NCBI RefSeq assembly: GCF_003325355.1
Contig: NZ_CP030850.1
Coordinates: 2,666,001-2,730,000 of the forward strand
Length of the DNA: 64,000 bases
Direction: 5' to 3'
Source of the DNA: Runella rosea
GTDB lineage: Bacteria > Bacteroidota > Bacteroidia > Cytophagales > Spirosomataceae
The position numbers and the translations under genes are program-made. Below the pieces are notes generated by a model. It ran no database searches. It had not been told where the DNA came from and saw only the letters and a program-made list of their open reading frames with translations. Positions within the stretch are counted from its first letter, which is position 1, and each line of letters opens with the position of its first letter. This document shows, in pieces, positions 1-64,000 of this stretch.

Positions 1-117
1 GTCAGCTGGCGAAAAAGTTTTGAGTATCTTGCGCGAAAAGCCCGACTCAACCCATGCTTCTTATCATTTAAACCTTTATACAACTTCATCTTCTAACTAC
101 CCACAATCCTTCACATC

Positions 118-1446
118 ATGTTGCGCTCTTTACACGCTTACCTTTTTACTTTCTACTGTTGTTTTTTACTGAGTAGTTGTGCGTCTTCACAGCCTAAAAC
201 AGCCGTAGCAACGCCTCAATCCACCAACAAATGGCGTGATTTAGTGGCCAATTCGCCCGTTTTTCGCCAAAGCCACGCTGGATTTGCGCTTTATGACCTT
301 GAAAAACAAGAAACCGTAGCCGAGTATCAATCTGACCGTTATTTTGTCCCCGCTTCCAATACCAAATTGTTTACGCTGTACGCTGGGCTTTGTCTTTTGG
401 GCGACTCTATCCCCGCCCTACGGTACACCACCACGGGCGACTCCCTGATTTTTTGGGGCACAGGCGACCCAAACCTGTTGCACCCAGACATGCCGTCGAG
501 CGGGGTTTTTGACGCGTTAAAAAATTGGCAGGGACACCTGCTTTATTACCCGCACAACTACATCGGCAAGCGGCTCGGGCCAGGCTGGTCGTGGGGTGAT
601 TATGCCGATTATTATCAGGCCGAACTCTCTGCACTTCCGTTGTATGGCAACGTGGTACGTTTTACCAACAGCAACGTCAGTCCACGGATTTTCAAAGATA
701 GCCTGCGCACGGCGGGCTGGTCTGATGAGTTTAAACTGTCGCGCGATGAGTTCAATAACTCATTTTTTTCTACGGGCTGGCCCACTAAATCATTTACAGA
801 AGATGTACCCTACCGAACTTCGCCAGGATTGAATGCTCGGTTATTGGCCGATAGCCTAAAAAGAGAAGTGAAATTAATTCATAAGCTACGGCCAGGTATT
901 TCGTATCGCACTTTGAAAGGATTACCGATTGATACGCTCTACCGCCGCATGATGCACGTCAGCGACAATATGTTTGCCGAACAAGTGATGTTGATGTGCG
1001 CTTCGCAATTGGATACCAACAACATCGGCTTTGAAAGCAAACAAAGCATTGATTACGTCAAAAAACAATTATTGACGGATTTGCCCGATGAACCCATTTG
1101 GGAAGATGGCTCGGGATTGTCGCGTTATAATTTATTTACGCCCCGTTCGATTATCAAATTATTGCAAAAAATCTATGACAAAGTCCCTGACCAACAGCGG
1201 CTCTTTGGGATGATGGCCGTAGGTGGAAAAGCTGGCACCATCAAAAACCAATACAAATCGAAGGAACCGTTTGTTTTTGCCAAAACAGGCTCTCTATCAA
1301 ATGTTTACTGCCTGAGTGGTTATTTAAAAACTAAAAAAGGTAAAGTATTACTTTTTAGTATGATGAACAATAATTACATCGTTAAAACTGCCGAAATTCG
1401 CCGAGAAGTAGAGCGTATTTTAACAGAAATACACGAGAAATATTGA
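118..1446 (+). CDS. dacB: D-alanyl-D-alanine carboxypeptidase/endopeptidase, PBP4 type (peptidase S13), lipoprotein
   Basis: This penicillin-binding protein trims or cleaves peptidoglycan cross-links in the periplasm. All three active-site motifs of the S13 family are visible: SNTK (SxxK) at residues 80-83, SDN in 'MMHVSDNMF' near residue 280, and KTG in 'FAKTGSLSNVY' near 390. The N-terminus has a hydrophobic stretch followed by LSSC with Cys21, a lipobox, so the protein is probably a lipoprotein. At 442 residues it has the usual length for Bacteroidota S13 enzymes. The ATG start gives a sensible signal sequence. It stands 61 bases upstream of the DUF2252 gene on the same strand and may be co-transcribed, but nothing links their functions. 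Confidence 0.9.
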   Translation: MLRSLHAYLFTFYCCFLLSSCASSQPKTAVATPQSTNKWRDLVANSPVFRQSHAGFALYDLEKQETVAEYQSDRYFVPASNTKLFTLYAGLCLLGDSIPALRYTTTGDSLIFWGTGDPNLLHPDMPSSGVFDALKNWQGHLLYYPHNYIGKRLGPGWSWGDYADYYQAELSALPLYGNVVRFTNSNVSPRIFKDSLRTAGWSDEFKLSRDEFNNSFFSTGWPTKSFTEDVPYRTSPGLNARLLADSLKREVKLIHKLRPGISYRTLKGLPIDTLYRRMMHVSDNMFAEQVMLMCASQLDTNNIGFESKQSIDYVKKQLLTDLPDEPIWEDGSGLSRYNLFTPRSIIKLLQKIYDKVPDQQRLFGMMAVGGKAGTIKNQYKSKEPFVFAKTGSLSNVYCLSGYLKTKKGKVLLFSMMNNNYIVKTAEIRREVERILTEIHEKY

Positions 1447-1507
1447 GTAAAACAATAATTACGCAGAGACCTTGTTAGATAAATCATCCATAGAATCAGC
1501 TACGACA

Positions 1508-2701
1508 ATGACGGCAATAGAACAAATAAAACAATACAACGCAGGCCGCAACGCGCTGTTGTTGGCGCACAAATACGAGCGCATGACGGGAGATTTATAT
1601 CGTTTTTTTCGGGCAACGGGCCATTTGTTTTATAATGATTTTGCGCAGCACTTTTCGACCGTTGATACCTCACGGGTATGGGGGTGCGGTGATTTGCATT
1701 TGCAGAATTTCGGCACCTACAAAGCCGAAAATCGGCTGGTATATTTTGATTTGAACGATTTTGATGAAGCTATGCAGGTGCCAGCCACTTGGGAATTGAG
1801 CCGGATGCTGGTGAGTATTCACTTAGCCGCCGAAGAGCTAGACTTGGAAGAAGCCGAATGCAACCTGCTAGTCAAGTCGTTTTTAAACAGTTATACCCAA
1901 ACACTTTTGAGTGGAAAACCCATTGACATTGAGCGCCGTACGGCCACAGGAATGTTGCAGGCATTCATGGAAAAATTGGAAAAACGGCGAAGAAAAGACC
2001 TGATCAAAGAGCGCACCGTAAAAGTTGATGGCGAACGAAAGCTGAATGTTGACAACGAAAAGGTGGTGAGTATTTTGCCTGAACAAAAAACGATGGTGGA
2101 GCAAATGGTGATGGAGTGGCAACAACAACACCCCAACCCTTTTTTTAAACGTATCTGTGACGTGGGTATCCGAGTCACGGGTACGGCGAGTTTGGGGCTG
2201 GAGCGCTACGTTTTGTTGGTAGAAAGTCCCAACGAAAAATTGTATCTCCTCGACCTCAAAGAAGCACGGCATTCTATTTTAAGTCCACATATTCAGTTGC
2301 CCCAACCCCTTTGGGAAACGGAAGCACAACGTATTGCGGAAATCCAAAAGCGTGTAAACAATGTACTTCCTACCCTCCTGAACCCCATCGCCAACGGCAC
2401 CAAATCGTACATCCTGAAAGAATTACAACCCGAACAGGACAAATTTGACTTTGAATATTGGGATGGAGAAATGGAGAGCCTGGAAAACCTGATTCGGACT
2501 ATGGCCATGCTGACCGCCTCTGGACACCTTCGCAGTGCAGGGCGGCAGGGGTCGTCTATTGCCGATGAGCTCATTGCTTTTGCGCAGGAGACGCAATGGC
2601 AGCAGGATTTAATTTTCTATTGTAAAGCCTACCCCACCAAAGTACATCAGGATTATTTTGATTTTTGTGAAGCCTACGAAGAAGGTTTTTTTGAGGAATA
2701 A
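1508..2701 (+). CDS. DUF2252 family protein
   Basis: This belongs to the DUF2252 family, whose biochemical role is not established. Conserved signatures are 'WGCGDLHLQNFGTY' (about residues 55-68) and 'FDLNDFDEA' shortly after, a GDxHxxN...D pattern that recalls kinase-like or phosphotransferase folds. That functional reading is inference. No signal peptide or membrane segment is seen, so it is probably cytoplasmic. The reading frame extends upstream to a TTG at 1472, but the ATG at 1508 (MTAIEQIKQYNAGRN) starts the conserved part directly and is preferred. It follows dacB closely. Confidence 0.8.
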   Translation: MTAIEQIKQYNAGRNALLLAHKYERMTGDLYRFFRATGHLFYNDFAQHFSTVDTSRVWGCGDLHLQNFGTYKAENRLVYFDLNDFDEAMQVPATWELSRMLVSIHLAAEELDLEEAECNLLVKSFLNSYTQTLLSGKPIDIERRTATGMLQAFMEKLEKRRRKDLIKERTVKVDGERKLNVDNEKVVSILPEQKTMVEQMVMEWQQQHPNPFFKRICDVGIRVTGTASLGLERYVLLVESPNEKLYLLDLKEARHSILSPHIQLPQPLWETEAQRIAEIQKRVNNVLPTLLNPIANGTKSYILKELQPEQDKFDFEYWDGEMESLENLIRTMAMLTASGHLRSAGRQGSSIADELIAFAQETQWQQDLIFYCKAYPTKVHQDYFDFCEAYEEGFFEE

Positions 2702-2975
2702 CGCGGTAAGCAGGAAATACCAAAAACCTCTTGCCTTTCGTTTGATGATAGCAAGCTGATAATTCCTACTTGAAAAAAAGGTATTTTCGATTAAATTTGT
2801 TTTAACCCAAGCGCAAGCCATTACTGCCAAAACCCACAAGGAGTTCAGCAAAAGTTTAATGAAGTTTTTATCAAAACGAATCGTTTTCCCGTATATAATG
2901 CTAAATGGATAAGTGATGCGTTTAAAATGACACATCATTATTTTGAGGATTTTATACGCCGCTAATCGCCCCGCC

Positions 2976-5609
2976 ATGACTTTGTACCGAGTATTATTGC
3001 TTCTATTACTGGGCACTTCTGCGTTTGCGGGAGGGATTCGAGGTGTTGTTAAAACTACGAAAGGTGAGCCGCTGGCTTATGCCGCCATTGCCGTAAAGGG
3101 CACAAATTTGGGAACAATGGCCAATGCCGAAGGACGTTATGAATTGACATTGCAACCCGGGCGGCATGAAGTTATATTTCAGTATTTAGGGTTTAAAACC
3201 ATTCTCAAAATCGTGGAGGTAACGACCGATTTTCAAATCCTTGATGCCACCCTCGAAGAACAAGCACTCAACATCAACGAAGTAAAAATAGGCTCCAAAA
3301 GCGAAGATCCCGCCTACACCATCATGCGGCGGGCCATTGCAAAATCACGTTTTCATGCTTTGCAGGTGGCTTCTTACAGCGCCCGAGCTTACATCAAAAC
3401 GACGGGGGTAGCCACCCAAATTCCATTTTTTGCCGAAAAAGCGCTCAAAAAAGAAGGCATTGAAGAAGGTCGCCCCATTCTGAACGAAAGTGTGAATGAA
3501 ATCACTTTTCGACAACCAAACAATTATCAACAACGCATTATCTCGACCCGTAACAGCCTGGACAACAGCGCACCTAGCCCCAATGCCTTTGTGTTGGCCA
3601 GTTTCTATGACCCTACCGTCGGCGATGCTGTGTCGCCGCTTTCGCCCAAGGCCTTTGGGTATTATAAATTTGAATACGAAGGTTCGTTTCGCGAAGGAGA
3701 TTTGGAAGTAAACCGCATCAAAGTCATTCCGCGCTCCTACGGCGAGGGGGTTTTTAAAGGTCGGATTTATATCATCGAAAACACCTGGGCCATTCACAGC
3801 CTCGACCTCCAAACCACGGTTCAGAGCCTCGACGTAGACGTCAAGCAAGTCTTTAATCCTGTGCAGCAAATATGGATGCCTACCAACTTGCAGTTCCGGT
3901 TTGGTGGCTCTATGATGGGTTTTTCGGGTGAATTCAAGTACATTATTTCGATGACCTACAAAAACCTCATCGTCAATCCCGCCTTTAAGGAGTCGGTGAC
4001 GGTATTGGACGAAAAATTTGAAAAACCCACCAACGACCTGACCAAAAAAGACCTGCGCACCAAGAAACTCAACGAGTTGGCCAAACAGCAAAAAGAAGTT
4101 TCGACCAAACAGATGCGCAAGATCATGAAGGAATACGAAAAACAAGAACGACAGGAGCGTAAAGAACAAAAGGAAGACCTCAATGTAGTGCGTAATGATT
4201 CCATCATCATTGATTCGATGGCCAACAAACGCAGCGATACTTTTTGGAATGAGATTCGCACGATTCCGCTCACCGAAATCGAAACCAAAAGCTACAAACA
4301 CTCTGACAGTCTGCGGATTGTGAAACAAATCGAATTCAAAGCCGATAGCACCAAAGCCAAGAGAGATTCTTCCAAAGTAAATTTTATCAGCATTCTAACG
4401 GGGCGCTCGTTTCGACTTTCCAAGAAATGGGTGCTGGACTATGAGGGGCCTTTTCAACCCCAAAATGCCACCTACAATACCGTCGACGGCTACGTGCTGG
4501 AAAGCAGTTTTAATTTCAAGCGGCAATTCAACCGCGACAATACCTATTACATCAAACCACTCGTGCGCTATGCCTTCGGCCGAGAGGCGGTTTCGGGAAT
4601 CATGACCACGGGTTGGGCCGGACGCCGGCGCGGTATTTCGCTGACGGGCGGGCGGTTCGTGTCACAATTTAACGCTGACAATCCCATCAGTGCAAACGTC
4701 AACACGACTTCTACGTTGTGGTTCGAGAATAATTTCATGAAAATTTACGAAAAGGATTTCGGGAAATTATCTTTCAACTACGCTCGCTTGGCCGACGTTT
4801 TTAGCATCAAAGGAAACCTAGAATACGGTCGCCGCTATGAGCTAATCAACCTCGAAAACGCCCGCCCGTGGATTCGATGGAATCAATTTGCTTTTTCGCC
4901 TAATGCTCCTTTTAACCAAGAATATAGCAACAAATTTGCCGCTAAAGAATTGAATTACCGCTTCGAAACCCACGAAGCTCTCACTTTTGACCTTTCAATC
5001 ACGTGGCGACCCGGCCAGCAATACCGCATTTACAACGGCCGCAAAAGATACCTAAACAATAAGAATCCGTCGGTCATTTTGAAATACTCGAAAGGAATTC
5101 CAGACATTGCCAACAGCGTAGTAGATTATGATTTGGTAGAGCTGAGTCTAAAGCAGGATGTACAGACGGGCGTGCGGAGCGAGCTGCATTATATTTTTTC
5201 GGCGGGTACTTTTCTCAACAATCGTAGCGTGTATTTTATGGATTATAAGCACTTTATGGGCAATCAGGCATTCGTACAATACGGTGATGCTTTTGCGCAA
5301 TTCCGTGCCTTGAATTATTATCGATACAGTACTTCCGAACGTTTTCTGGAAGCCCACGTCATCAACGAGTCGCGTCGCCTTTTGCTGACCCGCATTCCTT
5401 TTGTGCGCTTGGCAGGCTTGAAAGAAAACCTCATGGTGCATTACCTGCTCACGCCTACCCTCCCACACTACACCGAGCTCGGCTACGGACTGGATGGTTT
5501 GATTCCGGGCTTCCCCTTTTTCAGGGTAGAAGCCGTGGCCGTATTTCAGGATTTCAAGTACCAACGTACCGTTTTTAGAATCGGAACCACGTTGAAATTT
5601 GGGCGATAG
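2976..5609 (+). CDS. DUF5686 outer-membrane protein with carboxypeptidase-regulatory-like N-terminal domain
   Basis: A large envelope protein of a family common in Bacteroidota. The signal peptide (MTLYRVLLLLLLGTSAFAG) is followed by a carboxypeptidase-D-regulatory-like beta-sandwich (residues 20-105, 'GVVKTTKGEPLAYAAIAVKGTNLGT'), the module often found in front of TonB-dependent receptors. The long DUF5686 region follows, with a charged Lys/Glu-rich stretch near residues 350-410, and then a C-terminal region rich in alternating aromatic beta-strands that ends 'TVFRIGTTLKFGR', typical of an outer-membrane barrel. The frame is open from a TTG at 2943, but the ATG at 2976 begins exactly at the signal peptide. 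Function unknown; transport or surface assembly is inference. Confidence 0.85.
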   Translation: MTLYRVLLLLLLGTSAFAGGIRGVVKTTKGEPLAYAAIAVKGTNLGTMANAEGRYELTLQPGRHEVIFQYLGFKTILKIVEVTTDFQILDATLEEQALNINEVKIGSKSEDPAYTIMRRAIAKSRFHALQVASYSARAYIKTTGVATQIPFFAEKALKKEGIEEGRPILNESVNEITFRQPNNYQQRIISTRNSLDNSAPSPNAFVLASFYDPTVGDAVSPLSPKAFGYYKFEYEGSFREGDLEVNRIKVIPRSYGEGVFKGRIYIIENTWAIHSLDLQTTVQSLDVDVKQVFNPVQQIWMPTNLQFRFGGSMMGFSGEFKYIISMTYKNLIVNPAFKESVTVLDEKFEKPTNDLTKKDLRTKKLNELAKQQKEVSTKQMRKIMKEYEKQERQERKEQKEDLNVVRNDSIIIDSMANKRSDTFWNEIRTIPLTEIETKSYKHSDSLRIVKQIEFKADSTKAKRDSSKVNFISILTGRSFRLSKKWVLDYEGPFQPQNATYNTVDGYVLESSFNFKRQFNRDNTYYIKPLVRYAFGREAVSGIMTTGWAGRRRGISLTGGRFVSQFNADNPISANVNTTSTLWFENNFMKIYEKDFGKLSFNYARLADVFSIKGNLEYGRRYELINLENARPWIRWNQFAFSPNAPFNQEYSNKFAAKELNYRFETHEALTFDLSITWRPGQQYRIYNGRKRYLNNKNPSVILKYSKGIPDIANSVVDYDLVELSLKQDVQTGVRSELHYIFSAGTFLNNRSVYFMDYKHFMGNQAFVQYGDAFAQFRALNYYRYSTSERFLEAHVINESRRLLLTRIPFVRLAGLKENLMVHYLLTPTLPHYTELGYGLDGLIPGFPFFRVEAVAVFQDFKYQRTVFRIGTTLKFGR

Positions 5610-5775
5610 TAAGGGGTAGTACAGTATTATAAAATATTTGTCGCACTCGTTAAAAATGGCACACTGATGATGCGGATCCTGAATCCCAACATTCATCCAG
5701 ACGGGAATGCTGATTTCCGCTGATTGAGCCGTTTCATTATTTTTGCTAAATTTTTAATACTCAGATTTTATTAAA

Positions 5776-6249
5776 ATGACTAAAGCAGAACAAAAGGTAT
5801 TGGATGATATTGAAAAATACGGGTATCATATTATCAATGTTGCTAATACTGGAGATGAAAAGGACATTGAATTTTCGTATTCAATAGGACTTTTTACGAC
5901 TTTTCATAAGCCTGAAGTTTTAGTTTTGGGTTTATCCATAGATATAAGAAATATCCTAATTGAAAATGTAGCTTATGCTTATGAGCAGGGAACAGAATTT
6001 CGAATAGGTGAGTTTAGTGGAGAAATAATCAATAATTATAACTGCTTAATTATTGATGTTGAAAAACATTTATACAAAGAATATGTAGGTTGGGCAATGT
6101 GGTATAACCACTACAAAGACTTTCCCATCATTCAAATTATCTACCCTCTTAAAAGCGGTCTTTTTCCATGGCAATCGGAGTTTCCCGAAGAATTGAAGTA
6201 TCCAATTCTGAATATCAACTATGCCAATGGCTGCAATGATTGGGCCTAG
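5776..6249 (+). CDS. DUF4262 domain-containing protein
   Basis: A small cytoplasmic protein of the DUF4262 family. The family pattern is visible: 'FSYSIGLFTTFHKPEVLVLGL' near residues 34-54 (strings split here as FSYSIGL and KPEVLVLGL) and the C-terminal 'YPLKSGLFPW' near residue 122. The family has no known activity and is scattered through bacteria. The gene is visibly more AT-rich than its neighbours, converges on waaA, and stands alone, which would fit acquisition by transfer; that is inference. Confidence 0.8.
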   Translation: MTKAEQKVLDDIEKYGYHIINVANTGDEKDIEFSYSIGLFTTFHKPEVLVLGLSIDIRNILIENVAYAYEQGTEFRIGEFSGEIINNYNCLIIDVEKHLYKEYVGWAMWYNHYKDFPIIQIIYPLKSGLFPWQSEFPEELKYPILNINYANGCNDWA

Positions 6250-6304
6250 CACCGCCTTGTCATTTTGCAAAATCTAACGTTGGCCGCGTCGCGGTTTTAG
6301 ATGC

Positions 6305-7804
6305 TTACCGCATAACAAATTTATTGGCTACTACCGCCATTACTTTCTCCGTAGCACCTGCATTTTTCTGCACGTATTCGCGGCAAATATCGGACTTTTG
6401 CTTTTTTAAGACCTCATTCTCATACACTTCTGTAAAGGCTTTGATAAACTCATCGGCATTGGCTACGGTCTGCGCGCCGCCAAGTTGGAGTAAATCCAGT
6501 GCTTCCTGAAACTTCTGATAGTAAGGCTGTCCGAAGAAAATTGGCATACCAAACACCGCCGGCTCCATCGTATTGTGCAATCCATCGCGGTAGCCGCCGC
6601 CCACAAACACAAAATCAGCGTAGCGGTAAATAGAAGAAAGCATACCCACGGTATCGAGAAAAAGCAGCGAAGAAGAACCCAAAGCGCCTTGTGAGAAATT
6701 TACGTTCTCCGTTTTCCTTTCATCCATTTGCCGTCCTTCATTTTCACCTTGTTCCAGCAACTGACTGTAAATAAGCGATTTAGTTGTCACTTTCTCTTGC
6801 CAACTTTTAATCTGTTCGGCTTTGATTTCATGCGGGGCTATAATTACCTTGAGAGGTTGGTTAAAGTTATTCAGGAATGAAAAAATCACTTCTAAGTCAT
6901 CGGGCCACGCGGAGCCGACGATGAGCAGCGGCGTGTTGGATTTGAATTGTTCAATCAGCGGAAAGGTTTTGGCTTGTTTGGCAATTTGTACTACTCGGTC
7001 CAAACGTGTATCGCCTGCAAGCGTAACCTGCTCATAATCAATTGATTTAAGCAAAGACTCAGATTCATGATTCTGAACTAAAACATGGTCTAAACAAAAA
7101 AGCACATTTCGGTAAAAACCGCCGTATCCTTTAAAAAACAATTGATTGGGCCGAAAAATGGCCGAAAACAAGATAGCTGGAATGTTACGCTTTTTGAGTG
7201 CAAAAAGATAATTCGGCCAAAATTCGTACTTGATAAAAAGCGCCATATCGGGCTGAACGGCATCCAGAAAACGGGATACATTGGCGGGAGTATCGGCGGG
7301 TAAGTAGCAAACAATGTCCGCTTGGTCGTAGTCTTTTTTGTTTTCATAGCCCGACGGCGAAAAAAATGTCAAGACGATTTTGGCGGTGGGATATTGCTTT
7401 CGACACGCCTCAATCACGGGCCGCCCCTGTTCAAACTCACCCAAAGAAGCCGCATGAAACCAAATGGTGGATTTGTGATTTGTGACGGTCCGCCGCGCGG
7501 TTGGTGATTGGTGATTGGTGATTGTCCGTTCTCCGTTCTCCATTCCCCGTTCTCCTTCCTCCGATTTCCTACTTCTAACTTCTGACTTCTGACCTCCTTT
7601 CTCCGTTCTCCGTTCTCCATTCTCCGTTTTCCTACCTCCTACCTCTGACTTCTGACCTCCAGCTTTTAGCTTGTGACCTCCAATTAACGTCCACGTCTGT
7701 TCCTGCCCTTTGACCCACAGGCGGGTTTTGGCGTGAAAAAGGGCGGCTAATTTGGCAATGCCCTGCGCAAGATAAATTCCAAGGGTATAGATGAAAGCGA
7801 ACAA
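6305..7804 (-). CDS. waaA: 3-deoxy-D-manno-octulosonic acid (Kdo) transferase, with a repeat-derived insertion
   Basis: WaaA transfers Kdo from CMP-Kdo to lipid A precursor at the inner membrane. Recognisable parts are the N-terminal membrane helix (residues 1-23), the acceptor-domain motif 'HAASLGEFEQGRP' (117-129, with the catalytic Glu region), 'KYEFWPN' near 192, and the C-terminal 'FVGGGYRDGLHN' and 'EPAVFGMPIFFG' of the GT-B donor domain. At 499 residues it is roughly 80-90 longer than the usual ~410. The excess is residues ~41-112, a Lys/Glu/Gly-rich stretch encoded by a heptanucleotide repeat array, plus a small insert at ~351-373. The frame is intact. The start is a TTG (7802-7804); an in-frame stop lies five codons upstream (7817-7819), so no ATG is available. 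It may still be functional because both inserts fall where loops are expected. Confidence 0.85.
   Translation of the reverse strand: MFAFIYTLGIYLAQGIAKLAALFHAKTRLWVKGQEQTWTLIGGHKLKAGGQKSEVGGRKTENGERRTEKGGQKSEVRSRKSEEGERGMENGERTITNHQSPTARRTVTNHKSTIWFHAASLGEFEQGRPVIEACRKQYPTAKIVLTFFSPSGYENKKDYDQADIVCYLPADTPANVSRFLDAVQPDMALFIKYEFWPNYLFALKKRNIPAILFSAIFRPNQLFFKGYGGFYRNVLFCLDHVLVQNHESESLLKSIDYEQVTLAGDTRLDRVVQIAKQAKTFPLIEQFKSNTPLLIVGSAWPDDLEVIFSFLNNFNQPLKVIIAPHEIKAEQIKSWQEKVTTKSLIYSQLLEQGENEGRQMDERKTENVNFSQGALGSSSLLFLDTVGMLSSIYRYADFVFVGGGYRDGLHNTMEPAVFGMPIFFGQPYYQKFQEALDLLQLGGAQTVANADEFIKAFTEVYENEVLKKQKSDICREYVQKNAGATEKVMAVVANKFVMR
6705..6725 (-). repeat. Small heptamer patch (about three units) at a second insertion in waaA
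   Basis: The bases read GTTCTCC, GTTTTCC, TTTCATC, the same unit type as the main array at 7501-7682. They lie within the part of waaA that encodes 'EQGENEGRQMDERKTENVN' (residues ~351-369), which looks like an insertion relative to ordinary WaaA. The match is short, so common origin with the large array is inference. Confidence 0.4.
7501..7682 (-). repeat. Array of 26 unbroken degenerate heptanucleotide repeats inside waaA
   Basis: The 182 bases divide into exactly 26 seven-base units with no indel. On the plus strand units include TTGGTGA (three in a row), TTCTCCG, TTCTCCA, ACTTCTG and ACCTCCT. Two more units, TTTGTGA twice at 7472-7485, precede it and are separated by a 15-base GC-rich interruption. 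Seven is not a multiple of three, so the array cycles through all three frames and encodes a 7-residue periodic peptide (KSEVxxRK / ENGERRT types). No stop codon arises in the waaA frame. Such heptamer arrays are usually intergenic; here one lies within a reading frame. Confidence 0.9.
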
Positions 7805-7869
7805 TTTTTGGATGAGTTACGTTATTTCCGTAAAAATAATCACTCAATCACTAATTCGCTCATAAATAA

Positions 7870-8217
7870 ATGAATTGGCATCCACTCAATGACAGTGCCC
7901 AGTTGGAGGAAATCAAAAAAGAATCCCACCATTATCCCGTTTTGATTTTGAAACACAGCACGCGCTGTTCTATCAGTTCCGCCACGCTCGGGCGGTTGGA
8001 GCGCAGTTGGAAGAACGAAGAAGTAGGCGATTTAAAACCTTATTTTTTGGATTTGATTGCGTATCGTCCTATTTCTAATCAAATAGCCGAAGAATTTGAG
8101 GTAGAGCACGAGTCGCCGCAGGCACTCATCATCCGCAACGGCGAAAGCGTCTACGACGCCTCCCATTTTGACATTTCGTTTGACGACCTCAAAGCACAGG
8201 TCGCGGCTTTGGTCTGA
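7870..8217 (+). CDS. ytxJ: Bacillithiol-system redox-active protein YtxJ
   Basis: A 115-residue thioredoxin-fold protein of the YtxJ family, proposed to act as a monothiol bacilliredoxin on proteins mixed with bacillithiol. The family motif 'KHSTRCSISSATLGRLER' is present at residues 28-45 with a single redox Cys33. The C-terminal half has 'HESPQALIIRNGESVYDASH', matching the thioredoxin-like cis-Pro region. Cytophagales and Bacillota are the main groups that make bacillithiol, so the gene fits the host. It is transcribed divergently from waaA and converges on uvrC, with a strong hairpin between. Confidence 0.88.
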   Translation: MNWHPLNDSAQLEEIKKESHHYPVLILKHSTRCSISSATLGRLERSWKNEEVGDLKPYFLDLIAYRPISNQIAEEFEVEHESPQALIIRNGESVYDASHFDISFDDLKAQVAALV

Positions 8218-8228
8218 TGCTAATTAAC

Positions 8229-8256
8229 GTAGAGCCGCAATGTTTTGCGGCTCTAC
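8229..8256. terminator. Perfect 11-bp hairpin between convergent ytxJ and uvrC
   Basis: Left arm GTAGAGCCGCA (8229-8239), six-base loop, right arm TGCGGCTCTAC (8246-8256). The right arm overlaps the uvrC stop codon (8253-8255). Its position between two converging genes suggests a bidirectional terminator, although neither side has a strong T-run. Confidence 0.6.
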
Positions 8257-10058
8257 TGTTCAATTGCTGCGAAATATTCCTTGATTTTTTGGGCCTTGTC
8301 TTTCCCCACAAACTGCGCGATTCGCTCAACGTCTGCCTCACGAATAGCCTTTACACCTCGAAATTCTTTGAGCAAATTAGCAGCCGTTTTCTTCCCGATC
8401 CCTTCGATATTTTCCAGCTCACTTACAAACGCACTGCGGCTCCGCTTATCGCGGTGATATGTGATAGCAAAACGGTGTGCTTCGTCGCGAATCTGTTGAA
8501 TAAGGCGCAATGACTCTGATTTTTTATCGATGTACAACGGCAGCGTATCTTCCGGAAAATAGATTTCTTCCAACCGTTTGGCAATGCCCACAATGGGGAT
8601 TTTGCCGTAAAGTTTCAACGCCTTGAGCGCATCGCAAGCCGCGCTGAGTTGGCCTTTTCCACCATCAACTACTATCAAATCAGGGAGTTCGGCTTGTTCT
8701 TCGAGCAGACGCGTGTAACGGCGCGTCACCACCTCGTGCATACTCGCAAAGTCGTTGGGTCCAATCACGGTTTTAATACTGAAATGTCGGTAGTCTTTCT
8801 TCGACGGGCGGCCTTCTTTAAAACAAACCATCGCCGCTACGGGGTTGGTACCCTGAATGTTGGAGTTGTCAAAACACTCAATATGGCGCGGCAGGCTTTT
8901 GAGTTGAAGGTCGGCTTTGAGCTTAATCAACACCCGGTCGCGGCGGTTGGTGGTGGCGCTGGATTCAATCATCTGCCGCTCCGCTTTTTCTTTTCGGAAA
9001 AAGTGCACGTTTTTAAGCGCCATTTCCAGCAAGCTACGTTTATCACCAATCTTCGGAATAGTGATTTCAGCTTTAAAATCGGTGGTAATGTCAATGTTAG
9101 AAATGATTTCTTTGGCGTCGCTTTCGTACGTGGTGCGCATTTCAAACAGCACCAACGCCAGAATTTCATCGTCGGGCTCGTCAAGTTTTTTCTTCACTTC
9201 GAGCGTCTGGGCAGCCATAATATACCCGTTCACGATTTTAAGGTAATTCACGTAGGCCGCGTCTTCGTCGGACGCAATCGCCACCACATCCACATTCCCG
9301 ATTTTAGGGTTGATAACCGTTGATTTAGATTGGAAACTTTGCAGCGTTTCAAGCTTCATTTTCCATTCATGGGCCTTTTCAAATTCCATTTTCTCGGCCG
9401 CCGCAATCATATTTTCTTTAAAATAGTTTTGCGGAATGCTCAGTTGCCCCTTCAAAATCTGGTGAATTGAGGCCACTTCGCGGTCATAATCTTCCAGCGA
9501 CTGTCGGCCCTCACACGGCCCTTTACAGCGCTTAAGGTGGTATTCCATGCAGACTTTAAACTTACCCGCCTCGATGTTTTCGGGGGTCAGATTGAGGTTA
9601 CAGGTACGGAGCGTATACAACTCCCGAAACATATCGAGCAGGTTGTACATGGAGCGCGCATTGGCAAACGGCCCATAAAAAGTCCCCGTTTTTTTATCGA
9701 GCCGTCGAGAAGTCTCAACCCGAGGAAACGGCTCATTGAATACCTTGATAAAAGGGTACGTTTTATCGTCGCGGAGCAAGATGTTGAAACGCGGCTGATA
9801 GCGCTTGATGAGTTGGTTTTCGAGCAACAGCGCGTCAAATTCTGTGTGGACAATGGTGTATTCAATTCGCCGAATCTGGCTCACCAAACGCCTCGTTTTG
9901 CGGTCGGGGTGGTTTTTGACAAAATAACTACTGACGCGATTTTTGAGATTTTTGGCTTTCCCAACGTAAATAATCTCCTCTTCTTCGCTAAAATAACGGT
10001 ATACTCCCGGCTCAGTCGGGATTTTAGCTAACTCTGCTTTGGCTTCAAAAACGGACAT
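8253..10058 (-). CDS. uvrC: Excinuclease ABC subunit C
   Basis: UvrC makes both incisions in nucleotide excision repair together with UvrA and UvrB. The 601-residue protein has the expected order: an N-terminal GIY-YIG nuclease ('PGVYRYFSEEEEIIYVGKAKNLKNR' region, residues 18-42), a central UVR motif (~210-240), the RNase H-like nuclease ('ECFDNSNIQGTNPVAAMV', 'LIVVDGGKGQL'), and C-terminal helix-hairpin-helix motifs ('IEGIGKKTAANLLKEF'). Length and motifs are complete. It is a single gene converging on ytxJ. Confidence 0.96.
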   Translation of the reverse strand: MSVFEAKAELAKIPTEPGVYRYFSEEEEIIYVGKAKNLKNRVSSYFVKNHPDRKTRRLVSQIRRIEYTIVHTEFDALLLENQLIKRYQPRFNILLRDDKTYPFIKVFNEPFPRVETSRRLDKKTGTFYGPFANARSMYNLLDMFRELYTLRTCNLNLTPENIEAGKFKVCMEYHLKRCKGPCEGRQSLEDYDREVASIHQILKGQLSIPQNYFKENMIAAAEKMEFEKAHEWKMKLETLQSFQSKSTVINPKIGNVDVVAIASDEDAAYVNYLKIVNGYIMAAQTLEVKKKLDEPDDEILALVLFEMRTTYESDAKEIISNIDITTDFKAEITIPKIGDKRSLLEMALKNVHFFRKEKAERQMIESSATTNRRDRVLIKLKADLQLKSLPRHIECFDNSNIQGTNPVAAMVCFKEGRPSKKDYRHFSIKTVIGPNDFASMHEVVTRRYTRLLEEQAELPDLIVVDGGKGQLSAACDALKALKLYGKIPIVGIAKRLEEIYFPEDTLPLYIDKKSESLRLIQQIRDEAHRFAITYHRDKRSRSAFVSELENIEGIGKKTAANLLKEFRGVKAIREADVERIAQFVGKDKAQKIKEYFAAIEQ

Positions 10059-10336
10059 ATTGGCTCAGTTTTTACTCACGACAAAGTTCGCCAAAGTTTG
10101 GGGAAAGAAAAATTGGGGAAGACACATATGCGTTTACATTGATTTCTCTAAAAAAGTAATCGACTACATTAAATCCTATACTCCCAATTTTTTCTGACAA
10201 CGTTAAATAATTCACGATTCGCAAATTGCGAATTCTTGCCCCTCTTTTTACTTTTATCACTTACTTTGCGTCTTCATTCATTACAAATTTCAATAATCAG
10301 TTTTCAAAACACAACAGCCAATCAAAATCCCGTATT

Positions 10337-11014
10337 ATGAAAAAGTCTCTTATTATCTTTCACTTCTTACTTTTCGCTTTCGGGGCAATTGCCCAAAACC
10401 AAGATTATCAGAACGTTGTTAGCGTTCAATCGGGCGTAAGTCTCTTTTCTCCCTTCCGGGGCACCATCACGGGTTCACAAGAATCGTCGGATACAACCGT
10501 CTCTTTTTCGTCGGGAAACGCCAGTAATTTCCCGCAAATCAACATCGCTTACGACCGTGGCATCAACAAGTGGTTTTCGATTGGCGGTGCCGTTAGTTAC
10601 AATAAAGGCTCAATGGATTTGAAGAATGTAGTCTATAAGAAAACCGAAAACCTCGGCGATGTCACACTCAACGTATCGCGCATTACCATTGGAGCCCGTG
10701 CGTTGTTTCACTACGGCAACGCCAACCGCGTAGATATGTATTCGGGCGTTCGGTTGGGCGTCGGTATTTGGGGCGTAAATGCCAGTTCAAGTGCCGTCGA
10801 CGGTAAACTCGACGAGGTTTTCAACGAAGCGGGCGGCAGCGGTATCTGGCGTACCGTACTCGGCAACAAGCTTAGAGGTGGATTTGTAATGCCTCAGGTA
10901 CAGGTAATTCTATTTGGTCTGCGCGGCTACATTACCGAAAGTATCGGCCTAAACGGCGAACTCGCGGTAGGGAGCCCTTATTTTGCCTCGATTGGTATCA
11001 ATTATCGTTTCTAA
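10337..11014 (+). CDS. Outer-membrane beta-barrel protein
   Basis: A 225-residue secreted protein with a clear signal peptide (MKKSLIIFHFLLFAFGAIAQ) followed by alternating hydrophobic/polar strands, many glycines and a terminal 'ASIGINYRF' with a C-terminal Phe, as in small outer-membrane barrels of Bacteroidota. The frame is open upstream to 10226, but the ATG at 10337 starts the signal peptide. A strong hairpin follows. Specific function unknown. Confidence 0.75.
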   Translation: MKKSLIIFHFLLFAFGAIAQNQDYQNVVSVQSGVSLFSPFRGTITGSQESSDTTVSFSSGNASNFPQINIAYDRGINKWFSIGGAVSYNKGSMDLKNVVYKKTENLGDVTLNVSRITIGARALFHYGNANRVDMYSGVRLGVGIWGVNASSSAVDGKLDEVFNEAGGSGIWRTVLGNKLRGGFVMPQVQVILFGLRGYITESIGLNGELAVGSPYFASIGINYRF

Positions 11015-11026
11015 TTAAAGTAATCT

Positions 11027-11058
11027 GGGGTCAGACGGTTTAAAAACCGTCTGACCCC
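11027..11058. terminator. 15-bp hairpin downstream of the barrel gene
   Basis: Left arm GGGGTCAGACGGTTT (11027-11041) and right arm AAACCGTCTGACCCC (11044-11058) are perfectly complementary, separated by two bases (in practice a loop of about six). It sits between the plus-strand barrel gene and the minus-strand TonB gene, so a bidirectional terminator is likely. The arm starts with GGGGTCAGAC, a string that recurs at 58420-58429. Confidence 0.7.
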
Positions 11059-11117
11059 AAAATTTCACAGTCGTCGTTTTCTCTGTACCAAGTGGTTGAA
11101 AAATTTACAACGCACTC

Positions 11118-11510
11118 TTATTCAACTGCGAAACGAATAGGTAAAAAATACTGAACTCGTAAGTTTTTTCCACTTTGACGACCCGGTTTCCATTTCGGAA
11201 ATTCATTAAAAACTCTTAATGCTTCTTCATCACATCCGTATCCAAGACCGCGTGTGATTTCTGCGTTAGTGATACGACCATCTGCCTCTATTATAAATCT
11301 CAGATGAACCACTCCCTTAATTTTTGCTTCACGCGCCGCAGCAGGATATTTTAAATGGTACTTTATAAACCTCATCAAGGAATCTTGACCACCCATAAAT
11401 TGCGGTGGTTCTTCCACAAGTACAAAAACCATTTCTTTTTCAGTTTGCTGTGCCCACCCTGACAAAGAAAAAAACAGGAGCGTTAATAGATACCATTTTT
11501 GATGTTTCAT
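11118..11510 (-). CDS. Secreted stand-alone TonB C-terminal domain protein
   Basis: A 130-residue protein with a signal peptide (MKHQKWYLLTLLFFSLSGWAQ) and then only a TonB C-terminal domain: 'YPAAAREAKIKGVVHLRFI' and 'GYGCDEEALRVFNEFPKWKPG'. It lacks the membrane anchor and Pro-rich linker of a normal TonB. The frame opens at 11528, but the ATG at 11510 starts the signal peptide. It shares about half its residues by eye with the C-terminus of the TonB just upstream (11602-12447), suggesting duplication. It may dock to TonB boxes without carrying ExbB/D energy; that is inference. Confidence 0.8.
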   Translation of the reverse strand: MKHQKWYLLTLLFFSLSGWAQQTEKEMVFVLVEEPPQFMGGQDSLMRFIKYHLKYPAAAREAKIKGVVHLRFIIEADGRITNAEITRGLGYGCDEEALRVFNEFPKWKPGRQSGKNLRVQYFLPIRFAVE

Positions 11511-11601
11511 TGAGGAGCGAGTTCTCATTAATTATTTATTGTAACTACCTTAAAGTTGAACTGTACCTAAGTATCGGACGATTTAGACTAACACTTACTA
11601 T

Positions 11602-12447
11602 TTACTCCAGTGCAAATACAATCGGCATCGTAAATTTTACTCGTACGGCCCGTCCAGATTGCTTGCCCGGTTTCCATTTGGGCATCAATTTCATCACGCG
11701 AATCGCTTCTTCGTCGCACCCAAAACCAATACCCCGAATCACGTTGATATTGGACAACGAGCCGTCTGGCTCTACCGTAAACGTCAGGTACACCCGCCCT
11801 TGGATGTTGCTTCGTTGCGCGGGGCTCGGATAATGCAGGTTTTTCATTAAAAAGGTCCGTAAGCCCTCATTACCACCTGCGAATTGCGGGTCAATTTCTA
11901 CTTTTTCAAATATTTCAGGTGCTTTGGCTTCCACCTCGGCAGGTTTTGTATTTTCAGAAACTGGCAAATCTTCGGGAGGCGCTATGATGGCTACTTCCTC
12001 CGGGCCCGTTCCTTCAATGGTTTCCTGACCCGGGTTGGCTTTCGCCAAGTCTTCAACGGGAGGCGGCAGCTCTTCATGCGGAGGGTCTTTGAGCACTTCC
12101 AACATTCGATAACGCACGGAGGTCTGCTTCGGGAGTTCTTTGGGTTTCTCCAATTCAGGAAGCGGCTTTTCTTCTTTCGGAACAGGTTTTATGTCCATAA
12201 CTTCGAATTCACTCATGGAATATTCAGTCTCCTGAGGGGCCAGACTTCCGTAGAGTATTGGCCCAATAAACAGCAACAGAAACAGGCCAATGCCCAGCAA
12301 AACGGCATTTCGAAGCACTTTAGGATAAGATTTTCGGAGATCATACGCGCCGTAAGCACGGTGACGATTCATAAAAACGATGTCGTCCAACGTCATAGCT
12401 TCGCTACTCTCAGCCAAAGCTGGGAAGGGGTGTTTATAATTACTCAT
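11602..12447 (-). CDS. tonB: Energy transducer TonB
   Basis: TonB carries proton-motive-force energy from ExbB/ExbD to outer-membrane receptors. The 281-residue protein has an N-terminal 'LDDIVFMNRHRAYGAYDLRKSY' region (20-41; Bacteroidota TonB signature), a membrane helix at 47-67, a Pro/Glu-rich periplasmic spacer (~85-150), and a TonB C-terminal domain (~200-281, 'GFGCDEEAIRVMKLMPKWKPG'). It lies in a minus-strand group: padR, TonB-like stub, tonB, TonB C-terminal protein. ExbB and ExbD are not in the window. Confidence 0.9.
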   Translation of the reverse strand: MSNYKHPFPALAESSEAMTLDDIVFMNRHRAYGAYDLRKSYPKVLRNAVLLGIGLFLLLFIGPILYGSLAPQETEYSMSEFEVMDIKPVPKEEKPLPELEKPKELPKQTSVRYRMLEVLKDPPHEELPPPVEDLAKANPGQETIEGTGPEEVAIIAPPEDLPVSENTKPAEVEAKAPEIFEKVEIDPQFAGGNEGLRTFLMKNLHYPSPAQRSNIQGRVYLTFTVEPDGSLSNINVIRGIGFGCDEEAIRVMKLMPKWKPGKQSGRAVRVKFTMPIVFALE

Positions 12448-12838
12448 GGCTATTTTTAGTTTAGAATTAGTATTTTTCAGTTCTACAGAAAATGGCTTTT
12501 TATACCTAGCCCCTCATAATCATTTGATTTTCAACAACTTTAAACTTTAAAAAACGAGACATTGAAGGAAAAACTCTCTTGTATATACGCAGACGATTTA
12601 CAGCTTTTGACAACGTATGTATTTTAGGTATAAGAACCGAGCTAACAAAGGAGTAAAAATGAAGGATAAAGTTACGAGCTATACGAGCCAATGGCACAAC
12701 ACCTCGTGATTGGCGCAAGCAGGGCACTCAAAAAAAAATGATGGCTGTTAAAAGGCAATGCTACGCTAGAAAAGCCAAAATGGCTTTCTCATTCAGCGAA
12801 AAAAAGCTGTTTAATCCTAAAATAGATGGTGTACGCTA
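12448..12838. other. 391-base non-coding stretch between the TonB-like stub and tonB
   Basis: No convincing gene is present on either strand. The only structure seen is a weak 7-bp hairpin (AAAGCCA / TGGCTTT, 12771-12787) that could terminate the upstream minus-strand gene. The length suggests that tonB has its own promoter. Confidence 0.5.
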
Positions 12839-13363
12839 TCAGGCAGGCACCGCATACCGATGGGGCGATTTCCTGAAAAACCACGTCCCCAAAGAATACG
12901 CTACCCCGCAAACGCCCACCATCCACATCATTCCGGCAGTAGAAAGAAAACTCCACGACCCCTGCGCCATACCCGACAGAAATGCCATGAGCATCATAAA
13001 CAGCCCGACGCCCAATATCAGCGCACTGCGCAGGGCAAACGGATAAGATTGACGGAGGTCATAGGCACCGTAGGCTTTGTTACGAAACTCAAAAATAATA
13101 TCATCCAGCGATGCATTTTCGAGTTGCTCGTCGGTCATTGCCACTTCGTGTTGGTACGTTTCTCGTAGATATTTAACCGCTTTTGTATTGGCTTCCTGGG
13201 TGATTTTTTCCAGGGCTAAATCAAAGTTATACCCTTTCCAAAGGTATTCCTCGGCTTCGCAGGCTAAATGATCAAGCAATTCAGTAATCAGGGCGTCGTT
13301 GGTACTGTTGCCGAGAAGGTGGTTGTGCAACCTGCTTAATTGTTCGGGAGTTAGCTTTTTCAT
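12839..13363 (-). CDS. PadR-linked membrane protein with a TonB-type N-terminal motif but no TonB C-terminal domain
   Basis: A 174-residue protein with three parts. Residues 1-75 are helical ('MKKLTPEQLSRLHNHLLGN...LLDHLACEAEEYLWKG'), like the short helical module often encoded beside PadR regulators in Bacteroidota. Residues 86-108 ('LDDIIFEFRNKAYGAYDLRQSY') closely match the N-terminus of the TonB encoded next to it. Two membrane helices follow (111-131, 139-161), with a short tail. The Pro-rich linker and TonB C-terminal domain are absent. It lies 87 bases downstream of padR and is probably in the same operon. Function unknown; a link to transport control is inference. Confidence 0.75.
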   Translation of the reverse strand: MKKLTPEQLSRLHNHLLGNSTNDALITELLDHLACEAEEYLWKGYNFDLALEKITQEANTKAVKYLRETYQHEVAMTDEQLENASLDDIIFEFRNKAYGAYDLRQSYPFALRSALILGVGLFMMLMAFLSGMAQGSWSFLSTAGMMWMVGVCGVAYSLGTWFFRKSPHRYAVPA

Positions 13364-13450
13364 CTCAAAAAGTCGTTGGGTATTAGTCGCTGATAATCAT
13401 CCAATTCATTAGGTATTAACAACAAACTGAATAAAAAAATTGATTATTTT

Positions 13451-13801
13451 TTAACCTATTGACAGTCCTTGTTGGGGTTGAAGCAGGATTTGCATTGCTT
13501 CCACAAAACGCTCAAATTCAGAGACTTTTTGGATGGCAGTTGCGCTCCCACTCGGTGTAAGGGTGTAGTACTTGCGCAACCGCCCATCTACTTCCTCTGA
13601 TTCGGTTAGCAAAAAACCTTCCTGCTCCAATTTGTGTAATACCGGATACAATGCTCCGAAGGTCAGAGTGATTTCGCCGTTGGTTCGCTCCTTTACTGAC
13701 TGGGTAATTTCGTAGCCGTACATACGTCCCTGCTCGGCCAACAATTTTAACACAATTGTCTTGAGAGTTCCCCGTAAAAATTCGTTACTTGTTGCTTCCA
13801 T
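13451..13801 (-). CDS. PadR family transcriptional regulator
   Basis: A 116-residue winged-helix regulator of the PadR family. The family signatures are clear: 'LRGTLKTIVLKLLAEQGRMYGYEI' (strings at residues 9-32), 'LTFGALYPVLHKLEQEGFL' (46-64) and 'GRLRKYYTLTPSG' (72-84). Small PadRs of this form in Bacteroidota usually control a neighbouring membrane-protein gene. The stub at 12839-13363 lies directly downstream, and mbnP is divergent across a 207-base gap that contains an AT-rich inverted repeat. Confidence 0.92.
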   Translation of the reverse strand: MEATSNEFLRGTLKTIVLKLLAEQGRMYGYEITQSVKERTNGEITLTFGALYPVLHKLEQEGFLLTESEEVDGRLRKYYTLTPSGSATAIQKVSEFERFVEAMQILLQPQQGLSIG

Positions 13802-13832
13802 AAGATTTAAAGAGTGATTTATGAGAACAAAT

Positions 13833-13853
13833 ATATATAAGTTTTTTATATAT
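13833..13853. promoter_or_regulatory. AT-rich inverted repeat upstream of padR (possible operator)
   Basis: ATATATAA (13833-13840), five-base spacer, TTATATAT (13846-13853), 32 bases upstream of the padR start and within the divergent padR/mbnP gap. PadR proteins commonly bind their own promoter at palindromes. The AT-only arms make chance occurrence plausible. Confidence 0.35.
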
Positions 13854-14008
13854 TAAAATTCTACACTGATTTTTTTCAAAATTAATTTAAAACCTAACGA
13901 AAACTGCATCATTTTGATTTCATCGCACGTTAGTATGATATAGAAGAGGAAAACTTTAACGGTCTTTTTCTCTTTTTCGAACCACGAAAACAGAAAACCG
14001 TAACAAAT

Positions 14009-14815
14009 ATGAAAAACATACTGCTGTACACAACAGCCGTCTCTTTGCTGATTCTGATTCAATCCTGCAACTCAAACCCCGACCCCACCGAGCGCAATTC
14101 ACTCACCTTGACGTTCGACCATCGTGTTGGTGACAAAGCACTTACTTTAGGAACCGACACCTATCAAAACACATCAGGAGAAGACTTTTCGGTGACAACT
14201 TTCAATTATTTCATCAGCAATATTTCTCTCAAAAACGCAGACGGCTCTACTTTTGTCTATCCGCAGGATTCGAGTTATTTTTTGGTCAGAGAAACATTTC
14301 CTGCCTCCAAACAAATTACCTTGAAGCGTATCCCCGCTGGTGATTATACCGCCCTTACCTTCACGATTGGCGTGGACAGCCTCCGAAACACGATGGACCT
14401 CAGCCGTCGAAAAGGAGTCCTTGACCCAGGTGATGTCTCGCACGAGGGAGATGGCATGTATTGGTCATGGAATTCGGGCTATATTTTCCTAAAAATAGAA
14501 GGAAATTCTTCTAAAATTACCCCAGACCCAGCTGGCAATCAGAAATTTAGATACCACATTGGAGGGTATGGAGGCTACAACGCCAAAACGTTCAACAACC
14601 TCCGAACCGTGACTTTGCCGCTCGGAAACATTCCCGCCAAAGTCGGCCCTAACCAACAGCCCGTTATTACCATCGTTACAGACGTGTCGAAGTTATGGGA
14701 CGGAGTACAGAAAATCAGTTTGGCTACGACCCCTACGGTTATGTTTTCGGACTATTCTACCACCGTTGCCAATAATTACGCAGCTATGTTTCGGGTTTCG
14801 GCGGTCAAAGAATAA
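14009..14815 (+). CDS. mbnP: MbnP-like copper-binding lipoprotein
   Basis: This resembles MbnP, the periplasmic copper-binding partner of the diheme enzyme MbnH. In the methanotroph system, MbnH oxidises a conserved Trp of MbnP to kynurenine, which helps form the Cu(I) site. Here the conserved block is 'SHEGDGMYWSWNSGYIFLKIEG' (residues 144-165) with Trp152 and Trp154, and a His pair is supplied by His145 and 'RYHIGGYGG' further on. The N-terminus has a hydrophobic segment ending IQSC, with Cys20 as lipobox. It lies 12 bases upstream of the MbnH-like gene, the expected order, and is separate from any methanobactin peptide genes. Identity rests on motif and pairing. Confidence 0.85.
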   Translation: MKNILLYTTAVSLLILIQSCNSNPDPTERNSLTLTFDHRVGDKALTLGTDTYQNTSGEDFSVTTFNYFISNISLKNADGSTFVYPQDSSYFLVRETFPASKQITLKRIPAGDYTALTFTIGVDSLRNTMDLSRRKGVLDPGDVSHEGDGMYWSWNSGYIFLKIEGNSSKITPDPAGNQKFRYHIGGYGGYNAKTFNNLRTVTLPLGNIPAKVGPNQQPVITIVTDVSKLWDGVQKISLATTPTVMFSDYSTTVANNYAAMFRVSAVKE

Positions 14816-14827
14816 AGGAGATTATCA

Positions 14828-15910
14828 ATGAAAAAAACATTCATCATCGGGTTATCGTTGGGTCTCTGGGGATGGGCCGCGTGTAATCGTACCAACGAAA
14901 CTCCCACCCCAACCGACCCCGACCCATCCACAGATAAAATAGAGGTTCCTCAACCAAGTTATTTTCCCAACAAAGTGTACGATTTATCTTCCAATCCGGT
15001 AACATCCGCTGGATTTCAACTGGGAAAATCCTTGTTCTATGACGGAATTTTGTCGCGCAATGGCACCATCGCTTGCGGCACCTGCCACCAACAAGCCGCC
15101 GCTTTTACCCACCACGGGCACGACCTCAGCCACGGCATCGACGACCGAATCGGGGCCCGCAATGCACCTGCCATTCAGAATTTGGCTTGGACCAAAGCGT
15201 TTTTTTGGGACGGTGGTGTGCCACATTTAGATTTATTTCCAATCGCACCCATCGAAAATCCGGTTGAAATGGACGAGAAATTACCCAACGTCCTACAAAA
15301 ACTGCGCGAAAGCAAAAACCCCAATTACCCCGAACTTTTTAAAAAAGCATTTGGTAGCCCCGACATCACCACCGAGCGATTCAGCAAAGCACTCTCACAG
15401 TTTATGCTGCTTATGGTTTCCAACAATTCCCGCTATGATATCTACTTACGCGGCACCACCAACGCCCTTACAACCACTGAAAAAGAAGGACTTACAATCT
15501 TTAAACAGAAATGTAGCAGTTGCCATTCGGGAGAACTATTTACGGATCAAAGTTACCGCAACAACGGGTTGAGCACCGACCGAAACCCCGACCAAGGGCG
15601 TTTTAACGTTACCCAAAACCCCGACGACCGATTTAAATTCAAAGTTCCTAGCCTGCGAAATTTAGGCTATACTGCCCCCTACATGCACGACGGGCGATTT
15701 ACGTCATTGGAGCAAGTATTAGAACATTATTCAAAAAATATAAAACAAACACCCACCCTCGATGGTTTACTTCAACAGGATGGAAAATTGGGCATAGCAC
15801 TTACGGAAGAGGAGAAGCAAAAAGTCATTGCCTTTCTGAAAACACTATCCGACGAACAGTTTGTTCAGGATACTCGTTTTTCAGACCCTGGCTTCGGACA
15901 TTCTTTCTAG
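14828..15910 (+). CDS. mbnH: MbnH-like (MauG/cytochrome c peroxidase family) diheme enzyme
   Basis: A 360-residue periplasmic diheme c-type cytochrome of the MauG/CcpA superfamily. Two heme-attachment motifs are present, CGTCH at 83-87 and CSSCH at 229-233, with typical spacing. Further conserved parts are 'ARNAPAIQNLAW', 'PIENPVEMDEKL', 'KVPSLRNLGYTAPYMHDGRF' and 'ALTEEEKQKVIAFLKTLSDE'. The N-terminus is a signal sequence ending in a possible lipoprotein Cys19. Immediately downstream of mbnP, it is best explained as the enzyme that modifies MbnP. A plain cytochrome c peroxidase is the alternative, but the mbnP pairing argues against it. Confidence 0.88.
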   Translation: MKKTFIIGLSLGLWGWAACNRTNETPTPTDPDPSTDKIEVPQPSYFPNKVYDLSSNPVTSAGFQLGKSLFYDGILSRNGTIACGTCHQQAAAFTHHGHDLSHGIDDRIGARNAPAIQNLAWTKAFFWDGGVPHLDLFPIAPIENPVEMDEKLPNVLQKLRESKNPNYPELFKKAFGSPDITTERFSKALSQFMLLMVSNNSRYDIYLRGTTNALTTTEKEGLTIFKQKCSSCHSGELFTDQSYRNNGLSTDRNPDQGRFNVTQNPDDRFKFKVPSLRNLGYTAPYMHDGRFTSLEQVLEHYSKNIKQTPTLDGLLQQDGKLGIALTEEEKQKVIAFLKTLSDEQFVQDTRFSDPGFGHSF

Positions 15911-16021
15911 TCACCAATTATTGAGCGAATTACAGATTATCAATAATCTACAATTATTCACTTATCCCCCCAAAAACAGTTATTTTTAAGTTATATTTTT
16001 TGAATTAAACAGGGAGTAAAA

Positions 16022-16546
16022 ATGTATTCAACGTCTGCTTTTGCCAACATGATACGAAAGTCTTACGCCAAATCGGAGGGTGATTCTCCGCTGTTTTGCT
16101 GGGACATTGTTCAGCTGTACCGGGCAACGTCAACCAATACCCAACACGATGTTTCTACGTTGAAAACCCTCATGGCAACGCAACAATGGTCGTTGGACCT
16201 CAACTTTGATGATTTGTTACAAAATGAATTCACCATCGTTGTGACCGATACGCGTCAAACAATTCAATGGGTAAGCTCGTCGTTCCAGCAAATGACTGGG
16301 TATAGCAAGCACGAAGCCATTGGCCAAAAACCCAGTTTTTTGCAGGGTGCAAATACCAACCCACAGCAACTTGCGTTTTTGAGAGAGCAACTTACGGCTG
16401 GTAACAAAACCCAGACCGAAGTGGTGAACTATCGTAAAAACGGTGAGGAATACTTGTGTTGGATTGAGGCCTTGCCAGTCATGAATCGCAAAGGCGAATT
16501 AGTCAACTATTTGGCCATCGAAAAAGAAGTAAAACAAGTTGGATAA
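16022..16546 (+). CDS. PAS/LOV-like domain protein lacking the photoactive cysteine
   Basis: A 174-residue cytoplasmic protein whose residues 68-172 form one PAS domain of the LOV subtype: 'VTDTRQTIQWVSSSFQQMTGY', then 'GQKPSFLQG' (101-109), 'NYRKNGEEYLCWIEALPV' and 'NYLAIEKEV'. In photoactive LOV domains the third motif reads GxNCRFLQ; here Cys is Pro104 and Asn is Lys103, so no flavin-cysteinyl photoadduct can form. It could still bind flavin or another ligand. There is no output domain. It overlaps the next (CWC) gene by eight bases, suggesting translational coupling. Confidence 0.8.
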   Translation: MYSTSAFANMIRKSYAKSEGDSPLFCWDIVQLYRATSTNTQHDVSTLKTLMATQQWSLDLNFDDLLQNEFTIVVTDTRQTIQWVSSSFQQMTGYSKHEAIGQKPSFLQGANTNPQQLAFLREQLTAGNKTQTEVVNYRKNGEEYLCWIEALPVMNRKGELVNYLAIEKEVKQVG

Positions 16547-16742
16547 CCTTTCAACCCAACCCCTTCACTCCTGCCCCCGTTGCCACCAGTCGTTTGAATG
16601 TACGCCCTATTCAGCGACGGGCTGCGTATGTTTTCAGTTTAAGATTCCCCCTCAGGTTGCGGATTTTATAAAAGCGAATTTCGACAGTTGCCTATGTCCA
16701 GCGTGCCTTACGGAATTGATTGAAGCGGCCACCCCGAATTAA
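16539..16742 (+). CDS. Cysteine-rich CWC family protein
   Basis: A 67-residue protein with eight cysteines in the CWC pattern: C12-x2-C15, C21, C29-x-C31, C51-x-C53-x2-C56 ('CPRCHQSFEC', 'CVCFQF', 'CLCPACL'). It is probably a small metal-binding (zinc or other soft metal) protein; the family has no proven role. The TTG start at 16539 overlaps the stop of the PAS gene by eight bases, and no ATG is available before the first cysteines. It lies between the MbnP/MbnH pair and a copper-monooxygenase-like gene, which makes a metal-related role attractive but unproven. Confidence 0.8.
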   Translation: MDNLSTQPLHSCPRCHQSFECTPYSATGCVCFQFKIPPQVADFIKANFDSCLCPACLTELIEAATPN

Positions 16743-16831
16743 ACCATTTCGTAGAAGAATTGTCTCATTAGCAACATTCTGGGAAGTAAAAATAACGTAT
16801 CTTCGACCCGTAAAAATAGCCCTGCATCTGC

Positions 16832-18202
16832 ATGAAGACCTTCAACGCTTACTATGCCACATTATTGACTGCCATCACAACGGCGCTATGGGTAGGTTCC
16901 TGCCAAACCAAAGAGGCCGATGTGCTTGAAGAAGGTTCTTTTAAACTCATTCAGACGCAGATTTTTGACAAATCTTGCGCCACTTCGGGCTGCCACGCTT
17001 CAGAGCAAGACGCCTCCTTTCGTCAACACGGGCTGGTGTTAACCGCCGATGTTTCTTATACCAATCTGATTAATAAATTTGCAAAAAACACCGCTGCCAA
17101 CGCTGATTCTATGCGTTTGGTCACGCCTGGCAACGTCGCCAAGAGCTTTCTTTACACCAAAATCAATTGCAGCGCCGCGTCGCTTTTGGCAGGAAAACAG
17201 TACGGAAACCCCATGCCTCTGGGAGCCAACGGGCTTTCGGTTGGTGAAATAGAATTTATTCGTAAATGGATTGAATCAGGAGCGGCGCGTTCGGGTGGCT
17301 CAGTCGATGCCTCTTTGATTACCAATTCAGTCCCGTTGTGCGGCTCTAGCTTCGGAAGTACCTTTACGGCCCTTGCTCCGCCCAAGCCAAGCGAAGGCCT
17401 ACAATTACATTTGGAACCATTTGAAGTAGCCAATACGTACGAGCGTGAGATTTTTGTGCGTAAACCCGTCAATAATGCGTCCGAACTATACATCAATCGC
17501 GTTCAAACACGCATGAGACCTGGCAGCCATCATTTTATTCTATATAACTTTAAGAATACCAACAACTTACCCACTGAGGGGCAAGTTCGTGACCTCCGCA
17601 ATTCCGATGGAACCAACAATCTGCTTACTTTTTTAAGTATGCAAAATCACGTTTTCTGGGCAGGTACGCAAACACAGGAGCATGATTACCAATTTCCCGA
17701 GGGCGTAGCACTCCGTATTCCCGCCAATTATTCGTTTGACTTTAACTCTCATTATGTCAATAAAACAGCGGGAAAAATCCCTGGTGAAGTATATGTAAAT
17801 CTCTATAAACTGGAGAAGGAAAAAGTGAAAATTGTGGCCAATTCGCTCAATTTAGGCCACGAAAGCTTTAGCCTTCCTGCTGGACAGCGCACAGTAGTGA
17901 CCAAGAGCTTTATCTTTTCAAAACCCACCAAAGTGCTGATGCTAACTTCTCATACGCACAAATTGGGCGAGAAATACGTCATCAAAATTGTGGGTGGTCC
18001 CCGCAACGGAGAGATTGTCTACGAAAGTACCGACTGGGAACACCCCCTTATCAAAACATTTGTGCAACCACTCGAATTTAACAAAGGAGAGGGCCTGATG
18101 TCGGAAGTCACCTTCAATAACACCACCACCAAAACGGTCAAATTCGGTCTTACCAGCGAAGACGAAATGGACATTATCTTCGGATATTATTACGAACAGT
18201 AA
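16832..18202 (+). CDS. Secreted heme-domain/PHM-like copper type II monooxygenase fold protein
   Basis: The protein (456 residues) starts with a signal sequence and possible lipobox Cys24 (GSC). Residues 35-155 resemble a c-type cytochrome-like domain with a CX4CH heme motif (C49, C54, H55, 'CATSGCH') and a MetPro region ('GNPMPLG'). Residues ~185-455 match the fold of peptidylglycine alpha-hydroxylating/dopamine monooxygenases. All six copper ligands have counterparts: His233-His234 ('GSHHFILY') and His307 ('NSHYVN') for the first copper, His374 and His376 ('SHTHKLG') and Met446 ('EDEMDIIF') for the second. The substrate is unknown. It follows the mbnP-mbnH-PAS-CWC genes on the same strand; a weak promoter-like TATCTTCG at 16798-16805 precedes it. 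Confidence 0.82.
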   Translation: MKTFNAYYATLLTAITTALWVGSCQTKEADVLEEGSFKLIQTQIFDKSCATSGCHASEQDASFRQHGLVLTADVSYTNLINKFAKNTAANADSMRLVTPGNVAKSFLYTKINCSAASLLAGKQYGNPMPLGANGLSVGEIEFIRKWIESGAARSGGSVDASLITNSVPLCGSSFGSTFTALAPPKPSEGLQLHLEPFEVANTYEREIFVRKPVNNASELYINRVQTRMRPGSHHFILYNFKNTNNLPTEGQVRDLRNSDGTNNLLTFLSMQNHVFWAGTQTQEHDYQFPEGVALRIPANYSFDFNSHYVNKTAGKIPGEVYVNLYKLEKEKVKIVANSLNLGHESFSLPAGQRTVVTKSFIFSKPTKVLMLTSHTHKLGEKYVIKIVGGPRNGEIVYESTDWEHPLIKTFVQPLEFNKGEGLMSEVTFNNTTTKTVKFGLTSEDEMDIIFGYYYEQ

Positions 18203-18374
18203 TTGGTAAAATTGAGACCTTGTTTCTATCGAAGTAGTACTCTTCAGTGCCACTGTCTGCCGCATTGAATTTCGACAACAAAAAGTAACAAACATTTTTG
18301 CCTGTATTATTGGGGAGGTTTGCATTTAAACGCTCTTTTTGAGTTATTAATCAAAATCTTTACCAGCATACACC

Positions 18375-19682
18375 ATGATCAATCGTCGTACTTTCATTCA
18401 AAATACTGCTGCGGGTGCGGCGGTTACCTTATTTTCTCCCTACGGAATCGCCGCGCCACGCGCCACCAAATATCGTACGGCACTCATCGGTACGGGTTGG
18501 TGGGGTATGAATATCCTGCGGGCTGCCATGGCCGCAGGGCAATCGAAAGTAGTGGCGATGTGCGACGTTGACCAAAACCAAATCGGCAAGGCAGCGGCCG
18601 AAGTGGAAAAACTAAACGGTGATAAGCCCAAACAATACCGCGATTTTCGGGAACTCTTAGCAACCGAAAAACCCGAGATTGTGATTGTAGCTACCCCCGA
18701 CCACTGGCACCCGCTGATTTGCATAGCGGCCGTGCAAGCTGGCGCACACGTGTACGTCGAAAAACCCATCAGCCACACCATCAACGAAGGGAAAGCCATG
18801 GTGGCGGCGGCCCGCAAAACGGGCAAAGTGGTACAAGTAGGAACACACCGCCGCGTATCACCGCACAATATTTCGGGCCGGGATTTTATCCGTTCGGGCA
18901 AAGCGGGAAAAATCGGAATGGTGCGCACTTTTGTGCATTACGGCGGCGGCCCTGGTCAAGTAACCCCCGATAGCGAAACCCCTCAAGGAATGGATTGGGA
19001 CATGTGGTGCGGTCCCGCACCGCTACGCCCTTTTAATACCAAAATTCACCCGCGCGGTTTTCGTCAATACCTCGACTACGCCAACGGCACGTTGGGCGAC
19101 TGGGGCATTCACTGGCTCGACCAATTGTTGTGGATAATGGAAGAAAAATATCCACGTAAAGTGTTCTCTGCTGGTGGACGCGCCATCAAAACCGACAATA
19201 CCGACGCGCCCGATCATCAAGTGGCCGTGTATGAATTTGAAAATTTTACCGCAACTTGGGAGCACCGCCAATTTGCGGGAAATAACGCCGAAAAAACGCA
19301 CCCACAACAGGCCGTAGGTTGCTATTTTTACGGAACGGAAGGTACTTTTCACATGGGTTGGCTTGATGGTTGGACGTTCTACCCAACCGACTCCAAAAAG
19401 CCAGTCATCCACGAAGACGCCAAACTGGACCTGCCCGACCAGCAAAACATTGCCAACCTTTGGGCTGATTTTCTGGACTCCATTGAGAAAAAACGAACTC
19501 CCGTTTGTGACATCGAAATCGGCCATCGCTCTAGCAACATGGCACTGCTCGGTATGCTCTCCATGAAGGCAGGACGAAGCATCGAATGGGACGGTGAAAA
19601 GGGAATCATCAAAAACGACCCCGAAGCCAACAAACTGCTGGAAAGAGCGTATCGGAAAGGTTGGGAATATCCGAAGGTGTAG
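18375..19682 (+). CDS. Tat-exported Gfo/Idh/MocA family oxidoreductase
   Basis: A 435-residue NAD(P)-dependent sugar dehydrogenase-type protein. It starts with a twin-arginine signal ('NRRTFIQNTAAGAAVTLF', residues 3-20), then the Rossmann fold with 'ALIGTGWWGMNIL' (36-48), 'CDVDQNQ' at the NAD-ribose position and 'EKPISHTINEG' (128-138) carrying the conserved EKP. Bacteroidota have many Tat-exported Gfo/Idh proteins, often near glycan-degrading genes, and a GH43 gene is next. The substrate cannot be told from sequence. Confidence 0.9.
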   Translation: MINRRTFIQNTAAGAAVTLFSPYGIAAPRATKYRTALIGTGWWGMNILRAAMAAGQSKVVAMCDVDQNQIGKAAAEVEKLNGDKPKQYRDFRELLATEKPEIVIVATPDHWHPLICIAAVQAGAHVYVEKPISHTINEGKAMVAAARKTGKVVQVGTHRRVSPHNISGRDFIRSGKAGKIGMVRTFVHYGGGPGQVTPDSETPQGMDWDMWCGPAPLRPFNTKIHPRGFRQYLDYANGTLGDWGIHWLDQLLWIMEEKYPRKVFSAGGRAIKTDNTDAPDHQVAVYEFENFTATWEHRQFAGNNAEKTHPQQAVGCYFYGTEGTFHMGWLDGWTFYPTDSKKPVIHEDAKLDLPDQQNIANLWADFLDSIEKKRTPVCDIEIGHRSSNMALLGMLSMKAGRSIEWDGEKGIIKNDPEANKLLERAYRKGWEYPKV

Positions 19683-19715
19683 CTATTTTGAGCTGAACAA
19701 CCGAGCAATAAGCCC

Positions 19716-19758
19716 TATAAAACCGCAAAAGTATCAATATCATTTTTGCGGTTTTATA
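19716..19758. terminator. Strong hairpin terminator after the oxidoreductase gene
   Basis: Left arm TATAAAACCGCAAAA (19716-19730), 13-base loop, right arm TTTTGCGGTTTTATA (19744-19758), a perfect 15-bp stem flanked by A and T runs. It has the same core (AAAACCGCaAAA) as the hairpin at 43064-43105. Confidence 0.8.
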
Positions 19759-19795
19759 TTTTAAAAACGAGTACCATTGATTCTACCATTTACTG

Positions 19796-20824
19796 ATGAA
19801 AAAAATCATTTTCTTCTTTCTATTTCATGCTTTTGCGCAAGCCCAAACATTCAAAAACCCCTTGCTTCCAGCAGGAGCCGACCCGTGGTCGATTTACAAA
19901 GACGGTTTTTACTATTACATGCATACGACCGGCAAAGATCTGACCATCTGGAAAACCAAAGATTTGTCGCAACTCGCCACGGCTCAAAAAACGGTTATCT
20001 GGACTCCGCCTGCCACAGGCCCCTATTCAAAAGAAATCTGGGCACCCGAGCTGCATTTCTTACAAAATAAATGGTACATCTATTTTGCCGCCGACGACGG
20101 TCGAAACCGCAATCATCGTCTGTACGTATTAGAAAACTCCTCCCCCGACCCCACCCAAGGCACTTGGGCTATGAAAGGACAACTCAAAACACCCCAAGAC
20201 AAATGGGCCATTGATGGTTCGGTTTTTGAGCACAATGGACAGATGTATCTTACATGGTCAGGCTGGGAGGGCGACGAAAACGGTCGTCAGGATATCTTTC
20301 TGTGCAAAATGAGTAACCCGTGGACCTGTGTCGGCAAGCGTATTCGAATCTCTGACCCTCAGTTTGAATGGGAACACCACGGCCTGCTAACTCGCCCCGG
20401 ACCTGATGACAAACCCATGGTATTGGTCAATGAAGGCCCGCAGTTTCTGAAAAGCCCAAACGGCAGAATCAACATCATCTTTTCGGCGAGTGGCTGCTGG
20501 ACAGACTATTATGCGTTGGGTATGATTCATGCCGCTCCCACTGCCGATTTAATGAACCCCCAAACTTGGAAGAAGCATCCGACCCCGGTTTTTTGGGCAA
20601 ATAACGTACAGGGCACTCATGCTGCTGGGCACAATAGTTTTTTCAAATCACCCGATGGAAGCCAAAATTGGATTCTTTACCATGCCAATTCGGAAGCTGG
20701 CCAAGGCTGCGGCAAGCAAAGAGCGCCCCGTATGCAGCCCTTTACCTTCACCGCCGACGGCGTTCCCGTCTTTGGAAGTCCGCTGTCGCCAGAGGTCGAA
20801 ATGTCGATTCCGAAAGTGAATTAA
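19796..20824 (+). CDS. Secreted glycoside hydrolase family 43 protein
   Basis: A five-bladed propeller hydrolase, probably an alpha-L-arabinofuranosidase or beta-xylosidase type acting on plant-like polysaccharide. The signal peptide is residues 1-17 (FAQAQ cleavage). The expected catalytic triad is visible: Asp29 in 'AGADPW' (base), Asp140 in 'WAIDGSV' (pKa modulator) and Glu213 in 'VNEGPQ' (acid). 'EIWAPELHF' (80-88) is also typical of the family. It follows the Gfo/Idh gene after a terminator, so it is probably transcribed separately. Exact specificity cannot be assigned. Confidence 0.88.
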   Translation: MKKIIFFFLFHAFAQAQTFKNPLLPAGADPWSIYKDGFYYYMHTTGKDLTIWKTKDLSQLATAQKTVIWTPPATGPYSKEIWAPELHFLQNKWYIYFAADDGRNRNHRLYVLENSSPDPTQGTWAMKGQLKTPQDKWAIDGSVFEHNGQMYLTWSGWEGDENGRQDIFLCKMSNPWTCVGKRIRISDPQFEWEHHGLLTRPGPDDKPMVLVNEGPQFLKSPNGRINIIFSASGCWTDYYALGMIHAAPTADLMNPQTWKKHPTPVFWANNVQGTHAAGHNSFFKSPDGSQNWILYHANSEAGQGCGKQRAPRMQPFTFTADGVPVFGSPLSPEVEMSIPKVN

Positions 20825-20933
20825 TGGTAATTTTATTTTCCGCTAAGGGAAATTAAGAAAAAGACATAAATTTTAGCTACATAAATGCTAAGATTGCATA
20901 CATGAGTAAATGATGGTGATATAAAACGATTGT

Positions 20934-21572
20934 ATGCAAAAATCTATTCATATTCTCATTGCCGACGACCATCGCCTTTTTGCCGATGGAATGAAGTTTA
21001 TTCTTAGTTTTTCTATAGAGAATGCTTCTGTAGATACCGTCGAAGATGGGGAAGCTGTACTACAATATTTACAGCAAAAAGTACCAGATGTAGTATTATT
21101 AGACATTCATTTGCCGAAGATGTCTGGTATTGATGTTGCCCGATACATTCGCCTACATCATCCTAAGGTACGGATCTTGGCCGTATCCATGGCCGACGAC
21201 CGCGAAACCATCCAGGCCATGTATGACGCGGGAGTGTTGGGGTATTGTCTCAAAACAGCAGGCCAGGCTGAGTTATTAACGGCACTCGATAAAGTGAGTC
21301 GAAATGAGCCTTATTTTAGTCCCGAAATTGTCCCTATTTTGTTACAGCCGCGTCCTATTGAGAAATTAAATGCATTTATTGAGAAACTCACCGCCCGAGA
21401 AATCGAACTTATCCAATGGTTGATTCAGGGGCACAGTGCCGCACAGATTGCCAAAAAACTTTTCCTCAGTACCTATACCGTCGAAACCCACCGAAAAAAC
21501 ATCTACGCCAAACTCAATGTCCACAGTTTGAGTGAATTGATAACCTTTGCCCTAAAACATAACCTTGCCTAA
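20934..21572 (+). CDS. NarL/FixJ-type response regulator (REC-LuxR HTH)
   Basis: A 212-residue DNA-binding response regulator. The receiver domain has the acidic pair Asp11-Asp12, phospho-acceptor Asp57 ('VVLLDIHLPKMSG') and a Lys at 'YCLKTAG'. The LuxR helix-turn-helix is at residues ~148-210 ('LTAREIELIQWLIQGHSAAQIAKKL' region, 'STYTVETHRKNIYAKL'). It ends five bases before the propeller histidine kinase gene and is its likely cognate partner. Confidence 0.93.
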   Translation: MQKSIHILIADDHRLFADGMKFILSFSIENASVDTVEDGEAVLQYLQQKVPDVVLLDIHLPKMSGIDVARYIRLHHPKVRILAVSMADDRETIQAMYDAGVLGYCLKTAGQAELLTALDKVSRNEPYFSPEIVPILLQPRPIEKLNAFIEKLTAREIELIQWLIQGHSAAQIAKKLFLSTYTVETHRKNIYAKLNVHSLSELITFALKHNLA

Positions 21573-21577
21573 CCACT

Positions 21578-24493
21578 ATGCATCTACTGCGTTACATCAA
21601 AGTGTTGTGTGCGGTGTTGGCAGGTGGCTTGCTTCACTACCGAGCAGAGGCGCAAAAGAAGTATTATGTGACGCAAATAGACAGCGAGATCGGGATGCCT
21701 CAATCCACCGTCTACGCCATGATGAAAGATTCCAAAGGCTTTGTTTGGTTGGGTACGGCGCAAAGTTTGAGCCGTTTTGATGGCAGTAGAATACGAAATT
21801 TCACCACTACAGGCCTGGGCAACACTCGTAAAGTGTCAGGACGGCTCGTCAGAGCAATTGTGGAAGATGCCGATACCCATTTATGGCTTTCGATAAACGA
21901 TGCGCTGGTCAGATTTGACCGTAAAACAGAGCGCTTCACCTTTTTAAAACAACGTATAAGGGAAAATTTGGAGTATGTATTTGGGTGGCCGATAGCTGTT
22001 AAAGGCACCAAAGTTTGGTGCATAGCGCCCAACACCAGAGAGTTGTTCTACTATGATTATCAAACGCGCAAAAAAAGGGTCATTTTAACCAACATACCAT
22101 ATTTTAACGATACTTACCTTCTCCTCAACCGCAGTTCTTTTGACGGTAAATCAGGCATTTGGGTTCATCTTATGGAAGGGCTGATGTACTTCGACCTAAA
22201 TACCCTACGTACGTCTTACTTTTTCAGTAAACACCCGCAGAATATGGCAGGTCCTCCGCTCTCTGCCAATACATTTACGGTTAAAAATGATACTTTATTA
22301 ATAGAAACCAGCAGTGGAGCCTTAACCCTGCACATATCTTCTCGACGCTACGGGGTTACTCAAAAAAAGTTAGCTTTAGGTATTACACCTAATTCAGTCA
22401 TTTCCTTCCCCCCAACCAGTATAGTATCATCCACCGATTTTGGTGATGGAATTATTTGGGTTCAACACGCAAATGGTGTCTACAAACTCAGTCCCGTTTT
22501 GCCAAAATTCAACAAGATCACCCCAGCCAGTCACCCTGAGTTTAACAATAACCCCTCCATCCACTCCATCAATTCACTGAGTGACACCACAATAAGAATT
22601 GGCACAAGACAAAACAACTACCTATACAATCGTCGTTCGAAACAATTTTCACAAACGTCCTCTGCTGATATTTTGATTTCGATGCCAGGCAGGCTAATTC
22701 CAACTTCAAACGGCGATTATTGGCTTTTGTCTTCAAAAGGACTGTGTCTCTACACTGCCCGCACCCGCACTACTGAATGCTTTACAAATCCTGACACCCT
22801 CACACCCGAAACAAAGTGGGCAAACTCCATCTTTAAAGTAATTGAGACGCCCCCCAATGCGTTGCTGGTATCGACCGAATCGGGCCTATTTGTATTCAAT
22901 AAACAGGATAAAAAATACCAGCGAATACCCTTTTTTGGCAACCACCCTACCCGCTTTCCCGTTAAAGACCACGAGGGTCGACTATATATTACGATGGACA
23001 GTACCCTCCACATTGGCCGCTTGAAAGGTACCAATTGGGTGCCCCAGACAACCCCAAAACAAGGGTATTTCTTTAGGAATGGCTTTGAAGACACCCTGCA
23101 CCAAGTCATTTGGGGCGCCGCCTGGAATGGATTGAAGATGATTCGGAAGAAGGATTGGTCGATAAAAGTTTGGACAAAAAAGGATGGACTGATTGATTCC
23201 TATATCTACGACGTGCTCGTTGATAAAAAAGGCGATGTCTGGTTCAGTACCAATAAAGGTATTTCGAGACTAAATTTAACAACTAAGAAGGTAGACAATT
23301 TCCGTCTTTCTGACGGACTCCAAAGTCTTGAGTTTAATTCCAGCACCGCCCATATTACCGCCGACGGGGAGTTCTTTTTTGGAGGGGTGCGCGGTTTTAA
23401 TCATTTTTATCCAGAAGAGATAACAATCAATAAACAACTTCCCGTCCCGATTTTGACCGATTTTAAAGTGCGCGAACAACCCTTTGAGCTACCCTCGAAA
23501 TTAGGTGAAACCTCTGATATTCAGTTATCAGCGGAAGACAACACCTTTTCAATTGATTACAGCGCCATTGATTTTTTTAGCTCCGGTCAAAACACGTATC
23601 AATATCGGCTGGTGGGACTGGATGACCAGTGGATCAACGCTGATGGCCAAACGACCGCCCGGTTTGGTCAGGTGCCGCCGGGCAGCTATACGTTTGAACT
23701 GAAAGTCGCCAATAATGACGGGATATGGAACAACACTCCCCGGCAGCTTCGCATCGTCGTGCCTCCCCCTATGACTGGTACGTTATGGTTTCGCGCCCTA
23801 ATGATTCTCTTATTGCTGGCCGGTCTATACGGCCTATACCGTTACCAGCTTTTTCAGGTGTACCAAAAGCAGCGGTTGGAATTGGAAGTAACCATGAAAA
23901 CGCAGGAAGCAGAACGTCAGCGTTTTGCCATAGAGCTGCATGATGGTATTGGGGCAAATCTGGCAACCCTCAAACTCTACCTGAGCGCCCTCGAAAATCC
24001 TAAGTTTCCGTCTAAAGAACTTAGTCAACGTGCTTCTCTGCTGCTGGATACCTCATTCGTTGAGTTACGACAATTAATTCATAACCTAAGCCCGCGGACC
24101 CTGACGCAATTGGGGCTTGTGGAAGCTATCCGTAAAATCACTGCCGATATTTGTCAAAGTCATCAGCAATTGCACATTGCTTTTGAACACGATGAAATGC
24201 CAGAATCAATGGAAGAGATCACACGCATAAACCTGTACCGAATCATTCAGGAGTTACTCCAAAATACCCTCAAACACGCCCAAGCCACGCAAATTTCCAT
24301 TGAACTTAGGCAGCTGAACCACCAATTTCAATTGTATTATCACGACAACGGACGAGGTTTTTTATCCACTCAAACTACTCGCGGCAACGGCCTGACAAAC
24401 ATTGAAAGCAGGGTGATGCTTCTGAACGGCAAGCTGCACATTGATACTGCCCCGGGCCAAGGATTTACAATTCTCCTTAAAATACCGTCATAA
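21578..24493 (+). CDS. Beta-propeller sensor histidine kinase (Reg_prop/Y_Y_Y/HisKA_3)
   Basis: A 971-residue membrane kinase. A signal peptide (1-26) is followed by periplasmic two-component-regulator propeller repeats (to ~620; for example 'DSKGFVWLGTAQSLSRFDG', 'DKKGDVWFSTNKGISRLN'), a Y_Y_Y domain (~650-722, 'YQYRLVGLDDQWINAD', 'PPGSYTFELKVANNDG'), one membrane helix (~732-752), and a HisKA_3 domain with His788 ('IELHDGIGANL'). A HATPase domain follows with N-box 'QELLQNTLKHAQA' and 'HDNGRGF'. Unlike hybrid versions of this architecture it has no receiver or AraC output, so it relies on the LuxR regulator just upstream. Confidence 0.92.
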   Translation: MHLLRYIKVLCAVLAGGLLHYRAEAQKKYYVTQIDSEIGMPQSTVYAMMKDSKGFVWLGTAQSLSRFDGSRIRNFTTTGLGNTRKVSGRLVRAIVEDADTHLWLSINDALVRFDRKTERFTFLKQRIRENLEYVFGWPIAVKGTKVWCIAPNTRELFYYDYQTRKKRVILTNIPYFNDTYLLLNRSSFDGKSGIWVHLMEGLMYFDLNTLRTSYFFSKHPQNMAGPPLSANTFTVKNDTLLIETSSGALTLHISSRRYGVTQKKLALGITPNSVISFPPTSIVSSTDFGDGIIWVQHANGVYKLSPVLPKFNKITPASHPEFNNNPSIHSINSLSDTTIRIGTRQNNYLYNRRSKQFSQTSSADILISMPGRLIPTSNGDYWLLSSKGLCLYTARTRTTECFTNPDTLTPETKWANSIFKVIETPPNALLVSTESGLFVFNKQDKKYQRIPFFGNHPTRFPVKDHEGRLYITMDSTLHIGRLKGTNWVPQTTPKQGYFFRNGFEDTLHQVIWGAAWNGLKMIRKKDWSIKVWTKKDGLIDSYIYDVLVDKKGDVWFSTNKGISRLNLTTKKVDNFRLSDGLQSLEFNSSTAHITADGEFFFGGVRGFNHFYPEEITINKQLPVPILTDFKVREQPFELPSKLGETSDIQLSAEDNTFSIDYSAIDFFSSGQNTYQYRLVGLDDQWINADGQTTARFGQVPPGSYTFELKVANNDGIWNNTPRQLRIVVPPPMTGTLWFRALMILLLLAGLYGLYRYQLFQVYQKQRLELEVTMKTQEAERQRFAIELHDGIGANLATLKLYLSALENPKFPSKELSQRASLLLDTSFVELRQLIHNLSPRTLTQLGLVEAIRKITADICQSHQQLHIAFEHDEMPESMEEITRINLYRIIQELLQNTLKHAQATQISIELRQLNHQFQLYYHDNGRGFLSTQTTRGNGLTNIESRVMLLNGKLHIDTAPGQGFTILLKIPS

Positions 24494-24560
24494 TTTGCCT
24501 CAAAACAATTGCGTATATACACATACGTTTGATTGTAACACGTAAAACTACGCAGTCATC

Positions 24561-24601
24561 TACCCTACTTAGGGTATCAAAAATACCGCACTCAGGGTAT
24601 T
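24561..24601. promoter_or_regulatory. 7-2-7 palindrome and overlapping inverted repeat (candidate LuxR-type operator)
   Basis: TACCCTA-CT-TAGGGTA occupies 24561-24576, a perfect inverted repeat of heptamers with a two-base spacer, the same geometry that NarL-family regulators recognise. Immediately after, AATACC (24581-24586) and GGTATT (24596-24601) form a second inverted repeat that reuses the GGTAT core. The element lies between the propeller kinase and the second LuxR regulator. Direct evidence for binding is absent. Confidence 0.45.
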
Positions 24602-24649
24602 GTACACTGCCTGAATATTCCTCAACTTTAAAGTATATTTTTCTGATAC

Positions 24650-24745
24650 ATGAGCACCAATCCTAAACCTATGCGGTGGTGGCCTATTTTGTTTTTGGCC
24701 GTCATTGCAATATTGATTGCCATCATAGGTTTATTGTTTTTCTAA
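24650..24745 (+). CDS. Small single-helix membrane protein (31 residues)
   Basis: ATG at 24650 opens a 31-codon frame: a polar start (MSTNPKPMRWW), then one strongly hydrophobic helix (about residues 12-31, 'PILFLAVIAILIAIIGLLFF') and TAA at 24743-24745. It lies between the palindromic element and the LytTR-leader repeat. I do not recognise it. The clean TM composition and position inside a signalling block suggest a real small protein, but such short frames can occur by chance. Confidence 0.45.
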   Translation: MSTNPKPMRWWPILFLAVIAILIAIIGLLFF

Positions 24746-24750
24746 TACCC

Positions 24751-24856
24751 CTACCCGAATTGGGGGGAGAGAAATAACCTATTTTATGCAAGTTTTGTAC
24801 CGAAAAAACGTCTAAACATGCCCTACAATGAATTTACTTCCTACCGCTCGCGGCAG
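24751..24856 (+). repeat. Copy 1 of a duplicated LytTR leader, ending in a 30-codon remnant
   Basis: This block matches 30802-30907 without indels. Two blocks are identical: CTACCCGAATTGGGGGGA (24751-24768) and a 20-base block at 24789-24808 (CAAGTTTTGTACCG then A-run); they flank about 20 variable bases. In both copies an ATG follows 77 bases after the start and encodes MNLLPT. Here the frame ends after 30 codons (24828-24920) and overlaps the start of the LuxR regulator at 24907, whereas copy 2 leads into an intact LytTR gene. This looks like a remnant of a duplicated LytTR gene. Confidence 0.75.
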
Positions 24857-24906
24857 TGAGGTACAGCTCCCCTATAATACGTGTATTGAATTAACTTACC
24901 CTATTA

Positions 24907-25563
24907 ATGAACACTACTGACCGAATCAAAATATTGCTTGTTGATGATCATCAAATGATTTTAGAAAGTCTAAAACTCCTCTTTAGACGAATTCCCAATG
25001 TAGAGATTGTGAATACCATCAGTGATAGTCGCCAAGTTCTGCCGTGGTTAAGTACCAATAAAGTGGATTTGATCGTGTCTGATTTTAACATGCCCTATTT
25101 GAGCGGGGTTGATTTAACCCTTCAAATTAGACAGCAACATCTCGCTATCAAAGTGATTTTACTCACCATGTTAGAAGATGCAGCTCATATCCGTGAGGCG
25201 ATTAAGGCAGGAGTGAATGGGTATATTTTAAAAAAATCAGAACGAGAAGAATTGGAAAGGGCCATTGAGTTGATTATGCAAGGGAAGCGATATTTTAGTC
25301 CGGCGATTATCGATGAACTCAGTGCTTACACGGATGAAGACCAAAACAATGCTCAGCCAGCAACTATTCAAAACCTCACAGAGCGTGAAATCGAAGTTTT
25401 AAAGCATATAGCAATGGAGTACTCAAGCCCTGAGATAGCCGATAAACTCTTCATTAGCCTCTCAACAGTAGAAACTCACCGACGGAATTTGTTTCATAAA
25501 TTGAACGTCAAAAGCGCCATTGGGTTGACCAAATATGCTTTGAAGCATGGGTTAGTAGAGTAG
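24907..25563 (+). CDS. NarL/FixJ-type response regulator (REC-LuxR HTH)
   Basis: A 218-residue regulator: acidic pair Asp13-Asp14, phospho-acceptor Asp59 ('LIVSDFNMPYLSG'), Lys at 'YILKKSE', and a C-terminal LuxR HTH from ~155 ('LTEREIEVLKHIAMEYSSPEIA', 'STVETHRRNLFHKL'). It converges on the two minus-strand kinases at 25689-29471, which have no regulator of their own in their operon, so it is their likely partner. The start ATG lies inside the 30-codon remnant frame (24828-24920), which might couple translation. Confidence 0.92.
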   Translation: MNTTDRIKILLVDDHQMILESLKLLFRRIPNVEIVNTISDSRQVLPWLSTNKVDLIVSDFNMPYLSGVDLTLQIRQQHLAIKVILLTMLEDAAHIREAIKAGVNGYILKKSEREELERAIELIMQGKRYFSPAIIDELSAYTDEDQNNAQPATIQNLTEREIEVLKHIAMEYSSPEIADKLFISLSTVETHRRNLFHKLNVKSAIGLTKYALKHGLVE

Positions 25564-25688
25564 ATTATCCAGCAAAAATAGTGCTTACGGCAATTTCAAA
25601 ATTGGGTAATACGAGTGCGGCAGAGCAAATGTCGTTTTCAACGCAATAACCTTTTAGCATGAAACCACCAAAGGCTCACGGTTGTGAT

Positions 25689-27632
25689 TTATGAAGTAAT
25701 AGGAACGACGATCTCGCTGCTCATACCTCCATCGGGCAAGTTTTGAATGTGCCATTTTCCGCCCAAACTCTCTACACGTGCCATTATGTTTTTCATGCCT
25801 TTTCCATCAGAGTCATTGTCAAAAAAACCTCGCCCATTGTCGGCGACGGTTAGCTGCACTTGGTTTTGCTCTCGGGCAAGGGCAATAGAAGCCTGAGTAG
25901 CGTGGGCGTGTTTGAGGATGTTGTTGATGAGTTCGAGGCAGATACTGTAGAGTTCAAACTCTATTTTTGGCGAGAGTCGTCCTAATTGCGAGTCAATGGA
26001 GAGGTCAAATTGAATGGTTTTGGTTTGGTTTATTTTACGGATAAAGTGCCTAAGTGCTTCCGCCAATCCCTGTTTTTCAAATTCTTCTGGCAGTAGGTTG
26101 TGAGAGAGGAGCCGGATCTCATTGTAGGCGGTATCAAGCATTTGTTTTAAGTGCCGATAGACGTTCTTCTCATCATGGTCGAGATTATTGGTATCAATGG
26201 CATTGACGGTATAAATCAGCGAGGACATGGTACTGCCGAGGCTATCGTGGAGGTCCGCCGCTACGCGCTTGCGCTCAATGGTTTGGCCTTGGAGGAGGGC
26301 GGCTTGCAGTTCGGTGTTTTGCTTGAGTAGAGTATTCTGTTTTTCTTCGGAGAGTTGTTGAACCTCTACCAATTTCAATGTCAAAGATTTACTTGTTTGA
26401 GCAAATTCTCTTGCCAAAAATAAGGTTATACTTAATGGGACACTTACAGTACCAATGTTTGTAAAAACATGTCTTGGAATTACACTTTCATAGGGAATAG
26501 ATGAAGCGATTGTAAAAATTACATAGAGAATAGCCCCACCCAAAATTATCCATGAACCATCTTTTTTTCTTTGACGGGCTATTATTGAAACTCTGGCAAC
26601 ATCTAAAAAGATTAAGGATGAAGCAATCAAAAGAGGATGTGTCGAATTAATATACGTGGCCATTTGTGGATTAAAATACCGAATAAATATAATAACAAAT
26701 ACCACCAATGCTATAAAGTTAAAAATAAATCCCCTACGAACAGAGAAAATTAAATAAACTGCAATTAGAAGAAAAAAATAGCCAGAGAGCCGAATAAGGA
26801 AATAAACATTGAAGAAATTCTCAAAGTCTGATACATAATAGACATATTTATAAACAATACTTTGGTACAAAAAAAAGATAAATAGAAATAAGCACCCTAA
26901 ACCAAAAAATAAATTTGCTTTTTGGTAACGATATAAAAAATAAAAAAACAAATGCAAAACACATAATATAAAGAAAAGTCCAGCTTTAAAAGCATCTAAT
27001 GAAGTGGCATCAAAATCACCCCTTTGTTCATAGTTATTAAGATGAAATGCATCACGCTTTTCTGGATTTTTAGGCTCAGTTCTAAACAATTTTATTCCTA
27101 AGCCTAAACATTTTTGATTATTGGATCTTTGATAAATTATAACATTTTGATAGGCAAAACGTACAGCCAATACTTGCTTTGTTTTATCGCCAGTGTAAAG
27201 ATGAATTACAGGTTTGTAATAATCCATGGAAAAGAAGCCTTGTACATCTTTAGGGTTACTGCTAACTATTCCCAAATTTCCAATAAAAATACCATTTTGA
27301 TAAAATTCAGCGGCCAAGAATTGGTTCGTTTGAAGACTTAGAATGGTATTTTTCAGAGACGAATCTACATTCAAATTTATTCGAAACCACCCAATTCCAG
27401 CTTTCTGTATTTGGGGTAAATCATCTATCTTTTTGTTAGGGTCAATACGCTCCCATTTACTATCATCAAAATCAGGTTTTGCAAAATCTGGGTTATCGCC
27501 AGCGTGCCATTTCCAGCCCTTGTCGAGCAAAATGCCCTGTGTAGGAATACTGTCAATACGAAAAACCTCACTTTGGGCCCAACTACTTAAATGAATACTC
27601 GTTAGGAATAGCAGCGTCAGGAGTTTTTTCAT
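25689..27632 (-). CDS. 7TMR-DISM-type sensor histidine kinase
   Basis: A 647-residue membrane kinase. After a signal peptide (1-19) comes an extracytoplasmic galactose-binding-like domain (~25-190, 'KGWKWHAGDNPDFAKPDFDDSKW'), then seven hydrophobic segments (~215-405) as in 7TMR-DISM receptors. A coiled-coil linker (~410-445) leads to HisKA_3 with His462 ('ADLHDSLGSTMSS') and a HATPase domain ('LELINNILKHAHA', 'ADNGRGFF', 'GKGMKNIMARVESLGG'). It lies three bases downstream of the TPR kinase gene and shares nearly all of its last ~200 residues with it. Confidence 0.92.
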   Translation of the reverse strand: MKKLLTLLFLTSIHLSSWAQSEVFRIDSIPTQGILLDKGWKWHAGDNPDFAKPDFDDSKWERIDPNKKIDDLPQIQKAGIGWFRINLNVDSSLKNTILSLQTNQFLAAEFYQNGIFIGNLGIVSSNPKDVQGFFSMDYYKPVIHLYTGDKTKQVLAVRFAYQNVIIYQRSNNQKCLGLGIKLFRTEPKNPEKRDAFHLNNYEQRGDFDATSLDAFKAGLFFILCVLHLFFYFLYRYQKANLFFGLGCLFLFIFFLYQSIVYKYVYYVSDFENFFNVYFLIRLSGYFFLLIAVYLIFSVRRGFIFNFIALVVFVIIFIRYFNPQMATYINSTHPLLIASSLIFLDVARVSIIARQRKKDGSWIILGGAILYVIFTIASSIPYESVIPRHVFTNIGTVSVPLSITLFLAREFAQTSKSLTLKLVEVQQLSEEKQNTLLKQNTELQAALLQGQTIERKRVAADLHDSLGSTMSSLIYTVNAIDTNNLDHDEKNVYRHLKQMLDTAYNEIRLLSHNLLPEEFEKQGLAEALRHFIRKINQTKTIQFDLSIDSQLGRLSPKIEFELYSICLELINNILKHAHATQASIALAREQNQVQLTVADNGRGFFDNDSDGKGMKNIMARVESLGGKWHIQNLPDGGMSSEIVVPITS

Positions 27633-27635
27633 TGC

Positions 27636-29471
27636 TTAAATAGGAATAGAAATGGCTGAAGAAGTACCTATATTCTGTTTTGAATCATACTGCCAGGTTC
27701 CGTTGAGGCTTTCTATGCGGGCCTTTACGTTTTTCATACCTTTGCCGTCGGAGTCATTGTCAAAAAAGCCGCGCCCATTGTCGGCGATGAAAAGCTTCAC
27801 TTGATTCTTTTCATGGGCAAGTGAAATAGAAGCCTTAGTAGCGTGTGCGTGTTTGAGGATGTTATTGATGAGTTCGAGGCAAATGCTGTAGAGTTCAAAC
27901 TCTGTTTTGGGCGAGAGTCGTCCCAATTGCGGGTCAATGGAGAGGTCAAATTGAATGGTTTTGGTTTGGTTGATTTTTCGAACGAAATGCCTAAGTGCTT
28001 CGGCCAGTCCCTGTTTTTCAAACTCTTCGGGCAGCAGATTGTGGGAGAGGAGTCTAATTTCGTTGTAGGCCGTATCGAGCATTTGTTTTAAGTGCAGATA
28101 GACGTTTTGCTCCTGGTCATCGAGGTTTTTGGTATCAATTGCGTTGACGGTATAGATCAGCGAAGACATGGTGCTGCCGAGGCTATCGTGGAGGTCAGCC
28201 GCTACGCGCTTGCGCTCGATGGTTTGGCCTTGGAGCATAGCTTGGGAGATTTCGGTGTTTTTCAGCCGAAGCTTTATGTTTGAATAATAGACATATCCAA
28301 CCAACCCCAACAAAGAAAGTAGTAATATTACCAAAAAGAACCCCAAATTTGACTGTTTTTCAGCTTCTTTTTTGAGGTTTTCATTTTCAAGAGCACTAAT
28401 TTTAAGTTTACTCTGCTCGCTTTGGTATTTGATATTGAACTCAGAGATTTCTTTTGTGTGAACTATATTATTAACTCTGTTTTTCGTTTCTGCATACTCG
28501 TTCAGAAAATGATACGCTTTTTTATAGTCACTTTTTGCCAAATAACACTTGTGTACTATTTCAAGGAAATCCAATCTGTCATTTTCAAAATCACTTCGAT
28601 AGGTATATGTTTTTCCATTGTTATTTAAGTGTTCTAAACTTTTAAAACAATGATTTAATGTTTCATCATAATTTTTAGCTTTAAAGAAGAAATTTGCCAC
28701 CGCTTTAGCATAAATCATTTTTACATATTGAATATAACTGGGGTCTTGATAGGACACTTCATTGTTGAATAATTCTTCCGTTTTTGAATGATAATATGCC
28801 GCTTTTTTAATATCTTTTTTGTTGATATAACAAGCTGAAATGCTTGAATAGATGGTTGGTAAAACGGCTTTGTTAGGGGAAGAAATTTGTGTTTTTTCTG
28901 CTATTTTTAAATATTTTAGCGCACTATCATATTGTTTTAGAGATAAATAATATTCTCCGATGTAATCATAGGCACGAGCTATTTCAAACATTGATTGGGA
29001 CTTTAATGCTAATTGTAGCGCGTTTTGATAATAACCTAATGCAATCTTTTTGTCATTGGGGTGAGACAAAATATAGTTGTAAATAGCCCCAATTCTCATA
29101 TACGCATACGCAGCTTGGGAGAGGTTTTTCCTCGCTTCTAACCTCTTCGCAATAGCCGATAAGCGCTCTATACTCGTTTTTCCGTTTATTGAGTTTACCC
29201 CTTTGTCAGCTTCTCTGATTCCCTGCATGAGACAGGCTAACTCGCTGTTTTTGAGATTACACCGAAACCTTACAGAATCCCTCCACTTTTCATGGTCAAA
29301 AGAAGCTGATTGGGTCAACAAGTAGATGGCTTCGAGTACCATGCTGTCCCGCACAATAGGGTTTGAAATTTTCCTCGCCTCAGCCAATTGCCTCAGTAGC
29401 ACTTCCTGTGCTGTGAGCGGTAAATCGGAAAGGAGGAGTATGATAGAAAAGTAAATGATTTTCTTCATCAT
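27636..29471 (-). CDS. TPR-containing sensor histidine kinase
   Basis: A 612-residue kinase with a signal peptide (MMKKIIYFSIILLLSDLPLTAQ), a periplasmic tetratricopeptide array (~60-340; repeats such as 'ALGYYQNALQLALKSQ', 'AYDYIGEYYLSLKQYDSALKYL'), a coiled coil, one membrane helix (~378-398), HisKA_3 with His428 and a HATPase domain. The frame extends further upstream, but ATGs at 29471/29468 start the signal peptide. It is the first gene of a two-kinase minus-strand operon. Its catalytic core is almost the same as that of the 7TMR kinase, while the sensor halves are unrelated. Confidence 0.9.
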   Translation of the reverse strand: MMKKIIYFSIILLLSDLPLTAQEVLLRQLAEARKISNPIVRDSMVLEAIYLLTQSASFDHEKWRDSVRFRCNLKNSELACLMQGIREADKGVNSINGKTSIERLSAIAKRLEARKNLSQAAYAYMRIGAIYNYILSHPNDKKIALGYYQNALQLALKSQSMFEIARAYDYIGEYYLSLKQYDSALKYLKIAEKTQISSPNKAVLPTIYSSISACYINKKDIKKAAYYHSKTEELFNNEVSYQDPSYIQYVKMIYAKAVANFFFKAKNYDETLNHCFKSLEHLNNNGKTYTYRSDFENDRLDFLEIVHKCYLAKSDYKKAYHFLNEYAETKNRVNNIVHTKEISEFNIKYQSEQSKLKISALENENLKKEAEKQSNLGFFLVILLLSLLGLVGYVYYSNIKLRLKNTEISQAMLQGQTIERKRVAADLHDSLGSTMSSLIYTVNAIDTKNLDDQEQNVYLHLKQMLDTAYNEIRLLSHNLLPEEFEKQGLAEALRHFVRKINQTKTIQFDLSIDPQLGRLSPKTEFELYSICLELINNILKHAHATKASISLAHEKNQVKLFIADNGRGFFDNDSDGKGMKNVKARIESLNGTWQYDSKQNIGTSSAISIPI

Positions 29472-29547
29472 TTTGATAAAAGGTTCATTCCTAAAATTCA
29501 CTTTTTGAAACCTTAATTCAAAACGTTTTCCTAAAAAAGCACAAATA

Positions 29548-29588
29548 TCATGGTAAACCATGAGAACAAAATCAGGGTTTACCATGAG
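29548..29588. promoter_or_regulatory. Inverted and direct repeats in the divergent kinase/HTH gap
   Basis: TCATGGTAAA (29548-29557) and TTTACCATGA (29579-29588) are perfect 10-base inverted repeats 21 bases apart, and the first itself contains CATGGT-aa-ACCATG (29549-29562). The direct repeat AAAATCAGGG follows at 29569-29577 and 29592-29600. The block sits between the start of the minus-strand TPR kinase and the plus-strand HTH protein, so it may bind one of the local regulators. Unproven. Confidence 0.4.
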
Positions 29589-29665
29589 TTAAAATCAGGG
29601 TAACTGATGAAAAATGGTTTGGGATAGAACCTGCACCTTTGTATCAACTAATTCACCCTGTGCTA

Positions 29666-29857
29666 ATGCTCACTAAACGCGAAATGGAAGTACTGCAACT
29701 CATCGGCCAAGAACTGACCACCGAACAAATAGCCACCCGGCTGCAGGTGAGCATCTCGACCATTGAAACCCACCGCCACAATCTGTTGCAGAAGCTGGGA
29801 GCTAAATCAGTGGTGGGAATGATAAAAATAGCGTTCAAACAGGGGCTGATAGACTAA
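29666..29857 (+). CDS. Stand-alone LuxR-type HTH protein
   Basis: A 63-residue protein consisting only of a LuxR/GerE DNA-binding domain ('LTKREMEVLQLIGQELTTEQIA', 'STIETHRHNLLQKLGAKSVVGM', ending 'AFKQGLID'). It aligns along its full length with the C-terminal HTH of the regulator at 24907-25563. No receiver domain precedes it; upstream sequence has no REC-like frame. A TTG at 29639 would add nine residues. It may be an active small regulator, as in GerE, or the remnant of a truncated response regulator. Confidence 0.75.
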   Translation: MLTKREMEVLQLIGQELTTEQIATRLQVSISTIETHRHNLLQKLGAKSVVGMIKIAFKQGLID

Positions 29858-29908
29858 TTCCCGAAAAAAACAATGGAATTACTTAAACCATAAACCAACT
29901 ATTCTCAA

Positions 29909-30748
29909 ATGAAAAAACTACTCCCTACTCTCGCTATTTTACTCCCTCTTTCTTTTGTCATGCTGACGACAGGAAGCACCTACGCCCAGACCGACCTTAA
30001 AACCGCTTTTGAAAAAGGTATGGCTGATTATGACAAAAATCCAACGGAGGCCGTCCAACAAATGGATGACAATATCCGCTTTGTGGCAGGGCATGGCGGG
30101 CAGTTTTACGACAAAGCCGCCACACTTACTTTGGCTAAATCTCGCCCCGCTGCCAAAAGCGAAACCCAAATGAGCGACCTGCGCGTGAAACAATCGGGTA
30201 CTTTGGGCGTGGTATCGGGCATTAGAAACCACGCTTTGGTACTACCAAACAACCAAAAAATGACGTGGAAAGATGCCTTTACCTACACATTTGAATGGAA
30301 AAAGAATAACTGGGTGCTGACCGATATACACCACACCAAGATTGACTATCAAACGGGAGAAGAGACTGCCGTTCGGCAGGTAATTGATGCCGAAACCAAA
30401 GCGTACCACGAGGCCAACTTGGCTGTATGGCGTACCAACTGGGCCACTACCCCCTACATTGAACGGCAAGACGAAAAACTCAGAAAATTAGCTAATACAC
30501 CTTATTTGAAAGGCGAAGCCCTCCAAAAAGGCTACGAGGAGTTTGCTAAAACCCACAAACCTACCGGTCTCAACCCAGTAGTGAGCGATTATGAGTCGCA
30601 TGTCGCAGGCAATATGGCTTGGGCTACTTATACCCAAGAAGATAAAAAAGCCGATGGAAGTGTGGGACAAAAACAACGTTCCCTGCGCATTTTGGAGAAA
30701 ATCAACGGCCAATGGAAGATTGTGATGATAAGTCTTACGGGCTTTTAG
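29909..30748 (+). CDS. Secreted tandem NTF2/SnoaL-like protein (copy A)
   Basis: A 279-residue secreted protein with a signal peptide ending STYAQ (residue ~27). Two NTF2-like halves are seen (about 30-145 and 150-279). Each has an early helical 'AF/AET' segment and ends in the family's typical strand: 'FEWKKNNWVLTDIHH' and 'RILEKINGQWKIVMIS'. It is a paralogue of the protein at 42119-42934: both share 'NMAWATYTQ', 'YxKGExxxK' and 'RILExxNGxWKIV'. NTF2-like folds bind small ligands or form dimers; the role here is unknown. Confidence 0.72.
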   Translation: MKKLLPTLAILLPLSFVMLTTGSTYAQTDLKTAFEKGMADYDKNPTEAVQQMDDNIRFVAGHGGQFYDKAATLTLAKSRPAAKSETQMSDLRVKQSGTLGVVSGIRNHALVLPNNQKMTWKDAFTYTFEWKKNNWVLTDIHHTKIDYQTGEETAVRQVIDAETKAYHEANLAVWRTNWATTPYIERQDEKLRKLANTPYLKGEALQKGYEEFAKTHKPTGLNPVVSDYESHVAGNMAWATYTQEDKKADGSVGQKQRSLRILEKINGQWKIVMISLTGF

Positions 30749-30801
30749 GAGTTTGTCGAGCGCACAAGTTCACGGATCGTTTTTACGAAGAAGCCATGAA
30801 A

Positions 30802-30907
30802 CTACCCGAATTGGGGGGAAGCAAATGACCCAATAGTGACAAGTTTTGTACCGAAAAAAAGTCTAAACATACCCTACAATGAATTTACTTCCTACTTCTC
30901 CCGGCAG
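30802..30907 (+). repeat. Copy 2 of the duplicated LytTR leader (intact gene follows)
   Basis: Matches 24751-24856 without gaps. Strict conservation is concentrated in CTACCCGAATTGGGGGGA (30802-30819), the 20-base block at 30840-30859, and from CCCTACA through the first codons of the gene (ATG 30879). The two conserved non-coding blocks are candidate promoter or operator elements of the LytTR gene. Confidence 0.75.
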
Positions 30908-31235
30908 CACCGTAACGCTTCTCAAAGATACCCCGGGTACAATCTCTCTGCTGCGCGGAAGTGTAACGATAGGCTACGATGACATCGTCCGGCTGGAAGG
31001 AGAATCCAACTATACCCGCTTTGTACTGGCCAACGGCCGTACTCTGCTTACCTCCCGAAACATCGGTTTTTATGAGTCACTACTTCCCGAAAACTTTCTG
31101 CGAGTACACAAACGGTGCATCCTCAATCGAGCTTATGTGACCGAAAAATGCAAAGGATACGTGCGGATGAGTGATGGGGCGGAAGTGGAGGTAGCGCGGA
31201 GAAAGAGGCGTATAGTTAAAACAAGAAATGCCTGA
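30879..31235 (+). CDS. LytTR-domain DNA-binding protein without receiver
   Basis: A 118-residue protein whose residues ~22-114 form a LytTR domain ('IVRLEGESNYTRFVLANGRTLL', 'FLRVHKRCILNRAYV', 'VARRKRRIVKTR'). The N-terminal 20 residues are short and carry no receiver domain, so activity may be controlled by abundance or partner rather than phosphorylation. It ends 28 bases before the start of the giant secreted protein gene (31264) and may control it and itself; that is inference from position. Confidence 0.85.
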   Translation: MNLLPTSPGSTVTLLKDTPGTISLLRGSVTIGYDDIVRLEGESNYTRFVLANGRTLLTSRNIGFYESLLPENFLRVHKRCILNRAYVTEKCKGYVRMSDGAEVEVARRKRRIVKTRNA

Positions 31236-31263
31236 TAAAATATTAAATAGACCCTGTACAATC

Positions 31264-34200
31264 ATGAAAAGCATCATAGCCCTACTCCTGTCTTTACTGT
31301 CAATCAGCTCTTTGGCCCAAAGCCCTACCGAGCCTACTGTTTATATACCTGTGGTGGTGCATGTGATCGAATCCGGGCAACCAACTCCTTCAAATGAAGA
31401 TATACTTGCTAAAATTGACCTTTTAAATAAAGTCTTTGATGGTTCTGCTCCTTTTTTGTCAAATCCTTTAAATATTGGCATACAGTTTAGGTTAGCAAAA
31501 TTATCACCGCAATGTGCTCCTACCAATGGAGTTAAAAGACATGATTATACAACAAAAAGTCTATTATATTTATACTATGGTGTTCAACATGAAACCAAAA
31601 AAGGATTGCCGGAAATAGTGTTAAAAAAAGAAACACAATGGGATGTGAATCAATATATGAACATATGGATAGTTGATAAAATAGATAGTTTAAATACAGG
31701 TGCGTTTACTTATTTACCCGAAGAAGCTGGTAGTAGAGATGGAATAGTGATTACCAGTAAAGATTTTTCAGAAAGTAATTCCCCCATTTTAATTAATCAA
31801 GTGGGTAGATTTTTTAATCTTCTAAATGTATGGGAAAATAAAAGCCCTTATTCCAACTGTGGGGATGATGAAGTTGATGATACAGATCCTGTAGAGTTTT
31901 ATAGTGGTCAGCCAAGAACAGGTATTAATCCATGTACTAATACAAGTTTTAAAGATGCAACAGAGAAAAATTTTATGTCTTTTAACGATGTGAGAACACT
32001 ATTTACAATGGAGCAAAAAAAACGAATGATAAAATCGTTAAAACTTAACAACCGTAAATCATTGGTTAATTCGATTACTGATGAAATTAGTTCCTGTTTG
32101 TTTAATAGTTCTAACACTGCGGATGTTTTTAAACATAATGATTTACCTGTAAATTCTTTCAAAACTTTGGGTGTTGGAAAGGGGGGGTATATTTATGCTG
32201 GAACAGCGAATCAAGGTCTTTATAAATTCAATGGAAAAGTTTGGTCAAAATTATCAATCTTATCAAACAATAGTGGAAGTAATAACATAAATGATATTCA
32301 AACTGATAAAAATGGAGGAATTTGGATTGCACAATATGGTCATTCGTTCACACAAGCTATCACAGGGGGCATAAACTATCTACCAGACTCAACAGAAATT
32401 GGTCACATTTATTATACACCTTCTACTTATGGATTACCTACTCGAAACTGTCGAGGTTTATTTATTGATACAAGTTCAACTCAAACAACTCATAGAATTT
32501 GGTCTGCTCATTCAGGTCAAACAGGGACAACAGAAGCTGCTGGTGCTATAGGTTTGGGTGTTTTTTCAGCTGCCCCGGCTTTCAATATAATAACAGGAGG
32601 AATTGACCAAACATTGCCAAATATTGGTGTGCAATCGATTGGTGGAGATGATACAGAAGTATGGGCTTTTGCACCTAACAATTTTGGCAATAATGAGATA
32701 TTAGTTTATGACGCAAAAACTACGGCTTATAAAAAAAAATATGGGATTGTTAATATTGGGCACTCATTTCCAGCTAATTTTTTGGTTAAGTCTATTCATT
32801 TTGATGTATTTGCCAAGAAAAATTTATTAATTGATAGGCGATGGTTGGGTGTATCTAATGGTGGATTATTGATATTTCAAAAAAATACAAACCAAACGGA
32901 AGGACTATGGTATTACTTTAATCAAGAAACATTTCCAACAAAGTTTCCATCTGGTGCAATTATCAATAACAATAGCATTACAAGTGATGACTCTGGATAT
33001 GTATATATGGGAACAAATCAAGGGTTAGTAGTTTTTACAGGTGGTGAGATTGCTGATTCATCTAATTATCAGCGGTTTACGATGGCGCATGGTTTACCAT
33101 CGAATAACATTCTTGATATTGTTTCTTCTCCTTACTATAATAGAATGGTAATAGCAACTGACCAAGGTATAGTTTTTTGGGATAAAAGCAGAATTAGAAA
33201 AAATCCTGAGAAAATCAATATTACTGATATTTCAGAGGATTTTAATCAATCTCATTACATTGTTCCTAAAGAGTCTATTGTTCATCATTATTTATCTATT
33301 AAGAATAATCTTACAGGTAAACCCAAAAAAGATTGTTATATTCTATATACTTTGAGTAACCAGCCTCCTTTGACGTTTTTTGCATCAGAGTTAAGTGATG
33401 ATAAGGGACTAAGCGATTTGAAGATTCCAATTGGAGGTTCTAATCCTTATTCCCCTAATGATGATTTAATAACATCAGGGGAGTCAAATGTAACAGTTAA
33501 TTTTTTTGACATTGTTGACATAAATAATGACAATATTGAAGTTGAGACAAACTATTTTAAAAATACATCTTTTAAAATCTCAGTAATTGATAAAGCGAAA
33601 CCCATATCGAAAGAAATGGGAATGGGGGCAAGTTTTGAAGCTGGTGGAGGAATAATTGGTGGTGGAGAATTCGAGGTTGTAAATTGGAAGTTAAAAGGCT
33701 CTCTTTTTTCAGTAAACGGTGCCTACATTGCGAAACCTTCTATCACAGTAAATGAAGATGAAGACAATCCTCATATTTGGCACACAAGACTCAGATACCC
33801 TAACGGGATTAAACTTGAAGGAAATCTGGGACCGAAAGTTGAAGGTCAATTAGGTAAAGTTAAAGTTGAAGGTGGTGCGGAATTAGAGTTAACTGCCTCT
33901 GGATCTTATGTTGAAGAGTATGAATATGCCTTGAATCTACAAAATCAAGCTGACAGATTTTTTCTTGGAAATGCTCTATTTGGAATATCATTAACACCAT
34001 ATTCTCTGTTGATGCAAGCCTATTTAAGAAACCTTAATCTTTTTTTTCAAGAGGCTGATGCTATCAAAACTGGGATAAATCTAAATATTGAGAACGCAAT
34101 TGAAGGTGGGTTAACATTTGTTCATGAAACTGATTTTAAAGAATGGCTGGATCCTAAAATAGGAATAGAGTATGGCCCAAAATTGTTTTCTACTGATATT

Positions 34201-37074
34201 GAAATAAGTTCAGAAAATTTAAATAATGATGTTATTAGTCATGACTTAGTAGCTTCCGCAAGTATTGCCAAAAATGTTGGAACTTTGGTGGGTATTTTAC
34301 CTAATGAGGCTATAGAGCCTGGACTTTGGTCTTACTTTTTAAATAAAATAGATACATCCCCAAAGACTTTCACAGTAGCTTTAAATAGAAAATCAAATAG
34401 AAATACTGAAAGCTTAATTAGCACATCCGCATCATTTAGCGACTCAAAAGATGTCATAATTCAAAACGAAAAATATACTCTGACATACAAAAATAAATTT
34501 AATTACAGGAATGATGCAGTGGAAAGTATTGGTATTATTCCTGTAAACTTTATTTCTGGATTTTTTAATAATCAAAATGTATGGACTTCACCTTTTACTA
34601 TGGCGGCCTCAAGTGCAGCAGGTTTTGGCGGCCCTGTATCGCAAATTAAGACTTATCATAAAAGTATTTTTGTTAAACCACAAGGGACATTTGGAACTAA
34701 AGCAATTGAAACTAACATAGAAAAAGAGTACAAAAAATCAAATGAGACAATTGCACTAAGTTTTGCTTTAAAAAGTATATTAGGTGTTGATTTTGAATTA
34801 AGCTATAGCGACTGGAATAGCTATACTCATAAACATAAAGACTTTGTATATTCTTCTGAATATCATAAAATGCTGCCTACAGTAGATATGCCTGAAATTG
34901 AAACTAATTCTCCATTAGCTTCATCCGTTTTCCAATCAAAAGCAAATGGAAACATAGAGTTACCTGATCAAAATCCAATCGAAGGTTTTATTCAAAATTT
35001 AATAACTGAATTAGAAACATTACCTACTTCAATTATCGAAAATGCTCTTTCTTTCATAAAGCAATTTTCTCAATTTGTTGGTACAAGTAATATTTCTTTC
35101 TCAAACACCCAAAATGGTACAACTCAACGTTTAGGTTTAGATGCAAAACCTGTCAATTCTAAAGGCGTAACTACCACTTCCGCCCCAAGTATATTTACAT
35201 TCAATGTACTAGGGGGAAATGCCGCTTTCGATACGGGCAACGAAGTACTATTCAAGTACTACTACCCCGAAAACCAACTTGAGGCAAAAATCGGAACGAA
35301 CACATATCGTATAGTCACAGACGTATTTTTCTTGAATGCCCGCAATGGTACTACTAACCTGGTTTCGGCTCCCAACGGCAACTTCACCCTCACTACACAG
35401 TTTAGTTCTTATGAGTTGGAATTAGCAGGGTTGCCAACTACTTTAATCCCCAAAGTACTCTTTCAAGCGAATGGAACCAATACTTGGGAAGTCGTAGGCA
35501 ATGCCAACGAAACCATCAATTTTAATCGTTTAGGGGTATTTGCCATAGGAGTGGATCTTCAAGAAGATTTTATTCCTCCAACCATTTCGGTTACACCACC
35601 TGTTTCATTTGTAGATGGGCAAAATTTTCAATTTACTTTGACTGATAATTTATCAGGTATAGATTGGAGTAAAACGTATTTTATCTGCAACGGTACAGTA
35701 ATGCCATATCAAAGAGTAGGAACAAGTAGTACCATCAATATCCCCATTGCCAGCCTTCATGTAAGTGGCACGCCACTTCCTGAGACATTTTCGATTCAAA
35801 TTCGTACCATTGATTTGTCTTACAATCAAAAATCATTCTCTCAAACTTATCCATGTGCTAAGTCCATCAAGCTATTAAGTGTTTTGGGCAGTGAATCTGT
35901 TCTCCCCAACAAACAGCAAGCCCTCGAAACCATAGAAGCACAAGGATTTGCGGCTACACGTCCACCCTTGGAATTGAAGGCTGGCAAATCTATTTTACTC
36001 AAACCAGGCTTTGAGGTACTGCCCCAAAACAGCGGTTATTTCAAAGCCGAAATCGGTGGGTGCAATACTTCCGGTGCCCCCGCCCAACCTGCCAATTTTA
36101 CGGCAAGTACCGCTACCGTTTGCAAAGGGCAAGCAGGAGTGGTATATGCTGTACCTACTGTAAGTGGTGTAACCTACAACTGGTCTTACTCAGGTACAGG
36201 CGCTACCATCAACGGTACCGGCAATAGCATTACGATAAACTTTGCCGCCAATGCCACTGCCGGGACACTTTCCGTAACCGCTGCCAATGGCGCGGGTACA
36301 AGCCCTGCCCTCACCCTTGCTATCACCGCAAACACCCCACCTGCTCCGCCCACTGCCCCCAACATCAATAGTGCAACGGGTGCAACAGCCTCAGTTTTGG
36401 CCTCGGGTTGCACAACTTACAAATGGTACGACCAAGCCACCAACGGAACATTGCTGTTTACGGGTAATCCGTTTATTTCGCCTATTTTAAATGCTAATGC
36501 GACCTATCATGTAGCGTGCGCTGATGCACCCTGTGCAGAAACGACTCGTACAGCAGTCACCGTTAGCGTAGGAGCAGTACCTGCGCAACCCGCCGCTATT
36601 TCCGGCACCAATGTGGCTTGTCAAGGTCGATCAGGACTCAATTATTCTGTCCCTGCGGTATCGGGAGCTACCTCTTACACATGGACTTATTCGGGTACAG
36701 GTGCTGCCATTACGGGCAATACACGGCAGGTGGTAATTGATTATGCCTACGCTGCCACTTCCGGTAACCTAAATGTGGTAGCTAATAACGCATTTGGTTC
36801 AAGTGCGCCAAGAACCATGGCTATCAGCATTAGTCCAGCCCCCCCTGCCCCAACGGCAACAGGAGTAACAATATCTTCCGGGAATTCGGCCAACCTTACC
36901 GCTACCGGGTGCTCAATTTATAAATGGTACCCCCAAGCATCAGGAGGGACAGCATTTACCGGGCAAAACTTTACAACTCCAACCTTAAATAGTACTACGA
37001 CCTATTATGTAGCTTGTAATCCCGGCACTTCCTGTGAATCGTCCCGTGTACCAGTCGTGGTAACAGTCCAATAA
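31264..37074 (+). CDS. Giant secreted protein with an inactivated pappalysin (M43) domain, propeller-like repeats and Ig-like modules
   Basis: A 1936-residue protein; ATG 31264 starts the signal peptide (MKSIIALLLSLLSISSLAQ). Residues ~25-275 match M43 cytophagalysin/pappalysin: 'YIPVVVHVIESG', 'YMNIWIVDKID', 'SRDGIVI', 'CGDDEVDDTDP', 'NFMSFNDVRTLFTMEQKKRM'. The zinc site is lost: expected HEVGH...H reads N178-Q179-V-G-R182...N188. Residues ~280-640 contain propeller-like repeats ('DKNGGIWIAQYG', 'DDSGYVYMGTNQGLVVF'). A long unrecognised beta-rich middle (~650-1310) follows. A 3-coathanger-type module lies at ~1540-1601 ('GFEVLPQNSGYFKAEIGGCN'), then alternating PKD-like and Ig-like repeats to the end. 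The first ~3.9 kb is strikingly AT-rich, the rest is not. Confidence 0.85.
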   Translation: MKSIIALLLSLLSISSLAQSPTEPTVYIPVVVHVIESGQPTPSNEDILAKIDLLNKVFDGSAPFLSNPLNIGIQFRLAKLSPQCAPTNGVKRHDYTTKSLLYLYYGVQHETKKGLPEIVLKKETQWDVNQYMNIWIVDKIDSLNTGAFTYLPEEAGSRDGIVITSKDFSESNSPILINQVGRFFNLLNVWENKSPYSNCGDDEVDDTDPVEFYSGQPRTGINPCTNTSFKDATEKNFMSFNDVRTLFTMEQKKRMIKSLKLNNRKSLVNSITDEISSCLFNSSNTADVFKHNDLPVNSFKTLGVGKGGYIYAGTANQGLYKFNGKVWSKLSILSNNSGSNNINDIQTDKNGGIWIAQYGHSFTQAITGGINYLPDSTEIGHIYYTPSTYGLPTRNCRGLFIDTSSTQTTHRIWSAHSGQTGTTEAAGAIGLGVFSAAPAFNIITGGIDQTLPNIGVQSIGGDDTEVWAFAPNNFGNNEILVYDAKTTAYKKKYGIVNIGHSFPANFLVKSIHFDVFAKKNLLIDRRWLGVSNGGLLIFQKNTNQTEGLWYYFNQETFPTKFPSGAIINNNSITSDDSGYVYMGTNQGLVVFTGGEIADSSNYQRFTMAHGLPSNNILDIVSSPYYNRMVIATDQGIVFWDKSRIRKNPEKINITDISEDFNQSHYIVPKESIVHHYLSIKNNLTGKPKKDCYILYTLSNQPPLTFFASELSDDKGLSDLKIPIGGSNPYSPNDDLITSGESNVTVNFFDIVDINNDNIEVETNYFKNTSFKISVIDKAKPISKEMGMGASFEAGGGIIGGGEFEVVNWKLKGSLFSVNGAYIAKPSITVNEDEDNPHIWHTRLRYPNGIKLEGNLGPKVEGQLGKVKVEGGAELELTASGSYVEEYEYALNLQNQADRFFLGNALFGISLTPYSLLMQAYLRNLNLFFQEADAIKTGINLNIENAIEGGLTFVHETDFKEWLDPKIGIEYGPKLFSTDIEISSENLNNDVISHDLVASASIAKNVGTLVGILPNEAIEPGLWSYFLNKIDTSPKTFTVALNRKSNRNTESLISTSASFSDSKDVIIQNEKYTLTYKNKFNYRNDAVESIGIIPVNFISGFFNNQNVWTSPFTMAASSAAGFGGPVSQIKTYHKSIFVKPQGTFGTKAIETNIEKEYKKSNETIALSFALKSILGVDFELSYSDWNSYTHKHKDFVYSSEYHKMLPTVDMPEIETNSPLASSVFQSKANGNIELPDQNPIEGFIQNLITELETLPTSIIENALSFIKQFSQFVGTSNISFSNTQNGTTQRLGLDAKPVNSKGVTTTSAPSIFTFNVLGGNAAFDTGNEVLFKYYYPENQLEAKIGTNTYRIVTDVFFLNARNGTTNLVSAPNGNFTLTTQFSSYELELAGLPTTLIPKVLFQANGTNTWEVVGNANETINFNRLGVFAIGVDLQEDFIPPTISVTPPVSFVDGQNFQFTLTDNLSGIDWSKTYFICNGTVMPYQRVGTSSTINIPIASLHVSGTPLPETFSIQIRTIDLSYNQKSFSQTYPCAKSIKLLSVLGSESVLPNKQQALETIEAQGFAATRPPLELKAGKSILLKPGFEVLPQNSGYFKAEIGGCNTSGAPAQPANFTASTATVCKGQAGVVYAVPTVSGVTYNWSYSGTGATINGTGNSITINFAANATAGTLSVTAANGAGTSPALTLAITANTPPAPPTAPNINSATGATASVLASGCTTYKWYDQATNGTLLFTGNPFISPILNANATYHVACADAPCAETTRTAVTVSVGAVPAQPAAISGTNVACQGRSGLNYSVPAVSGATSYTWTYSGTGAAITGNTRQVVIDYAYAATSGNLNVVANNAFGSSAPRTMAISISPAPPAPTATGVTISSGNSANLTATGCSIYKWYPQASGGTAFTGQNFTTPTLNSTTTYYVACNPGTSCESSRVPVVVTVQ

Positions 37075-37103
37075 GTCATTTTCATCATTTGCACGAAATA
37101 CCC

Positions 37104-40100
37104 ATGAAAAAGCATCTATTCATTTGCTTCTGCCTGCTATTGTTTCAAACAGGATTTGCCCAACAATTCCCCACCTTCGATTGGGCAAGAGTGGCCAGCG
37201 AAGGCTATCCCTCAATTCCTTTGGTTGGCACTAATTATAGTTCTGACATACGGCTCATCAAACGTGATGTTGCCGGTAATATTTACATAAGCGGGCAAAT
37301 CAATAAAGCCATGAAGTTTGCTAATCAGGATATTTATGCTCAAAATTTTAACGGAAGCAATTATGGAAATTATTTCATGAAATTAAATCCGACGGGCGAA
37401 ACTATTTTGTGGGTCAAAACCATGGTCTATGCAGGAATTTCAGATTTTGAAATTGACAATGATGGTTTCATTTATGCCGTTTCTGAAGGAGGTGGTGGCG
37501 GCACAATAAAGTACGGTGATGCCACTATTGCCGGAGGAGATGCTTATCCTAATCTTGAAGTAGCTAATTATTATAAAATAAACGCTAATAATGGTAACGT
37601 CGTTTGGATGAAAAATGCCGGAACGCCCGGTTTTGCACCTTCTATCTATCCTTTTGTTGAAACAGATAACAATGCCCTATATATGACTGATTGTTTGGGA
37701 CCCAATGCCAACAATAGCACTACTATCCGAGGGTATCGTTTGATAAAAATTTTAAAATCAGTAGCAAATGCAGACCCCGATGAACATATCGAAAACAAAG
37801 CATGGATATTAGATAAAGACTGGTTTGCGGCCAATGTTGACCCTTTGTTTGAAAACTTTATTTTGGATATAAAACTCACCAATGATAAACAGAATCTTTG
37901 GCTTTATTTGAAAACCGGTGATGTTTGGATTGATGACTTTTCCAATCAACAATTCGATACTCGTGATATGATTATGGTACGGTTGGACAATCTGAACAAT
38001 GCCACTCCGACCGTAGGTTTTAAGAAAAAATTCAGCACCATCATTTGCCCCGACCAAGGTGATTTACAAATCGACAGCCAAGGAAATATTATTCTGACCG
38101 GAGCCTTTCATACCGACCCATTACGCTATACCGCAAACGCAAACGGCAAAGCTGAAGTAATTTTTGGAGGAATTACTTTTGAGTTTCCGATGAATATTCA
38201 CAAGCAATTTATAGCCAAATTCTCGCCAACGGGCGCTGAAACTTGGATAAAATTTTATGACATTCAATCTCCATATTTGTTCCGTAGCCTCACACTTGAT
38301 GCAAACAACAATATGTATGTAAGTGGCGGTTCAATACCCAGTTTTCCGACCATTGGTTCATTTACCAGTATTAATGACCCTTGGTGGGTTATGAAATTAA
38401 AACCCGATGGTGACCAAGTTTATATGTGGTCAAACGAAGAAGGCGGTTCAAATAACAGTGACCCAGTCTTATGTGCAACAGGTGGAACTGATGTAATAAT
38501 TGGTACAAATGGTGGTGGTGGTAAATATGGAACAAAAGAGATTGTAGGACATAGTAGTTTTGTATTATCAAACCTTAAACATTCAGGTACTGCCAAGCCA
38601 TTTGAAGAACTTAAAAAATTGAAGGATATCAATACGGGGGCTGATGTGTTGAGTTTGTATTCTTCAAATCCCAATCGTTTTACCGAATTGGGTGGAGGAC
38701 TTACATTTTTTGGATGGATGTTTGAAACAACCAATCCAAACCAATCCGGGCATTTGTTGAAAACGGATGGTACTGAAAACGGTACGGTATCGCTTGCAAA
38801 AGTAACCTTGCCGAACGTAGGTGATGGCTATGCAAACGAAATGAACAATACCTCGCTTAAAACACCGACGCATCTCTATTTTGAAGGAAGCAGCAATGAT
38901 GCAAGTAATATACGGCAAACAGATTTGTGGAAGTCAGACGGAACGGCGGCCGGCACCGTTAAGTTCAAATCTTTTGCGGTGGGATCGGTAAACTCAAATG
39001 GCAATGGATTGCATAATTACGACATTCAAAACATGGTTTTTGCCAATGGCTTGGTTTTTTTTACGATGTCTGATGCCACCAACTCAAAGGTGGACCTATG
39101 GAAAACAGATGGTACAGAAGCGGGAACGGTAAGACTTTATGAAGGTTGTATTCCCGAATTAGCTCCCTATAATAACTACGTTTACTATTTTATTAAGGGT
39201 GTGGCCGACCAATTTGGCAACATTCCTTATACCTTACGCCGACATAATGGCACAAGCGGAGGTTTCGTAAAAAACTTTGCTACTACTTCTTCAAATGCTA
39301 CAAATATTCCTCGTTTTTTTGGCGTAGTCAATAACCAATTATTGTTTTCGGCTGATGGTACGATTGTACTAAATAGCAACAATGTAAACTCAGGCATGGA
39401 ATTATGGAGAACAGATGGAACAAATGCTGGTACAACTATAGTAAAAGATATTAACCCCGAAACGACTTCAACATTTCCTGACCCATTCGGAGGTGGAAAA
39501 AGCTCAATTACGTATGGTACACAAGACCACCCATCATTCGGAAACATCAAAATATCGGCTTTAAATTCAAGATTTATAATTTATAATAATACGCTATATT
39601 TTGGAGCCGATGACGGAGCTAATGGAAGAGAGCTTTGGAAATCGGATGGTACAGAGACAGGTACAATTTTAATAAAAAATATATATGAGCCCTACAATAC
39701 TGCTTATGAAGGTAGCTCTGACCCTGTAAGGTTTTACGTATTTCAAAACAATATAGTCTTTAATGCAATAGGTAGTACCATTAATGGTAATCCTGTTTAT
39801 AATTTATATAAAACGGATGGTTCGGAAAACGGAACAACTGTCTTAAAAAATGGTGGTCTTTTTGGAGGTTCTAGTTACGCAGTTTTAAACAACATACTTT
39901 ATTTTTCAGCTTTTGACCAGCCCAACTCTTTGATACACCCAACTTATAATGAACCAATTACACAGGGCATTGAGCTATGGACAAGTGATGGAAGTATAGA
40001 AGGTACTAAGCAACTGAAAAATATGATGAAAGGTTGGCTTTATGGTCCACCTATCCATCTTACCACATGGAATGGAAGCCTTTACTATACCTTTTATAAT

Positions 40101-41597
40101 GTGGTAAATCCGTATCACCAAGTACCTAGAGTTGAAGCTGAGCCATGGAAATTTACTCCAGCTCCATGTACCAATCCGGCACCGGCAGGGCCATTAGCTA
40201 CTGCACCAACTATTTTGGCAAGCTATCCTGCTACCATTAAAAGCAATGGCTGTCTTGGTATTGTAAAATGGTACGCCGATGCATCGGGAGGCTCCCCCAT
40301 TTTTACGGGAGATAACTATACAACGCCACTGCTCAATACAACTACTACTTATTATCTTTCCTGTACGTTCAATAATTGCGAAAGCCAGCGTAGCCCTGCC
40401 ACAGTAACGGTCAATCAGCCCAACTGTACTACGCTCCCCTCACCCCCTACCTGCAACGGCGGCAGTGTAGTAACCGGCAACAGCATCACCCTCACGGCAT
40501 TGGGCTGTACAGAGCAAACCCGTTGGTATAATCAACCCGCCGGCGGCACACTTTTAGGGCAAAACAGCACATTCACCACGCCCAATCTCACTACCCCCAC
40601 CACTTACTATCCCGTGTGTTTTGTGCAGGGCTGCGAAAGCCCCCGAACATTGGCGGTGGGTATTACGATCACCCCATCAAGCGGCCAAGCCCTAGATTTT
40701 GACGGAGTGGATGATGTGGTTACAGTACCTGCAAATGAAGGCTTTAATCCGCAATCATATACAATAGAAGCATGGGTAAGATTTGATATTAATAACCGAA
40801 ATCAAACCATCATGGATAACAGCCGAAGATGGATGTACTACAATTACGCTCAAGCTGGAAGTTCAATCAAATTTGGATTTGAAGACAATGGGTACCCCAG
40901 AGAGGCAGGGTTTTCATTTACCCCAACAGCGGGTATCTGGTATCATTTAGCTTGTAGTTTCAACAATATTTCAAAAGAATCTTATTTCTACATCAATGGT
41001 GAACTTCAAGATGTTCAAAACATCAACTACGCACCAAGTCAGACTAATTTTGAAATGAAAATTGGCAATCATTATACATTTACTGGATGGGAATTAGACG
41101 GACGAATTGAAGAAGCACGTTTTTGGAACATTACCCGAACAGAAGCCCAAATCGGGGCAAGTTATAATACCGAATTGAGTGGCAATGAAAGCGGCTTGGT
41201 TTTCTACTATAAATTCGATGGCGAAGCCACTTGCGATGTACAAGATTGTTCGCCAAATCAGTTGCATGGTACGCGTAACGGTACCACAGGCACCAACACT
41301 AAACCCCAATTTGTAAATACAAGTGTTGCTTTGACCGATGTTGCCTGCGGGGTTTCGAGTGCCTGTACATTGCTCAACCCCTGCCCCACTTCTCTGCCGA
41401 TTGCCTCCCCCAACTACACCACAGAAACGCTCACTCGCCAAGCCAATGCCATCAATGGTGCAATTACGGCCCTCAACCAAATCACCAATACCGCCAAAAT
41501 AACGTACGAAGCTCGCTCAATTACGCTTAATGAAGGTTTTGTAGCGCAGCCCACCAATACAGGGTATTTTAAAGCACAAGTGGGTGGGTGCAATTAA
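37104..41597 (+). CDS. Giant secreted multi-domain protein: beta-propellers, Ig-like modules, LamG-type lectin fold, Gly-Cys-X C-terminus
   Basis: A 1497-residue secreted protein; ATG 37104 starts a signal peptide (MKKHLFICFCLLLFQTGFAQ). Residues ~30-480 hold SBBP-like propeller strands ('DVAGNIYISGQINK', 'DSQGNIILTGAF', 'DANNNMYVSGGS'). Residues ~500-1010 carry about seven ELWxxDGTxxGT repeats ('DLWKTDGTEAGTVRL', 'ELWRTDGTNAGTTIV', 'ELWKSDGTETGTILI'). Two Ig-like modules follow (~1030-1190, 'KWYADASGGSPIFTGDNYTTP'), then a concanavalin-like/LamG domain (~1195-1400, 'LDFDGVDDVVTVP', 'YTIEAWVRFD', 'GRIEEARFWNITRT'), and a C-terminal module ending 'GYFKAQVGGCN'. It is 29 bases downstream of the first giant. 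Likely surface adhesion or glycan binding; inference. Confidence 0.85.
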   Translation: MKKHLFICFCLLLFQTGFAQQFPTFDWARVASEGYPSIPLVGTNYSSDIRLIKRDVAGNIYISGQINKAMKFANQDIYAQNFNGSNYGNYFMKLNPTGETILWVKTMVYAGISDFEIDNDGFIYAVSEGGGGGTIKYGDATIAGGDAYPNLEVANYYKINANNGNVVWMKNAGTPGFAPSIYPFVETDNNALYMTDCLGPNANNSTTIRGYRLIKILKSVANADPDEHIENKAWILDKDWFAANVDPLFENFILDIKLTNDKQNLWLYLKTGDVWIDDFSNQQFDTRDMIMVRLDNLNNATPTVGFKKKFSTIICPDQGDLQIDSQGNIILTGAFHTDPLRYTANANGKAEVIFGGITFEFPMNIHKQFIAKFSPTGAETWIKFYDIQSPYLFRSLTLDANNNMYVSGGSIPSFPTIGSFTSINDPWWVMKLKPDGDQVYMWSNEEGGSNNSDPVLCATGGTDVIIGTNGGGGKYGTKEIVGHSSFVLSNLKHSGTAKPFEELKKLKDINTGADVLSLYSSNPNRFTELGGGLTFFGWMFETTNPNQSGHLLKTDGTENGTVSLAKVTLPNVGDGYANEMNNTSLKTPTHLYFEGSSNDASNIRQTDLWKSDGTAAGTVKFKSFAVGSVNSNGNGLHNYDIQNMVFANGLVFFTMSDATNSKVDLWKTDGTEAGTVRLYEGCIPELAPYNNYVYYFIKGVADQFGNIPYTLRRHNGTSGGFVKNFATTSSNATNIPRFFGVVNNQLLFSADGTIVLNSNNVNSGMELWRTDGTNAGTTIVKDINPETTSTFPDPFGGGKSSITYGTQDHPSFGNIKISALNSRFIIYNNTLYFGADDGANGRELWKSDGTETGTILIKNIYEPYNTAYEGSSDPVRFYVFQNNIVFNAIGSTINGNPVYNLYKTDGSENGTTVLKNGGLFGGSSYAVLNNILYFSAFDQPNSLIHPTYNEPITQGIELWTSDGSIEGTKQLKNMMKGWLYGPPIHLTTWNGSLYYTFYNVVNPYHQVPRVEAEPWKFTPAPCTNPAPAGPLATAPTILASYPATIKSNGCLGIVKWYADASGGSPIFTGDNYTTPLLNTTTTYYLSCTFNNCESQRSPATVTVNQPNCTTLPSPPTCNGGSVVTGNSITLTALGCTEQTRWYNQPAGGTLLGQNSTFTTPNLTTPTTYYPVCFVQGCESPRTLAVGITITPSSGQALDFDGVDDVVTVPANEGFNPQSYTIEAWVRFDINNRNQTIMDNSRRWMYYNYAQAGSSIKFGFEDNGYPREAGFSFTPTAGIWYHLACSFNNISKESYFYINGELQDVQNINYAPSQTNFEMKIGNHYTFTGWELDGRIEEARFWNITRTEAQIGASYNTELSGNESGLVFYYKFDGEATCDVQDCSPNQLHGTRNGTTGTNTKPQFVNTSVALTDVACGVSSACTLLNPCPTSLPIASPNYTTETLTRQANAINGAITALNQITNTAKITYEARSITLNEGFVAQPTNTGYFKAQVGGCN

Positions 41598-41641
41598 CAA
41601 AATAGCCAATACTATTTTTCAAACCTAAACCATTCAAAAAA

Positions 41642-42019
41642 GTGAAAACCAACACATTTATCCTCATTGTATCTGCTTACAGCATATTGTTGAGCTTACC
41701 GGCCATTTTTGCACCCGGTCTGGCCATCGAGTATTTTGGCGGGACCGTAGGTGACATGAACGAACATTCTTCCATCAATTTTATCGGCGGTTACCAATTG
41801 GCCATGGGTTATCTGGGTTTTATCGCTTATCGTTCTACCGATAGCGCGGTGCGCCGAGGGTGGTTATTGGCCGTCACGTTTTTGACCCTTTTTGCCATTG
41901 CCGTCTATCTTTTCAATCTCAATGTCAGAAACATGCCACCCACCCAAACCCTTTATTTTGACATGGCTATTTGGGCTGCTATGACTTTGGGGGCTTTATA
42001 TTTTAGAAGTAAAGAGTGA
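41642..42019 (+). CDS. Small integral membrane protein, about four helices
   Basis: A 125-residue hydrophobic protein with helices near residues 5-27, 45-63, 70-92 and 103-121, starting with GTG at 41642. I do not recognise a family with confidence; it resembles short four-helix DUF4345-like proteins. It lies between the second giant gene and the NTF2-like copy B on the same strand. Confidence 0.65.
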   Translation: MKTNTFILIVSAYSILLSLPAIFAPGLAIEYFGGTVGDMNEHSSINFIGGYQLAMGYLGFIAYRSTDSAVRRGWLLAVTFLTLFAIAVYLFNLNVRNMPPTQTLYFDMAIWAAMTLGALYFRSKE

Positions 42020-42118
42020 AAGTCTGCAAGGTGTTTTCTATTCAAAATCACCAAAAAAGAATGAAAAAACCTCCAAACAACTTTTCAATACACGCTCACA
42101 TTTTAAACTGTCAAACCA

Positions 42119-42934
42119 ATGAAAACTTTCTTCACCCTACTGTTATTCCTTCCAAATTTTCTCTTTGCGCAGGGCAATTTTACCGAAGCCTTGTTCAATG
42201 ATATGGGTGTGCGCTTTAAGCAAAACCCTACTGAGTATATAAAAAATGAAACGGCTCCGAATTTTATTTTTACGAGTTCCAATGGGCAGGTTCAGAATAA
42301 GGAAGAAGTACTGACATTGTACAGTTATTACGATGAGCCTTACCGTGAATTCAGCAATGTGGTCATCCGACAAAATGGCTCTTTTGCCTTCGCAACGGGT
42401 ATTTTATCTCACGCCTATGTGCACAAAACGACCAAAGAAAAAAGAGCGAGCAAGTCTGTCATTACCTATACGTTCGTTCAGGAAAAAGGCAAATGGCTGT
42501 TTCAAACGGGACACCATACCCCCGCCCCGCTCTCGGTAAAAGAAGAAGAAGCCGCCATCAAAAAAGTGATCGAAGACGAAACCCAAGCCTACATTGACGG
42601 CGACGGCAAAAAACTGTTGAGCTTTTGGGCCGAAAAGAAATCCAACGAACACGCCAGCCAATTTTTAGTGCCCATCATTGGTCAGCCTTACGCCAAAGGC
42701 GAAAGCATGGACAAGCTGCAAAGTATCGTAATGCCCAATCTCAAAAAACAGAATTTCACGGTAGAACGAGACGATTTTGAGGTCAGAATCAACAACAACA
42801 TGGCCTGGGCTACCTACACCCAAAAGGCAGCGGCCAACGGTGCAGTCTTCAAAACCGACCGCGAAACCCGCATCTTGGAACGCCTCAATGGCGAATGGAA
42901 AATCGTGTATGTAGGCGAGCAGGCGATGAAGTGA
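42119..42934 (+). CDS. Secreted tandem NTF2/SnoaL-like protein (copy B)
   Basis: A 271-residue paralogue of the protein at 29909-30748. Signal peptide MKTFFTLLLFLPNFLFAQ; two NTF2-like halves ending 'TYTFVQEKGKWLFQTGHH' (strings split TYTFVQEKGKW, LFQTGHH) and 'RILERLNGEWKIVYVGEQ'. Shared with copy A are 'NMAWATYTQ', 'KNPTEYIK/KNPTEAVQ', 'YAKGESMDK' and the C-terminal strand. Together the two copies bracket the LytTR gene and both giant secreted proteins. Function unknown. Confidence 0.72.
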   Translation: MKTFFTLLLFLPNFLFAQGNFTEALFNDMGVRFKQNPTEYIKNETAPNFIFTSSNGQVQNKEEVLTLYSYYDEPYREFSNVVIRQNGSFAFATGILSHAYVHKTTKEKRASKSVITYTFVQEKGKWLFQTGHHTPAPLSVKEEEAAIKKVIEDETQAYIDGDGKKLLSFWAEKKSNEHASQFLVPIIGQPYAKGESMDKLQSIVMPNLKKQNFTVERDDFEVRINNNMAWATYTQKAAANGAVFKTDRETRILERLNGEWKIVYVGEQAMK

Positions 42935-43063
42935 CACGCACTGTTCTTTTTTCAGTTATTTTGAGTTTTTCGATAATGTCTTTTGGGACGTATAGTGACA
43001 TTCTCCCAGAAATGTGCAAAAAACAAGTGATAACCAAAAGTATTGAAACCGAAGAATATCAAA

Positions 43064-43105
43064 CATAAAACCGCAAAAGGATTGAAGCCCTTTCGCGGTT
43101 TTATG
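43064..43105. terminator. 17-bp hairpin between convergent NTF2-like copy B and DUF885 genes
   Basis: CATAAAACCGCAAAAGG (43064-43080) pairs with CCTTTCGCGGTTTTATG (43089-43105) with one mismatch and an eight-base loop. A and T runs flank both sides, so it can terminate both strands. It shares its AAAACCGC core with the hairpin at 19716-19758. Confidence 0.8.
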
Positions 43106-43143
43106 TTTTTCAGTTATATATTTTCCAGTTCTCAATCCTGCCC

Positions 43144-44889
43144 CTACTTCACCGCCGGCGGGGTATAAAACTTCCAACTTGACTTATAATCGCGACTCAG
43201 TTTTTTGTTGGTCATCACGGCCCTGACCATGTCTACGGGCAGGGAGTTTTGCTGCATGACGGCGTCGTGAAACTCCTTGTAGGTCATTTTTTTTGTATCG
43301 ACCAATTCTTTTTTCAACGCATAAAACTGAAACGCGCCCGTCATGTACGCCAGTTGATACAACGGCTCGTAGCCGCCCACGAACGAGCGCCGCACTTCGC
43401 CCTCGGCATTGGCGCGCTCGTGGCCTACGCGATCTACAAGGAAATCAATGCACTGCTGCGGAGTCCATTTGCCGAGGTGGTAGTTGAGCGAGAAGATAAT
43501 CCGGGCGCAGCGGTGCATCCGCCAAAACAGCATCCCGACCCGGTCTTCGGGCGACTGCGGAAAATTCATATCCCACAGGATCATTTCCCAGTACAGCGCC
43601 CAACCTTCGGTCCAGAATGGTGTGCGAAAACGACGGTAAGTTTTGTACCTATTGTTCATAAAACCCTGTAAATGATGCCCCGCAATAAGCTCGTGGTGAA
43701 CCGTGGCCCGCGAAAAATGCGGGTTGTTGCCGCGCATGCTCATCAGCTTGTCTTCGTGCGACATGGCCGCCGTGGGATATGAAATCAGAATTGTTTCTCC
43801 GCCCAAAAAGAACGGGCTAAACTTCTGACGCTCGGCCGACATCATCGCCATGCGCCAAGTTTCTTCGGCAATGGGCGGAATGGTAATCAAATCTTTTTGT
43901 TTCAAAAATGACACCGATTCGTTGTAAAGCCGCAGAATCATTTCAGGCTGTTTACCCACTGGCACCATCGAGTTTTTGACCTTTTCCTGCGCTTTTTTCC
44001 AATCATCCCCAAAGCCCATCTCGCGGGAGGCTTTCAGCAATTCGCGGTCACACCACGCAAATTCTTTGTTGGCAATGTCGATGAGTTCCTCGGGTGTATA
44101 CGAGATAAACTCAAATTCTAATTGACGGATCAGCTCATCGCGCCCTACCGCTACCCCATTGATACCGCTGCCATCGTCTTTGAAAGGAGCGCCAGATTTG
44201 GCTTTTTTTGCAAACAGATTAGCATACGAAGTCAGCAGCGTATCCACTTTTTTGTACGGCTCGGGCACCCACCACGTAAAGTTGGGATCGTAAGCATTAT
44301 AAAACTCAAAGACACTTTTCAGGGCTGATTTTAGTCCCGTGGCAGTGCCAGCGGCTCGCTCGGCCAAAACGGGGTCGATTTTCTCCATTTTTGCCACGGC
44401 CTTGCGCGCTTCGGCTATTTCTAGGCCTAGGGCGTTAAACTCCGTGGCCATCTGCTCGCCGTTGACGGCGGCACCGCGTCGGCGTGATTTTTCCAACGCG
44501 TAAATTTTCTCCGCAAACGGAAACCAAGGCTGAATCTGCCCCACTTCCACCGCTTCTTTGCCCAGCTCCCGAATATCGACCTGCAAGTTTCTTTGAAACA
44601 ACACATAGTCTACCTGGCTATCAACGGGCAATTTATCAAAGTCCATTTTTTGGAGCTGTCCCAAATAATCATTGGTCAGTTTTTCCAATCGTTGGCGGCG
44701 TTCGGGAGAGTTTTCGACAACGTAAAACCGCGTCAGGCTTCCCCGGTCGGCGGCATAGTTAGTCATCAAATGGTGGACTTCGCTCGTTTGTTTGTACAGC
44801 GAATTAATGGGGGAAGGTTGGGCGTACGCCGCAGACAAACCTGAAAAGGTCAGTACTGCACTCACCAAAAAGTGTTTGGGGAAGGGCAT
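43144..44889 (-). CDS. DUF885 family secreted metallopeptidase-like protein
   Basis: A 581-residue secreted protein of the DUF885 family, thought to be zinc carboxypeptidase-like. The signal peptide (MPFPKHFLVSAVLTFSGLSAAYAQ) starts at ATG 44889; the frame extends upstream but that extension has no support. The metal-site region is clear: 'HHELIAGHHLQ' (an HExxxGH arrangement) followed by 'WTEGWALYWE' with the likely third ligand Glu. Other family blocks are 'ISYPTA' and 'RIIFSLNYHLGKWTPQQCIDFL'. It converges on the NTF2-like gene. Confidence 0.87.
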   Translation of the reverse strand: MPFPKHFLVSAVLTFSGLSAAYAQPSPINSLYKQTSEVHHLMTNYAADRGSLTRFYVVENSPERRQRLEKLTNDYLGQLQKMDFDKLPVDSQVDYVLFQRNLQVDIRELGKEAVEVGQIQPWFPFAEKIYALEKSRRRGAAVNGEQMATEFNALGLEIAEARKAVAKMEKIDPVLAERAAGTATGLKSALKSVFEFYNAYDPNFTWWVPEPYKKVDTLLTSYANLFAKKAKSGAPFKDDGSGINGVAVGRDELIRQLEFEFISYTPEELIDIANKEFAWCDRELLKASREMGFGDDWKKAQEKVKNSMVPVGKQPEMILRLYNESVSFLKQKDLITIPPIAEETWRMAMMSAERQKFSPFFLGGETILISYPTAAMSHEDKLMSMRGNNPHFSRATVHHELIAGHHLQGFMNNRYKTYRRFRTPFWTEGWALYWEMILWDMNFPQSPEDRVGMLFWRMHRCARIIFSLNYHLGKWTPQQCIDFLVDRVGHERANAEGEVRRSFVGGYEPLYQLAYMTGAFQFYALKKELVDTKKMTYKEFHDAVMQQNSLPVDMVRAVMTNKKLSRDYKSSWKFYTPPAVK

Positions 44890-45320
44890 GTAAACAAAGG
44901 GGTTAGTTTGGAAATGAAAGGGGTTACGCGCGGTAATTGAAGTGGTATTTATCACCACTCCTGCACGTTAACAAAAGTAATCAAATTGTAACAAATGCCT
45001 TACAGCATCATAGCTAGAGTTTTCTCTTTGGTGTAGCTCCTTTTCAAAACGATACTTCCTCCCCTGAAGTCAGCATATTTTGTTCCTGAGCCAGACAAAC
45101 TTATGGTTTATTTAGTACGTATATAACAAAACTAGGACAATCTTATCTTTTACAGGAAAATAAAATTATCCCAAAAAGACAAACATTCTATTTAAACTCA
45201 TTTATCGTACGGTATACATCTATTAGAACATTAAACTAATTTTGTCGTTAATAAATTGAGATTATCCTTCAAAGGCAACAACAGCCAAAACGAAAGAACT
45301 ATTGAACTAAAATCCCATAA
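44890..45320. other. 431-base intergenic stretch between divergent DUF885 and dehydrogenase genes
   Basis: AT-rich with no credible gene. A TAnnTTTG box (TAATTTTG, 45237-45244) lies 77 bases upstream of the plus-strand start at 45321 and fits the Bacteroidota -7 element, but no clear -33 TTG is at the right distance. The length suits two divergent promoters. Confidence 0.45.
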
Positions 45321-48047
45321 ATGAGACTGAATTTTATATTAAAAAAAACAGCATTTTTCATTGTTATAATGCTTATCTCGGTATTAAACAGTACTGCGCA
45401 AATTCAAGCTGGCTTTGTTAATGAATATTTCAAAGGCATCTGGAATCCTGCCGAAATGCGTGTTGAACCTGCCGTAGGCATTATATTTGATGCAAGAGGG
45501 CGGCTTTTTGCATGGACCAAAGAAGGAAGAGTTTATGTGTTACCCAATAATAATTCATCTAGTTCATGGTCACTGATGCTCGACATCAGGAGTGAAGTAA
45601 AAAGCGCCTTTGACGGTGGAATGTTGGGTTTTGTGTTAGATCCCGATTTTTTTACCAATGGCTTTTTTTACGTGTATTATTCCACCTACGTTTCAGGAGG
45701 TAGTAGCCAAGATGCCGCCGTAGGGAGGGTCAAACGCTTCAAAGCCAACAACCCAAATCACGCGACCCTTTTGCCAACGACCGATTATTCAGACCCATTG
45801 AATAAAACCCTCATCGGCGAAAGCAACTCCACTGGCATACCCATCACAAAACTATCGCACATGGGGGGTACATTGGTGTTTGGTACCGACAATTCGCTCA
45901 TCGTTTCGACGGGCGACGGTGCATACTACTCCAATTTTGATGATGGTTCTCACATCGAAACCGCCTATCAGGAATGTCTGAATAGAGGCGTAATGACCAA
46001 CGCCGAAAACATCGGAGCCAATCGCTCTCAACTCCTTAACTCTCATTGTGGTAAGCTCCTACGCATCGACCCCAATACGGGAGACGGCCTACCCTCCAAT
46101 CCCTACTATAACGCCGCCAGCCCGCGTACCGCCCAGTCGAGGGTGTGGGCCCGAGGGTTTCGAAATCCTTTCCGAATCATGCACATTCCCCTCACGGGCA
46201 ATCACACCGACGACCCCGGGGATTTTTTGGTGGGTGATGTAGGACAAGGTGATAAAGAAGAATACAATATGGTGGTAGAAAGTGGCCAAAACTTTGGTTG
46301 GCCATTTAAAGAGGGGATGTCTATCAGCCACAATCGCCCCCTTACTCAATATGCTCCTGCCAATCCTATCAAACCCATTATTGACTATCGCACAGGAACG
46401 GGACGCGCCATTAAAAATGACACTATCTTTAACATAGGCAGCGTACAAGTACCGGGCATCAACCCTATGGAGGGCAACTCAGCCGTTGCTGGTGTTTATT
46501 ATGATAAAGACACCTATCCACCAGCGTACAAAAACACCTCTTTTGTGGGTGATGCCAGCGGTATCATCTATAACGTAAAACTAGATGCTAACTACAATGT
46601 TCAATACGTTAACAGGTTTGCCTATAATCTTTCTAGCCTTACCTCGATGGCCATAGACCCCATTTCTGGGAATATTTACTACCTTGCCTACGGTTCTGGT
46701 GGGTCATCAATCTACCGAATACGCTATTCGCCTTCCAATCAACCGCCCATTGCCAAAATCAAGGCTGATATCACGGCAGGCAGCAGCCCTCTCACCACGG
46801 CTTTCTCGGCCCTAGACTCCTACGACCCCGACAACCAAACGATTACTTATCAGTGGAATTTTGGCGATGGTAGCCCCGTAGAAACCACCCTTGCCCCTCA
46901 CCACGTTTTTACGAATGCGGGGCAAACATCGTACAAAGTAAAACTCACGGTGACCGACCCCAACGGCGAAAAAGGCTACGATTCTCTCTATGTAAGCCTC
47001 AACAACACCCCTCCCGTCATCGACAGCAGCAGTATTCACGCGCTGAATTCTATTGCGGCCAATGCTGCATACCCCATTACCCTCAGCGCCTTTGCCTCCG
47101 ACGACCATACCGACAGCGCCCAACTTACGTACGCCTGGAAAATCATGCTCGCCCACAATGACCACGAGCACCTTTATACAACCTACACCAACAACAATCA
47201 GAGTATTTCTCTACCTTCTTTAGAATGCGAAAAGGGAGTGGCTACCTACTGGATTCGGATTTATCTCATCGTCACCGACCAGCAAGGGTTATCTACAACC
47301 TATACCAAAGACATCAACCTCAATTGTGTGGGTATTCAACAATCCATCACTTTCCCCGCTATCCCCGACAAATTAACGACGGCTCCAGCCTTTACTCTAA
47401 ATGCTACGGCTAGTTCCACGTTGCCTATTTCCTATTACTTGGTTTCGGGCCCCGCAACCTTAGGCGGCTCAACCGTTACTTTAACTGGAAAACCGGGACA
47501 GGTAAAAATTCGGGCCACTCAACACGGAAGCACTCTTACTAACTATAATCAAGCCCCGATTGTGGAGCGCACTTTCAACGTAACGCGGTCCATTACGCAA
47601 CAAACGGTTACGCTGGATTCTGTCCCGCCCAAGCTAATCACCTCACCTGCTTTTACGCTCAATGCCACTGCTTCGTCGGGGCTGGCCATCAAGTATTTTG
47701 TCGTCAGCGGCCCCGCCACCCTTTCGAGTGGAAACCTACTCACGCTTGGGCAGGAAGGCACAGTGCGGGTACGCGCCGTTCAGGCGGGGACTTATACCAC
47801 CAACGGCGCGTTTGCCGAGCGTGTATTTACCGTCACGGATCCTTGCCCACCAGCACGAACATTGACCCAAACCCTAGTGAACGGTGAACCCATGACGATT
47901 CAGGCGGGGCAAACCATCCAAGCCGCCAATCTCATTCAAAGCGGAGCGAATGTTGTTTATCAGGCAGGGGCCGCAATTGAATTAAATCCAGGTTTTCAGG
48001 CCGAATCGGGTAGCGTATTTAAAGCTCAAATTCAGGGATGTAATTAA
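45321..48047 (+). CDS. Secreted PQQ-dependent sugar dehydrogenase-like protein with PKD domain and Gly-Cys-X C-terminus
   Basis: A 908-residue secreted protein with a signal peptide (~1-27). Residues ~30-480 match the glucose/sorbosone dehydrogenase six-bladed propeller ('GIIFDARGRLFAWTKEGRVYVL', split; 'GGTLVFGTDNSLIVSTGDG', 'RVWARGFRNPFRI', 'VGDVGQGDKEEYNMV', 'NFGWPFKEG'). A PKD domain follows (~480-567, 'YQWNFGDGSPVETTLAPHHVF'), then a linker domain and two similar ~85-residue repeats (~675-835, each with 'PAFTLNATASS' and 'SGPATL'), and a C-terminal module ending 'GFQAESGSVFKAQIQGCN'. Likely surface-exposed and active on sugars, or a non-enzymatic propeller; the catalytic His was not located with confidence. 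Confidence 0.85.
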   Translation: MRLNFILKKTAFFIVIMLISVLNSTAQIQAGFVNEYFKGIWNPAEMRVEPAVGIIFDARGRLFAWTKEGRVYVLPNNNSSSSWSLMLDIRSEVKSAFDGGMLGFVLDPDFFTNGFFYVYYSTYVSGGSSQDAAVGRVKRFKANNPNHATLLPTTDYSDPLNKTLIGESNSTGIPITKLSHMGGTLVFGTDNSLIVSTGDGAYYSNFDDGSHIETAYQECLNRGVMTNAENIGANRSQLLNSHCGKLLRIDPNTGDGLPSNPYYNAASPRTAQSRVWARGFRNPFRIMHIPLTGNHTDDPGDFLVGDVGQGDKEEYNMVVESGQNFGWPFKEGMSISHNRPLTQYAPANPIKPIIDYRTGTGRAIKNDTIFNIGSVQVPGINPMEGNSAVAGVYYDKDTYPPAYKNTSFVGDASGIIYNVKLDANYNVQYVNRFAYNLSSLTSMAIDPISGNIYYLAYGSGGSSIYRIRYSPSNQPPIAKIKADITAGSSPLTTAFSALDSYDPDNQTITYQWNFGDGSPVETTLAPHHVFTNAGQTSYKVKLTVTDPNGEKGYDSLYVSLNNTPPVIDSSSIHALNSIAANAAYPITLSAFASDDHTDSAQLTYAWKIMLAHNDHEHLYTTYTNNNQSISLPSLECEKGVATYWIRIYLIVTDQQGLSTTYTKDINLNCVGIQQSITFPAIPDKLTTAPAFTLNATASSTLPISYYLVSGPATLGGSTVTLTGKPGQVKIRATQHGSTLTNYNQAPIVERTFNVTRSITQQTVTLDSVPPKLITSPAFTLNATASSGLAIKYFVVSGPATLSSGNLLTLGQEGTVRVRAVQAGTYTTNGAFAERVFTVTDPCPPARTLTQTLVNGEPMTIQAGQTIQAANLIQSGANVVYQAGAAIELNPGFQAESGSVFKAQIQGCN

Positions 48048-48092
48048 TTGTAAAAAAAGGCTTTTGACAAAACGCCCTCCGCTAAAAAAAAC

Positions 48093-48115
48093 AAAGTGCC
48101 CTAAACGGGCACTTT
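48093..48115. terminator. Hairpin terminator between convergent dehydrogenase and M42 peptidase genes
   Basis: AAAGTGCCC (48093-48101), loop TAAAC, GGGCACTTT (48107-48115): a perfect 9-bp stem preceded by an A-run, placed between two convergent genes. Suitable for both strands. Confidence 0.75.
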
Positions 48116-48147
48116 AGAAAATAAAAACCATTGATTTTTCAAAAAAA

Positions 48148-49218
48148 TCACTTCAAATACCGGAAATCCTCATCTCCTTTCAACTGTACCAACACTTCGT
48201 ACATGAGGTTAATGACATTCTGCACATCCTCTTTATGAACCGTTTCAACGGTAGTGTGCATGTATTTGAGCGGAAGTGAAATTAAAGCCGAAGCCACCCC
48301 TTCCGTTGCGTACGCAAAAGCATCGGTATCCGTTCCAGTAGAACGGCTAACGGCTTGGCGCTGGAACGGAATCTTTTTTTCTTCGGCTACCTGAATCAGC
48401 ATATCCAAAACGTTATTTTGCACCGCTGGGCCATAGCAAAGTACTGGGCCGCTTCCGCATTTCAAATCCCCCTGCTCTTTTTTCTTGTACATCGGCGATT
48501 GGGTATCGTGCGTTACGTCAGTACAAATGGCCAAGTCAGGTTTCAGGCGACGCACAATCATCTCCGCGCCGCGCAGGCCGATTTCTTCCTGTACCGAGTT
48601 GACAATGTAAAGCGTAAAAGGCAGGTTGATGGCGTTTTCGTCCAACAAGCGAGCTACTTCCGCAATCATAAATCCACCAATGCGGTTGTCCAACGCCCGT
48701 CCTACAAAATAACGGTTGTTCAATTCAAACAGACCATCCGAGAAAGTAGCCACCGTTCCGACGTGAATACCCATGTCCAGCACTTCCTGCTTTGTGGTTG
48801 CGCCTACATCAATCGTCAGGTCAGCCACTTTAGGAGCGGTATCTTTGGCGAGTTCGCGCACGTGGATGGCAGGCCACCCAAAAACGCCTTTAACGACGCC
48901 TTTTTTGGTGTGTAAATTAACCCGCATGGAAGGCGCAATGACGGCATCAGAACCCCCGTTACGGATTACATAAATATAGCCATCGTCTGAAATATAATTA
49001 ACAAACCACGAAATCTCGTCGGAGTGGGCTTCAATCACGACTTTGTAGGGTTTTCCTTCATTGATGACGCCCACGGCGGTTCCGTAGGTATCCACAAAAT
49101 AATCATCAATATAGGGCTTTAAATAATCCAACCAAATCTGCTGTCCCGACGATTCAAATCCAGTGGGCGAAGCATTGTTGAGGTAGGTATACAAAAATTC
49201 GGTGCTTTTTTCGTTCAT
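48148..49218 (-). CDS. M42 family metallopeptidase (glutamyl aminopeptidase/deblocking aminopeptidase type)
   Basis: A 356-residue cytoplasmic di-zinc aminopeptidase. All ligands are seen: His65 ('EAHSDEIS'), Asp177 ('ALDNRIGG'), Glu212 with catalytic Glu211 ('SVQEEIGLRGA'), Asp234 ('CTDVTHD') and His321 ('KYMHTTVE'). The length is normal. It starts two bases after the end of the GT-C gene, so it is probably the last gene of the amino-sugar operon, although its job there is not obvious. Confidence 0.93.
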   Translation of the reverse strand: MNEKSTEFLYTYLNNASPTGFESSGQQIWLDYLKPYIDDYFVDTYGTAVGVINEGKPYKVVIEAHSDEISWFVNYISDDGYIYVIRNGGSDAVIAPSMRVNLHTKKGVVKGVFGWPAIHVRELAKDTAPKVADLTIDVGATTKQEVLDMGIHVGTVATFSDGLFELNNRYFVGRALDNRIGGFMIAEVARLLDENAINLPFTLYIVNSVQEEIGLRGAEMIVRRLKPDLAICTDVTHDTQSPMYKKKEQGDLKCGSGPVLCYGPAVQNNVLDMLIQVAEEKKIPFQRQAVSRSTGTDTDAFAYATEGVASALISLPLKYMHTTVETVHKEDVQNVINLMYEVLVQLKGDEDFRYLK

Positions 49219-49220
49219 TT

Positions 49221-50786
49221 TTACTTTCGTTTATAGATCCGCGCGCCCTTTGGTGATCCATCATTTACTTGGGCTATCAGTTGATAATGTTGTTTCACAA
49301 AATTAGCAATCGGCGGGAAATACTCATGTTGGTGTTCGGTTTTTCCTTCCGTATTTATCAAACTCCCGTTCAAATCCATAAAAATGACGGGTTGATTCTG
49401 ACTCATATCCGCCAAAAAGTCTTTCACCCGCGTGTCATGCAGGGCGCTGGGCCAATAAATTCCAATGGTATACGGCGAGCGGTAGCCCATCGGTAATCCA
49501 GTGTAAATGTAAAACCGATCTGCATAACCCCAAATAACCAAATGGTCAGTAGGCTGGGTATTTGCTTTAATAATTTTCACCACCTGTTGGTCAATCTCAT
49601 CATACCTAAGCCGTTCCAAGGGTTGGCGTTTGGTAAGGTTAAAAATCCCCTGTCCTATGGCACTTACCAATATAATTCCATATACCCAATTTTTCAGCGA
49701 GCTCCATTGACTTGCTGAAGGACGGCTCAAAAGTACCCCGATGAGAAAGGTAAGCGGCATCGGCAGAAAGAGCGTGTAGTGCGTATAGGGATTTCCAGAT
49801 TGTAAGATGGCATAAAAAGTGACGCTCAAAAAAGTGGCAGCAAACAGCAACAGGCGATTAGAACGGTCTAAACTCACCTTTTTAACGGTACCAAGAAACC
49901 CTACAAGCACCGCCAAACACCACCCACCAAACACAAAACGAATGGCGTAACTTTGCCACATCAAACTCCCTGCCCGCCAAGGGCTGAAGCGTTTCCATAT
50001 TGGCAGTTTAGAAAATTCGTCCGAATAGCCGTAATAAAAATAATACCAAAAGTAGTTGTTCCAAAACGTATCTAACTCTCCACGCATGGCAAAATAAACG
50101 TTGACGACTACCGTAGGCATAAACCCTCCTACCACCAACCAACACAGGCTTTTCCAGCCTTTTTTGATGATAAGTTCGTAGGCAAGAAAAGCAGCAATCA
50201 CCAAGCCCATTGGCACATTTTGAAACTTAGCATAGACTAGTAAGCCCAATCCAATTCCCAAACCAAGCCAAAACATAAACGAAAGTTGACGATTGACCGT
50301 CGGTAAATCTCGCCGATGAAACGCATATACATACGCCCAGATGCCCGCTGTAAGCATCAATACACTCACGGCTTCTGAGTTATAGGCAAGATGGTCGTGG
50401 TATGCGGTGGTCCCCAGCCAAGTCAGCAAAGGCAACATCACAACCAACGCCCGCCTAGCTGACAAGGAGAGCAAACAAAGTGTGTTGTATAAAATAATGA
50501 GGGTAAGCAACCAGCAAATAATCCCGACTCCTTCGGCCACGGGATAAGTGGCTTCAAACCCCAACGCACTGGCTATAAGCAAGGGAACAACCGTGAGGGG
50601 GCGGCCGTCGGTGTAATTGAGCCAAGTCCAAATCGGGTCGGAGGATTTATCAATCGAAATAACGCCCGCCAACCACGTACTTGTATCAATATTAGGCTCA
50701 CGGTGGGTCATGTTGCTCCATCTAAGCAGAAACACCCCCAGCATCAGCCCTACTAAAAGCCAATTAACTGTTTTAATTTTATGCAT
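49221..50786 (-). CDS. GT-C family membrane glycosyltransferase-like protein (GT39/ArnT type)
   Basis: A 521-residue polytopic protein with about ten membrane helices and a soluble C-terminal domain (~400-521). The N-terminus has an acidic pair in the first loop ('HREPNIDTSTW', Asp34 region), where GT-C enzymes carry their catalytic Asp, and 'YHDHLAYNSEA' follows. It would transfer a sugar from a polyprenyl-phosphate carrier on the periplasmic side. It lies in an operon with a polyprenyl-phosphate GT2, which could supply that donor. Acceptor unknown. Confidence 0.72.
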   Translation of the reverse strand: MHKIKTVNWLLVGLMLGVFLLRWSNMTHREPNIDTSTWLAGVISIDKSSDPIWTWLNYTDGRPLTVVPLLIASALGFEATYPVAEGVGIICWLLTLIILYNTLCLLSLSARRALVVMLPLLTWLGTTAYHDHLAYNSEAVSVLMLTAGIWAYVYAFHRRDLPTVNRQLSFMFWLGLGIGLGLLVYAKFQNVPMGLVIAAFLAYELIIKKGWKSLCWLVVGGFMPTVVVNVYFAMRGELDTFWNNYFWYYFYYGYSDEFSKLPIWKRFSPWRAGSLMWQSYAIRFVFGGWCLAVLVGFLGTVKKVSLDRSNRLLLFAATFLSVTFYAILQSGNPYTHYTLFLPMPLTFLIGVLLSRPSASQWSSLKNWVYGIILVSAIGQGIFNLTKRQPLERLRYDEIDQQVVKIIKANTQPTDHLVIWGYADRFYIYTGLPMGYRSPYTIGIYWPSALHDTRVKDFLADMSQNQPVIFMDLNGSLINTEGKTEHQHEYFPPIANFVKQHYQLIAQVNDGSPKGARIYKRK

Positions 50787-50791
50787 TTATC

Positions 50792-51571
50792 TTACTCCTT
50801 TACCTGACTGGCAGGATTCATTACTGTAAAAAGGGAACTCCCGAACGATGCCCTGGGTAAAACCGTCTCTTCCAGTTTGACAAGCCAATAAAGGGGAATA
50901 TTAATAAAAAAAGGAGGTACTGCTACATCAGAAGCTTGTTTTGACAAATCTATCCATCCTCGACGCAATTGAAAACGTTGCCATGCTCGGACCGCCATAA
51001 TAAGGGGTGAGAGAAAAAAACTCCAGTAAGTTGCATAAGAAATGGATAAGCCAGCTCTATCTACCAATCGTTCCAAATCTTTCTTAATAAAACGTTTTTG
51101 TCCGCCTACGACAATATCATGTACCCCCGAAAAAGCCTCATGTGAATTATTGTTCGTAATAAAAATTCCTCCCGGTTTAAGTTTAGTACGAATACCCATT
51201 ACGATTTCTTGAATCACGGCATCACTGAAATACGTAAAAACATCGTTACAGATAATAACATCAAATTGCTGCCCAGGCTTGTATTCCGCAATCTTTGTCA
51301 GGTCATGATGGGTCACCGCCAAACCTCTCATTTGTGAAAAAGCAACGCCATCTTCGGAAAAATCGAACCCTTCAATAGTAGAAAACCCCTGCTCAAGCAA
51401 GTGCATCAGCATTCCTCCAGTGCCACAGCCTGCATCAAGAATTGAAATATCTGGGCGGTTTGGGAAGTGATTTTTAATACTCTTTGTCACCTTCTGATGT
51501 AAAACCCGGTACCACCACAAATGGCGTTCCGCGTCATACATGCGTTTATATTCGTCGTATTTACCTATCAT
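50792..51571 (-). CDS. Class I SAM-dependent methyltransferase
   Basis: A 259-residue methyltransferase. Motif I 'ILDAGCGTGGML' (44-55), 'IEGFDFSEDGVAFSQ' (acidic loop), 'FDVIICNDVFTYF' (motif post-I/II) and 'LKPGGIFITNN' (motif III). The C-terminal ~60 residues include a hydrophobic helix region ('YWSFFLSPLIMAV'). In this sugar operon it probably methylates a sugar or lipid-linked glycan; inference from context. Confidence 0.87.
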   Translation of the reverse strand: MIGKYDEYKRMYDAERHLWWYRVLHQKVTKSIKNHFPNRPDISILDAGCGTGGMLMHLLEQGFSTIEGFDFSEDGVAFSQMRGLAVTHHDLTKIAEYKPGQQFDVIICNDVFTYFSDAVIQEIVMGIRTKLKPGGIFITNNNSHEAFSGVHDIVVGGQKRFIKKDLERLVDRAGLSISYATYWSFFLSPLIMAVRAWQRFQLRRGWIDLSKQASDVAVPPFFINIPLYWLVKLEETVLPRASFGSSLFTVMNPASQVKE

Positions 51572-51619
51572 GGGTTTAAAAAAATATCACTAGTTCGGAA
51601 AATATGTTTTTGGCATTCA

Positions 51620-52531
51620 TTATTTAGAAACACTTTTCTCGATATACTGCGGCAGCCCGCTTTGAGCCATATAAATCCGGCCAATGTATTCTCCCACTAC
51701 CCCCAAAGCCGTCAAAATCATTCCACTGAAAAAAATCAGTAAAATAAGGGCAGAATTAAGAATAAAAAACTGCGCATGAAACGCATAAAGCACTACATCA
51801 ACCAACGCCGCAATGCATGATAATCCCATAAATAGCAAACCCACCGCAGTGAGTAAACGTAAGGGTTTGAGCGAATAACCAAACAAAATCGTCAGGAACA
51901 AAGACGTCAGTTTTCGCAGCGTATAGCCCGACTGCCCATCTTCGCGTTTGTTATGAGATACCTGCACCCGCCCAACGTTGCGCGTTACGCGGAAAATCAA
52001 TCCGTCAATATAAGGATAAGGTCCTTTGTACTTAATGATTTCCTGCACAACTGGCTTCGAGATAAGCTTGAAGCTCGACAAATACAGGTCCTTGGGCTTT
52101 TCCAAAAGCCAAGTGGTAAGGCGATTGACCAATATACTGCCTAAATTCCGAAACAATGAATGTTGCTTTTGGCCGTAAAACGAAAAAACAACATCATATT
52201 GATGGTCTTGGGCCGTGGTCATTAACTTCAGAATTTCGGAAGGAGGGTTCTGAAAATCATCGTCAATCATTACGCAGTAATCTCCAGAGGCATGGTTTAG
52301 CCCACACATGACCGCATTAAACTCCCCGAAGTTTCGACGAAGCGAAATGAACTTAACCTGCTCAAAACGGTGCGCCAATTCTGTACAAACTCTTTCGGAA
52401 TCGTCGCGGCTACAGTCATTGACCAAAATGATTTCGAGAGTACTTTTATCCAACGTTTCCAGTACATGTTCAACAAGCCTGCCGATGGTCCGGGCACTAT
52501 TATACACCGGAATAATAACCGACAGCAGCAT
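51620..52531 (-). CDS. Polyprenyl-phosphate glycosyltransferase, family 2 (GtrB/ArnC-like)
   Basis: A 303-residue GT-A enzyme with two C-terminal membrane helices (~230-255 and 265-290). Visible motifs are '[14 protein letters not shown]' (4-17), Asp39 in '[10 protein letters not shown]', and '[10 protein letters not shown]' (88-97) with the metal-binding DD. Enzymes of this architecture attach an activated sugar to undecaprenyl phosphate. The start overlaps the end of the aminotransferase gene by 32 bases, which indicates tight coupling. Confidence 0.9.
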
Positions 52532-53627
52532 GAGATTGAAGGACTGATTGATTGATGGTTTGAACGATATACGCAGCTTCCTCGTTGGTCAGCGCAGGAT
52601 GAAGCGGCAGACTTACCACTTCATTGTGAATTTGCTCCGTAATGGGCAAACTTAAATGATTATATTCAGCGTACGCTCTTTGTTTATGAGGAGGAACTGG
52701 ATAATGAACCGTGGCCTGAATGCCATTATCCATTAAATAGTCAATAAATTCTTCTCGTTTAGGATGCCTTACTACAAAAAGGTGCCAGGCATCTTCGTAA
52801 AGGGTTTTCAAGTTAGGTAATATCAAATCAGGATTCTTGATTTCCGAAAGAAAGTAACGGGCCAATTCTCGACGGCGTATGTTTTCGGCATCCAAATACC
52901 GCAACTTGACGTTCAAAATCGCCGCTTGCAATTCATCCAACCGACTATTGGTGCCTACATGGTCGTTGTAATACTTGATGGTAGAGCCATAATTGCGCAG
53001 GCTTGAGATTTTACGCGCCAATTCGGCATTATTTGTGGTCACGGCGCCCGCATCTCCCAAAGCGCCCAAATTTTTGGTTGGGTAAAAACTAAATGCCGCA
53101 GCATCCGACAAATTTCCCGCCTTCAGTCCTGCGTAAGTCGCTCCGTGGGCTTGGGCCGCATCTTCAATAATTTTTAAACCATAGGTTTGGGCAAGTTCCC
53201 AAATGGGTTTCATCGTGCAGCATTTTCCGTACAGATGCACGGCCAGAATAGCCTTGGTTTTCGGGGTAATTTTTCGTTCAATTTTTTTAGGGTCAATATT
53301 AAACGTTTTGGGGTCAGGCTCTACCCAAACTGGTTTCAGCCCCAAACTCGTTACCGAAAGTATCGACGCAATGTAGGTATTGGCTGGCACAATCACTTCA
53401 CTTCCTTCGGGAAAATCAAAGGCCTTAAATATCAATTCCAACGCATTGAGGCCATTGGCAACCCCAATACAATGCGAAACACCGCAATAAGCAGCCCAAC
53501 TTTGCTCAAAAGCAGCGACCTCCTTACCCAACACATACCATCCCGACTCCGCCACTCTTTGCATAGCTTCGGCAATTTCAGCCTGATACGGCCGATTGAT
53601 TTGCTTTAGGTCTAGGTGAGGTATCAT
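52500..53627 (-). CDS. DegT/DnrJ/EryC1-type sugar aminotransferase (FdtB/QdtB-like)
   Basis: A 375-residue PLP-dependent aminotransferase. PLP Lys185 is in '[16 protein letters not shown]'; Asp156 in '[11 protein letters not shown]' binds the pyridine nitrogen. Because a dTDP-sugar 3,4-ketoisomerase gene overlaps it by four bases, the likely reaction is C3 amination of a dTDP-3-keto-6-deoxyhexose to dTDP-Fuc3N or dTDP-Qui3N. Which epimer is made cannot be told. The first residues ('[18 protein letters not shown]') are usual for the family. Confidence 0.92.
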
Positions 53628-53989
53628 GGTTTTTGGTATACGTAATCTTCTTTATCGTAGTATTCGTTAGACAATACCAGCAGGATGGCATCTGATGAAA
53701 ACTCGTCCATGATGTGCCAATCTCCCGGCTGAATAATTAAACATTGGGCAGGATGGTTTAAATAAAAAATTTGCTCGCTATCATTTGAGGTAACAATGAT
53801 TCGACAGCTACCCGCTACGGGAATAAGCGCATTCCATGTCTTTTTATGTCCATGCTTAGCCCTTTGCTCCCCCGGGGGAACTCCGTAGATATAAAAAGCT
53901 CTTTTAATATCGCCAGGGAGAATTTTTTCAAAAACAGTAAGCTTTCCATTGGGGTCACCAAAGGTACTTAATTCAATCAGTTGGGGCAT
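53624..53989 (-). CDS. dTDP-4-oxo-6-deoxyglucose 3,4-ketoisomerase (FdtA/QdtA, WxcM-like cupin)
   Basis: A 121-residue cupin of the sugar 3,4-ketoisomerase family. It isomerises dTDP-4-oxo-6-deoxy-D-glucose to the 3-oxo sugar, the first step to 3-amino-3,6-dideoxyhexoses. Recognisable blocks are '[18 protein letters not shown]' (33-50; the family usually has RGxHAHK), '[24 protein letters not shown]' (split [24 protein letters not shown]) and 'YYDKEDYVY'. The order isomerase-aminotransferase with a 4-base ATGA overlap is standard. An N-acetyltransferase (FdtC/QdtC) is not in the window. Confidence 0.9.
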
Positions 53990-54292
53990 ATAGGGTAAGA
54001 TAACGCTGTTAGAAACGCAAAAAATTAAAATTTTCCTTAAAGAAAAGAAAAAAAAACAAGTTTTTCTGTCTGTTTTCAGCGGTTTTAAAGAAAATAAAAT
54101 TTACCCCATGAGCCACTAGAAAATTTTTAATCAAAATTTAATATATAAAATAAGTAATTGTACAAATCCAATTTTATATTAATTCTACAAAAAAGCCGTC
54201 AGAAGCCCATAAAAACATACTTCTAAGTCGAAAGCTTTATAACAAAAAACCCCGCCAAAGACGGGGTTTTTTAGTGCTATGTATTCCAAAAA
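53990..54292. other. 303-base AT-rich intergenic region between glutamine synthetase and the amino-sugar operon
   Basis: No gene is seen. Content is a very A/T-rich tract (54010-54240) that should hold the promoter of the minus-strand amino-sugar operon, plus the glutamine synthetase terminator listed separately at 54244-54272. I could not pick a convincing -7/-33 pair. Confidence 0.6.
54244..54272 (-). terminator. Rho-independent terminator of glutamine synthetase
   Basis: AAAAAACCCCG (54244-54254) and CGGGGTTTTTT (54262-54272) form a perfect 11-bp stem with a seven-base loop. Read on the minus strand, it is a GC stem followed by a T-run 21 bases past the stop of the glutamine synthetase gene, a classical terminator. 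Confidence 0.88.
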
Positions 54293-55324
54293 TCAGATTT
54301 TCACGCCTTTAACGGTCTTGATAATGCGAGCCGCTACTTTGTAAGGATCGGCAGCCGAGTTGGGACGACGATCTTCCAAATATCCCTTCCAGCCTCTTTT
54401 CACAGCTACAATTGGGATACGAATAGAGGCTCCACGGTCAGATACACCGTAAGAGAATTGGTCAATTGATTGTGTTTCGTGCTTACCAGTCAAACGGAGG
54501 TGGTTATCCGCACCATACACTGCGATATGCTCAGCTACTACTGGAGCAAACGCTTGACAAATTTTATCGAAAGTTTCTTTATTACCAGCCGTTCTCAAAA
54601 TAGTATTTGAGAAGTTAGCGTGCATTCCCGAACCATTCCAGTCGGTAGCACCGAGAGGCTTACAGTGCCAGTTAATACCTATGCCGTATTTTTCACCCAT
54701 GCGCTCTAACAAATAACGCGCTACCCAGATTTGGTCACCTGCTTCTTGGGCACCTTTAGCGAAAATTTGGAACTCCCACTGTCCTGTTGCTACCTCGGCA
54801 TTGATACCTTCAACGTTCAAACCCGCCTGAAGACAATACTCAAGATGCTCTTCGATGATGTCACGTCCAAAGGCGTTTTGAGCACCTACTGAGCAATAGT
54901 ATGGACCTTGTGGAGCAGGGTAACCATTGGCAGGGAAGCCCAAGGGTTTATTAGTTTCGAGATTCCATAAGAAATACTCTTGCTCAAATCCAAACCAAAA
55001 ATCATTGTCACCATCTTCGATAGTAGCTCGGCCATTAGACTCATGTGCAGTACCATCTGAGTTTAGCACCTCGCACATCACCAAATAAGCAGGCGTACCT
55101 AATTTTGAACGCTCTGGATCGGGACAGATAAAAACGGGCTTCAATAAACAATCAGACGAACCGCCTGGTGCTTGCTCTGTTGAAGAACCATCAAACGACC
55201 ACATATCGCAATCTTCCAATTTACCTGAGAAATCGTTCTCAATTTTGGTTTTACTACGCAAACTTTGGGTGGGCTTGTAGCCGTCCAACCAGATGTACTC
55301 TAATTTAGCCTTTGCCATTGACAT
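54293..55324 (-). CDS. glnII: Glutamine synthetase, type II (beta-grasp domain)
   Basis: The enzyme makes glutamine from glutamate, ammonia and ATP. The 343-residue length and the motifs 'DMWSFDGSSTEQAPGGSSD', 'FGFEQEYFLW', 'GINAEVATGQWEFQI' and 'NGSGMHANFSNT' with 'SIRIPIVAVKRGWKGY' mark the short eukaryote-like GSII group rather than the ~470-residue GSI or ~730-residue GSIII. GSII is common in Cytophagales. Two starts (ATG 55324, ATG 55318) are possible. It is a single gene with its own terminator. Confidence 0.93.
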   Translation of the reverse strand: MSMAKAKLEYIWLDGYKPTQSLRSKTKIENDFSGKLEDCDMWSFDGSSTEQAPGGSSDCLLKPVFICPDPERSKLGTPAYLVMCEVLNSDGTAHESNGRATIEDGDNDFWFGFEQEYFLWNLETNKPLGFPANGYPAPQGPYYCSVGAQNAFGRDIIEEHLEYCLQAGLNVEGINAEVATGQWEFQIFAKGAQEAGDQIWVARYLLERMGEKYGIGINWHCKPLGATDWNGSGMHANFSNTILRTAGNKETFDKICQAFAPVVAEHIAVYGADNHLRLTGKHETQSIDQFSYGVSDRGASIRIPIVAVKRGWKGYLEDRRPNSAADPYKVAARIIKTVKGVKI

Positions 55325-55893
55325 GTATGATTTTAGGTGGTTGAATAATTCACTTGGTGTTGTTGTACTTTTTACGGATTCAAAATTAATGTGTTTTTAT
55401 TAAATCACCAAATAAAATTTTATATTTTTTAACATTAACCATCTTTTATGGAAGAAAATGCCCATAAATTACACTAACAAAGTAAATAATTGCACAAAAA
55501 CAAGACAGAGCCAATTTTGCCAACTTTTGCAACAAAGATGTAAAATATGGAGAAAGTAAGATTAAAAACAATACTCTTAAAAGAATATTTATAAAGAAAT
55601 GACAAAAGTTAGAAATAGTAAAAACCCATCAAAATTGCCGTAAAATAGGATTTATCCCTTTTTTAAACTGGTTTTCCTCCTCCCATAAATCCAAAAACAA
55701 GCTATTTTTACCCTAAAAGCACTTTTATTCTGTCGTTTATAATCACGTAGGCCAATCATGAAGTACATTGTGATTGTATGCAGTATTGCCGACTTCTCTA
55801 TTTCGAAAAACGCAGCCTTGACCAAAGAAAAACCCCGTATTTCTCACAAAAGGAAATACGGGGTTAAGTAGTCAGACAACTACTAACTATTTA
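55325..55893. other. 569-base non-coding region upstream of glutamine synthetase
   Basis: AT-rich, with no credible gene. A 37-codon plus-strand frame from 55758 runs through the ABC-F terminator and is not supported. The part nearest 55325 should contain the glutamine synthetase promoter and any nitrogen-responsive control; I could not assign a site. Confidence 0.55.
55831..55865 (-). terminator. Hairpin terminator of the ABC-F gene
   Basis: AACCCCGTATTTC (55831-55843), nine-base loop, GAAATACGGGGTT (55853-55865): a perfect 13-bp stem beginning 28 bases past the ABC-F stop codon on the minus strand, with a T-run on that strand after the stem. Confidence 0.85.
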
Positions 55894-57534
55894 TTATTTG
55901 TCTTTGCGTTCAATCTCCCGCAGGTTTTCCATTTTCTTGTTCCGCAAAAAACCGTTGATGTCTTCCAAGTGCTCTTTGACGCGTTTATTACCAAACTCAA
56001 ATACCTTCTCTGCCAATCCGTCCAAGAAATCACGATCGTGCGAAATCAAAATGATGGTTCCTTCAAAGGCTTTAAGAGCATCTTTCAGAATATCTTTCGT
56101 TTTGAGGTCGAGGTGATTGGTAGGCTCATCAAGAATCAAAAGATTGACGGGTTCAAGTAGGAGTTTAATCATGGCCAAACGAGTACGCTCTCCACCCGAC
56201 AGCACATTCACTTTCTTGTTAATACTCTCACCACTAAACATAAACGCCCCCAAAAGGTCTTTGATTTTGGTTCGAATATCACCCACGGCGATGTTGTCAA
56301 TCGTCTGAAAAACGGTCAAATCTCCATCCAACAAAGCGGCCTGATTCTGCGCAAAATAACCAATCATGGAATTGTGTCCGAGTTTCATTTCCCCTTCGTA
56401 GTCTATCTCCCCCATGATGGCCTTGACGAGCGTAGATTTCCCTTCGCCGTTTTTGCCCACAAAAGCCACTTTTTGTCCGCGCTCAATCGTCATGCTTGCG
56501 TCTTTAAACACCAGATGATCGCCGTAGCTTTTGCTCAGTTGCTCTACAATGACTGGATAATTGCCTGAGCGCGGCGCGGGCGGAAATTTCAGGTTCAGCG
56601 CCGAGGTATCCACTTCATCCACTTCCACAATGTCCAGTTTCTCCAGCATTTTTACCCGCGACTGCACCTGCAAGGTTTTTGAATACGTTCCTTTAAAACG
56701 CTCAATAAACTCGGTGGTTTCGGCAATCATTTTCTGCTGGTCATTAAACTGCTTTTGCTGCTGTTCGTGGCGCTCTTTGCGGAGTTGGAGGTACTGCGAA
56801 TAGTTTACCTTATAATCATAGATACGTCCCATCGTGATTTCAATGGTGCGATTGGTAATGTTATCGACAAAAGCCCTGTCGTGTGAGATAACGATGACGG
56901 CCTTGGCGGTGTTGACCAAAAACTCCTCCAACCACTGAATCGACTCAATGTCGAGGTGGTTGGTGGGCTCATCCAACAAAATCAAATCGGGCGTTTGCAA
57001 CAGAATCTTGGCCAATTCGATCCGCATCCGCCAGCCGCCGCTGAACTCATTGGTTTTACGGTCAAAATCCGAGCGCATAAAGCCAAGTCCTAAAAGTGTC
57101 TTTTCGATTTCAGCGTCATAATTGACTTCTTCGGTCGAGTAGTATTTCTCACTCAACTCCGACACGCGCTCAATAATGGCCATATACGCATCTGATTCAT
57201 AGTCGGTTCGCGTTTCCAACTGATGATTGAGTTCATCCAGTTCGGTTTTCATTCCCAACACTTCGGCAAACGCCTTGGCGGTTTCTTCAAAAACCGTGAC
57301 GTCGTCTTTGGTCAGCAAATGCTGGGGCAGATAGGCAATTACGGCATCGTTGGGGGCTGAGATTTTGCCGCGCGTAGGTTTGTCGGCCCCTGCGATGATT
57401 TTGAGCAGGGTTGACTTGCCCGCTCCATTTTTGCCCATGAGGGCTATTCTGTCTTTTTCGTTGATGTTGAAGGTTACATCACTAAACAAAGCTCGTCCAC
57501 CGAACTCCACTGTTACGTTATCTACTGAAATCAT
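55894..57534 (-). CDS. ABC-F family ATPase (YbiT-like)
   Basis: A 546-residue soluble protein with two ABC ATPase domains and no membrane segments. Walker A motifs are 'GKNGAGKST' (34-42) and 'GKNGEGKST' (~357); signatures 'SGGWRMR' (~164) and 'SGGERTR' (~443); Walker B 'LILLDEPTNHLD' and 'LLILDEPTNHLD'. The linker between the domains (~240-320, rich in Gln/Glu/Lys) is the P-site tRNA interaction motif region of translation factors of this class. ABC-F proteins act on the ribosome. Resistance function cannot be inferred; the form fits the housekeeping YbiT group. Confidence 0.9.
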   Translation of the reverse strand: MISVDNVTVEFGGRALFSDVTFNINEKDRIALMGKNGAGKSTLLKIIAGADKPTRGKISAPNDAVIAYLPQHLLTKDDVTVFEETAKAFAEVLGMKTELDELNHQLETRTDYESDAYMAIIERVSELSEKYYSTEEVNYDAEIEKTLLGLGFMRSDFDRKTNEFSGGWRMRIELAKILLQTPDLILLDEPTNHLDIESIQWLEEFLVNTAKAVIVISHDRAFVDNITNRTIEITMGRIYDYKVNYSQYLQLRKERHEQQQKQFNDQQKMIAETTEFIERFKGTYSKTLQVQSRVKMLEKLDIVEVDEVDTSALNLKFPPAPRSGNYPVIVEQLSKSYGDHLVFKDASMTIERGQKVAFVGKNGEGKSTLVKAIMGEIDYEGEMKLGHNSMIGYFAQNQAALLDGDLTVFQTIDNIAVGDIRTKIKDLLGAFMFSGESINKKVNVLSGGERTRLAMIKLLLEPVNLLILDEPTNHLDLKTKDILKDALKAFEGTIILISHDRDFLDGLAEKVFEFGNKRVKEHLEDINGFLRNKKMENLREIERKDK

Positions 57535-57556
57535 TCCTTATAGTAATAATAAGGCG

Positions 57557-57564
57557 CAAAGATA
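57557..57564 (-). promoter_or_regulatory. TAnnTTTG promoter box for the ABC-F gene
   Basis: On the minus strand the bases read TATCTTTG, an exact match to the Bacteroidota -7 element TAnnTTTG, 23 bases upstream of the ABC-F ATG. A clear -33 TTG is not seen. Confidence 0.45.
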
Positions 57565-57791
57565 AGGGGAAAGGAGGAATTGATGTTTTTTTTATTGGAG
57601 TTAGTGACCTACTCGAATAAGATTGTACAACTCGGGATATTTCCCCAATTTAATGGGTGATTTTCTATCCGTAAAATGGGATTTTTCGCATTGTTGATGC
57701 TGAGTAATTGAACGATGTTTGTGAAACATTATAAATTCCCCTTTTTCACCATAACAATTATCCTTATTCACTACTTTAACCCTTTCAAACC

Positions 57792-58412
57792 ATGTTAATT
57801 AACCTTGCAAATGAGTATCGAAAAGCTGCAACAGCTAAATTAATCGAAAAGGCCCTTAACGTAACCGAAGAGAACATACAAAATGAAATATCATTTTTAG
57901 CTCCCCCAGGACCTGGCACCAGAATCCCAAAAGATGCCATTCAAACGCTCAGTGATAACTACGAAGCGTATACCCAAAAGGCTTATCCAGCGGGCCGACC
58001 ACCAAGGCCAATACGAAAAAAGAAACAACCAGCAGGCCCACCACCTACCGATTCTAAATGTGCTTTGTTTGGACTGGGGGAAATTATAGAATTCTTAAAC
58101 GTAAACGGTATTGATGTCACTCTAAATTCGGGAGTCGCCGAGGATTATGCGGTGCGAATTTATTTCGGGGTCCATAATGGTGATATTGAACTAACCAATT
58201 CATCTAAAATCCCCCTCCCGAAACCTAGCTATAACGGACAGCTAACCGCAATATTGGTAGCTGCCAAAAAAGACAACCTCGATTACCTTGATATTTTGGT
58301 GCCGACTCAGACCACAGAGGGCGGCTTTCTCATTCCACTTTCAGTAGAAGGAAGTGGGCTCGAAGTAGGCAAACTATGCCCTCCTGATTGCGGAGGTGAC
58401 GAAATTCAGTAA
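57792..58412 (+). CDS. Hypothetical protein with Pro/Lys-rich hinge
   Basis: A 206-residue protein I do not recognise. Residues 1-58 look helical and polar ('LANEYRKAATAKLIEKALNV'). Residues ~63-88 are a basic Pro-rich hinge ('PAGRPPRPIRKKKQPAGPPP'). The rest looks like a compact alpha/beta domain ('GLGEIIEFLNVNGIDVTLNSG', split GLGEIIEFLNVNG and IDVTLNSG), ending in a Cys/Gly tail ('GKLCPPDCGGDEIQ'). No signal peptide or membrane segment. It lies 43 bases upstream of the seven-helix protein gene, separated by a hairpin. Confidence 0.65.
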   Translation: MLINLANEYRKAATAKLIEKALNVTEENIQNEISFLAPPGPGTRIPKDAIQTLSDNYEAYTQKAYPAGRPPRPIRKKKQPAGPPPTDSKCALFGLGEIIEFLNVNGIDVTLNSGVAEDYAVRIYFGVHNGDIELTNSSKIPLPKPSYNGQLTAILVAAKKDNLDYLDILVPTQTTEGGFLIPLSVEGSGLEVGKLCPPDCGGDEIQ

Positions 58413-58454
58413 CTTTGTTGGGGTCAGACCTTTATCGTTTTGGCCCCAACAAAG
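58413..58454. terminator. Hairpin that begins at a stop codon and ends one base before the next start codon
   Basis: CTTTGTTGGGG (58413-58423) pairs with CCCCAACAAAG (58444-58454), an 11-bp stem with a 20-base loop that contains TCAGAC. The left arm starts directly after the stop of the upstream gene, and the right arm ends one base before the ATG at 58456. It could be a terminator, or a structure that hides the translation start of the membrane protein gene. Confidence 0.6.
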
Positions 58455-58455
58455 C

Positions 58456-59112
58456 ATGATTTCTTTCAATATATTGTACGACATCTATCTGGGTATTGTA
58501 TTTATTGATTTTCTAATCGGTTGTATCTATTATAGATCATACAAAAAAAAACACATCTACGCTATTGTATTCCTGTTATTCTTAATTTTAATCACTGAAC
58601 TTGGAGGGTATTTTTTAGCAGAAAAAACAATAAATAATGCTTGGATATTCAATGCTTATGTAATTGCAGAACTATTGATTTTATCGTATGTTTTTTATCA
58701 GGTATTTAATCCTAAAATGCGTATAATTATTTGTACAGGGGTGCTTGTTTTTAGCTTATTCAGCCTATTTAATCTTCTTTTCTTGCAAAGAAACGATTTC
58801 AATTCTTACACCTTTGTATTCAGCGGTATTCTACTAATATTTTATTCCTTACATTATTTGTACGAATATACTGCTCAAAAAACAGAAACTGAATCGTGGC
58901 TACGGGGAGTAATGTTTTGGTTTTGTACTGGCTCAGTCTTATTCTACACGGGCAATATTCTCATTACTGGTTTTATTCATGAATGGATAAAAATATCACA
59001 AAGTTTAGCAGTCGAATTATACAGAATAAATAAAGTCCTAAATCTTCTATTCTACATTTTAGTCGGAATTGGATTGTATCAAGAAGCAAAACCGAATGTA
59101 ACGTACAAATAA
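58456..59112 (+). CDS. Seven-helix integral membrane protein encoded with a histidine kinase
   Basis: A 218-residue protein with hydrophobic helices at about 9-27, 33-54, 62-81, 88-109, 117-135, 149-171 and 191-209. No family recognised. The reading frame extends upstream, but the ATG at 58456 gives the natural first helix. It ends four bases before the histidine kinase gene (59117), which has only a single membrane helix and no sensor domain. A role as separate sensory subunit of that kinase is a reasonable inference. Confidence 0.7.
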   Translation: MISFNILYDIYLGIVFIDFLIGCIYYRSYKKKHIYAIVFLLFLILITELGGYFLAEKTINNAWIFNAYVIAELLILSYVFYQVFNPKMRIIICTGVLVFSLFSLFNLLFLQRNDFNSYTFVFSGILLIFYSLHYLYEYTAQKTETESWLRGVMFWFCTGSVLFYTGNILITGFIHEWIKISQSLAVELYRINKVLNLLFYILVGIGLYQEAKPNVTYK

Positions 59113-59116
59113 AACA

Positions 59117-59914
59117 ATGAGTGTAAGTAATTATCCAATCATATTGATGGTACTATCTGCTACTGTCGTAATGCTATTGTTAAGTACGTACATTTTTTTA
59201 TTCATGACATTACATCGAAAAAGACAACTCCAAAACCTACAAGAAAAAGCCAACCTCCACGCCCAATACCAACAGGAAATCCTTCAATCCCAACTTGAAA
59301 TTCAGAATCAGACCTTACAGCACATCAGCGGGGAGTTGCACGACAACATCGGGCAGTTGCTATCGGTAGCGCGGCTGCAACTGAATATACTGGAAGAAGA
59401 AGAAACTGCCACCTCCGCCCAAATCCGCGAAGTAAACGACGTCATCGACAAAACCATCCACGAACTACGGGCCCTGAGCAAGAGTTTGGACGGCGATTTT
59501 GTCAAGGATTTTGGCCTCATGGAGAGCCTTTCGCATGAGTTGCAACGGATACGCGCCACGAGCAAGTACCAAACCGAGATTATCACCGATGGCGAGCCGT
59601 ATCGGTTGGAAGGCCAAAAGGAAATTGTGTTGTTTCGCGTAGTGCAGGAGATTCTGAACAATACCCTCAAACATTCCGCCGCCAAAAACATCAAAGTAAC
59701 ACTTCAATACGAGCCAACTCAGTTCACCCTCACGGTGCAGGACGATGGCAAAGGCTTTAATTTTGAGAAGCTAAAGAACCGAGAGATGACCGAATCGGGG
59801 GCAGGCCTGCGTAATATCAAACGCCGCACCGAACTCATCGGCGGCAATTGTCAGTTAGAATCCACTCTGGGCGTAGGCACTAAAATACGGCTTCAATTGC
59901 CTATTGCTTCCTAA
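59117..59914 (+). CDS. HisKA_3/HATPase sensor histidine kinase with minimal membrane anchor
   Basis: A 265-residue kinase: one N-terminal helix (~8-30), a coiled coil (~33-70), HisKA_3 with phospho-acceptor His75 ('GELHDNIGQLLSVARLQL', 73-90), and a HATPase domain with N-box 'QEILNNTLKHSAAKN', G1 'DDGKGFNF' and 'GAGLRNIKRR'. It has no extracellular sensor, so input probably comes from the membrane protein encoded four bases upstream. The LuxR regulator at 60841 is the likely partner. A kinase-dead paralogue follows. Confidence 0.92.
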   Translation: MSVSNYPIILMVLSATVVMLLLSTYIFLFMTLHRKRQLQNLQEKANLHAQYQQEILQSQLEIQNQTLQHISGELHDNIGQLLSVARLQLNILEEEETATSAQIREVNDVIDKTIHELRALSKSLDGDFVKDFGLMESLSHELQRIRATSKYQTEIITDGEPYRLEGQKEIVLFRVVQEILNNTLKHSAAKNIKVTLQYEPTQFTLTVQDDGKGFNFEKLKNREMTESGAGLRNIKRRTELIGGNCQLESTLGVGTKIRLQLPIAS

Positions 59915-60045
59915 AAACCGTAAAAAACCCTTTATAAAACGGGAAATTTCTCCTTCCGCCCCTCATTCCATCCTTTTACTTTCGTGCTATTCCGATTGTA
60001 TGAGACGTTTATTGGTCTTAATATATCCAAAAAACAGCAGCGAGC

Positions 60046-60699
60046 ATGGTAGAAGGGACAGAATTGAAACAAACTAAAAAATTAATGGAGTATCAACATG
60101 AAGTGCTTGAGTCGCAGATAGAAGTTCAAAAACAGGCATTTGAACGCATTGAAACCGAATTGTACGACAACGTAGGCCAAATGCTATCCGTCGCCAAAAT
60201 TTATCTATGCACGCTGGAAGAAAGTGCATTGAACGAAGAACAACAGAATTACGTCAAACAAATCAATGACATTGTGGGCAAAACAATTCTTGATTTACGC
60301 ACATTGATTCGAAATCTGGACGCCTATCTTTCCACCAATTTCGATTTAAGCAGTAGTTTGTCTACCGAAATTGTGCGTATTCAGAAAACAAGCCACGCCA
60401 ACATTGAATTACAGATTTCGGGCACTCGGTATTCGTTAGGCTATGAAAAAGAAATTGTGCTGTTCAGAATTGCGCAGGAATTAATCAACAAACTGTGGAA
60501 CACGGGTAATGTTTCAAACATTAAAGTTATTCTGAATTATACATCTACGTTGTTCAGTATTTCAATTCATTTTCAGGGAAAAAACGTCAAAATAGAGGCA
60601 GATAATCTCCACCGACGTACCGAATTGATGGGCGGAAAGTATCTATTTATGAACAAAAAAAAGAAGGAAATACGCATTGAGCTACCCGTTAGAAATTAA
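60046..60699 (+). CDS. Pseudo-histidine kinase (HisKA_3 fold with His to Tyr, degenerate ATP site)
   Basis: A 217-residue paralogue of the kinase just upstream, without the membrane helix. The two align along their length ('YQHEVLESQIEVQKQAFERI' against 'YQQEILQSQLEIQNQTLQHI'). The phospho-acceptor box ELHDNIGQLLSVA reads 'ELYDNVGQMLSVA', with Tyr40 in place of His. The N-box becomes 'QELINKLWNTGN', the G1 DxGxGF becomes 'FQGKNVKI' and the G2 glycine motif is gone, while the C-terminal 'RRTELMGGKY' is kept. The frame is intact and the structural core is conserved, so it is more likely a non-catalytic partner or regulator than debris. A TACTTTCG box (59977-59984) may give it its own promoter. 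Confidence 0.85.
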   Translation: MVEGTELKQTKKLMEYQHEVLESQIEVQKQAFERIETELYDNVGQMLSVAKIYLCTLEESALNEEQQNYVKQINDIVGKTILDLRTLIRNLDAYLSTNFDLSSSLSTEIVRIQKTSHANIELQISGTRYSLGYEKEIVLFRIAQELINKLWNTGNVSNIKVILNYTSTLFSISIHFQGKNVKIEADNLHRRTELMGGKYLFMNKKKKEIRIELPVRN

Positions 60700-60840
60700 C
60701 TCATTTTATAAAAAAGCTAAAATTTGTATAGAAGGCCATTTCACCCACCAATTCAAGGGCTATTTCTTTTTATTTCCCCTAAATCCTTGATACATTTAAG
60801 CAAACGTTATTTTTACTGATTATACCCACTCTCTTACTCC

Positions 60841-61488
60841 ATGAAAACCTCTATCGCTATTGTTGATGACCACGAATTAATGGCCAAAGCCCTGTCGGGA
60901 TTGGTTCAAAAATATGAAGAATACGAAGTCATCTACGAAGTTGGCAATGGCAAAGAATTGATCAAGTACATCCAACTCAATAGGATGCCCGACATCGTGC
61001 TGCTCGACATCAATATGCCCGAAATGAATGGATATGAAACGGCCTTGTGGCTAAAAAACAATTATCCCAAAATAAGAATTTTGGCGCTTTCAATGAATGA
61101 TAAGGAAGAGGCCATCGTGGAGATGCTCCGCAATGGCGCGCACGGCTACTTACCCAAAGGCTGCAAGCCGTATGAACTCAAAATGGCCTTGGATTCACTG
61201 GTAACAAAAGGCTACTATTATTCTGAATTTGTGACGGGAAAACTCGTCAAAAGCCTCAACCCCGACACCATTTTGAATCCTGTCGAAGCCCTAAATCTCA
61301 ACGACCGCGAAACCGAGTTCATTAAGTTGGCTTGCAGCGACCTTACCTACGTCGAAATCGCCGACAAAATGTGCGTCAGTCCACGTACCATCGATGGCTA
61401 TCGTGAGTCGGTGTTTCAGAAAATGAACGTCAAAAGTCGGGTGGGAATGGTGATTGAAGCCATTCGACTTAAAATAGTAGAATTATAA
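60841..61488 (+). CDS. NarL/FixJ-type response regulator (REC-LuxR HTH)
   Basis: A 215-residue regulator with acidic pair Asp9-Asp10, phospho-acceptor Asp56 ('IVLLDINMPEMNG'), Lys at 'YLPKGCK' and LuxR HTH from ~153 ('LNDRETEFIKLACSDLTYVEIA', 'SPRTIDGYRESVFQKMNVKSR'). Position and family make it the output of the kinase/pseudokinase pair. The HTH recognition helix ('RTIDGYRESVF') differs from the 'TVETHRxNL' form of the other two LuxR regulators in the window, so it should have a different target. Confidence 0.92.
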   Translation: MKTSIAIVDDHELMAKALSGLVQKYEEYEVIYEVGNGKELIKYIQLNRMPDIVLLDINMPEMNGYETALWLKNNYPKIRILALSMNDKEEAIVEMLRNGAHGYLPKGCKPYELKMALDSLVTKGYYYSEFVTGKLVKSLNPDTILNPVEALNLNDRETEFIKLACSDLTYVEIADKMCVSPRTIDGYRESVFQKMNVKSRVGMVIEAIRLKIVEL

Positions 61489-61595
61489 ACCTAACTCACT
61501 AACAATCAATGTATTTCCACAACAAAAGCAGTTAGAATAGTCATAAATTAAACACCACAAATACGATTACATATCACTTGTAGCCAAAAGCCTGC

Positions 61596-61603
61596 TACCT
61601 TTG
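61596..61603 (+). promoter_or_regulatory. TAnnTTTG promoter box immediately before uup
   Basis: TACCTTTG at 61596-61603 matches the Bacteroidota -7 element exactly, with a TTG about 15 bases upstream (61579-61581 region). The uup ATG (61608) starts four bases after the box, so the transcript would begin at or very near the start codon. Confidence 0.45.
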
Positions 61604-61607
61604 CGGC

Positions 61608-63476
61608 ATGAATTACCTTTCAGCAGAAAATATTTCCAAGTCTTTTGGCGACAAATGGTTGTTTAAAGACTTGACCATCGGCCTCAGTCGCGGCGACAAA
61701 ATGGCCCTCATCGGTGCAAACGGAACGGGCAAAACGACCTTAATGACCATCTTGGCGGGCGTCACGCCCCTTGACCAAGGCAACGTGAGTGTTCGCAAAG
61801 ACATTCGCGTGGGCTATCTCGAACAAGCCCCTGATTTTGACGGACAACTTCCCGTTTTGGAAGTTTTGTTTTCGGGCAATAATCCTGTAGCAAAAGCCGT
61901 CAAAGAATACGAAGAAGCACTTTTGTCGGGCGATGATAAACGATTTGCGACCGCCATTGAGAATGTCGACTCGCTGCAAGCTTGGGATTTTGAAGCCCGC
62001 GTTAAAGAAATTCTGGGGAAACTCGGCATTCCCGACGTTACAGTCAAAATAGGAACCATGTCGGGTGGACAACGCAAACGCGTTGCCCTGGCCAAAGTAC
62101 TCATTGAAAGCCCCGATTTATTGATTCTGGATGAGCCTACCAACCACCTTGACTTGAGCATGGTGGAATGGCTCGAAAATTACCTCAATACCCAAAACAC
62201 CACACTCCTGCTCGTAACCCACGACCGGTATTTTCTGGATACCGTCTGTAACGTGATTGTGGAGTTGGACAACGGCACGCTCTTTACCTACAAAGGGAAT
62301 TACGCCTATTTTCTGGAAAAGAAAGCCGAGCGCGAAGCCATAGAAGCCTCCGAAGTAGATAAAGCGCGCAACCTATACCGCAAAGAACTTGATTGGATAC
62401 GCAGGCAGCCCAAAGCGCGCGGAACCAAAGCTAAATACCGCGTAGACGCCTTTGAAGACACCAAAGATAAAGCCAGTCAACGCAAGTTTGACAATCAAAT
62501 AGAACTCAACGTAAAATCGGCGCGACTGGGTAGCAAAATTGTTGAATTGCACAGTGTGGGCAAACATTTTGGCGGCAAAACCGTCGTTGACAATTTTTTA
62601 TACACCTTCAAAAAAGGCGATAGAATTGGAATTGTCGGCAAAAATGGAGCAGGGAAATCTACATTGCTCAACATGATTACGGGCGAGCTACGCCCCGACA
62701 ACGGCCAAGTGGTACGTGGTGATACAGTTCAGTTTGGTTATTACAAACAAACCGACCTTGAGTACAAACCCGGTCAGCGGGTGGTAGACTGGGTAAAAGA
62801 TGTGGCTGAGGTCATTCGCCTCGGCACGGGCCAGACCGTAACGGCTTCGCAATACCTAAACGCCTTTCTGTTTCCACCCCATAAGCAGGGCACACTCATC
62901 GAAAAACTCAGCGGGGGCGAAAAGCGCCGCCTTCAACTGCTCCGTATTTTGATGGCCGAGCCTAATTTCCTGATTCTGGATGAGCCGACCAACGACCTCG
63001 ACATCACGACCCTCAATATTCTGGAGGAGTTTTTGATGAACTTCCCCGGTTGTTTGATTATCGTTTCCCACGACCGGTATTTCTTAGACCGCCTCGTCGA
63101 CCACTTGTTTGTGTTTGAAGAAAGCGGCGGCATCCGCGATTTTCCAGGAAACTATACCGATTACCGAAACTTTCTTTCTGAAAACAACGACCTAAAATCC
63201 GAAGCCAAAGCACAAACTACGTCCGTACCCACCAAGGCCGACACGCCTGCAGCGGCACCAAAGCGTAAACTAAGCTACAAAGAGCAGAAGGAACTGGAAG
63301 GGCTAGATGCTGAAATGGCCGCTTTGGAGAAACAAAAAGAAACTTTTATTGAGAAACTGAACGCTGGCAGTGGCTCGCACGAAGACCTCGTTCAATGGGC
63401 GCGCGAAATTGAAAATATCAATGCTAAAATTGAAGAAAAGGAAATGCGCTGGCTAGAGTTGAGCGAATTGGCTTGA
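61608..63476 (+). CDS. uup: ABC-F family ATPase Uup
   Basis: A 622-residue soluble twin-ATPase protein. Walker A motifs are 'GANGTGKTT' (36-44) and 'GKNGAGKST' (~343); signatures 'SGGQRKR' (~148) and 'SGGEKRR' (~430); Walker B 'LLILDEPTNHLD' and 'FLILDEPTNDLD'. The C-terminal ~80 residues, after an Ala/Pro/Thr linker, form the coiled coil typical of Uup ('KLSYKEQKELEGLDAEMAALEKQ' region), a nucleic-acid-binding domain. Uup influences transposon excision and branched DNA intermediates in other bacteria. A TAnnTTTG box adjoins the start. Confidence 0.92.
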   Translation: MNYLSAENISKSFGDKWLFKDLTIGLSRGDKMALIGANGTGKTTLMTILAGVTPLDQGNVSVRKDIRVGYLEQAPDFDGQLPVLEVLFSGNNPVAKAVKEYEEALLSGDDKRFATAIENVDSLQAWDFEARVKEILGKLGIPDVTVKIGTMSGGQRKRVALAKVLIESPDLLILDEPTNHLDLSMVEWLENYLNTQNTTLLLVTHDRYFLDTVCNVIVELDNGTLFTYKGNYAYFLEKKAEREAIEASEVDKARNLYRKELDWIRRQPKARGTKAKYRVDAFEDTKDKASQRKFDNQIELNVKSARLGSKIVELHSVGKHFGGKTVVDNFLYTFKKGDRIGIVGKNGAGKSTLLNMITGELRPDNGQVVRGDTVQFGYYKQTDLEYKPGQRVVDWVKDVAEVIRLGTGQTVTASQYLNAFLFPPHKQGTLIEKLSGGEKRRLQLLRILMAEPNFLILDEPTNDLDITTLNILEEFLMNFPGCLIIVSHDRYFLDRLVDHLFVFEESGGIRDFPGNYTDYRNFLSENNDLKSEAKAQTTSVPTKADTPAAAPKRKLSYKEQKELEGLDAEMAALEKQKETFIEKLNAGSGSHEDLVQWAREIENINAKIEEKEMRWLELSELA

Positions 63477-63577
63477 GTAAACCCTTTTCCAGTCTTATTT
63501 TTAGAAAGATAATAAACAAAGCAAGACTTATTCGGTTGGTTATTTCCCCGTGAACCGGAAGTTATGTAATTTTGAGC

Positions 63578-64000
63578 ATGGATTCAATTACTGACTTTTT
63601 CCAATATCTCGTTAATTCTGAAGAAATTATCCGTACTGGTGGATTGGTGCTAATAACGCTCATCATTTTTGCCGAAAACGGTCTATTCTTTGCGTTCTTT
63701 TTACCGGGCGACTACCTTGTGTTTTTGGCGGGGGTTTTTTGTGCGTTAAAAATTCTGGACGTTCCTATTTTTCTACTTTTAGGATGTCTTTTTGGGGCCG
63801 CTATTGTGGGCTCACTGACGGGGTATCTTACCGGTCGTTTCTTTGGCGACCGCATTCAAAATCGCCCAGACTCTATTTTTTTCAAGAAAAAACACATCGA
63901 AACCACTCGTATTTATTTTGCAAAATACGGCAGTCGAACGCTCGTTATCAGTCGTTTTTTGCCCGTAGTACGCACTTTTGCCCCTATTTTAGCAGGACTG
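63578..64000 (+). CDS. DedA/SNARE-associated family membrane protein (3' end cut by the window)
   Basis: The frame starts at ATG 63578 and stays open to the window edge (141 codons). Typical DedA features are 'FAENGLFFAFFLPGDYLVFLAG' (strings FAENGLFFAFF and LPGDYLVFLAG), 'GSLTGYLTGRFFGDR' and, near the edge, 'FAKYGSRTLVISRFLPVVRTFAPILAG' (key residues Gly, Arg-Phe-x-Pro and Arg-Thr). DedA proteins are implicated in undecaprenyl phosphate or phospholipid recycling across the membrane. The remaining part lies outside the window. Confidence 0.9.
   Translation, partial: MDSITDFFQYLVNSEEIIRTGGLVLITLIIFAENGLFFAFFLPGDYLVFLAGVFCALKILDVPIFLLLGCLFGAAIVGSLTGYLTGRFFGDRIQNRPDSIFFKKKHIETTRIYFAKYGSRTLVISRFLPVVRTFAPILAGL

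Follow-up and report, generated by a model that had tools for sequence, protein, structure and literature searches.

Copper- and heme-related genes in Runella rosea: a probable lineage-specific assembly of three modules

Results

Five consecutive genes of Runella rosea comprise three modules of different history, namely a MbnP-MbnH pair, a PAS-CWC pair, and a single gene in which a cytochrome c-type region is fused to a PHM-type copper monooxygenase. The locus is probably a lineage-specific assembly of these modules in a copper neighborhood, and not one obligate pathway. The modules would have a demand for copper or heme in common and, in certain genomes, a neighborhood as well. The sequence derives from assembly GCF_003325355.1 (contig NZ_CP030850.1, positions 2,666,001–2,730,000, forward strand), and the window denotes this entire stretch of 64,000 nt. 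As a preliminary description of the DNA had proposed, the run consists of five open reading frames, all on the plus strand, within window positions 14009–18202 (Table 1). Gaps of 111 bases between the MbnPH and PAS-CWC genes and of 89 bases between PAS-CWC and PHM separate the modules. Elsewhere in the window, a dip in GC content at 32–36 kb coincides with a large M43-peptidase/Ig-repeat gene that is unrelated to the run.

Table 1. Features of the gene run and its flank (window coordinates).
Feature	Position	Strand	Evidence
PadR regulator gene, divergent neighbor of the run	13451..13801	-	Protein-domain match
MbnP-like protein gene	14009..14815	+	Pfam MbnP 3.8e-57; N-terminal Cys20 (lipobox-like), Trp152/Trp154, His183
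MbnH-like di-heme MauG-family enzyme gene	14828..15910	+	Pfam CCP_MauG 3.2e-53; two CXXCH
Short PAS protein gene, LOV-like without photoactive Cys (Pro104)	16022..16546	+	Pfam PAS_9 8e-16
Cys-rich CWC protein gene	16539..16742	+	Pfam Cys_rich_CWC 6.5e-12; 8 Cys
TATCTTCG, resembling the Bacteroidota -7 element	16798..16805	+	Weak candidate for a separate PHM promoter
Cytochrome c-type region fused to PHM-type copper monooxygenase, lipoprotein-like (Cys24)	16832..18202	+	Pfam Cu2_monoox_C 1.3e-07; C49-C54-H55, Met128

The MbnP-MbnH pair

The product of the first gene matched the Pfam MbnP model with 193.7 bits (cut-off 27), but its sole NCBIfam match, the MbnP model TIGR04052, scored 48.4 bits against a cut-off of 140. 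By sequence the protein is assigned to MbnP as a Pfam family member and not as the NCBI equivalog. The best of the 15 models listed for the second gene product, the NCBIfam MbnH model TIGR04039, similarly remained below its cut-off (227.6 versus 362.85 bits), and the protein has the two heme c sites, the MauG-type sequence and the position adjoining MbnP that mark MbnH. Residues Trp-152 and Trp-154, which form the WxW motif of MbnP that had been pointed out beforehand, are retained in 37 of 37 MbnP proteins and His-183 in 36 of these, with three genomes counted twice in the set. Both CXXCH motifs of MbnH (residues 83–87 and 229–233) are present in 42 of 42 proteins, a total in which some genomes also are represented twice. 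The Pfam matches and the adjacency of the two genes agree with the proposed pairing.

MbnP is found in 146 of 200 genomes of the family, and MbnP-MbnH is a known kynurenine/copper pair. By analogy with homologous kynurenine copper proteins (PMC3912023), MbnH would oxidize a Trp in the surface protein MbnP to kynurenine, thereby creating a copper site. The pair shares with the CorA-CorB and MopE-SACCP systems (PMC3912023, PMC3621798) a WxW partner protein and an adjacent di-heme MauG-family enzyme. The pair here differs from these known systems in that no MbnB was found in its genome, both NCBIfam models fall below cut-off, and kynurenine is a prediction. The difference from the methanobactin operon lies in MbnB: a profile search of the window's own genome with PF05114 (MbnB_TglH_ChrH) produced no match, whereas 2 of 14 control genomes were matched. 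In the case of MbnB, this result agrees with the absence of methanobactin genes that had been asserted. The occurrence of MbnPH outside methanotrophs was upheld, and is already in print. In related genomes MbnPH is located near SCO1, PepSY_TM and, as judged by eye, TonB receptors, and operons with a TonB receptor, PepSY_TM, Sco and MbnPH that are led by bp2923 homologues are described in PMC9426467. Unlike in those operons, the TonB receptor, PepSY_TM and Sco are not among the scanned neighbors here, and the PAS-CWC and heme-PHM genes are present instead.

The PAS-CWC pair

In alignment with its PDB relatives, the short PAS protein possesses Pro-104 at the place of the cysteine in the phototropin LOV motif GRNCRFLQ, which we take to be the photoactive residue. 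Proline occupies this position in all ten aligned short PAS proteins. Residue Glu-167 also is invariant in the ten, and aligns with a phototropin Gln that presumably is the flavin-sensing one. The label of Cys-less LOV protein is apt as a description, but the cysteine is missing from each of the ten proteins, and the idea of a loss peculiar to this locus was rejected. It is improbable that the PAS protein is a flavin-dependent light or redox sensor of the LOV type that controls the copper genes: LOV domains rank first among its relatives in the PDB, and it has PAS-domain sequence similarity and the LQG motif in common with LOV photoreceptors, but the photoactive cysteine is replaced in all ten aligned proteins, the invariant Glu lies opposite the phototropin Gln, and the protein carries no effector domain.

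The eight cysteines of the CWC protein are invariant in 13 of 13 aligned rows. The PAS and CWC genes overlap by eight bases (16539–16546), as had been noted, given the mechanically assigned TTG start of the latter. Starts of the two genes are no more than 2 kb apart on one strand in 35 of the 71 genomes that possess both, with PAS first in 27 cases and CWC first in eight. The short cytosolic PAS protein and its eight-Cys companion are the products of a conserved gene pair, which would most likely comprise a metal- or redox-related sensor and a metal-binding partner; the role of the pair is a guess. Among 20 genomes in which the pair shares a contig with a listed MbnP, the distance is at most 15 kb in 11, comprising four Runella, six members of genus g5 and one of genus g28. 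Proximity was observed on 7 of 15 contigs longer than 1 Mb compared to 0.11 expected by random placement, an expectation uncorrected for relatedness, and the counts are clumped by kinship as six of the seven non-Runella cases belong to g5. The data support that PAS-CWC accompanies MbnP beyond this genome, in three genera and more often than random placement predicts. The pair is a candidate partner of MbnPH outside methanotrophs. In the single paper found to use the term cysteine-rich CWC (PMC7755780), it appears in tables near cobalamin genes.

The predicted cytochrome c-PHM lipoprotein

The cytochrome c-PHM gene is present in 142 of the 200 genomes. The CX4CH heme motif and the six copper ligands that had been read from the sequence are all in place: C49-X4-C54-H55, H233, H234, H307, H374, H376 and M446 are shared without change by all 54 aligned rows, which include duplicates of some genomes, and by all 30 rows left after thinning. 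The ligand positions were assigned from PHM and follow its order HH-H-HxH-M. In 16 loci from relatives outside the family, three of them from one genus, the heme motif takes the form CX2CH (seven loci), CX3CH (three) or CX4CH (six) at the same place, and Met-128, both cysteines and the histidine of the motif, and the six copper ligands are retained throughout. The lipobox cysteine was not observed in every distant relative.

Against the PDB, the predicted structure matched dopamine beta-hydroxylase (DBH; E 2.4e-13) and PHM (E 4.7e-13) best, and a TM score of 0.68 normalized by PHM length is consistent with a PHM fold in the model. Identity in these structural alignments is 16–19%, and neither phmmer with the protein nor hmmsearch with its profile matched any PDB sequence. 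The N-terminal Cu2_monooxygen model, which we take to be PF01082, was not matched by the protein; with hits listed up to E = 1, PF03712 was its sole Pfam match. No Pfam cytochrome model matched the heme region, which also has low pLDDT (<50 at residues 50–57), and both points weigh against a heme-to-copper reading. The protein has the fold and the six ligands in common with the type 2 copper monooxygenases PHM and DBH, and differs by its additional, predicted N-terminal heme-binding region and lipobox-like cysteine.

The copper/heme nature ascribed to the parts of the locus is supported. The product is predicted to be a membrane-anchored lipoprotein in which a c-type heme region is joined to a two-copper monooxygenase of the PHM/DBH type. 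Judging from this domain make-up and the invariant residues, the most likely source of electrons for the copper is the heme, which would take over the role of ascorbate. The variable spacing of the heme motif, set against the constancy of its cysteines and histidine, of the methionine and of the copper ligands, supports the designation as a putative heme-fed copper monooxygenase. If it functions as these residues suggest, the protein is a bacterial copper monooxygenase with a built-in electron donor, and electron delivery in the PHM/DBH class would be testable in one chain. The CX2CH, CX3CH and CX4CH series, at one place in one family, constitutes a natural test of the rules of heme attachment. 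Neither the cytochrome c-PHM fusion nor the PAS-CWC pair was described in the listed titles and abstract openings from searches of the open literature.

Gene order and co-occurrence

The full five-gene order was found only in five Runella genomes, one of which has a degenerate CWC gene; the check set beforehand, conservation in related genomes, yielded no others. Across the 200 genomes, 96 possess both MbnP and PHM, 46 PHM only, 50 MbnP only and eight neither. As independence predicts ~104 genomes with both, positive co-occurrence of MbnP and PHM was rejected. The interpretation of the run as a single conserved operon was rejected as well. The preliminary description envisaged a pathway of copper loading and copper-dependent oxidation at the cell surface, which can be spelled out as one in which kynurenine-bearing MbnP would pass copper to the PHM-like enzyme with PAS-CWC as regulator. 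The interpretation is supported in part, but not as one conserved pathway of five genes, and the copper hand-over is unlikely. Of the 12 Runella genomes with MbnP, five have PHM ~2 kb away from it and two more at 10–16 kb, and the genes adjoin again in a genome of another genus (G157), but MbnP is unmatched in 46 of the 142 PHM-bearing genomes, and the two genes are at least 216 kb apart in 25 of the 33 genomes with listed matches to both on one contig. Moreover, housekeeping genes mostly surround PHM in the non-Runella neighborhoods examined, and no match to MbnP, MbnH, PAS or CWC lies within 1.5 kb of PHM in the 16 loci outside the family. Less probable still is the elaborated version in which MbnP is a surface copper donor to a self-fed, heme-driven PHM-type lipoprotein, with cytochrome c replacing ascorbate and PAS-CWC in control, outside methanotrophs.

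A chance neighborhood, with three independent transcription units side by side in one Runella subclade, is somewhat unlikely. It accords with the intergenic gaps, with the separation of the modules in most genomes, and with possible, weakly indicated promoters of their own. The motif TATCTTCG upstream of the PHM gene, which we liken to the presumed Bacteroidota -7 consensus, is exact in three of five aligned Runella and altered in the other two. A -7-like motif precedes PHM at 9 of 31 loci, where shuffling would give 3.8, and its distance to the gene varies from locus to locus. The motif is a possible, weak candidate for a PHM promoter. Against chance, PAS-CWC also lies near MbnP in g5 and g28, and in 10 of 13 Runella the CWC gene precedes PHM by no more than 0.7 kb. 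In G157, PHM groups with the Runella proteins (support 100/99) and has one MbnP gene 320 bases away and another at ~4.7 kb, with SCO1 in the same run. This second placement of PHM beside MbnP apparently followed horizontal transfer, and also argues against chance. The lineage-specific assembly of modules remains the preferred reading. In other Runella, the PadR gene flanks either MbnP or CWC-PHM.

Confirmation of the Gene Run

The preliminary description interpreted five adjoining genes as a single pathway for copper loading and copper-dependent oxidation. Examination of open reading frames in the window located the five genes at the same positions, and Pfam assigned them MbnP, CCP_MauG, PAS_9, Cys_rich_CWC and Cu2_monoox_C domains, respectively. 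The top NCBIfam models were MbnP for the first gene and MbnH for the second, both below curated cut-offs. The source genome comprises 7.16 Mb in seven contigs, and Runella species are the closest named relatives of the PHM-like gene. The genes and their motifs are real and were extended by the comparisons below, which did not establish a five-gene pathway.

Locations of features in the window and in loci (L) and contigs (C) of compared genomes (G)
Feature	Location	Strand	Assignment
Five-gene run	window 14009-18202	+	Pfam
PadR regulator	window, upstream of run	opposite	Pfam
TonB-C protein	window, upstream of run	opposite	Pfam
GFO/IDH oxidoreductase	window, downstream of run		Pfam
GH43 enzyme	window, downstream of run		Pfam
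1948-aa protein	window 31228-37074		
CXXCH-PHM paralogue, own genome	L138 1381-2670		
Stand-alone CX4CH domain (172 aa), own genome	L137 1495-2013		
PHM gene of G187	C12:128389-129644		
MbnP-to-MbnH run of G157	L107 6270-15186		
Multiple MbnP and MbnH genes of G103	L119 3220-17314		
Cluster c7 proteins	L134 8482-8886; L161 11400-11786; others		
Cluster c13 protein	L134 10906-11817		

The MbnP-MbnH Pair and Its PAS-CWC Companion

Trp152 and Trp154 were conserved in all 37 collected MbnP proteins, a set that three genomes enter twice, and His183 in 36, and two CXXCH motifs were present in each of 42 MbnH sequences. Kynurenine-dependent copper binding by the MbnP family reportedly was described by Manesis et al. 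in 2021, and a 2019 paper by Kenney et al. is said to concern MbnH. Within the bacterial family to which the window belongs, 146 of 200 genomes carry MbnP, and the MbnP-MbnH pair in the window is therefore ordinary. Genome G103 carries several MbnP and MbnH genes in one run, including one highly divergent MbnP. PMC3912023 describes oxidation to kynurenine of a tryptophan adjoining copper in CorA and MopE, and suggests co-transcribed MauG-like cytochromes as the agents. Conservation of MbnPH pairs far past methanobactin producers is noted in PMC3621798, and PMC9426467 describes operons that combine TonB receptors, PepSY_TM, Sco-type chaperones and MbnPH-like genes.

By sequence, the short PAS protein is LOV-like, with Pro104 at the place of the photoactive cysteine (proline in 10/10 rows of a diverse alignment). 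All 13 Runella genomes encode such a protein, at a window-type locus in five (80-100% identity) and at other loci in eight (37-41%). Among matches listed for the 200 family genomes, the PAS protein occurred in 93, the CWC gene in 87 and both in 71, of which 35 have the two starts <2 kb apart on one strand, with PAS first in 27 and CWC first in eight. The pair lay ≤15 kb from MbnP in 11 of the 20 genomes where it shares a contig with a listed MbnP match (four Runella, six of genus g5 and one of genus g28) and at least 126 kb away in the other nine; in 14 further genomes MbnP was on a different contig. On 15 contigs >1 Mb, proximity was observed in seven vs. 0.11 expected for random placement, ignoring kinship. 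These regions in other genomes also contain SCO1, MerC or PepSY_TM (Pfam, example proteins), as well as TonB receptors, a CobW-type GTPase, ZIP and CDF transporters and an RND efflux pump, each named by eye from translations. The preliminary description therefore was correct on the company that these genes keep, on evidence from outside the window. The PAS-CWC pair as an MbnPH companion is a new, modest finding.

A Probable Cytochrome c-PHM Family with Graded Heme Motifs

In the PHM-like protein, Cys24, the CX4CH residues, Met128 and the six copper ligands were invariant in 30/30 rows of a thinned alignment. An AlphaFold model from that alignment (mean pLDDT 79.2, pTM 0.60) matched human DBH (E 2.4e-13) and rat PHM (E 4.7e-13; TM 0.68) best in the PDB; the heme region was poorly modeled. 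The best evidence for heme instead is the motif series in relatives. With a threshold of E 1e-40, the protein was detected in 22 of 395 phylum genomes, including 18 from other families. At the loci examined from 16 of these 18, three of which share one genus, the same place is occupied by CX2CH (seven), CX3CH (three) or CX4CH (six), and Met128 and the six copper ligands were conserved throughout, with Cys24 substituted or not covered in seven. No MbnP, MbnH, PAS or CWC match was found within 1.5 kb of PHM at these 16 loci. The protein most likely is a heme-fed copper monooxygenase with a putative substrate and electron path. The recognition of a cytochrome c-PHM family in the phylum, with its graded heme motifs, is new, if modest.

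The genome also encodes a stand-alone CX4CH domain, and other Runella genomes contain similar matches limited to the N-terminal part. A distant CXXCH-PHM paralogue in the own genome is 22% identical to the PHM-like protein of the window over residues 133-435; in it, Cu2_monoox_C scored above its cut-off and the cytochrome model below its own. The G187 PHM gene apparently consists of two overlapping frames. In G124 (L111), labeled as the same genus, PHM is only 57% identical and groups with G007 (100/98); an MbnP match was absent from this genome.

One System or Several Modules

PHM was present in all 13 Runella genomes and MbnP in 12. The two lie ~2 kb apart in five (the window, G031, G050, G134 and G095, the last with a degenerate CWC gene), ~10 kb in G119, ~16 kb in G075 and ~1 Mb in G063, and on different contigs in the drafts G086, G103, G111 and G129. 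CWC-PHM looks like the older neighborhood inside Runella because CWC is ≤0.7 kb upstream of PHM in 10/13. A PadR gene adjoins CWC-PHM or MbnP, varying by species. Most non-Runella PHM neighborhoods examined contained, by eye, cysD/cysH/cysN and kup, or ung, apaG, an O-methyltransferase and a DEAD-box helicase. In the set of 200 genomes, PHM and MbnP occur together in 96 (~104 expected under independence), PHM alone in 46, MbnP alone in 50 and neither in eight. Among 33 genomes with listed matches to both on one contig, eight (seven Runella and G157) have them ≤17 kb apart; the distance is at least 216 kb in the remaining 25.

G157 belongs to another genus, but its PHM protein groups with Runella (100/99). 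G157 has two MbnP proteins: one clusters with G089, a genome of that same genus (100/99), and the other is unplaced, outside the Runella group. The genes run MbnP-MbnH-c13-c56-SCO1-NhaA (by eye)-PHM-small ORF-MbnP-MbnH. A Runella-type PHM gene seems to have entered an MbnPH/SCO1 cluster by horizontal transfer, and this single case is the strongest hint of a functional tie between PHM and MbnP.

Two protein clusters recur in relatives. Cluster c7 is a small membrane-type protein with a conserved cysteine pattern (~LC..R..P.LHC.G.CYLAK), and in many relatives its gene precedes MbnP, SCO1 or a TonB receptor gene. In the window, none was seen ahead of MbnP; the single protein scanned had no Pfam match above cut-off. 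The cluster may be analogous to the bp2923-type copper leader genes described in PMC9426467. Cluster c13, a ~300-aa protein with a CD(I/L)CGC motif, follows MbnH in several relatives, and the one protein scanned gave no Pfam match. Elsewhere in the window, the 1948-aa protein combines an M43 peptidase with Ig/PKD repeats and lies in the GC dip at 32-36 kb.
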